Source: a virus
Strand: one strand, 5' to 3'
Length of the DNA stretch: 22,990 bases
Virus record (IMG/VR): IMGVR_UViG_3300025127_000296
Span: 1 to 22,990 of that record
The notes under the pieces are model-generated. The model was not told the DNA's origin. It saw only the letters and a list, made by a program, of their open reading frames with translations, and made no database searches. A program made the translations under genes and the position numbers. Positions 1 to 22,990 of the stretch are shown piece by piece. The first letter of the stretch is position 1. The number at the start of each line of letters is the position of its first letter.

Positions 1-33
1 TAACAGATCCCATATTTCATCAGTAAGTTTCAT
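1..33 (-). CDS. Start of an unidentified gene, cut by the window edge
   Basis: An ATG at 33-31 opens a frame that runs off the left edge after 11 codons (MKLTDEIWDLL). The ATG overlaps the TAA stop of the preceding gene by one base (TAATG), the same junction used at least six other times in this window. That makes this a credible start rather than chance. Too little is visible to suggest a function. Confidence 0.6.
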   Translation of the reverse strand, partial: MKLTDEIWDLL

Positions 34-839
34 TAGCTTACCATGTCATATATTCTTTTTAACTGATCTTGTTGGTTATAAAAATATTTAGCTCCTTTTT
101 TTCTCATATCTTTAAAATCTTTTGGATTAGCTCCGCTCATAATACCAGCACCCAACACTGCATCAGCTCTACTTACAAATTCTCCATCCGCTAATTGCGC
201 AAGCATAGTATCTTTATCTTTATCTGCCATATCTGTTGCGTCTTCTATATATCCTGCTGCTCTAACATAATTACTTACATCTTTTTCATCGTGATCAAGT
301 TTACTTGGTAAATATTGTACATCTCCACCCTCTCTATATTTAGGTAAAGCATCAACTATACCACCTTGTGAAAAAGCATAAACTTGATTAGGTTGTTGGT
401 AATTATATAAATTTTGAAACTGTCTATCTCCTCCTGTTACTGTGTCATAATTAAACCTATCTCCTAAACCTTTTACTTGTTCTTGCCCTTTAGCATACTC
501 ATCTGCATACATTTGATCACTAAATGGCATTTTAAAACCCTCTGGTTTTTGTGCACTTGGTGTCATAAGTGGTGCTGCAACTGCGGCTGCTCCTGCAAGT
601 TTAGCTTTACCTGCTGACAAACCTAACGTGCTAGCTAAACCTTGACCAGCTGTATAACTAGATGTGCCTGCACCTCCAGCTGCACCCAACATTCCAGGTG
701 CTGCCATTCCTGCACCTGCTCCAAGTGCTGCACCTAAAAACATATTCTTTATCATATCTCGATTAGAGCCACCTGATGCTTTTGTGTATAAGCCTCCTAT
801 ACCTGCTCCTATTGCCATTGCTAAAACTGGAAATGCCAT
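33..839 (-). CDS. Gly/Ala-rich putative virion protein with C-terminal 'DGEFVSRADAVLGAG' motif
   Basis: A 268-residue protein of unknown function. Residues 1-92 are rich in Gly and Ala with hydrophobic stretches (MAFPVLAMAIGAGIGG; AALGAGAGMAAPGMLGAAGG), so they could insert in or cross a membrane. The middle (95-160) is polar and Tyr/Gln-rich. Residues 158-172 carry two Gly-Gly elements (SQGGIV and REGGDV), and residues 215-232 read LADGEFVSRADAVLGAG. Similar GEFV..AD.V..LG motifs occur in many phage virion proteins, including tail and injection proteins. A good Shine-Dalgarno (AAGGAG) precedes the ATG. Its place after the tail and modification genes would suit an internal virion or ejection protein, but this is inference and no enzymatic domain is visible. 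Confidence 0.75.
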   Translation of the reverse strand: MAFPVLAMAIGAGIGGLYTKASGGSNRDMIKNMFLGAALGAGAGMAAPGMLGAAGGAGTSSYTAGQGLASTLGLSAGKAKLAGAAAVAAPLMTPSAQKPEGFKMPFSDQMYADEYAKGQEQVKGLGDRFNYDTVTGGDRQFQNLYNYQQPNQVYAFSQGGIVDALPKYREGGDVQYLPSKLDHDEKDVSNYVRAAGYIEDATDMADKDKDTMLAQLADGEFVSRADAVLGAGIMSGANPKDFKDMRKKGAKYFYNQQDQLKRIYDMVS

Positions 840-868
840 AATAACTCCTTTAGTATGTTAAGTATAGT

Positions 869-1651
869 TTAACTCTTTTTATCGAGCTTATCAATACCTA
901 CAGGTATCATTTCATCTATTAGTCTTCCTGTATACTGATATTCTCCTACATGAGTTATATATTCTGTTATCAAAGCATAACATTTACCACCAATATCACG
1001 CCATAATTTAGAAAAAGCGAAGTCTTCTCCATAATATCTTTTATGTTTCTCGTCATAATGAGTGTCAAAAAAGTTATACAAGTTAGGTTTTATTGTCATC
1101 TTTCCATCTACCATACTTTCCTGATGTATAATTTTGTTAGGGTAAGCTTTTATAAGTTTGTCAAACACTTCTCTTTTTAACAAAAGACAGCCAGTTGGAG
1201 CATAATTTAACTCAATCATCTCATTAGTAAATGAAACATTATCTTCATTATCTTTTATCTTAACAGGAAATTTATTACCACTTGTATGTTTTTGTAATTT
1301 TGTCATACTAGATATATCGTAATTTTTTTCAAATACCTTATCCCAATTAATTAATTTCATGGGGTAAGGTATACTACATACCTCAACATCTTTATCTATC
1401 ATTTTAAAAATAGAATTAGGATAAAATAATATGTCACTGTCTATAAACAAAAGATGCGTACAATCGTCAGATAAAAAGTGAGACACTAATGTGTTTCTAC
1501 CTTGTGTTACCAAAGAACTTTTCATCATGTCTATAGTAATGTAAATACTTTTAGATAAACACTCAGCTTGAAACTTCAACATAGATTGCATGTAATGTAT
1601 GGATACATCACTATGGACTGGTGTTGCTACAAATAATTTAATTTCTTTCAT
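869..1651 (-). CDS. GT-A-type glycosyltransferase-like protein
   Basis: A 260-residue protein with features of a nucleotide-sugar-dependent glycosyltransferase of the GT-A fold. After an N-terminal strand (IKLFVATPVHSDV), residues 51-75 contain GRNTLV and then LLFIDSDI. The DSD at 71-73 matches the metal-binding DxD motif. Residues 207-222 (YGEDFAFSKLWRDIGG) resemble the acceptor/catalytic segment 'sED..F..rw...G' of family 2-like enzymes, followed by H234. The start overlaps the stop of the preceding glycosyltransferase by 14 bases, and AAGGTG lies six bases upstream. The pair is therefore probably translationally coupled. No signal peptide or membrane segment is seen, so it should act in the cytoplasm. 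Donor and acceptor cannot be read from sequence. Confidence 0.8.
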   Translation of the reverse strand: MKEIKLFVATPVHSDVSIHYMQSMLKFQAECLSKSIYITIDMMKSSLVTQGRNTLVSHFLSDDCTHLLFIDSDILFYPNSIFKMIDKDVEVCSIPYPMKLINWDKVFEKNYDISSMTKLQKHTSGNKFPVKIKDNEDNVSFTNEMIELNYAPTGCLLLKREVFDKLIKAYPNKIIHQESMVDGKMTIKPNLYNFFDTHYDEKHKRYYGEDFAFSKLWRDIGGKCYALITEYITHVGEYQYTGRLIDEMIPVGIDKLDKKS

Positions 1652-2567
1652 TCAATGCACCTTGTAAAAAATTTGTCCATTCTATCTTTTTCTTATCCCA
1701 ACTATAAAATTTTTTTACAAAGTTTTGTTGCATTTGTAGATGTTCAAATATCTCTGGCTCGTGTATCGTGTTTACTGCTTGACGTATCGCAGATGCAAAC
1801 TTACTAGCAAGTCTCTTAGTATCTTTTTCATAGGTCACGTATACAGGAAACTCAGAACAAGTTTCATACAAAGCACCAAAGTTTGTAACTATACAAAATA
1901 ATCCAGCAGCCATTGATTCAAGAGCTGCATTACAACTTGTCTCCTCCCATATACTAGGGTATGCAAACATATGATAGCGATAAATATATTTTTGTATAAA
2001 CGAATGTTCTTTGTATCCTATGTAAGTAACATTTTCTAATTTTCTTGCTTGTTCATACAATGGTTCATATTGACTGTCGTTTGCTTTTTCAAATTCCTCT
2101 CCGTATATTTTACAACTACTAAACACATCTACATGCACGTTACAGTCTTTTAATAAACTCATAGCTCCAAGTAAAACATTAAGACCTCTCCACGGAGTTA
2201 CGTGAAAAAGCATACGAACCATATCACCATGTTTAAAAGGTGTAATTTTAGGAAAATTGTTTACACCATTTTTTATCACATGACATTTGTTAGTAGGTAT
2301 ATCAAATCTATATCTATACTTTTCATAATTCCAATGACTGTTAAAAACATACCAATCAAATTTATCGTGATTACTTTTATCTTCAAACCACGGATATATA
2401 TTAGGTTGATTGTGACTATTTTTTTGCCAAAGTATATTTATTTTATCTTTGCTTAATTCTACTTTACCTGGTATTGATGTGCATATTTGAAAATTGTCTA
2501 ATAAATTATCATCAACATAGTGTGATAGAAAACGATGTTGTATTTCAGTTCCACCTGAAGGAATCAC
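1638..2567 (-). CDS. GT4-like (GT-B fold) glycosyltransferase, GTG start
   Basis: A 309-residue GT-B glycosyltransferase. The N-terminus starts directly at a glycine-rich loop (PSGGTEIQ, residues 3-10). The C-terminal Rossmann domain has the retaining GT4 signature: E209 and E217 in EETSCNAALESMAAG form the EX7E motif that contacts the sugar nucleotide, and VTPWRG at 123-128 begins the second domain. At 309 residues it is short for the family, and the first beta-strand seems trimmed. Upstream in frame there is only ATT before a TAA, so the GTG at 2567 is the only normal start. It overlaps the SET gene stop (GTGA), with GGAG eight bases upstream. The substrate is unknown. Its partner glycosyltransferase follows with a 14-base overlap. 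Confidence 0.88.
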   Translation of the reverse strand: MIPSGGTEIQHRFLSHYVDDNLLDNFQICTSIPGKVELSKDKINILWQKNSHNQPNIYPWFEDKSNHDKFDWYVFNSHWNYEKYRYRFDIPTNKCHVIKNGVNNFPKITPFKHGDMVRMLFHVTPWRGLNVLLGAMSLLKDCNVHVDVFSSCKIYGEEFEKANDSQYEPLYEQARKLENVTYIGYKEHSFIQKYIYRYHMFAYPSIWEETSCNAALESMAAGLFCIVTNFGALYETCSEFPVYVTYEKDTKRLASKFASAIRQAVNTIHEPEIFEHLQMQQNFVKKFYSWDKKKIEWTNFLQGALNERN

Positions 2568-2881
2568 GAGCCATACTCCAATAACAACTCTTTACCTTTT
2601 TTTATTTTTTTAATCGTTATAACTTTATATACAACATAATCATCCCAGTCTAAATCAATAAACAAACGACAGTTTGGTTCGTCACTATGGTTTAAAAAAC
2701 CTCCCATCGGAGTTCTAACATATCCGTGTATTATTGGTATTTTTATATGACTCATACCTAAATCATACTTTCTAGGCAAATCAAATTTTGCAAAGACACC
2801 ATGTCCATGAGTGTTACTTACACCTATCATTAATTCTTCTGGTAAAGGATTATAATAAAACCTGTCGTATTTAATTTTCAT
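2564..2881 (-). CDS. Minimal SET-domain protein (putative lysine methyltransferase)
   Basis: A 105-residue protein that is almost entirely a SET domain. The GxG region is HGHGVFAKFDLP (25-36). The core motif GGFLNHSDEPNC (60-71) matches the NHSxxPN S-adenosylmethionine-binding signature. The C-terminus KGKELLLEYGS (95-105) matches the 'kGeEl...Yg' end, with Y103 in the place of the catalytic tyrosine. No pre-SET or post-SET cysteines are present. The size is close to the stand-alone viral SET protein of chlorella virus. By family, it should transfer a methyl group to a lysine side chain of a protein. It overlaps the preceding gene by 11 bases and the GT4 gene by four (GTGA). The target (virion, host or DNA-binding protein) is unknown. 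SET domains are uncommon in phages, but the motif match is strong. Confidence 0.85.
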   Translation of the reverse strand: MKIKYDRFYYNPLPEELMIGVSNTHGHGVFAKFDLPRKYDLGMSHIKIPIIHGYVRTPMGGFLNHSDEPNCRLFIDLDWDDYVVYKVITIKKIKKGKELLLEYGS

Positions 2882-3071
2882 CTTTGGTTTTACTTATCAT
2901 AGACAAAGCTTCTTTTGGCACTATAATATTTACATCGCACACTATATCCTCTTGTTTGGTATCTGTATTTGGATTGTCTACGTCATGTTGAGCATCTTCT
3001 TTAGAGGCATATCTTAAGTTAGTCTTTTTATTTCTGTAAGTTTCTTGTGAGGTGCATTGTATTGTTTTCAT
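2871..3071 (-). CDS. Small hypothetical protein
   Basis: A 66-residue polar, acidic protein with no family I recognise (begins MKTIQCTSQETYRNKKTNLR). It is cytoplasmic by appearance, with two widely spaced cysteines and no membrane segment. Its last 11 bases overlap the start of the SET gene. The overlap implies co-translation and suggests a role tied to the modification genes, but nothing in the protein itself supports that. The ribosome binding site is weak (AGGAT well upstream of the ATG). A 38-base AT-rich gap separates it from the oxygenase gene, with no hairpin visible there. Confidence 0.65.
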   Translation of the reverse strand: MKTIQCTSQETYRNKKTNLRYASKEDAQHDVDNPNTDTKQEDIVCDVNIIVPKEALSMISKTKDEN

Positions 3072-3109
3072 AAAAACAATATCCTATAAATACTAGAAAA
3101 AATCAAGTA

Positions 3110-3679
3110 TTAACTAAACCAACAAACTATGCTGTATCTAGTGCCAGATAAAATAGGTTGTACAGAATGAGGGTACATAAAATTACTAGGAAACATAACT
3201 AAATCTCCTGTTTTTAATTCTACTTTACTGTATGCAAACTGCCTATCGTTAGGATAATAAAAAATCAATTCTCCACCTTTATAATCTTCGTTTAAATTAA
3301 TTATAAAAGAAAGTTGTCTATTTTCTTGATGGAAAGAGTCAGTATGTTTTTTATAAAAATTACCTGTTTTATATTTTAATAAATTTATTGATTCTAGTTT
3401 TAACTCTTGATGTAAACTTGTAAATATCTTTTGATAATTTGTAATAGCTTTACTACAGGTCTTAAATATTAATTTTTGATATAGAACATCATGTTCGTTA
3501 TTAAGGTTTAAAGGAACAGTATAAACATTTCTATGTTTAGTATCTACGTAATCACCATCATTTTTTAACATCGTAGCTTTAATACTAGGACTTACCTCTA
3601 TATGATCACACAGGTTTTTACAAACTTTTTTATCTAAAGCTTGATCTACTTTAAAAATAGCAGAACTGATTTTATCCAT
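3110..3679 (-). CDS. 2-oxoglutarate/Fe(II)-dependent oxygenase, prolyl 4-hydroxylase-like
   Basis: A 189-residue protein with a double-stranded beta-helix oxygenase core. The iron ligands read as H112 and D114 in KHTDSF, with H171 in PHSVQPI. R181 in SGTRYS sits ten residues after the second His, where these enzymes bind 2-oxoglutarate. GGELIFYY (135-142) and LKTGDLVMFPS (155-165) are typical core strands. The family uses O2 and 2-oxoglutarate to hydroxylate proteins (Pro, Lys, Asn), small molecules or, in other branches, bases. The HxD...H...R pattern is complete, so activity is plausible. The ATG overlaps the preceding gene by eight bases (ATGGATAA). Similar enzymes are frequent in marine phages, mostly without known substrates. 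Here it sits upstream of SET and glycosyltransferase genes. Confidence 0.9.
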   Translation of the reverse strand: MDKISSAIFKVDQALDKKVCKNLCDHIEVSPSIKATMLKNDGDYVDTKHRNVYTVPLNLNNEHDVLYQKLIFKTCSKAITNYQKIFTSLHQELKLESINLLKYKTGNFYKKHTDSFHQENRQLSFIINLNEDYKGGELIFYYPNDRQFAYSKVELKTGDLVMFPSNFMYPHSVQPILSGTRYSIVCWFS

Positions 3680-4022
3680 TCTCTTGAGAACGATCTATTA
3701 AAGCATAACTTATTAAGCCTTGTATTTTACTACTTCCTGTAGCAGCTTGTACAGTTATAGCATCACCAGCCTCTAAATTTAAACCTTGAGGTGTAGCGTT
3801 TACTTGTGATTTAGCTGGCACGTCATCTCTAAAAAATTCATACTCCGTGCTAGAATCAGATGAATCAACAAAATTCATATTAACTAAAATAGCTGATGAC
3901 GCATCATTATTAGCGCAATAAATACTTTTAACTATAACTGTTCCATTAGTAGGACATGTAAATACTGTAGTTTTACTTGTATCAGTTTGTTTAAAACCTT
4001 GGTTTTTATATTGTATTGTCAT
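3672..4022 (-). CDS. Small beta-rich putative structural protein
   Basis: A 116-residue protein predicted by eye to be mainly beta-strand (TTVFTCPTNGTVIVKSIYCA; GDAITVQAATGSSKIQGLI). The order 'turn it on, add a ligand or offset, avoid zero' is not seen, and I recognise no enzyme motif. Small beta-sandwich proteins of this kind, with an 'EAGDAITVQA' type segment, are common accessory virion or fibre proteins in marine phages. Position between the tail genes and the oxygenase fits that idea. The start overlaps the 54-codon gene upstream (ATGA), and the end overlaps the oxygenase by eight bases. Function is unassigned. Confidence 0.7.
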   Translation of the reverse strand: MTIQYKNQGFKQTDTSKTTVFTCPTNGTVIVKSIYCANNDASSAILVNMNFVDSSDSSTEYEFFRDDVPAKSQVNATPQGLNLEAGDAITVQAATGSSKIQGLISYALIDRSQENG

Positions 4023-4183
4023 GATAAAAAATATTCAAAAGCTTGTTGTTCATTTTTAATTTCTTGTTGATAACTAAAATTTAATTTTTGTATAATTTGA
4101 GTTAAGGCTAAATTAATTAATCTTTGGTTTTCAATATTATATTCTTCTTTTGGTTCTGGAATAAATGTATTAATTTTAGCCAA
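4019..4183 (-). CDS. 54-residue hypothetical protein with TTG start
   Basis: Found by reading the apparent gap between two genes. A TTG at 4183-4181 opens a 54-codon frame that ends in TGA at 4021-4019. It begins (M)AKINTFIPEPKEEYNIENQ and continues as a likely helix rich in Gln, Asn, Ile and Leu. AGGA lies six bases before the TTG. The start overlaps the preceding stop by eight bases, and the TGA overlaps the following ATG (ATGA). These junctions copy the style of the neighbouring genes, and the frame fills the gap exactly, so I take it as real. No function can be assigned. Confidence 0.68.
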   Translation of the reverse strand: MAKINTFIPEPKEEYNIENQRLINLALTQIIQKLNFSYQQEIKNEQQAFEYFLS

Positions 4184-4469
4184 TTTGTTTCCTTTTTTTT
4201 AATGCTACTTTACCAGCTTTTGCTATTCTTACTACTTCCGTTTTACCCATAACTTTCGCACGTTGTTCCATAACAGTCAATATTTGTATTTTTCTAGCAT
4301 AAGGTTTTGAAATCTTTTTTACTTTTGCAACAGTTGCTCTTGCATCAGCTGGTGTCGCAAATTTAATACGTACTGTATCCTTAGGGTTTTCGTCTGTATA
4401 CAATCTACGACCACTACCCTTTGGTTTTTTACCTGTTCCTTTTAATGGATCTTTTGTTTTTCTTACCAT
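4176..4469 (-). CDS. Small basic protein with 'GSGRRLYTDENPKDTV' motif
   Basis: A 97-residue, strongly basic protein. Residues 10-36 hold a conserved-looking block (KGTGKKPKGSGRRLYTDENP, then KDTVRIKFATPADA) that I recall from marine phage proteins of unknown function. A helical, Lys/Arg-rich tail with ARKIQILTVMEQRAKVMGK follows. The charge suggests contact with DNA, RNA or an acidic virion surface. The start has AGGAAG just upstream, and it overlaps the 3' end of the 107-residue gene by 41 bases, the longest overlap here. No catalytic motif is visible. Confidence 0.75.
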   Translation of the reverse strand: MVRKTKDPLKGTGKKPKGSGRRLYTDENPKDTVRIKFATPADARATVAKVKKISKPYARKIQILTVMEQRAKVMGKTEVVRIAKAGKVALKKRKQIG

Positions 4470-4752
4470 CTTCTTTCCTTATAGCTCTGTATATTATATC
4501 AGGTGGTGCCATAAAATAACAGTATTCTTTTATGGTTAACAATTTAAAAGACTTTTGTTTGTGTAAACCCCATCTAAAATCTTCTGCATTTTGTTTAATC
4601 ATATCTGAGTAAAATTTATATTGATCAGGCCATTCATGTTTAGTAAATTTCCATATTTTTTTTGCGTTTAAAACAATTGCATAAGGATTTGACGTATGAT
4701 CACTTTTCCATATATTTTCATGATCAATACTTACTATGTTTTTAATGTCCAT
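4429..4752 (-). CDS. Hypothetical protein, aromatic-rich
   Basis: A 107-residue protein with many Trp, Tyr and Phe residues (KKIWKFTKHEWPDQYKFYSD, later EYCYFMAPPDIIYRAIR) and a basic tail (KNKRSIKRNR). I do not recognise the family. The basic tail is largely encoded in the 41-base overlap with the next gene, so its charge may partly reflect that overlap rather than selection on the protein. Only three bases separate its start from the stop of the large tail gene. Co-expression with tail genes is likely. No membrane segment, metal site or nucleotide motif is evident. Confidence 0.65.
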   Translation of the reverse strand: MDIKNIVSIDHENIWKSDHTSNPYAIVLNAKKIWKFTKHEWPDQYKFYSDMIKQNAEDFRWGLHKQKSFKLLTIKEYCYFMAPPDIIYRAIRKEDGKKNKRSIKRNR

Positions 4753-4755
4753 ACA

Positions 4756-6927
4756 TTAACGTCTACCATCAGGTTGGACATCTGCTTTAAATGTTCCATA
4801 TCTCCAGTTTTCACCAGTAGTAATGTTTTCTATTTTTAAACTAGCTGCTCTACCTCTTGCTCTTGTATCTACTTTTTGTGTTGATGAAGATATTGTAAAA
4901 GGACCTAAACTACTACTGGCTTCAGTATCACTAGGAAAATCTTTTAAATTAATAGTAACTTTAGCATTACCTGTTAGAGCTCTAAAGTCTGGTATAAATC
5001 TTCTTATTTTAATAAAAAACTCTCCACGTATGCCGCCTCCACCTTCTACCTCAAAGTCACCACTTTCAATACTACCTATGATTGCAGTAGTAGTGCCATC
5101 AGTTTTTACTTGGTTAACTCCTTTTTCATGTGCATATAAAGTTGTAGCTCCATTTGTAGCTGTAGCACCCTGTATAATAGGAAAACTAGGTATAGCAGTA
5201 GTGCTATATTCTGTAGCATAAGGGTTATCATAAATAGTTTTGTCATAATAAGTTGTTCTTGATAAGGACCCTATAGTCCATAGTTGTTCCTGGTAATTGT
5301 AACTAACTACTCTATCTATTTGCGTAGATCCTGCTTTTGGATAAAACCAATTTATTTCACTAAACAATGAATTGTATCCAGCATACACTACATCTGCTGC
5401 ATCAAAGTTTATACCTAAATCATCTTCATCTTGTGTAGTAAAAACAAAATCCTCTACTTGACAATTTATTTTTTTAACAGTTCCATCAAATAAATAAAAA
5501 CCACCGGCTTGACCCATCCAATAAACCACTCCATTAACTGCAACTATAGCATGTTGTGATATTAAACCACAATTAGCTCCTACTTGTTGTATGCCAAATG
5601 TAAAAGGTGGACCAACAAATTGCATTGTGTATGCAGAAGTATCGGTAAGAATTAAAATAAAACTACCTGCATTTACAGCACCGACTATTTTAGTGCCACT
5701 ATCTATTCTAAAAGTTCCTGCTGTGTTTACTGATGTAGGTGTGTAATCCTCAAAATTCTCTTGGTCTGCAAAACGTATAAACATTTTATCTTGAGAGCTT
5801 GTACCTACAGTAGTTTCAGTGCCTAAATGTATTAAATGTCTGTCTCTGTCGGAAACTACAGTCATCACACTTTGTATTGGTGCGTTATTTATGACTGTAG
5901 CTCTTGTTGACAGAGCCGAGGCACTGCTCGGGTTCCATTGAAAAGTCTTATTGTTTTTTACAGTCGCAACTAATATTTGCCCAAAATTATCTAATGACCA
6001 GTTCCCTGGTTCTAATGTTACTTCACCAGTAGGTGAAGCATCACCCCATCCAGTAAAGCTAGAGGCTTCTTGTACTACAGCACCATCACTATGAGCAGAT
6101 CTAGTAGATCCAGAAGCTCCTCTTGCAATCCCTGTAACAGTGCTACCTGCTACACCAGTATAAGTTATTAATTCTTCTCCTACTTTTAATGTGCCACCAC
6201 TACTACTAAAACCAGACACAGAAGTTAAAGTTATTGCAGTACCTGAGCCGCCCGTTCCATTTGCATCATCTAGTAAAGCACCATTAAGCGTAGTGCTAGT
6301 TATGGTAGGATTTGTACCACCATATAAGCCAGTACCAAAACCATAACCTGTGACTTGCACAGCATCACCAACTTTAAAATACGGAGATAAAGTTACACTA
6401 CCTCCAGCACTAAAACCAGCACCAGACTCTACCTTACCTGCTGTAACAGTAAAAGTGTCTGATGTTCTTGTTATGACTTCAAAAGTATTTTGTGTAAAAT
6501 CTGCACTTACAAAACCAGTGCCTCCACCTGGTAGGGTAACACTAGAAAATAAAAATAAGTCACCTATTTCTAACCCATGTGCTGCTTTGTTGACAGTTAC
6601 AGTTGCAGAGTTGTTAGTGGTAGTTAAAGTACAAGATGTAATGTTTGTATCTAAAGGAGATACATCATACATAGAACCATCATGATAAATAAACAATCCT
6701 TTGTTAGTGCCTATAGCTATATATCTTTTACCAGTAAGATCACTCCACAAGTGCATATCTCTTGCTACACCTACTAATGTACTAGAGGTAGTTTGTTCCC
6801 ATCCACCTATCTTTTCTGGAAAGCCATAGCGAAATCTTACATTGTCACAGTCAACCCACTTACCTTGTGCACCAGTAGGTGTTACTTGTTTATTTATTCC
6901 TCCAACAATCTGGACTTCACTAAGCAT
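4756..6927 (-). CDS. Large tail protein, nozzle / tail-tubular-B-like
   Basis: A 723-residue virion protein. The N-terminus (VGGINKQVTPTGAQGKW, then CDNVRFRYGFPEKIGGW) is the signature start of a tail protein common in podovirus-like marine phages. I compare it with the short-tail nozzle proteins (T7 gp12, P22 gp10 type). Many short beta-strand repeats and turns fit a beta-propeller-like fold. Residues about 210-290 (VGEELITYTGVAGSTVTGIA, then RGASGSTRSAHSDGA) look like an inserted small beta-domain also found in unrelated phage structural proteins. The C-terminus holds GGGIRGEFFIKIRRFIPDFR. The ribosome binding site is weak. It should form the distal end of the tail through which DNA leaves. 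Assignment by homology to a named family needs a profile search. Confidence 0.75.
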   Translation of the reverse strand: MLSEVQIVGGINKQVTPTGAQGKWVDCDNVRFRYGFPEKIGGWEQTTSSTLVGVARDMHLWSDLTGKRYIAIGTNKGLFIYHDGSMYDVSPLDTNITSCTLTTTNNSATVTVNKAAHGLEIGDLFLFSSVTLPGGGTGFVSADFTQNTFEVITRTSDTFTVTAGKVESGAGFSAGGSVTLSPYFKVGDAVQVTGYGFGTGLYGGTNPTITSTTLNGALLDDANGTGGSGTAITLTSVSGFSSSGGTLKVGEELITYTGVAGSTVTGIARGASGSTRSAHSDGAVVQEASSFTGWGDASPTGEVTLEPGNWSLDNFGQILVATVKNNKTFQWNPSSASALSTRATVINNAPIQSVMTVVSDRDRHLIHLGTETTVGTSSQDKMFIRFADQENFEDYTPTSVNTAGTFRIDSGTKIVGAVNAGSFILILTDTSAYTMQFVGPPFTFGIQQVGANCGLISQHAIVAVNGVVYWMGQAGGFYLFDGTVKKINCQVEDFVFTTQDEDDLGINFDAADVVYAGYNSLFSEINWFYPKAGSTQIDRVVSYNYQEQLWTIGSLSRTTYYDKTIYDNPYATEYSTTAIPSFPIIQGATATNGATTLYAHEKGVNQVKTDGTTTAIIGSIESGDFEVEGGGGIRGEFFIKIRRFIPDFRALTGNAKVTINLKDFPSDTEASSSLGPFTISSSTQKVDTRARGRAASLKIENITTGENWRYGTFKADVQPDGRR

Positions 6928-6931
6928 AACA

Positions 6932-7570
6932 TTATCTTAAATAGTCAGTTACAGTAGAATCTGATGTCCACCTATCTATTCTGTTTAAAGTTTTAAGTGA
7001 ACCATCACTATTAAATTCATCAGTATACAATGCTTTAAAAGCTGTCATATCTTTTGCATCATCTATTGCTGTGCAAATATCACCACAATCTTTTCTTATT
7101 GCGGCACAATACGTTGTTACTGCACTAGGTATGGTTGCACTACTATCCATAGTAACTCTTTGCACCAGCCAGTCAAACTCTTTAATTAAAGCATATGCTC
7201 TAATTTTAGCTCTTTTTTTAGCTAGTGTTTTCAAACCATAATCTATTACTTGATTACCCTCACTATCTAATACTTTGCTACCATCTTCATTTGTAACAGG
7301 AACATCGTCTAAAGGTTTTTCTGTAATTTTATAAGTAGTAGTAATTTTTTTATTTGAACTATCAAAAACATAAGTTGGTCCAGAGGTATACTCAAATCTA
7401 TCATTACCCTTAGTTCCTGGTTCTATCGTATAAATACCTATGGCATTTAATTCTGACCAAGACCAAGCACCAAAAATATCTCTAGAATGTTTTACATCGT
7501 TTATTGTAATATTCCTAGGAACTTTAATTATTTCTGTTATTTCATTTTTATCGTTTACTAAACCCCACAT
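6932..7570 (-). CDS. Tail-fibre-associated accessory protein
   Basis: A 212-residue protein. The first half is beta-rich (MWGLVNDKNEITEIIKVPRN; the W-S-W pair at 36-38), like short tail-fibre accessory domains. The second half is alpha-helical: TLAKKRAKIRAYALIKEFDW is followed by IPSAVTTYCAAIRKDCGDI. That layout resembles phage tail-assembly proteins encoded next to fibres, in which a 'KR...A' helix precedes a helix that ends in a short acidic tail. It has one of the best ribosome binding sites in the window (AAGGAGGT). It lies between the SPRY fibre protein and the nozzle-like gene, with four or fewer bases on the downstream side. A role in fibre attachment or folding is plausible but unproved. 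Confidence 0.65.
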   Translation of the reverse strand: MWGLVNDKNEITEIIKVPRNITINDVKHSRDIFGAWSWSELNAIGIYTIEPGTKGNDRFEYTSGPTYVFDSSNKKITTTYKITEKPLDDVPVTNEDGSKVLDSEGNQVIDYGLKTLAKKRAKIRAYALIKEFDWLVQRVTMDSSATIPSAVTTYCAAIRKDCGDICTAIDDAKDMTAFKALYTDEFNSDGSLKTLNRIDRWTSDSTVTDYLR

Positions 7571-7576
7571 ATTATC

Positions 7577-7584
7577 ACCTCCTT
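7577..7584 (-). promoter_or_regulatory. Strong ribosome binding site (AAGGAGGT)
   Basis: On the minus strand AAGGAGGT lies six bases before the ATG of the 212-residue gene and overlaps the stop codon of the SPRY protein gene. It matches the 16S rRNA 3' end completely over eight bases, stronger than most sites here. Confidence 0.75.
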
Positions 7585-9412
7585 AAAAAGCATTGGGAAA
7601 TTTGAACGGACTTTCTGCCCAAGCAGAGTAGACATACTCACTACCACTACCATTACAACCAGCATTAGTTCCTTTTAGTCTAAAACCATTAGCAAAATAA
7701 TCTACACCATCGTGACTATCTGCTCCAGTAGCTTCTGCACTTGTACTATTCCAATATAGTTCTCTATGTGTACCATCATTGAATGGTCTTCTTAATGCAT
7801 CAGATACTAAGAACGAACCACTACCATCTATTCTTCGTAGCTGTACTAATTTTGGGCGAAAGCCAGTATGTATGTACACACCATTTGCATTGGAGTTTCC
7901 ATGATACCGACCAAAAGCTGAGAAACCTGGTATTGATGTCCAAGCCATAAATATAAAAGTATGTCCATTTGTATTTAATCCATCCGTATAATTAGTATCA
8001 AAGGTAGTCGCACTAACTGCCGACATACTGCCATTTCCTGATTTGCTTGTTTGAGATCCAGTAGTTTCAACTTGTAATACATAATTTTGATCATCTAAAC
8101 CAACGTGTCTATAAATTCTTTGGCTGTTACCATCTGATCTCATACTTATGATTAGTTCTGGAGCTTTACCCAAACCATGTCCTACTGTAGCTGTACCAGA
8201 TCCAGATAAATTTCCTGTATACGTTCCTGTACTAAACCCTATATCAGAATTTACTTGTATAGTTGATTCTCTAGCACCATCATTGTTTGTTACTGTTGTT
8301 GCAGCTTTTGCTCTCCAACACCAAGCAACATAAGTTCTTCCGTTATCGTTAGGTCCACTTCCACTTGTGCCTAATGTAAAACCATCAGAATCAAAACTTG
8401 AAATCATAGGATTATTATTACCTTGTGCCGTATCATCGATACGAGAGGTTGTATCCATTTGAAACATAAATGGAGTAGGAGTTGGACTTCTACTATTTAA
8501 AACTTGTGAATGAAATAATTGATTATTTTGGGAATGACTACTACACTTTGCCCAGATAACATCAGGCTTGAAGCCTAATCCTGTTATTGACTGTCCTGTT
8601 GTAGAGTTACCTGTGTATTGTACGATACCAAATTGTTTACCACCAACATAATCATCATCAGTTTCTGCTGGACTAATAGCATCAGCAACTGGTAAATTAG
8701 CTGAACATAAGGCTAAAAACCCCTCTGTAGAGTATTTGAACGAACCCCTGCCATTTCCATCCACTTCTGTACCAGCGGTAGTTGCTCCGAGAAATGTACT
8801 ATCTTGTCCAAAATTAAATGTGACTTCAGCATCAGCAGCAGACCAATTACCTATGGCTGGAAATAATCTTCGTGTTGTCATAGCTACATTGTGTGGAGAA
8901 CCTCCAGTGCCAAACCCCCAATTAGTACCAGCAGAAGGATCGCCAGAATTATGTATTGTTCCATTTAATCCACCCCAAAATCTACCATTATCTGCATCTA
9001 ACCAAATTCTTATTATATCTCCGTTAGTAGGAGTACCACTACCATAACTTTTATTATAAGAGCTACTGCCATTTCCAGGCCCATATAAACATGTTTGATT
9101 TTGTGAATATAATCCAAATGCTTGTGCTCCACTTGGTTGTGTAATATTGTTATATCCTAACTCTGTATCTATATTAAAAAAGTCATTACACCAACCTATA
9201 ATCATACCATTATCAGAATTAAAATTGTTTACGTAAACTTCAAAATACCATTTACCAGAAGTAACTCCAAAAGTTCCTAATGTGGTTTCATTACTGATAT
9301 TAGTATATTTTAAATTACTGCCAGTAAAACCATTTTGCCTATTTGACACATCAGTTGAACCAGCTTGTTGTCCTAATGGATTTAAAACACAAAAATTTGA
9401 ATTAGTTGTCAT
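7583..9412 (-). CDS. SPRY-domain tail fibre protein with three tandem beta-domains
   Basis: A 609-residue putative host-recognition protein. Residues about 35-205 form an SPRY/B30.2-like beta-sandwich: TLGTFGVTSGKWYFEVYV, then MIIGWC, GDIIRIWLDADNGRFWGGLN and LFPAIG. Then come three degenerate repeats of about 100 residues, near 264-367, 396-493 and 503-605. Each starts with YTGN or YHGN, passes through G[LF].P[DEK]L[IV] and ends in a strand such as YVAWCW, FIFMAW or YVYSAWAESPF. I know this repeat from many phage tail fibres. The start has AGGAAG seven bases upstream and overlaps the LamG gene stop (TAATG). In related phages LamG and SPRY parts can be one chain, so the two proteins probably act together at the tail tip. 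Confidence 0.82.
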   Translation of the reverse strand: MTTNSNFCVLNPLGQQAGSTDVSNRQNGFTGSNLKYTNISNETTLGTFGVTSGKWYFEVYVNNFNSDNGMIIGWCNDFFNIDTELGYNNITQPSGAQAFGLYSQNQTCLYGPGNGSSSYNKSYGSGTPTNGDIIRIWLDADNGRFWGGLNGTIHNSGDPSAGTNWGFGTGGSPHNVAMTTRRLFPAIGNWSAADAEVTFNFGQDSTFLGATTAGTEVDGNGRGSFKYSTEGFLALCSANLPVADAISPAETDDDYVGGKQFGIVQYTGNSTTGQSITGLGFKPDVIWAKCSSHSQNNQLFHSQVLNSRSPTPTPFMFQMDTTSRIDDTAQGNNNPMISSFDSDGFTLGTSGSGPNDNGRTYVAWCWRAKAATTVTNNDGARESTIQVNSDIGFSTGTYTGNLSGSGTATVGHGLGKAPELIISMRSDGNSQRIYRHVGLDDQNYVLQVETTGSQTSKSGNGSMSAVSATTFDTNYTDGLNTNGHTFIFMAWTSIPGFSAFGRYHGNSNANGVYIHTGFRPKLVQLRRIDGSGSFLVSDALRRPFNDGTHRELYWNSTSAEATGADSHDGVDYFANGFRLKGTNAGCNGSGSEYVYSAWAESPFKFPNAF

Positions 9413-10206
9413 TATGTACTTCCTGCTCCGTTGGTTGGTGAATCTAATGTAATATTATCATTATCTATATTAGTAGCAGAAAAATCATTTCCATTTCCAC
9501 TGCTATCTGTACCAATAGCTCCCTCGGCAAATCTCAGATGGAACCCATTATTACCAAATGATAAACCACTCGGATTCTTTGGAATCCAAATTCCGTTCTT
9601 ACTTTGAGCGACCTCAGTCGGAGCATAAGATTGTCCATCAAAAAATAAAAACTCTGCGTAATATAAATTAGTACCATCAGATGCGTGACCTATTCCGTTT
9701 TTTTGTCCTATATAAAATGCTTCAGCTGCATTCCAATGTGGCACATCTTCATCTTGTGATACGTTACCTAAATTAAATCCTGTCAATTGTGTTCCATTAA
9801 CATACACTCTAATTCTATCGTCTTGTGTTGATTGTGAAGTATCAAATCTATACAACAAATGATACCAAGCACTAAAGTCTTCAAACTGTTGATCAGTTGA
9901 ACCAGTACTTCCCATAGTAGTTTGTAAATCCATTTGTATTGCATTGTCATTACCAAAACCAGTAAAAGAATATTGGCTACCACTTGTGCCACCAGTAAAA
10001 ATTGTTGTTTTTGAACTACTGTCTAATTCAGTATGTCTTTTCACCCATAAACTAATTGTAAAAGTATCTCTACTTGTGGCTGTTCCAAGTGTTCTACTTA
10101 AATAAGCTGCTGTACCATGATTTTGAACCATGCTTTGTTCGATTTGATAAGAGTAAAACCCAGTATCACTTGCAGACTTTTGAAAAAATTGACCTTGAAC
10201 TGGCAC
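9412..10206 (-). CDS. LamG / concanavalin A-like lectin-domain tail protein
   Basis: A 264-residue protein with one laminin-G/concanavalin A-like beta-sandwich covering about residues 28-215. Landmarks are FTISLWVKRH (49-58), FEDFSAWYHLLYRFDT (about 108-123), DRIRVYVNGTQLTGF (about 129-143), YYAEFLFFDGQS and NGIWIPKNPSGLSFGNNG. The C-terminus (GTDSSGNGNDFSATNI, then DSPTN) is the usual linker leading into an SPRY domain in longer phage fibres, but here the frame stops at TAA. Such domains bind glycans, so a role in attachment to the host surface is likely. The N-terminus before residue 28 may anchor to the virion. The gene lies 12 bases after the previous fibre gene. Confidence 0.82.
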   Translation of the reverse strand: MPVQGQFFQKSASDTGFYSYQIEQSMVQNHGTAAYLSRTLGTATSRDTFTISLWVKRHTELDSSSKTTIFTGGTSGSQYSFTGFGNDNAIQMDLQTTMGSTGSTDQQFEDFSAWYHLLYRFDTSQSTQDDRIRVYVNGTQLTGFNLGNVSQDEDVPHWNAAEAFYIGQKNGIGHASDGTNLYYAEFLFFDGQSYAPTEVAQSKNGIWIPKNPSGLSFGNNGFHLRFAEGAIGTDSSGNGNDFSATNIDNDNITLDSPTNGAGST

Positions 10207-10218
10207 TAGTAATATCTC

Positions 10219-11133
10219 CTATGCAAATGCAAGTTGTGGTGTTCCTAACAAAATGTTAGAGGCACTTTGAACAAAATAAGGTAGAATATCTACGGATGAT
10301 GCAGCAGTTGATATAGTTAATCCTGCCCCTCCAGCAGTTTCATAATCTGTACCTAAACTTAATGTTCTACTACCAGTGCCATCTTGTATGATCATAATAA
10401 TACCAGATTGTCCTACTGACTCAGTAGAAGGATTAGCTAAAGTCACGTTACCAGTAAAAGTCAAGACGAAGTTCTGATACAAATCGAAGTCTAGCGTAGT
10501 TGAACCAGTTGCGTTTGCAGTTTGTGTAGCTCCTCTTTGACCAGCAGTAAAAGTATTTGCTACATCTTTAAAAACTGTATCAGCATTATATGCTTGAACA
10601 TCACTTCCGATTGCTAAACCTAATGCAGTTCTTGCATCACTAGCACTTGTTGATCCTGTGCCACCTTTTGCTACTGTTACTGTTGGTAAACTTGCTGTTC
10701 CTATTGCACCACCTAAAGTATCTAATGATACTTCAACAATGTTCGTTCCGTCTGCATAAGCAAAATATATTTTTTGTTGGTCTGGAGAAAAGCCAGTACC
10801 ACTTGCAGTTTTAATAGTTAAGTTTGTTGGATTTGTAACTGCTGTCACATCAAAGATATACATTTTCTCAATGCTGTCAGGAACTGTTAAGACAGTGGCC
10901 CCTGATAGGGTAACAGAAGCCACTTTAACAACCATGTTTCTTGCGTTTGATACAGTGCCATCGGTCATTGCAAGTGCAACTGTTGCTCCACTACCAACTG
11001 TTACTTGCTCAAAACCACCTATTGCTTGTTGTACTAAATTTAAATTATTATTTGTTTTTGTTCCCCATGTACCAGCGTTTTCACCAGTAGCCATGAGTTC
11101 CAGTTTTAAATCTGATGAGTATGTAGATGCCAT
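10219..11133 (-). CDS. Tail fibre protein
   Basis: A 304-residue fibre protein. The N-terminus (MASTYSSDLKLELMATGENA, then GTWGTKTNNNLNLVQQAIGG) is a widespread phage tail-fibre attachment segment. Residues 154-186 hold the shaft motif AKGGTGSTSASDARTALGL followed by SDVQAYNAD, also typical of fibres with trimeric shafts. The rest is low-complexity beta (runs of Thr, Gly, Ser, Val), ending in a small domain with TLSLGTDYETAGGAGLTIS. By family, it should trimerise and link the baseplate or tail tip to receptor-binding domains. It is transcribed just before the LamG and SPRY proteins, giving a three-gene adhesion block. No chaperone or peptidase domain is seen at its C-terminus. Confidence 0.85.
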   Translation of the reverse strand: MASTYSSDLKLELMATGENAGTWGTKTNNNLNLVQQAIGGFEQVTVGSGATVALAMTDGTVSNARNMVVKVASVTLSGATVLTVPDSIEKMYIFDVTAVTNPTNLTIKTASGTGFSPDQQKIYFAYADGTNIVEVSLDTLGGAIGTASLPTVTVAKGGTGSTSASDARTALGLAIGSDVQAYNADTVFKDVANTFTAGQRGATQTANATGSTTLDFDLYQNFVLTFTGNVTLANPSTESVGQSGIIMIIQDGTGSRTLSLGTDYETAGGAGLTISTAASSVDILPYFVQSASNILLGTPQLAFA

Positions 11134-11146
11134 ATTTTATCCTTTT

Positions 11147-12229
11147 TTATGCCGCTGTTGTTATCTTAGTCCAGGTAACTGGTGTCCCAGTATCTACTCT
11201 GTTCCATGCTATTATTATTACACTTCCAACATTACTCGTCAATACTACTCCAGTAACATCATCTACTATTCCAGTACCCGTTACCTCTGCTGGAGTGCCA
11301 ACTGCACTTGTTGCTGCTACTCCCGTTACATCATATCCTGAAACTGGTGTTATAGAACCAACTGCACTTGTTGCTGCTACACCTGTAACATTAGTAACTC
11401 CGGTAATTAATAAAGTAACATCTCCAACTGAAGTAGTTGCCGCTACACCTGTAACATCTACTAATGTTATTGGAGCAACTATTGATGTACCCACAGCTGA
11501 TGTCATTGCTACACCTGTTGTTCCTGTTGTAGCGTCACCATCAAAATCTACTGTACCTACAGAACCTGTAAGACCTAAACCAGTAGGAGTAATCTCAACA
11601 CCTTGTGTAGTAGTAACACTACCAACAGCTGATGTTGTAGACACGCCTGACACAGCGACAGTTTCAGATACAGTTGGTGTAACTGTTCCCACAGCAGAGG
11701 TCATACTTACGCCTGTTGGTATAACAGAATAAGCGCCTCCCCAAACTCTGTTACCCCATGTTCCTCGACCCCAACCTTCACCTATTTCTGCATCAATCGT
11801 TACAGATCCCACAGCTGAAGTAGATGATACTCCAGTAACCGATATGGATGTATCATTTTGATCACCCCATGCTCCATCACCCCAGGCTAATAAACCCCAG
11901 GTTGTAGCTAACTCCGTATTGATTTGACCACCCATATTTGAATGGTATTGACAATAATAATATAATGTAGGAGCAGAATCTGCTACTTGAATAGTAGTGA
12001 GATAATTTACATCGTCTTTTGTTACACCAGTAGTGTATTCACTACCACCACTGTGTGTACCATCAGAGGTAGTAGAAAATCTTAATGGATGACTTGTTGC
12101 AGCTGACCAGTTAAATACATATGTGCCACCTTCAGCTAATGTTAGTGTGGCTTGTTGTACTCCGTCAATAAAATATTTATTATTACCACTAACATTTACT
12201 ACTGTGACTGTAAAAGTTCTAGTAGTCAC
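11147..12229 (-). CDS. Cupredoxin-domain virion protein with nine TGV..TSAVG repeats
   Basis: A 360-residue protein in two parts. Residues about 1-104 resemble a cupredoxin: YVFNWSAATSHPLRF supplies H47, and YYYCQYHSNMGG supplies C93, H96 and M99. These form a His-Cys-His-Met set in the spacing expected for a type 1 copper site. Residues 105-170 hold two Trp/Gly-rich segments (LLAWGDGAWGDQND; GWGRGTWGNRVWGGAY). From residue 132 to 337 there are nine copies of a TGV-x-x-TSAVG-x-V unit, beta-forming and alanine/valine rich. Similar N-terminal domains occur in marine phage structural proteins. Whether copper is bound, or the fold only serves as a scaffold, cannot be told. The position in the fibre module suggests a surface-exposed tail or decoration role. 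Confidence 0.75.
   Translation of the reverse strand: MTTRTFTVTVVNVSGNNKYFIDGVQQATLTLAEGGTYVFNWSAATSHPLRFSTTSDGTHSGGSEYTTGVTKDDVNYLTTIQVADSAPTLYYYCQYHSNMGGQINTELATTWGLLAWGDGAWGDQNDTSISVTGVSSTSAVGSVTIDAEIGEGWGRGTWGNRVWGGAYSVIPTGVSMTSAVGTVTPTVSETVAVSGVSTTSAVGSVTTTQGVEITPTGLGLTGSVGTVDFDGDATTGTTGVAMTSAVGTSIVAPITLVDVTGVAATTSVGDVTLLITGVTNVTGVAATSAVGSITPVSGYDVTGVAATSAVGTPAEVTGTGIVDDVTGVVLTSNVGSVIIIAWNRVDTGTPVTWTKITTAA
11219..11836 (-). repeat. Nine degenerate coding repeats (TGV-x-x-TSAVG)
   Basis: Nine units begin with [TS]G[VL] and reach [ST]xVG[STD] within ten residues. Examples are TGVSSTSAVGSV, TGVSMTSAVGTV, TGVAATTSVGDV, two copies of TGVAATSAVG and a divergent last copy, TGVVLTSNVGSV. Spacing between copies varies from about 17 to 40 residues. 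The middle copies are most alike at the DNA level, which suggests recent duplication or recombination. Confidence 0.85.
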
Positions 12230-12244
12230 AAATCACCTCTGTTA

Positions 12245-12682
12245 TTAAGCTATTCTTATAATAGCATCTGAAGCATTAGCAGTAGGAAACTGTATTGTAA
12301 ATGTACCTGAAGTAGCTGTTTTATCTCCACCAAAATCTAAAACTGCAACTGCTGGATCACCAGTAGCTGAATCATTATAAATTAAAGCTCCTCTTGCTGT
12401 GAGTGATACTCCTACAAAAGATAAATCTGCAAAGTCTACAACAGCAGTATCTGTGCTTAAAGTTGGTGTTACCGCAGCTAAAGCCTTACCGCCACTTGTA
12501 TAGCCAGATGGTGAAGATACTTGATTGTCAGTTGTAAAAGAAGTAGTTGATTTACCTAAAGTAGCACTTGAAGTATACATAGATAATTTAAAAGTGTTTC
12601 CTCCAGGATTTGTAAAATTATGAACGCCTTTTAAAACATCTGTTTTAAAAACATTACACACTGCACTTGTTGTTATTGCCAT
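12245..12682 (-). CDS. Small virion structural protein
   Basis: A 145-residue beta-rich protein. Its pattern is one I associate with a recurrent marine phage structural protein of unknown role: VFKTDVLKGVHNF, FKLSMYTSSATLGKST, SGYTSGGKAL and ARGALIYNDSA followed by AVAVLDFGG. The last half alternates strands and turns and ends in a short Ile-rich strand. It lies between the adaptor genes and the cupredoxin-repeat protein, so a place in the neck, tail or fibre base is likely. No catalytic or metal site is evident. Start codon and spacing to both neighbours (15-17 bases) are ordinary, and the ribosome binding site (AGGAG) is good. Confidence 0.78.
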   Translation of the reverse strand: MAITTSAVCNVFKTDVLKGVHNFTNPGGNTFKLSMYTSSATLGKSTTSFTTDNQVSSPSGYTSGGKALAAVTPTLSTDTAVVDFADLSFVGVSLTARGALIYNDSATGDPAVAVLDFGGDKTATSGTFTIQFPTANASDAIIRIA

Positions 12683-12699
12683 ATTTTTTCTCCTATAAG

Positions 12700-13350
12700 T
12701 TATGGGGATGGTGATTGCACTGGCAATCTCATAACCCCGTCATCATAATCAGCACGTCTACGTTTACCCATTTGTGTAAGCATAAATGACTGTATATTTT
12801 CATTATACTTATCTACGTACAGTTTGTACATATCAGCTGGGCCTTTTAAATAACTAAAACATTCAACTAAAACACCATATAATAATAAATTTTCTTGGTT
12901 CTTTGATAAAAATGTATCTGTTGTTGATGTAAAATGATCAGGGTCTTTTATATAATTTACTTGCACTTCATAATTAACATCTGGTACCGGTGCTACAACT
13001 ATTGTTAATTCATTCCAATTTGCATAATATTTTGGAGTACCTGTTGCATTTGTAGGATTAAATTCAGCGATAAAAGAGGTGTCCCTTTTTTCTAAAAAGT
13101 CTCTAGTGTTGTTACTTATTATTTGTACAGAACGTATGCTAATTAAATCATCTGGCATATTTATGTATCTTTGAGTTCCAGAATTTAAGGTGATAGCATA
13201 CTCTCTTATATCATCATAATCTACTTTACCAGCTATATCTAACTCAATATTTCTGATAAATTGATCAATCAAAGTATCTGATAAAACGTTAGAATCTACT
13301 TCAGTATAATTTCTAACTTGTGTTAAAAAAGCTGAATGTGTAATACTCAT
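12700..13350 (-). CDS. Head-tail adaptor protein (SU10 adaptor-like)
   Basis: A 216-residue protein that I recognise as the phage adaptor family named after Escherichia phage SU10. Characteristic segments are LIDQFIRNIELDI (27-39), YDDIREYAITLNSGTQRYIN then MPDDLISIRSVQI, LEKRDTSFIAEFNP, APVPDVNYEVQVNYIKDPDH and LLLYGVLVECFSYLKGP. The adaptor ring sits under the portal and links it to the tail. The last part is basic (MGKRRRADYDD) and could touch DNA or the portal. The ATG overlaps the preceding stop by four bases. Its presence with a nozzle-like protein and without a tape-measure gene supports a short-tailed virion. Confidence 0.85.
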   Translation of the reverse strand: MSITHSAFLTQVRNYTEVDSNVLSDTLIDQFIRNIELDIAGKVDYDDIREYAITLNSGTQRYINMPDDLISIRSVQIISNNTRDFLEKRDTSFIAEFNPTNATGTPKYYANWNELTIVVAPVPDVNYEVQVNYIKDPDHFTSTTDTFLSKNQENLLLYGVLVECFSYLKGPADMYKLYVDKYNENIQSFMLTQMGKRRRADYDDGVMRLPVQSPSP

Positions 13351-13727
13351 GAAATCACCACACTAAAATTAGTTCCTATTGACGCATTTAATTCAAAAGA
13401 GGTTAGTTTTGTTCCTAAAATATTATCACTATTACTTGGTAACATACTAGCACCACCAGTTATTCCTGAATCTCCTGTTTCAGCAAAAAAACCATTACTA
13501 ATATACAAAAGAAAATCTTGATTATCGTCTTTAGGTCTAGGTCTAGCATTAGCTAAAGCTATAGCATCAGCTTTAATATGTTTTCTTCTTATTTGTGGAT
13601 GTTTAGGTTCAAACTCTGATTTATGTACAAAAGATCCATTCCACTCTTTTACCATTTCATTATATGGAAAAGCCATACCTGATCTATCAGATATTGCCTT
13701 TGCATGTTTTCCTTTTGCATATGCCAT
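13347..13727 (-). CDS. Conserved phage structural protein, 'MAYAKGKHAKAISDRSG' type
   Basis: A 126-residue protein. The first 65 residues are highly typical of a small marine phage protein: MAYAKGKHAKAISDRSGMAF, then PYNEMVKEWNG, FVHKSEFEPKHPQ and ALANARPRPK. The conserved half is basic with a Trp-Asn-Gly core. The second half is a variable Gly/Ser-rich stretch ending in short strands. The exact function is unknown to me. It is always seen beside adaptor genes in the phages I recall, and here it sits between two of them with a one-base overlap on one side and four on the other. That argues for a neck or connector accessory role. Confidence 0.8.
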   Translation of the reverse strand: MAYAKGKHAKAISDRSGMAFPYNEMVKEWNGSFVHKSEFEPKHPQIRRKHIKADAIALANARPRPKDDNQDFLLYISNGFFAETGDSGITGGASMLPSNSDNILGTKLTSFELNASIGTNFSVVIS

Positions 13728-14416
13728 TATGCACCTTGTGGAAAGAAAGATTGAGGAGCAATATAAACAGAAGTTCTTTGTCCGTCTTCAGTTAGTGCTC
13801 TATTTAATTCATCTTCGTATAATAATTTATTTTGTTGCACTAATTGTGGACTTCTTTTCATAGATAAATAATATGCAAGACCTGCAACCATACAGGGTAT
13901 AAATCTAAATACTACATCTGCCTGATTAGTATATGCACCAGCATCTTCAATTCTTTTTAAATAATAATATTTGACACATGTATAAGTAGAAGCATCAGGA
14001 GTTTGATACAAAGTTATTTTTGGAGTAGTTTGTCTGTCAATATAATATTGACTTGGTTGTCCTGTTGAACCTTTATTAGGTAAAGCAGCATATTCGCTTC
14101 TACTAATTTTTGTTAAAGATACGTCATTAGTATTAGCAGTTTGTGTTGTAGTTGTAGAAATGTAAGCCTCTAAAATATCGTTTGCATTAGCAGGAGCGTC
14201 ATATGTAGCTGTACCTGCTGTTAAAACTTGTGCTTTTAACTCTACTTTCCATAAATGCACACCTCTGTTTCCCCATTCAGAAAAAAGTATATTTAAGCTT
14301 CTTCTTGCAGATTTTAAGTCGTAGCCAGAGTTAGTTCTTACACCACATCTTTCATAAGCCTCTTGTATAATATCATCTATATTTAAATCAAAAGTAGTTG
14401 TCCCTGATGTAGCCAT
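13727..14416 (-). CDS. Head-tail connector / tail-tubular-A-like protein
   Basis: A 229-residue protein. The N-terminus (FDLNIDDIIQEAYERCGVRT, then GYDLKSARRSLNILFSEWGN) and RGVHLWKVEL are the hallmarks of a common connector protein of marine podoviruses, comparable in role to tail tubular protein A or gp4-like adaptors. The middle is beta-rich and holds ISRSEYAALPNKGSTGQPSQ. The C-terminal helix pair (FIPCMVAGLAYYLSMKR, LLYEDELNRALTEDGQR) completes the family pattern. It should form part of the ring between portal and tail nozzle. One-base overlaps (TAATG type) link it to both neighbours, pointing to coupled translation and near-equal amounts. Confidence 0.8.
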   Translation of the reverse strand: MATSGTTTFDLNIDDIIQEAYERCGVRTNSGYDLKSARRSLNILFSEWGNRGVHLWKVELKAQVLTAGTATYDAPANANDILEAYISTTTTQTANTNDVSLTKISRSEYAALPNKGSTGQPSQYYIDRQTTPKITLYQTPDASTYTCVKYYYLKRIEDAGAYTNQADVVFRFIPCMVAGLAYYLSMKRSPQLVQQNKLLYEDELNRALTEDGQRTSVYIAPQSFFPQGA

Positions 14417-15039
14417 TACTTAACACCTGTAAATTTTATTCCACGAATTGCAGCTCTACCACCTCGTGCTATACCACCTTCAGAAAAAGTAAGTGTGAGT
14501 GAACCTTTTATTCCTTTTGTTTTTGACCTATTCATAGGATTACTAGATGTGCTATCGTAAGCTTCTATACCAAAACTACCTCTATCTCCAAAGTTTTTTT
14601 GAGCAGTAAAACTTTTAGTTCTTCTTTTACTTTCTCCTCTCGGAGAGGAATATTTTTGTTGAGCCACTTGTCCTATTACATCAACTCCTAATATTTTTTT
14701 ACCGACAGTAACTTTACTGCCCTTTTTTGTTACTCCTGTATCACTTTTTTCTTTGAAAACTTCTGGTTTAACTATTGTTTTTCTTTTTGGTAAAATTATT
14801 CTACTTTCAGGCATACCGCCTTCGTTTAATAATTGAGTAAAACCACTTGGATCTCTTTCTAAAGATTGTTTTCTTCTATACTCCTGCATCATTTTATTTA
14901 TTTTTTTTTGTTTAGGAGTTAACTTTGGTAAAGGATTAGCTTTACGCATTTTATCATACGAAAAATCTTGAAATCCCTTTGGAAACACAGGAGAAACCAT
15001 TATACCTTTTCTTTTAAATTTTCTTATAGGTTTAGGCAT
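14416..15039 (-). CDS. Basic protein with Gly-Gly motifs
   Basis: A 207-residue, Lys/Arg-rich protein without a recognised domain. Features are an N-terminal MPKPIRKFKRKGIM, a helix with TPKQKKINKMMQEYRRKQSL, LNEGGMPESRI in the first half and a C-terminus SEGGIARGGRAAIRGIKFTG. The last block, Gly-Gly followed by ARG..AxRG..F, is a tail I associate with many small marine phage proteins. Charge suggests an internal virion protein or a DNA-contacting protein. One-base overlaps connect it with the connector gene and with the next basic protein. A 15-base palindrome lies within it at 14635-14649. Confidence 0.65.
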   Translation of the reverse strand: MPKPIRKFKRKGIMVSPVFPKGFQDFSYDKMRKANPLPKLTPKQKKINKMMQEYRRKQSLERDPSGFTQLLNEGGMPESRIILPKRKTIVKPEVFKEKSDTGVTKKGSKVTVGKKILGVDVIGQVAQQKYSSPRGESKRRTKSFTAQKNFGDRGSFGIEAYDSTSSNPMNRSKTKGIKGSLTLTFSEGGIARGGRAAIRGIKFTGVK

Positions 15040-15974
15040 TAGGTTTTAGAAATACTTTTTGGATCTTTACCAGGTCTCATTGCAGCTCTACCAAAACCAT
15101 TAGCAACACCACCACCTGACATATAACCCATCTTGTTTCTTACAGGTTTAGGTAGTTTTCTTAAACCTTTACCTTTTTTACCAGCTGGAACAGGTTTTAA
15201 ATTACCCATACCACCTGATTTTAAACCCATATATAAATCTGAACCACCAGCAGCTATATTACTACCTATTCCTAGTTTCTTTCTTACTGCTTCTTTATCA
15301 ACTTTTTTCTTAGCTTTAGTTGTTTTGCTACCAACAGCAGTTTTCCCTTGCTGTTTATTTAAATATTGTCTTAAAGTAAGACCTGATTTTGCTAGTTCCT
15401 CTTTTGTTACAGCAGCAAGTTTTTTTCCTTTTTTATTAATAAAAGTTTTAGATCCTCTTTTTTTAGCTTCAGCTATAGTTCTAGGTTCTCCTGTAAAAAC
15501 AGTTCCTGTGGCGATATTCTTTTTTGTAGCAAAATCTGAATATCTTTGTGTTTTTCCATTAACTTTTTTAATCTGACCTTTTTTTCTAGCTTCAGCTTCT
15601 TTTTCTTTTACAGATTTTCTTACTCTTATTTTACCTGTAATCGTATCAGCACTACCTTTGCCTATTTGTCCTTTTGGCTTTTCGCCAGATGCTAAGAATG
15701 CTTTAAATTTTTCTAATATACCACCATCAGATTTTTTAAATGGTTGTGCTCCAAATTTTGGACCTTTTGGTTTTGGATAACCTTTAGTTCCTAATTTATA
15801 TTCTGTATCACCCATTTTTACAGCAGCTTTGTATCTTTTTTTCTCTGCTGGTGTGACTTCTTGCTCATACAAAAAATCTTCATGTTGTCCAGCTCTGCCT
15901 TTTTTTCTTAAATTCTTAATTCTTTTTTTCTTCATTTTTTCTAGTTCTTCTAAAGGTATTCTCTCTATGCCCAT
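15039..15974 (-). CDS. Lys-rich basic protein with Gly-Gly motifs
   Basis: A 311-residue, very Lys-rich protein. A conserved-looking core reads SKTFINKKGKKLAAVTKEEL followed by AKSGLTLRQYLNKQQGK (about residues 175-210), a block I recall from marine phage proteins near tail genes. Gly-Gly elements occur as KSDGGILEKF, GLKSGGMGNLK and MSGGGVANGFGRAA near the C-terminus. Most of the rest is low-complexity basic sequence. No enzyme signature is visible. Candidate roles are packing with DNA in the head, an ejected internal protein or a structural linker. Base composition is skewed to A on the coding strand because of the lysine codons. Confidence 0.65.
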   Translation of the reverse strand: MGIERIPLEELEKMKKKRIKNLRKKGRAGQHEDFLYEQEVTPAEKKRYKAAVKMGDTEYKLGTKGYPKPKGPKFGAQPFKKSDGGILEKFKAFLASGEKPKGQIGKGSADTITGKIRVRKSVKEKEAEARKKGQIKKVNGKTQRYSDFATKKNIATGTVFTGEPRTIAEAKKRGSKTFINKKGKKLAAVTKEELAKSGLTLRQYLNKQQGKTAVGSKTTKAKKKVDKEAVRKKLGIGSNIAAGGSDLYMGLKSGGMGNLKPVPAGKKGKGLRKLPKPVRNKMGYMSGGGVANGFGRAAMRPGKDPKSISKT

Positions 15975-15983
15975 TTTATTCTC

Positions 15984-16265
15984 CTAAGTTATGTCTATCA
16001 TACCACCATAGTATTTCTTTGTAAACGTGCTCACGTTCGTTGGTTTACCACCAACTCCTTGAGCTTTAGCTCTTTTTCTTTTAACTGCACTTTTTCTTTG
16101 ACCCTCGGACATTCTTCTAGCTTTTGCTAAAGGAACACATTTAGGGTACTTTCTTTTTGCATCTGCTTTTTGTTTACTTCTACCACATGGTGCAAATGAA
16201 CCATCAGCTCTTTTACTTCCAATATCAACCCATTTTTGCTTGAACCATTTGTCTAAACCAGACAT
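15984..16265 (-). CDS. Small basic protein, DUF5872-like
   Basis: A 93-residue basic protein. The order LDKWFKQKWVDI, then PCGR, then YPKCVPLAKARRMSEGQRK and a Lys/Arg/Ala-rich end is the layout of the DUF5872 family as I remember it ('W-x-x-W-V-D-I ... P-C-G-R ... Y-P-K-C'). Two cysteines at the expected places could bind metal or pair. It ends in KKYYGGMIDIT, another Gly-Gly-Met element. Function is unknown for the family. It overlaps the neighbouring gene by one base at its start and lies ten bases before the next gene. Confidence 0.7.
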   Translation of the reverse strand: MSGLDKWFKQKWVDIGSKRADGSFAPCGRSKQKADAKRKYPKCVPLAKARRMSEGQRKSAVKRKRAKAQGVGGKPTNVSTFTKKYYGGMIDIT

Positions 16266-16999
16266 TAATCCAATAAATCCTTATAATACTCTTGAGCAGA
16301 TGGATTAGTAAAACCCTCATCTCCGTCAATATCTTGTTTGATATAAGATCCTGTTGCTGTAGGTACCATACCACCCATACTCATATTAGTTGTATTAGGT
16401 TTATTTTGTGAAGCTAAAAAGTTTTGGTATTGTTGATTTTGCATCATACCTTCTTCAGCTTGTTGTCTTCCTTTCTTTTTACCTTCTTTTTTCATCTGGT
16501 TCATTAACATCATAAGACCAAAACCTGCTTTTTGTACTTTCATACCACCTTTTCTAGCACCCATTTTATTTTTTAACACCGTATTTACTGCTTGTTTACC
16601 AAACTCTTCTACATTACCAGTGTTAGTTTGATTTGTACCTTGACCTGTAACAGGATCAACTGCACCTTTGTTTGGTGCAACTGTACCACTTTTCTTTCTG
16701 TTCATAGACATGTATTTAGCCATACCTGCTAAACCAAATATAGGTAATAGCATTCCTTTGCCTGCTTTATATACTTTCATTGATCCACCTTTTTTTGCTT
16801 TTCTAATTCTTCTTGCAGCAGCACCTGTGCCACCTCCACCAGATGGTTTAGGTCCTTTAAAATCTTTTCTTCTTACACCTTTGTCATCTTTTGCCTTACC
16901 TGCACATATTTTTGAAGCATACGCATTAGCATATGCACTGGGATAAACCTTAAATTTTCTTTTAGCAGCTGCTTTACCTCTTGGACATAATTTTGTCAT
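16265..16999 (-). CDS. Basic protein with 'CPRGKAAAKRKFKVYPSAYANAY' signature and internal duplication
   Basis: A 244-residue protein. The first 34 residues (LCPRGKAAAKRKFKVYPSAY, then ANAYASKICAG) form a compact signature seen in many phages: K-x-x-P-S-x-Y-A-N-x-Y-A-S-K. Residues 70-103 and 150-176 are related to each other, KKGGSMKVYKAGKG plus a hydrophobic helix and RKGGMKVQKAGFG plus a Met-rich helix. This shows an internal duplication. A further MSMGGMV lies at 207-211, and the end is acidic (DIDGDEGF, EYYKDLLD). The hydrophobic segments (LLPIFGLAGMAKYM, FGLMMLMNQM) could touch membrane. AAGGAGGT gives a very strong ribosome binding site. Role unknown. A virion or ejection function is a guess. 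Confidence 0.72.
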   Translation of the reverse strand: MTKLCPRGKAAAKRKFKVYPSAYANAYASKICAGKAKDDKGVRRKDFKGPKPSGGGGTGAAARRIRKAKKGGSMKVYKAGKGMLLPIFGLAGMAKYMSMNRKKSGTVAPNKGAVDPVTGQGTNQTNTGNVEEFGKQAVNTVLKNKMGARKGGMKVQKAGFGLMMLMNQMKKEGKKKGRQQAEEGMMQNQQYQNFLASQNKPNTTNMSMGGMVPTATGSYIKQDIDGDEGFTNPSAQEYYKDLLD

Positions 17000-17002
17000 A
17001 AG

Positions 17003-17010
17003 ACCTCCTT
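17003..17010 (-). promoter_or_regulatory. Strong ribosome binding site (AAGGAGGT)
   Basis: AAGGAGGT on the minus strand lies three bases before the ATG of the 244-residue basic protein (core GGAGG about five bases away). It follows a 36-base AT-rich leader after the 43-codon gene, the only spacer in this part of the cluster. Confidence 0.7.
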
Positions 17011-17035
17011 ATATAATAATAAATTAATAACAGCA

Positions 17036-17167
17036 TCATGTAAATAACCTGCTCTTAGATTTGTTTTTATTACCTGACACAACTCTTACTCTTTTCTTTT
17101 TTAAAAATTTTCTTTTTTGAGGACCTTTAGTTATTTGTTGCCTCATACTACCTCTACCTATTGCCAT
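17036..17167 (-). CDS. 43-residue basic protein
   Basis: Found by reading the gap before the 244-residue gene. An ATG at 17167-17165 opens 43 codons to a TGA at 17038-17036. The protein starts MAIGRGSMRQQITKGPQKRK and goes on with FLKKKRVRVVSGNKNKSKSR, so nearly half the residues are Lys, Arg or Gln. It overlaps the stop of the M15 peptidase gene as TAATG, the same junction used elsewhere in this block. 'MGRGSMR.QI..G' small proteins appear in other marine phages in my memory, but no function is known. It fits the set of basic proteins around it. Confidence 0.75.
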   Translation of the reverse strand: MAIGRGSMRQQITKGPQKRKFLKKKRVRVVSGNKNKSKSRLFT

Positions 17168-17628
17168 TATCTTAACCTATACCTTGTCTGACCCTCTTTA
17201 TTTTTATAAGCTTCTTTATATTCATATCTATTTTCATCAGTGTTATAAGATACATGCACCCAACCAGAGTGAGGATCTTTTTCTGGATTGTGAAACTCTA
17301 ATATTAATTGATCATACTTTAAATTAGTATGTATCCAATCACTTAGTTCTAAGTTACTTACTTCTAAAACTTCGATGTCCGCCGCTTGACCCTGCACATG
17401 CTGCGACTTAATACTTCCGCCAATCTTCAAATTAAGTTCTGCACACCTAAACCCAGAACTAACAATCATAGGCTTCATAAAATAATCTCTTACTGGCTGT
17501 AACACACTTACACATAAATTACGTAAGTTAAATATCTGTTTGTCGTTTGGAGTGTTATCTATATTATGTCTAGTAGCTGTTTGTGATCTTGTAAATTCAT
17601 GTAAGCTAAAATTATCTGATAATTTCAT
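17167..17628 (-). CDS. M15-family zinc peptidase (endolysin or virion-associated)
   Basis: A 153-residue peptidoglycan peptidase of the M15 type (Peptidase_M15_3). The N-terminus (LSDNFSLHEFTRSQTA) is the usual start. The zinc site reads H77 and D84 in SQHVQGQAADIEV and H125 in SGWVHVSY, with SSGFRCAELN (57-66) just before. The length is right for a stand-alone domain. By family it cleaves D-Ala or L-Ala/D-Glu bonds in cell-wall stem peptides. There is no signal peptide, so release would need a holin. The holin-like gene is about 5 kb away, and this gene sits among basic virion-type genes. It could be the lysis enzyme or a virion-borne wall-opening enzyme. The ATG directly follows the preceding stop. 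Confidence 0.85.
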   Translation of the reverse strand: MKLSDNFSLHEFTRSQTATRHNIDNTPNDKQIFNLRNLCVSVLQPVRDYFMKPMIVSSGFRCAELNLKIGGSIKSQHVQGQAADIEVLEVSNLELSDWIHTNLKYDQLILEFHNPEKDPHSGWVHVSYNTDENRYEYKEAYKNKEGQTRYRLR

Positions 17629-17937
17629 TTAACACTTCCATCTACGTCTTGCTTGACGCAATCTTGAATTAGGATCTTTTGCAGCTTTAGGAAATTTTTT
17701 CATCTGTCCTGCACTTCTAGCGCAAAATGATTTACGTCTTTTTGCAGCTTTACTTCCTGGTTTTACTTTACCTGTAACAGCAGTTTGTAGTTTAGATCCA
17801 GGGTTTTTTCTTCTATAAGCAGCAACACCTGCTTTGGTCATACCTGCACCAGATTTAGTAGGTCTAAAGTTTTGCTTATTTCGGGGAGGCATGCCTCCCC
17901 TTTTTAAACCAATAAGGTCTGCTGTGTAATTATCCAT
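17629..17937 (-). CDS. Highly basic small protein, DUF6321-like
   Basis: A 102-residue, Lys/Arg-rich protein. From about residue 26 on it follows a conserved marine phage pattern: PTKSGAGMTKAGVAAYRRKN, then PGSKLQTAVTGKVKPGSKAA, KRRKSFCARSAGQMKKFP and SRLRQARRRWKC at the end. I believe this is the DUF6321 family, of unknown function. The first 15 residues (MDNYTADLIGLKRGG) look like an extension, since many relatives in my memory begin near MPPRN. The ATG at 17892 would restore that start, but the GGAGG before it is only one base away. The gene overlaps the previous one by eight bases. An 18-base perfect palindrome encodes RGGMPPR. Confidence 0.78.
   Translation of the reverse strand: MDNYTADLIGLKRGGMPPRNKQNFRPTKSGAGMTKAGVAAYRRKNPGSKLQTAVTGKVKPGSKAAKRRKSFCARSAGQMKKFPKAAKDPNSRLRQARRRWKC
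17883..17905 (+). terminator. Perfect GC palindrome plus T5: terminator-like on the plus strand
   Basis: GGGGAGGCATGCCTCCCC at 17883-17900 is an 18-base perfect inverted repeat in an AT-rich genome, directly followed on the plus strand by TTTTT. Folded with a CATG loop it gives a seven-base-pair GC-rich stem and a U tract, the form of an intrinsic terminator, but pointing against the genes. On the minus (coding) strand the hairpin is followed by GAAATAAG, not a U tract. Confidence 0.45.
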
Positions 17938-18238
17938 TATCTGTATCAGCTGTAATCGGTGTTACAAATACTGTAACAGAGGTTACGTTACTAATAGTCA
18001 AGTGCATATCCGTTTTAAATAGTATACCATCCAAAGGCATATCAACTTGATATTGATCAGCTGCACTTCCAGCAGGTGTAGCAATCACAAGCTTTTGTGT
18101 ACCACTACCACCACCATCTTTAAAAGTTAAACTTCCAGCTGAAGAATGACCTACATAATAAATAGACAGCAAACGTGTTCTACCAGACTGAATGGTTCCA
18201 GTGCTAGTTAAAGTTTTTGCTCCTATATCTGAGTTCAT
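17930..18238 (-). CDS. Small beta-rich putative virion protein
   Basis: A 102-residue protein with alternating strands (RTRLLSIYYVGHSSAGSLTF, KLVIATPAG, DGILFKTDMHLTISNVTSVT). GHSSAGSLTFKDGG has the look of a small capsid decoration or fibre sandwich. No enzyme motif, membrane segment or cysteine pair is present. It is encoded 13 bases after the preceding Gly/Thr-rich protein and overlaps the basic protein gene by eight bases. Together with that preceding gene it lies just beyond the terminator that follows the capsid gene, so its expression is probably lower than that of the capsid. I have no firm family name for it. Confidence 0.7.
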   Translation of the reverse strand: MNSDIGAKTLTSTGTIQSGRTRLLSIYYVGHSSAGSLTFKDGGGSGTQKLVIATPAGSAADQYQVDMPLDGILFKTDMHLTISNVTSVTVFVTPITADTDNG

Positions 18239-18250
18239 AGTAATCTCCTA

Positions 18251-18880
18251 TTAGCTAGCTGCGTCAAAACCAATTATAGTTATTAAAAGTTTTCCTGCAT
18301 CATAAGTACCAGCAGTAGTTCCTTGACCAACTAAATATAAATATTTATCAGCAACAGTAGGTAAAGTTGTTACGTTAGTAGCTCTTCCACCAACTGCCTG
18401 TGCACCACCATTTACTAATTGATTTTCTGTTAAGTCACCAATAGCTGTGTCTTCAACACCAGTAGCTTCTGTTGCAACATATAAATCAATGTCATCTTCA
18501 CCAGTAGTAGGTGTTTCAAAACATTCCATAGTTACACCAAAAACTGTACCTTGGTTTGCTGTTGTTATTTGACCTATGTATGCTACACCTGAACCATCTT
18601 TACCGATAATGTCACCAGCAGTTCCACCAGAATTTAATCCTGTTAAATCTATCATTATTGTGGTTTTAACTATGTTTACATTTGTAGATGTATCACTTTT
18701 TAATCTTTCAACTTGTGTTATATAAGTGGCTGCTGTGCCCTCGATACCAGCACCCCCTGCGGCCTCATTTGCCATTTTGTTTCCGCTGGTAATAGTAATT
18801 GCACCAGTAGTTGTATTTTTAGATACAGTTTCAAATCCATTTTCAGATCTGACTGGTCCTGAAAAAGTTGTATTTGCCAT
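18251..18880 (-). CDS. Putative capsid-associated or fibre protein, 'MANTTFSGPVRSENGF' type
   Basis: A 209-residue protein that begins MANTTFSGPVRSENGFETVS, a start I associate with a conserved marine phage structural protein. It continues as beta-rich sequence with many Thr, Gly and Asp residues (TTIMIDLTGLNSGGTAGDII; TGEDDIDLYVATEATGVED; KLLITIIGF). The acidic, Thr-rich composition suits an outer capsid or decoration protein. No catalytic residues are evident. The start is well supported by AGGAG and six A residues before the ATG. It is the first gene after the capsid gene and its terminator, in a unit that may have its own weak promoter. Confidence 0.72.
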   Translation of the reverse strand: MANTTFSGPVRSENGFETVSKNTTTGAITITSGNKMANEAAGGAGIEGTAATYITQVERLKSDTSTNVNIVKTTIMIDLTGLNSGGTAGDIIGKDGSGVAYIGQITTANQGTVFGVTMECFETPTTGEDDIDLYVATEATGVEDTAIGDLTENQLVNGGAQAVGGRATNVTTLPTVADKYLYLVGQGTTAGTYDAGKLLITIIGFDAAS

Positions 18881-19022
18881 TTTTTTCTCCTAGTTAAAGA
18901 TATAGTCCTCTAGGGTGTCTGCCAAGCCAGTCTATATCAGTTATATAATTCTTGGTAAATTAATTGTACCATAAAAAAAGGGGCCTCGTAAGCCCCCTCT
19001 TTTAGTTTATTAAGGAGAAATT
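18881..19022 (-). promoter_or_regulatory. Longest intergenic gap; possible weak promoter after capsid terminator
   Basis: This 142-base stretch is the only sizeable gap in the window. No start codon with a convincing frame is seen. On the minus strand it holds the capsid-gene terminator, then TTGGCA (18920-18925) and TATATC (18899-18904), 15 bases apart. That is a poor but possible sigma-70-like pair ahead of the AGGAG of the next gene. A promoter here would restart transcription past the terminator. I hold this loosely. Confidence 0.25.
18973..19000 (-). terminator. Intrinsic terminator downstream of the major capsid gene
   Basis: On the minus strand AGGGGGCT, loop TACG, AGGCCCC is followed by seven T residues. 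The stem pairs with one G-G mismatch and a GC-rich outer half. It begins about 25 bases after the capsid stop codon. Read on the other strand, the same hairpin ends in TCTTTTAG, a weaker U tract. The site should end or attenuate transcripts after the capsid gene. Confidence 0.75.
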
Positions 19023-19934
19023 TTAAGCTGCACCAGGTGAGCCAAAAATACCTCTAGGATCGGAGAATCCAAATGAATATCTCTCTCTTGCTTTAAATCT
19101 TACATTACCAGTATCAAAGTCTCCTTCAATAGCTGTTTTAATTGGTGCTCTAACAAACTGTTTTAGTCCGTTTGGAGCATCAGTCATAATGAAGAAAGCG
19201 TCTGTATCAGTTAAATAATGATTAACTCTATAACCTTGTGGAATCATTCCCATTGAAGCCATAGCGTTAATATCATTATCAGCTGTACCTACTCTTTGTG
19301 GAGATCTTAATATTCTTTCAGCAGTAAATTGTAATTCTTTTGGAATTATTAACTTAACACCTTGCATCGCAATTTTAAGTCCTCTCTCATCTACGAAAGC
19401 AGCAATGTCAATCATTGATTGCTCAAGAGATGTTTCTGATAAGTCAGCAGCTGTTGCTAATTCATTAGCTAAAGTTCCTCCACTAGATAATGGATGCAGT
19501 CTTGAACAAAGTTCAACTCCATCTCCACCAGCAAAGTTTGCATCAAAAGCATTATTTAACACGTTTGCAGCTTTTACTTGCTTAGTGTTTGCCATTGATC
19601 TAGCTAGTGCTCTAGTGTATCTACCTGCTAGTCTATCATAAAGATTATCTTCAATCGCTTCCTCAGTAATAGCAAATGCCATAGCAATAGTTTCGTGTGT
19701 ATACCTTGCAGTAAAACTTTCGTTCGCTTGGTCAAAAGTGACTCCAGCACCTTCTGATTTCACTGGGGCAGACCCGAAACCTGTTAGCATTACTTCTTCT
19801 TCAAAAGCTCTGTCAGATGATTCTGCTTGAAAAATTTCGGCATGTTCGTTTTCATACCTATTATACTCTAAGCCAAAGAGAGCGTTCAAACCAGGCTCTA
19901 ATTCTTTGACAAGTTGTGATCTTGAAATAGCCAT
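19023..19934 (-). CDS. Major capsid protein
   Basis: A 303-residue protein that I recognise as a phage major capsid protein, close in type to the Mu gpT-like and HK97-fold group. The N-terminus (MAISRSQLVKELEPGLNALF, then GLEYNRYENEHAEIF) and segments ARYTHETIAMAFAITEEAIE, DNLYDRLAGRYTRALARSM and LIIPKELQFTAERILRSPQR are the landmarks. The end (ARERYSFGFSDPRGIFGSPG) is typical for the family. It should form the icosahedral shell with help from the scaffold and the phage GroES. No cleavage site for a maturation protease is obvious. It has the best placed ribosome binding site here (GGGAGGT) and a terminator right after it, which fits high expression. Confidence 0.9.
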   Translation of the reverse strand: MAISRSQLVKELEPGLNALFGLEYNRYENEHAEIFQAESSDRAFEEEVMLTGFGSAPVKSEGAGVTFDQANESFTARYTHETIAMAFAITEEAIEDNLYDRLAGRYTRALARSMANTKQVKAANVLNNAFDANFAGGDGVELCSRLHPLSSGGTLANELATAADLSETSLEQSMIDIAAFVDERGLKIAMQGVKLIIPKELQFTAERILRSPQRVGTADNDINAMASMGMIPQGYRVNHYLTDTDAFFIMTDAPNGLKQFVRAPIKTAIEGDFDTGNVRFKARERYSFGFSDPRGIFGSPGAA

Positions 19935-19939
19935 ATTTT

Positions 19940-19946
19940 ACCTCCC
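19940..19946 (-). promoter_or_regulatory. Strong ribosome binding site of the capsid gene (GGGAGGT)
   Basis: GGGAGGT on the minus strand lies five bases before the capsid ATG and begins in the stop codon of the preceding gene. It pairs with the 16S rRNA tail over at least six bases and helps to explain high capsid output. Confidence 0.75.
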
Positions 19947-20536
19947 TATGCTATACCAGTGGTTGCAGTCTTGTAATAATGATTATTAATACGAACTAAA
20001 ACGTTAGTATTAGTAGTAGATGTGTCTTCATTATTTACATCTTGACTAATATCAATAACTTGTACTGGTAAAGCGGCAGTAGTTGCGTTTGTGGAAGCAT
20101 CAAGTTGCACTTGAGAAATTCCAGTTGTTGTACTACCAGTTCCACCATCCACGTTGAAGTTTGCAAAAATCTTCGTTACAGGAAAAGCTTCATCACTGTT
20201 CATTAAAAAAATTGTCATTGGATCATCAATGACGTTAGCAATAATATCTGAAGCAGCTGTGCTTGCAGGATAAAAATTACTAAAAGTTGGTTTGTTTGTT
20301 GTTGGATCTGTAAAAAAACACCCGTTAAACACACCGACTACTGCGTCACCCCCACTATTACTTGTAGGATCAAATCTTTGAATACCTCCACCAGTGACTG
20401 GGATTACCAAATCACCTTGAAAAATATTAACCGCATAACCTGACGCAATTCGGTATCTATTCTGGGCGTTATTCCACGGAGCACCATTCAACGATCTGTA
20501 TGGTCTAAGACCAAATTTGTCTGCTACGTTTGCCAT
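19946..20536 (-). CDS. Head-associated structural protein
   Basis: A 196-residue protein beginning MANVADKFGLRPYRSLNGAP, with ASGYAVNIFQGDLVIPVTGG, VVGVFNGCFFTDP and FSNFYPASTAA. This is a family I associate with the capsid region of marine phages, always beside the major capsid gene. The sequence is beta-rich with a Thr-rich C-terminal half, and contains no catalytic motif. A decoration or minor head protein is the best guess. The start has AAGGAG with normal spacing, and the stop overlaps the capsid ribosome binding site. Expression should be coupled to the capsid gene. Confidence 0.78.
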   Translation of the reverse strand: MANVADKFGLRPYRSLNGAPWNNAQNRYRIASGYAVNIFQGDLVIPVTGGGIQRFDPTSNSGGDAVVGVFNGCFFTDPTTNKPTFSNFYPASTAASDIIANVIDDPMTIFLMNSDEAFPVTKIFANFNVDGGTGSTTTGISQVQLDASTNATTAALPVQVIDISQDVNNEDTSTTNTNVLVRINNHYYKTATTGIA

Positions 20537-20579
20537 AATAAAACTCCTTTATTGGCGTTAATAATACGATGGTATTCAG

Positions 20580-21050
20580 TTAAGACTTTCTACCACCACC
20601 AAAAGATACACGAGACTGTCTGTCAATATTGACAGGCATCTCTGGTCGTTGTTCCCTTAGAATATCATTGTCCACGGCTTTAACTTGATCTGAAGTTTTA
20701 TTTCTAAAATACTTCTTGCGCTCTTCAACTACTTCTTCAGGTATCCTTGCCAACACAAGGCCCCCAACCCCGATTAACCCCTGATATTGTCCTTCCGCTA
20801 TCACTGGAAAGTCATGGTCTCCAAGTTGGGCTGTAACTTCTTCTGCTCTTACAAACTCCCAACCTTCTCTTAATTTTTTAGATACATTACCTGTATCCAT
20901 TTGACCAACTGTTTCTGTTCTAATCCAGCGATGCTTAAAACCCTGTGGTGCAGGAGGTGCATCTAGACTTGACGGAGGAGTCCAAGATTTTTTTCTTTCT
21001 TTTCTTTCACTTGAACTGCGTAAAGTTCTGTTATTTTTATTTTCTGTCAT
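20580..21050 (-). CDS. Conserved hypothetical head-module protein
   Basis: A 156-residue protein with a basic, disordered N-terminus (NNRTLRSSSERKERKKSW) and a conserved-looking middle: PPAPQGFKHRWIRTETVGQM, then NVSKKLREGWEFVRAEE. GLIGVGGLVLARIPEEVVEE forms a strand and helix, and the C-terminus is polar. I have met 'GF.HRWIR ... N...K..EGWE.VR' in proteins beside phage scaffold genes, with no known role. It lies two bases from the scaffold gene and 43 bases before the head protein gene. A role in capsid assembly is inferred from position only. Confidence 0.72.
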   Translation of the reverse strand: MTENKNNRTLRSSSERKERKKSWTPPSSLDAPPAPQGFKHRWIRTETVGQMDTGNVSKKLREGWEFVRAEEVTAQLGDHDFPVIAEGQYQGLIGVGGLVLARIPEEVVEERKKYFRNKTSDQVKAVDNDILREQRPEMPVNIDRQSRVSFGGGRKS

Positions 21051-21052
21051 AT

Positions 21053-21946
21053 TTACTCCTTTACGAATTTTGCGTATTCTTCTAATGGCACTCCTAATTT
21101 TTTAGCAATAGCTACTTGTGACCGAGTGAGTGTCACTTTTCTGCGTCCTTGCTGTTTCCGCCCCGCTGAGGCAACAGTTTGAACGGGTCTTTCTTTCACA
21201 AATTTACTAGGAAAATTATCCTGTAATTGTTTGTCAATTTCAGTATAGTATTCATCAGACTCTGGGTCAAACCCCTTTTGAACTAAATCTTCATGAATAG
21301 TAAAAGCAGCATTTGTCATTACTTTATCTTTTCCAAACCAAGTATTGTTATCAGCCCACTCTTGAGCTCTTGGACTAGGGGGTTGTTGTACTGGTTGTTC
21401 TTCTTGTTGTGGTTGTTTTAATGACTCTTCTATTTCTGCTTTTCTCATTGTTGCTTTTTCTTTTTCAACAGCCAGACGAGTTAAATTCTGATTTGCTTCC
21501 ATCATTTTGTCATAATCTTGATCTTGCATAGCATTTTTCATTTGTGTTTTAACTTTGTCTGTTTCTGCATCAACTCTATTTTCATACTCTTCAACAAATG
21601 ATTTATCTGTTTTTTGTAAATCTTTTTCTACTTTAGAATATTTCATTTGTAAGCCTTTAGCATAATCAAGAGCAGCTCTCTCTCTTCTTTCTGCTTCTCT
21701 CATTTTTCTAGTAAGCTTATTAATTCTGTTTTGTACTTTTTCTGAATGGTCTACTAAATCATCATTAGACTCTTCACCTTGTTTAGTAACCACTTGTGCT
21801 TTAGTATCTTTTTTTATAGGATCTGTATATCCTAAATCAACTTCACCAACTTCTGGTTTGTCGTTTATATCTGCTTGTGTTTCTTCAACCGCTATTTGTT
21901 TCTCTTCAATTCCGTCAGTATCTAATTCAACTGCATTTTCAGCCAT
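21053..21946 (-). CDS. Capsid scaffolding-like protein
   Basis: A 297-residue acidic, coiled-coil protein. Residues about 65-185 form long charged helices (KVQNRINKLTRKMREAERRE and onward), with a Gln/Pro-rich hinge at about 186-203. The C-terminal domain is basic: GRKQQGRRKVTLTRSQVAIA, then KKLGVPLEEYAKFVKE. The layout of acidic start, coiled coil and basic C-terminal helix pair is that of internal scaffolds, where the basic end binds the capsid protein. Its place just upstream of the capsid gene agrees. No protease motif is visible, so scaffold removal by its own cleavage is not supported. The name rests on architecture and order, plus the recurring C-terminal motif. Confidence 0.8.
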   Translation of the reverse strand: MAENAVELDTDGIEEKQIAVEETQADINDKPEVGEVDLGYTDPIKKDTKAQVVTKQGEESNDDLVDHSEKVQNRINKLTRKMREAERRERAALDYAKGLQMKYSKVEKDLQKTDKSFVEEYENRVDAETDKVKTQMKNAMQDQDYDKMMEANQNLTRLAVEKEKATMRKAEIEESLKQPQQEEQPVQQPPSPRAQEWADNNTWFGKDKVMTNAAFTIHEDLVQKGFDPESDEYYTEIDKQLQDNFPSKFVKERPVQTVASAGRKQQGRRKVTLTRSQVAIAKKLGVPLEEYAKFVKE

Positions 21947-21955
21947 ACTATCTCC

Positions 21956-22387
21956 TTAAAATAGTGCGAGGACATCCTCGGGGTTTTTAATAGTTCCTAT
22001 AATTTCGTCATCGTTTAAAATCCTATGCTCACCATATTTTGTTTTAAACCTAGCTCCAGCATATCTACCATAAATAACAAACTGACCTCTTTTACACCAA
22101 GGACCACTTGGAAATTTATCTGTATCCTGATAACACAATGGACCCATTTTAATAACTAAACCTACTACTGTAGTTACTTCCATAGTTTCTTGTGTTTTAT
22201 CAGACAGGTAAACTCCACCTTCAGTTTTATTACTAGGAACATGCGGCCTTATTAAAATTCTGTATCCTACTGGATCAGGTAGCATTTTGTAATAAGCTTC
22301 TCGCTCTTTGCTCGTCATTGGTATGTTTGGTTTTTTTGTTTCTTTACTTTTTGGTAATATTAATTTAGGTTTGTTCGTCATTATCAT
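21956..22387 (-). CDS. Phage-encoded GroES-like co-chaperonin
   Basis: A 143-residue Cpn10 protein. After a 36-residue Lys-rich extension come PDPVGYRILIRPHVP (37-51), the mobile-loop segment TEGGVYLSD (55-63) and VVGLVIKMGP (74-83). KRGQFVIYGRYAGARFKTKY (99-118) and ILNDDEIIGTI (123-133) follow. This is the GroES beta-barrel in order. The GG-V-Y-L loop resembles the GroEL-binding GGIVL. An insertion of about 15 residues (LCYQDTDKFPSGPWC) is longer than in bacterial GroES. The protein probably replaces host GroES to fold the capsid protein, as T4 gp31 does. AGGAAG lies seven bases before the ATG. It overlaps the previous gene by 23 bases. Confidence 0.88.
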   Translation of the reverse strand: MIMTNKPKLILPKSKETKKPNIPMTSKEREAYYKMLPDPVGYRILIRPHVPSNKTEGGVYLSDKTQETMEVTTVVGLVIKMGPLCYQDTDKFPSGPWCKRGQFVIYGRYAGARFKTKYGEHRILNDDEIIGTIKNPEDVLALF

Positions 22388-22577
22388 ATATATCGTCTTC
22401 CTTTCGTTGCAGGTCTTTTAAGTCCTGTAGCAATGTTTCAAGAGCATTGATCTTACCTCTAGCATAGTAAAGTTCTTGAGTTGTGTCTACACTATAAATA
22501 AGATGTTCTTTAATTTCGTGTAATTTTTTATTTATTTGGTTTTTTATTAAAGTTAAAGTATCTAAATCATACATCAT
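22365..22577 (-). CDS. Small helical protein of unknown function
   Basis: A 70-residue, acidic, mostly helical protein (LIKNQINKKLHEIKEHLIYS; YARGKINALETLLQDLKDLQ). The heptad-like spacing suggests a short coiled coil and oligomer formation. I recognise a general similarity to small proteins placed between head genes in marine phages, but no named family. It overlaps the holin gene by four bases (ATGA) and the GroES gene by 23 bases, so all three should be translated together. No membrane segment or cysteine is present. Confidence 0.68.
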   Translation of the reverse strand: MMYDLDTLTLIKNQINKKLHEIKEHLIYSVDTTQELYYARGKINALETLLQDLKDLQRKEDDIYDNDEQT

Positions 22578-22984
22578 TTTTTCATATTTTCTCTAGCAAT
22601 ACCTTTTGACTTCTCAAAGGATCTCATAGCTCCGAGGCCAAGTAACGACATAACTAAAGTTACGAGACCCTCCATTTCAAGATTTAATGGAACGAAATCA
22701 GGATTAAATAAAACAGCAACATAAGTTACAATCGGCTGAATGAAGAACTGCCATAATAGCCCTAAGCAACAAACCCACATTATTGCAGGACGAGCTCCGC
22801 TAACAAATATGCTAGGATGTTTTGCTTGTTCTTTATTTATATCTATTTGACCTTTAGCTAATTCGTGAGCATGTTCCTCTGCCATACTTGCAAGCTTTGA
22901 AGCCAACTCAGCCTTTTTAGCTTTATTATCAATGTATTTACCAACTAATTTTGTAGCTGGCCCAATTAAACTTAGTAATGCCAT
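22574..22984 (-). CDS. Holin-like membrane protein (3-TM holin type)
   Basis: A 136-residue protein resembling the Holin_3TMs / gene-transfer-agent holin group. Residues 1-55 are amphipathic and charged (KAKKAELASKLASMAEEHAH), and AKHPSIFVSGARPAIMWVCC (54-73) is the group signature. Hydrophobic segments run at about 67-93 (possibly two passes) and 105-121, with a basic C-terminus (KSKGIARENMKK). It should form holes in the inner membrane at lysis and free the cytoplasmic M15 peptidase. The ATG overlaps a TAA at 22986-22984, so another gene very probably ends here from beyond the window. The ribosome binding site is outside. Placing a holin before GroES and scaffold genes is unusual but known in related phages. 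Confidence 0.82.
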   Translation of the reverse strand: MALLSLIGPATKLVGKYIDNKAKKAELASKLASMAEEHAHELAKGQIDINKEQAKHPSIFVSGARPAIMWVCCLGLLWQFFIQPIVTYVAVLFNPDFVPLNLEMEGLVTLVMSLLGLGAMRSFEKSKGIARENMKK

Positions 22985-22990
22985 TATGCT

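Follow-up and report, generated by a model that had tools for sequence, protein, structure and literature searches.

The five-gene block and its enzymes

The window analysed here is a 22,990-base stretch of a virus record, and in the major capsid gene it shares 77% identity with Pelagibacter phage HTVC023P; it is a fragment of an HTVC023P-type pelagiphage that carries late genes. The hosts of pelagiphages are the most abundant bacteria of the ocean, and among the known marine phages this group ranks first in abundance. All main genes of the window are on the minus strand, i.e. those for the capsid, the Lys-rich proteins, the tail and the fibre, followed by a tightly spaced block (positions 869-3679) that consists of OXY, o66, SET, GT4 and GT-A (Table 1). 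An earlier reading of the sequence alone had placed five overlapping or closely spaced genes on one strand here, and each of them is an open reading frame with the position given in the table. The overlaps are 11 nt between o66 and SET, 4 nt between SET and GT4, and 14 nt between GT4 and GT-A. The block is flanked by o116 and TAIL723 upstream and by p33 downstream. Chance open reading frames can be excluded because the genes are conserved across tens of independent marine contigs.

Table 1. Genes of the block, its flanks and further Lys-rich or related proteins of the window
Feature	Coordinates	Strand	Description
p33	33..839	-	Gly/Ala-rich; downstream of GT-A; probable internal virion protein
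GT-A	1651-869 (869..1651)	-	260 aa; phrog_1574; DSD metal motif and ED motif
GT4	2567-1638 (1638..2567)	-	309 aa; GT-B, retaining; GTG start overlaps SET stop; EX7E E209/E217
SET	2881-2564 (2564..2881)	-	105 aa; minimal SET-domain lysine methyltransferase (predicted); NHS and catalytic Tyr; accessory
o66	3071-2871 (2871..3071)	-	66 aa; small protein; nearly core at this position, 75/80
OXY	3679-3110 (3110..3679)	-	189 aa; 2OG-Fe(II) oxygenase, prolyl-hydroxylase (EGLN/PKHD) type; HxD...H...R; accessory
o116	3672..4022	-	putative virion protein, rich in Ser/Thr (22%); landmark on the upstream side of the module
o97	4176..4469	-	small, basic, Lys-rich (21% K); candidate SET substrate
TAIL723	4756..6927	-	723 aa; structural protein of the virion (phrog_3287); upstream neighbour, conserved
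Lys-rich or related	15984-16265		
Lys-rich or related	16265-16999		DUF5872-like
Lys-rich or related	17629-17937		DUF6321

The oxygenase, SET, EX7E and DSD motifs named in the earlier reading are real, and the catalytic residues are invariant in 26-34 relatives. OXY matches PF13640 (E=5e-20, 72.6 bits against a cut-off of 27), and its iron triad and 2-oxoglutarate Arg (H112, D114, H171, R181) are invariant in an alignment of 34 sequences. Its sequence profile is nearest to EGLN1, P3H1 and PKHD-type hydroxylases; judged by its sequence, OXY resembles prolyl hydroxylases, not lysyl hydroxylases or TET/JBP, and this similarity predicts that it could act as a protein prolyl hydroxylase. SET matches PF00856 (E=3e-8, 34.5 bits against a cut-off of 22.4), with N64, H65 and Y103 invariant among 26 aligned sequences. 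Its sequence profile is nearest to MLL/KMT2, with PBCV-1 vSET ranking lower, and the predicted structure (pLDDT 86.6) has the canonical fold, matching vSET at a TM-score of 0.70 and also MLL1.

GT4 carries a Glycos_transf_1 domain (PF00534, E=5e-12, 46 bits against a cut-off of 26.4), and both glutamates of the EX7E motif, E209 and E217, are invariant in an alignment of 29 sequences; its homologue in HTVC023P is gp77 (56% identical). GT-A matches phrog_1574, a family of unknown function, at 7e-33, and falls below the threshold of the Anp1/GT62 family (Pfam Anp1, 26.6 bits against a cut-off of 28.8). D71-S-D73 and E209-D210 are invariant among 32 aligned GT-A sequences. The Foldseek matches of the AlphaFold2 model (pLDDT 79.6) include GT-A enzymes, and a GT-A fold with a DXD motif is present. 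Several of the fold neighbours glycosylate viruses or proteins, namely STIV A197, COLGALT1, LH3, Mimivirus R699 and the PBCV-1 major-capsid glycosyltransferase, but the TM-scores are low (0.31-0.46 on the query) and sugar-nucleotide pyrophosphorylases are matched as well. These neighbours establish the GT-A fold of the model and are weak hints as to its function. PDB sequence-profile searches with the two glycosyltransferases returned no matches, and neither protein has a hydrophobic or membrane segment.

A core glycosyltransferase pair with accessory genes

The distribution of the genes was followed in two sets of relatives, counting in each case the loci with enough sequence. A GT4 homologue defines the first set, which comprises 84 distinct loci. 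In 77/77 of these, GT-A adjoins GT4 on the 3' side, and p33 follows GT-A in 65/66 close loci. Of 80 loci, 31 contain OXY together with SET, 14 contain OXY only, 2 contain SET only, and 33 contain neither of them. The second set, of 78 more divergent loci (down to 44-54% GT-A identity), was collected with a GT-A profile of wider reach. Here GT4 and GT-A are adjacent in 75/76 loci and TAIL723 or o116 lies upstream in 71/71, while OXY is found in 7 and SET in 1 of the 78. The location next to the tail genes that the sequence-only reading had noticed, in the late/virion region, holds among more divergent relatives as well.

The cultured phages HTVC023P (gp77, gp78) and HTVC027P (gp80, gp81) both have the GT4-GT-A pair, and neither has SET, or OXY in the slot, although both encode 2OG oxygenases elsewhere, near tail genes. 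From these phages and from the presence/absence counts it follows that the GT4-GT-A pair is the unit, and that the slot between o116 and the glycosyltransferases takes up OXY and SET as plug-ins. The expectation that all four enzymes would occur side by side was thus correct for the two glycosyltransferases, which stay strictly together, but not for the four-gene set.

A separate observation concerns o66, which lies between OXY and SET and was not singled out in the earlier reading: it was present in 75 of the 80 loci of the first set and is nearly core.

Possible targets of the modification

A broad SET profile scan gave at least 555 confirmed related stretches, the best 80 of which were retained, and 57 non-redundant SET loci outside the HTVC023P-type group, chosen independently of GT genes, were listed; none of the 57 has such a glycosyltransferase nearby. 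A small Lys-rich protein adjoins SET in 10 of them, where 5.5 would be expected at random (P=0.024). Six have an adjacent OXY homologue (expectation 1.1) and probably represent one lineage. Two loci, L029 and L030, deserve mention as SET is found there about 110 nt upstream of homologues of o97 and of the proteins encoded at 16265-16999, 15984-16265 and 17629-17937. We infer with moderate strength that the SET substrates are small Lys-rich phage proteins. In the GT-carrying phages a raw association between SET and o97 was found (19/2/1/9, non-redundant, P=2.5e-5); o97 was nevertheless rejected as a proven substrate, since the tree-aware count of concerted changes was 1/7 (P=0.31) and the association is inseparable from shared ancestry. 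What is left of this link is the neighbourhood of SET and Lys-rich proteins in the other phages (P=0.024).

Pairwise divergences were also compared, in small samples of non-independent pairs. The divergence of OXY correlates with that of o212, a fibre/tail gene (r=0.69), less with TAIL723 (0.45) and GT-A (0.30), and the divergence of GT-A correlates with those of GT4 (0.54), o66 (0.47) and SET (0.40). This exploratory pattern would fit an OXY acting on tail proteins and a GT pair acting on something else. Among the structural genes none tracks GT-A beyond linkage, so that co-divergence did not reveal the acceptor of the glycosyltransferases.

Of 70 bacterial loci with relatives of GT-A, on alphaproteobacterial chromosomes, seven have a flagellin gene at a distance of 0.15-1.2 kb; the seven represent about three lineages, and P ranges from 0.01 to 0.18 according to the flagellin density that is assumed. 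As support for a protein target this enrichment is only suggestive. In the Synechococcus phage ACG-2014f the GT-A homologue is found by tail-collar genes, a second glycosyltransferase and a nucleotide-sugar epimerase. Ser/Thr-rich neighbours of the bacterial GT-A homologues were considered as general acceptors and rejected, as their count was not enriched. A role in defence was likewise discarded: PADLOC gave merely a generic 2OG model and one spurious match.

There are other ways to read the locus. The GT pair might glycosylate phage DNA and so protect it from host nucleases, a possibility that we regard as improbable. It is prompted by distant GT-A homologues (24-29% identity) of the phiM12-group T4-like phages, located between gp46/gp47 and the sliding clamp: those of phiM12, Cr30, DLP_6 and OC all lie in the replication cluster, a position that would fit a DNA role, and all four phages also encode a GT4 homologue at another place, next to glutaredoxin in several phages of the group. 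Some HTVC023P-type clades, moreover, encode thymidine-hypermodification genes (PMC9599517), but these are near the polymerase while the GT pair is in the virion block. T4-like or TET-based glycosylation of DNA bases would require a base-hydroxymethylating enzyme, either a TS-like hydroxymethylase or TET/JBP. The thymidylate-synthase/hydroxymethylase family PF00303 was absent from all 22 HTVC023P-type records with the GT pair that were searched, including the complete genomes of two cultured phages, whereas the same search gave hits in nine control genomes as well as in Cr30 and phiM12. Searches with PF12851 (Tet_JBP; 0 of the 22 records) and PF18723 were silent everywhere, controls included, and are uninformative. 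The likeness of OXY to prolyl hydroxylases instead of TET/JBP speaks against a DNA substrate. Clustering with DNA pathways had been named beforehand as an argument against protein modification; it is seen in the phiM12 group, and the PF00303 result points the other way. Alternatively, the target of the pair may be a surface glycan of the infected host, LPS or exopolysaccharide, whose alteration would prevent superinfection or keep phages from adsorbing to debris; OXY and SET would then be unrelated accessories. GT4 has its best matches, albeit weak and far under the cut-offs, among exopolysaccharide/LPS glycosyltransferase models, pelagimyophage glycosyltransferases are cited as LPS-modifying in PMC9599517, and a GT-A homologue with 43% identity resides on a Pelagibacteraceae chromosome (L121). 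Nevertheless, we think it unlikely: the block has no recognised gene for a lipid carrier, a flippase or the O-antigen, neither enzyme has a membrane segment, and the place of the pair between virion genes is fixed in all relatives.

The sequence-only reading had favoured one ordered pathway, in which OXY makes a hydroxyl group, the glycosyltransferases glycosylate it in the manner of collagen or Mimivirus L230, and SET methylates the same protein. The adjacent, overlapping genes, the collagen hydroxylysine glycosyltransferases among the fold matches of GT-A, and L230 itself, which hydroxylates and glucosylates lysine (PMC9614988), speak for it. However, the pair is near-universal and does without OXY and SET in 33 of 80 loci and in most of the 78 divergent ones, the 57 outside SET loci lack these glycosyltransferases, OXY is like prolyl and not lysyl hydroxylases, the TM-scores to the collagen enzymes are merely about 0.40-0.46, and the divergence of OXY follows tail genes, not GT-A. 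A joint pathway is very improbable in our opinion. The more general part of that reading, protein modification, has fared better, as the target that is best inferred for these enzymes, GT-A, SET and OXY, is a protein.

We therefore return to the virion proteins. Glycosylation of a virion protein is favoured because of the position in the virion block, the lack of PF00303 in the 22 records, the weak fold hints and the GT-A relatives by flagellin genes. The explanation that we propose, and to which we would give about even chances, is a locus for virion decoration, expressed late, in which the GT pair is constant and OXY and SET are optional, and which modifies proteins of the phage's own particle; its late timing is predicted. 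GT4 and GT-A, encoded between tail and internal-virion genes, would be soluble cytoplasmic enzymes that act sequentially, or make a short glycan, on Ser/Thr residues of a virion protein of high abundance, either ahead of assembly or while it proceeds. OXY, where present between o116 and the glycosyltransferases, would most likely have a tail or fibre protein as its substrate and hydroxylate one residue in it; SET, optional in the same slot, would most likely methylate lysines of small Lys-rich phage proteins (o97, those at 15984-16265 and 17629-17937, and similar ones). The benefit may be masking from the host surface or host defence, or particle stability. One may speculate further that the core pair glycosylates a structural protein while one plug-in adds hydroxyl groups to tail proteins and the other, SET, methylates histone-like phage proteins rich in Lys, which would be the first SET-substrate pair encoded by a phage and amount to a combinatorial code of virion modification; this bolder version is rather doubtful.

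Comparison with known systems

The claim that no phage system with this set had been described was too strong, since three glycosyltransferases and eight 2OG-Fe(II) oxygenases are listed among the auxiliary genes of HTVC023P-type phages (PMC9599517). Likewise, virion glycosylation by phages, and hydroxylation plus glycosylation by viruses, are already known. The main text of PMC9599517 describes neither SET nor a core GT4-GT-A pair or accessory slot. A SET-domain gene is mentioned in a Stenotrophomonas phage (PMC9025141). What appears to be new, as we found no description in the literature, is the SET family, the constant pairing of GT4 with GT-A at a site flanked by tail and internal-virion genes, and the split into core and accessory genes.

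It is interesting to compare the locus with mycobacteriophages such as Che8 and Rita, whose virions are glycosylated by phage glycosyltransferases according to passages of PMC11256854 and PMC12619734 that cite Freeman 2023. As these passages describe Che8-type phages, two or more phage-encoded glycosyltransferases are involved, and the glycans are on the capsid and the tail tube. The genes are placed there near the 3' end of the genome, whereas here they are inside the tail/internal-virion block, with optional OXY and SET. The likeness is one of description, and virion glycans are predicted here from genes alone. Confirmation would mean that phage virion glycosylation occurs not just in mycobacteriophages but also in the dominant phages of the ocean.

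FlmG-type flagellin O-glycosylation in Alphaproteobacteria (PMC7591256) also employs a soluble cytoplasmic glycosyltransferase on a filament protein; it is likened to GT-A by description and by the flagellin neighbourhood of GT-A relatives. Mimivirus L230 shares the principle of virus-encoded hydroxylation and glycosylation of a viral protein (PMC9614988), but it is one protein that acts on collagen repeats, while here the genes are separate and separable and the oxygenase is of the prolyl type; an unsystematic look at the window showed no protein resembling collagen.

For the SET family of at least 555 related stretches, confirmation would add small Lys-rich proteins of phages as a class of candidate substrates. 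Its counterpart among the known systems is PBCV-1 vSET (1n3j/3kma), a histone H3K27 methyltransferase that shares the fold (TM-score 0.70), the size (about 105-119 aa), the NHS motif and the catalytic Tyr. The two proteins are 19% identical, and the host of the phage has no histone, the candidate targets here being Lys-rich proteins of the phage.

Ferrochelatase annotations and the 2OG oxygenase

The cyanophage protein KJ019098.1, which is annotated as a ferrochelatase, matches 2OG-FeII_Oxy_3 at 7e-17 and matches no ferrochelatase domain. HTVC023P gp67, which bears the same annotation, has no match in Pfam. The window oxygenase itself has a match at 3e-23 to phrog_3531, a family that also goes by the name ferrochelatase. 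A ferrochelatase-oxygenase partnership has been described (PMC9599517), and we note that misannotation may be its basis.

Features of the window and of related DNA stretches (L-numbers)
Feature	Coordinates	Description
KJ019098.1	L351:667-1752	cyanophage protein, annotated 'ferrochelatase'
HTVC023P gp67	L002:3340-3960	marine phage protein, annotated 'ferrochelatase'
o66	window 2871-3071	no known family
Lys-rich proteins (several)	window 14416-17937 and 4176-4469	15-21% K
Repeat protein	window 11147-12229	360 aa, numerous Thr/Ser/Val-rich repeats, 29% S+T
GT-A homologue	L121:5989-6747	Pelagibacteraceae chromosome

SET neighbours and possible acceptor proteins

In another marine phage lineage (L302, L312, L314, L316, L318, L322) a SET gene directly adjoins a 2OG oxygenase of the window type, and glycosyltransferases are absent from these loci. 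The Lys-rich proteins of the window, one of which is DUF6321, have relatives in other phages, where they group near the SET gene. The repeat protein is a possible O-glycosylation acceptor. The small protein o66 is conserved in position nearly as well as the glycosyltransferase pair, and its possible roles include that of an accessory subunit and that of a small virion protein.

GT-A homologues outside the pelagiphages

In phiM12-group T4-like phages (L106, L104, L105, L107) the GT-A homologue lies in the replication cluster, near the sliding-clamp gene, and the GT4 homologue is distant from it. The Pelagibacteraceae chromosomal homologue is 43% identical to the window GT-A, a similarity that suggests exchange of the gene between host and phage. 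In Alphaproteobacteria (L126, L127, L157, L166, L172, L178, L186) GT-A homologues are neighbours of flagellin genes, and we regard these as candidate flagellin glycosyltransferases.

Follow-up and report, generated by a model that had tools for sequence, protein, structure and literature searches.

The 105-residue SET-domain protein encoded on the minus strand at positions 2564 to 2881 of the window, which is the entire 22,990-base IMG/VR fragment analysed here, is probably a minimal SET protein-lysine methyltransferase, carried by phages as a dispensable cassette of a single gene, and a conserved host protein is a more likely target for it than a part of the virion. All main genes of the fragment lie on the minus strand, and since its major capsid protein shares 80% identity with the one from Pelagibacter phage HTVC023P, the window comes from an HTVC023P-like phage, with SAR11 as the most likely host. 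Work on SET enzymes has dealt almost entirely with writers of eukaryotic chromatin marks and with effectors that bacteria send into eukaryotes; a large family in phages, related to genes in biosynthetic operons of bacteria, would turn lysine methylation of bacterial proteins during infection into a testable question.

The SET gene and its predicted fold

A preliminary description of this DNA had proposed that a phage encodes a minimal SET domain standing alone, 105 residues long, with GxG, NHSDEPNC and a terminal EYG but lacking pre- and post-SET cysteines, and had named a profile search as a check. These points are borne out. The open reading frame starts with ATG and stops with TGA, the plus strand of the same interval is full of stops, and the protein matches the Pfam SET profile PF00856 at E=2.9e-8, scoring 34.5 bits against a curated cut-off of 22.4, with the best stretch confined to profile positions 63-105. 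The phrog_28741 profile (positions 3-93 of 100) aligns to residues 10-103 of 105 at E=5.3e-23. GHG occupies residues 26-28 and GGFLNHSDEPNC residues 60-71, and the chain closes with LEYGS. Its sole cysteine is Cys71, so the zinc cysteines of pre- and post-SET are missing.

The gene belongs to a sizeable family. A first scan for relatives returned 23 loci, and the family profile run against viral contigs found relatives encoded in at least 554 stretches. The family is thus abundant in marine phages, which does not fit the earlier view of SET proteins as mainly eukaryotic and only scattered elsewhere. A plasmid search gave one weak match. PF00856 was matched independently by 43 of 43 relatives (E<=0.01), and all 43 diverse members tested also match PHROG 28741. 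Within the window's clade the median dN/dS is 0.10 over 64 pairs, and the gene is under strong purifying selection. The frame is short and AT-rich, which could suggest that the ORF is spurious or resembles SET by chance; this reading has a negligible probability and is ruled out by the PF00856 scores of the protein and its relatives, the low dN/dS, conservation from phages to bacteria and a fold predicted with high confidence. The SET ORF is a real gene.

Conservation across 57 non-redundant members singles out the residues expected of a SET domain together with some that are particular to the family (all coordinates on the minus strand). Towards the N-terminus lies a family motif, Y10-x-P-L-P14 (2840-2854), in which Y10 and L13 are invariant (57/57) and the tyrosine is found in 116 of 117 scored proteins. 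SET motif I follows as G26-H-G28 (2798-2806), G28 being kept in all 57 members and G26 in 54, and His45 within a GxxH motif (2747-2749) is likewise present in all 57. Residues 56-71, RTPMGGFLNHSDEPNC (2669-2716), comprise SET motif III preceded by a family-specific RTPxGGF lead, and here R56, T57, P58, G60, G61, F62, N64, H65 and N70 are each found in 57 of 57 members, with a wider fetch showing that position F62 may be Tyr (L208, L210). SET motif IV is ELLLEY at residues 98-103 (2573-2590), with E98 and the catalytic-position Tyr103 in all 57; S22 and G42 are invariant as well. Among 118 distinct proteins, selected by motif, 116 keep Tyr103; of the other two, one runs into the end of its contig and one terminates right ahead of this position, so that all complete copies but one retain it. 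Compared with the published motifs III (RFxNHxCxPN) and IV (ELxFDY) (PMC3980110), both are present in the window protein, the Arg of RFxNH being replaced by Gly. When the motif-II tyrosine was mapped by sequence, none was recognisable in the window protein; vSET and the fetched bacterial SET proteins also have no clear YxG, and for this reason no missing catalytic tyrosine is claimed. His45 lies near the place of the motif-II tyrosine of many SET proteins and may correspond to motif II.

An AlphaFold2 model built with the 43-member alignment reached a mean pLDDT of 90.2 and a pTM of 0.79. Its Foldseek matches are SET methyltransferases (PFL0690c at E=1.9e-6, MLL1, SETD8 and vSET), and VIA-align gives Z scores of 12.0-12.3 for MLL3, MLL1, PFL0690c and vSET, and about 11-12 across MLL1, vSET and SETD8. 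Residues 10-105 of the model align to SET chains, which would imply that the C-terminal segment makes the pseudo-knot crossing. By sequence, the closest proteins of known structure are MLL1/KMT2A and further SET domains. With such a confident model and SET domains as its structural matches, the SET (beta-clip) fold is well supported by prediction; the contrary outcome named in the preliminary description, a predicted structure without this fold, did not arise.

The domain is nevertheless strongly reduced. Between the second GxG glycine and the asparagine of NHS most members count 36-37 residues and the window protein 36, and its chain ends two residues past Tyr103; by these distances SET-I is almost gone and post-SET absent. 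These are the segments, SET-I and the post-SET or C-terminal part, that usually, though not universally, form the substrate groove of SET methyltransferases. The fixed residues YxPLP, GxxH and RTPxGG may do the work of the missing parts. By its tested motifs and predicted fold the protein is classed as SET, yet it has a reduced core and conserved residues of its own. Few SET enzymes may be smaller than the members of this family, which would make them useful for finding out what is essential in the catalytic core.

With SET-I and post-SET lost and no motif-II tyrosine to be recognised, activity could be altered or lost. The extreme reduction (only 75 residues in the G28-Y103 core) would also suit a SET-like beta-clip protein that is structural or catalytically dead, or a regulator that binds SAM, and the beta-clip fold is used by non-enzymes too (PMC5344890). 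A dead protein would not need fixed cofactor and catalytic positions, however, and these do not vary even among highly diverged members from phages and bacteria, which makes this reading improbable. Judged by sequence and model, the protein is quite likely a SAM-dependent protein-lysine methyltransferase: the active role suggested in the preliminary description gains from the strong constraint on the SAM and catalytic motifs. SAM would with good probability bind in the GxG/NH pocket, with Tyr103 helping to place the substrate lysine for methyl transfer. As SET-I and post-SET, the usual groove formers, are nearly or fully absent, the substrate could plausibly be a lysine on a surface or tail, held in an open cleft lined by YxPLP, His45 and RTPxGGF or completed by a partner or dimer, although this step is less secure than the chemistry itself.

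Genomic placement in phages

In the window's clade the gene order is c7-c8-c4-2OG oxygenase-c9-SET-glycosyltransferase-glycosyltransferase-like, with virion genes further upstream. Gene-order comparison identified c8 as a conserved 54-aa ORF (4019-4183, minus strand) and c4 as a 116-aa ORF (3672-4022, minus); they are followed by a 2OG-Fe(II) oxygenase (3110-3679, minus; PF13640 E=5.4e-20, phrog_61) and by c9, a 66-aa ORF (2871-3071, minus) with no Pfam match, which overlaps the SET start by 11 bp and is also found without SET. On the other side a group 1 glycosyltransferase (1638-2567, minus; PF00534 E=5e-12) overlaps the SET stop by 4 bp with its GTG start, and a glycosyltransferase-like gene (869-1651, minus) has a weak Anp1 match and a match to phrog_1574. 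The preliminary description had placed the gene in a structural operon, embedded by overlaps; the overlaps are there, but the operon is structural only further upstream, and the next-door genes are the small ORF of unknown function, the oxygenase and the two glycosyltransferase-like genes.

Across 53 distinct regions running from c9 to the glycosyltransferase, SET is present in 20 and absent from 33, and the cultured pelagiphages HTVC023P and HTVC027P have an empty site at the homologous position. In most close relatives without SET, the c9 stop lies at or a few bases from the glycosyltransferase start, whereas in the regions that carry SET short overlaps arise on both sides and the insert junctions are exact. 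SET is an optional one-gene insert between the 66-aa ORF and the glycosyltransferase. The empty sites rule out SET as a core part of the virion operon, and since most c9 loci show no SET, the 66-aa ORF is likewise ruled out as an obligate partner or substrate. In some relatives other genes occupy the slot or its vicinity, among them one for a JmjC_2 protein (PF08007) and one for a 2OG oxygenase-like protein. The JmjC_2 gene is flanked by the 2OG oxygenase and the 66-aa ORF at L012:5114-5788, L014:5102-5788 and L187 ~1831-2480 (PF08007 E=2.3e-16 for the L187 copy), which places a JmjC enzyme of phages close to SET.

Other phage lineages place the gene differently. It separates the terminase and portal genes in L074, L076 and others, and elsewhere it lies within a group of primase, helicase and DNA polymerase genes, near a RusA gene, beside gp25 (baseplate) in cyanophage P-RSM6, and, in a second lineage (L054-L066), directly before a gene of the same oxygenase cluster as in the window. 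SET ORFs of the same family in the Prochlorococcus phages P-SSM7 and P-RSM6 and in the Pelagibacter phage Kolga EXVC016S share the motifs and the length (99-102 aa) with the window protein, but are annotated as 'hypothetical protein' and differ from it in genomic position. Given its presence or absence at one site and its varied sites elsewhere, SET behaves as an autonomous accessory gene roaming between unrelated phages. The preliminary description had taken the overlaps to suggest an active role, perhaps on a virion protein; as an argument for a virion role they fail because the gene is optional at the site and is placed, in other lineages, among terminase and portal, replication or baseplate genes.

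A virion target can be argued for on other grounds, namely that SET, the 2OG-Fe(II) oxygenase and the glycosyltransferases form one protein-modification block, within which SET acts on a protein of the phage's own virion or tail fibres. The position in the window's clade, downstream of virion genes and beside these enzymes, agrees with such a block, as do the JmjC_2 gene that some SET-carrying relatives add in the same stretch, the 2OG oxygenase-like gene (E=1.9e-4, below the cut-off) that others add, and the oxygenase neighbour in L054-L066. However, related phages retain oxygenase and glycosyltransferase without SET, some SET carriers have no oxygenase match, and other phages have the gene next to replication functions, as bacterial chromosomes have it with no phage genes around, so that a virion target seems unlikely.

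Several further genes of the window, all on the minus strand, were noted. A GroES-like co-chaperonin (21956-22387; PF00166 Cpn10 E=4.6e-10) lies near the head genes, and four very Lys/Arg-rich proteins are encoded between the capsid and tail genes (17629-17937, 15984-16265, 15039-15974 and 14416-15039), one of which matches DUF6321 (PF19846, E=1.1e-12); they are possibly DNA-binding and conceivable as SET substrates. Two different proteins (12700-13350 and 13727-14416) both match SU10_adaptor (PF24175). A 609-aa protein (7583-9412) with an SPRY-like N-terminal part, just below the cut-off, and a DUF7483 match (E=1.4e-75) is perhaps a tail or receptor-binding protein.

Bacterial relatives and the possible target

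A scan of about 85,000 species genomes found 29 bacterial loci, mostly in marine MAGs or single cells; several are clearly chromosomal, others resemble phage contigs. The chromosomal homologues rule out a restriction of the family to phages. With neighbour gene names read from the translated neighbours, the order in Flavobacteria is argG-argC-SET-proC-argD in L110, and the same order recurs in L118 and L130; the SET genes (L110:4659-4952, L118:3768-4043, L130:4995-5288) are joined to their neighbours by short overlaps or gaps, and a function in or near arginine/proline metabolism is possible for them. In Porticoccaceae and relatives the gene has fabB on one side and a peroxiredoxin gene on the other, with no phage context (L121:4968-5300, and L123, L125, L127, L128, L134 and L135). 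The window protein is 43% identical to the L110 protein, and the chromosomal copies at the argC-proC and fabB loci share the YxPLP...RTPLGGFxNH signature with it, but they are located in or next to biosynthetic operons and often have a few extra C-terminal residues. A separate, longer bacterial SET family of about 200 aa, with a full-length SET match, was also seen (L142-L158, L163-L165 and others); some SET match occurs in 29 of 149 genomes from the family to which the L110 genome belongs, mostly of this longer type. The protein tree groups the window protein with phage sequences alone, in a clade of 31 rows (100/97), with the bacterial rows elsewhere among other phage rows; the tree comes from 112 columns and has many open forks, so the direction of transfer is not readable from it.

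The gene moves among unrelated phages and is found in bacterial operons of host type, so its target could be a conserved host protein, for instance of the translation or nucleoid machinery, whose methylation would aid infection; taken alone, this step has somewhat less than an even chance. Genomic distribution makes such a protein a more likely target than a part of the virion. More tentatively, the family might represent a widespread phage-bacterial clade of ultra-small SET methyltransferases (~93-110 aa) that have their own active-site set (YxPLP, the invariant His and RTPxGGF) and no groove and that methylate host proteins during infection, in which case protein-lysine methylation would be a common, unrecognised host-takeover tool of marine phages.

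Comparison with known SET proteins

In the literature covered on SET domains in cyanophages, pelagiphages and phage auxiliary genes, which leaves most subscription journals aside, no description of this family was found, and its members have been filed mostly under 'unknown function' (PHROG 28741) or, in isolates, as 'hypothetical'. Wider reading brought up an unrelated review, work on bacterial DNA methylomes and on chloroplast methylation, and other papers that do not bear on SET proteins of phages. SET annotations in phages do exist, for uncultured Caudovirales (BFVD) and MW202744, and in passing for ORF62 of Stenotrophomonas phage Ps15 (PMC9025141). What these share with the window protein is a SET domain in a tailed phage; the BFVD proteins are 128-263 aa long as against 105 aa here. 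Eukaryotic SET domains such as those of MLL1/MLL3 and SETD8 are embedded in larger proteins and have a full SET-I and, in many cases, a post-SET. They provide the best sequence and fold matches to the window protein, at about 20% identity.

Viral histone methyltransferases of the vSET type methylate H3K27 and act as dimers. By analogy with vSET and with a chlamydial SET protein, the phage enzyme might methylate a nucleoid or other DNA-binding protein of the host: vSET of chlorella virus PBCV-1 methylates host H3K27 and represses transcription, and the chlamydial protein acts with the histone-like Hc1/Hc2 (PMC3089700). That vSET is among the closest fold matches agrees with this analogy, but the likeness is at the level of fold and motif only and the substrate-binding SET-I and post-SET are missing, so that this particular target is rather improbable. 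Like the window protein, vSET (A612L) is a small stand-alone viral SET with GxG, NHS and a final Tyr, and it aligns with the model at a VIA Z of 12.0 over 89 residues (rmsd 2.5), with about 22% identity. In contrast, it has 52 residues from GxG to NHS compared with 36 in the window protein, and its chain of 119 residues continues past the Tyr at 105, whereas the window protein stops two residues after Tyr103. Furthermore, the host of vSET is a eukaryote with histones while the likely host of the window phage, SAR11, is a bacterium, and the window protein is not classed as a member of the vSET group.
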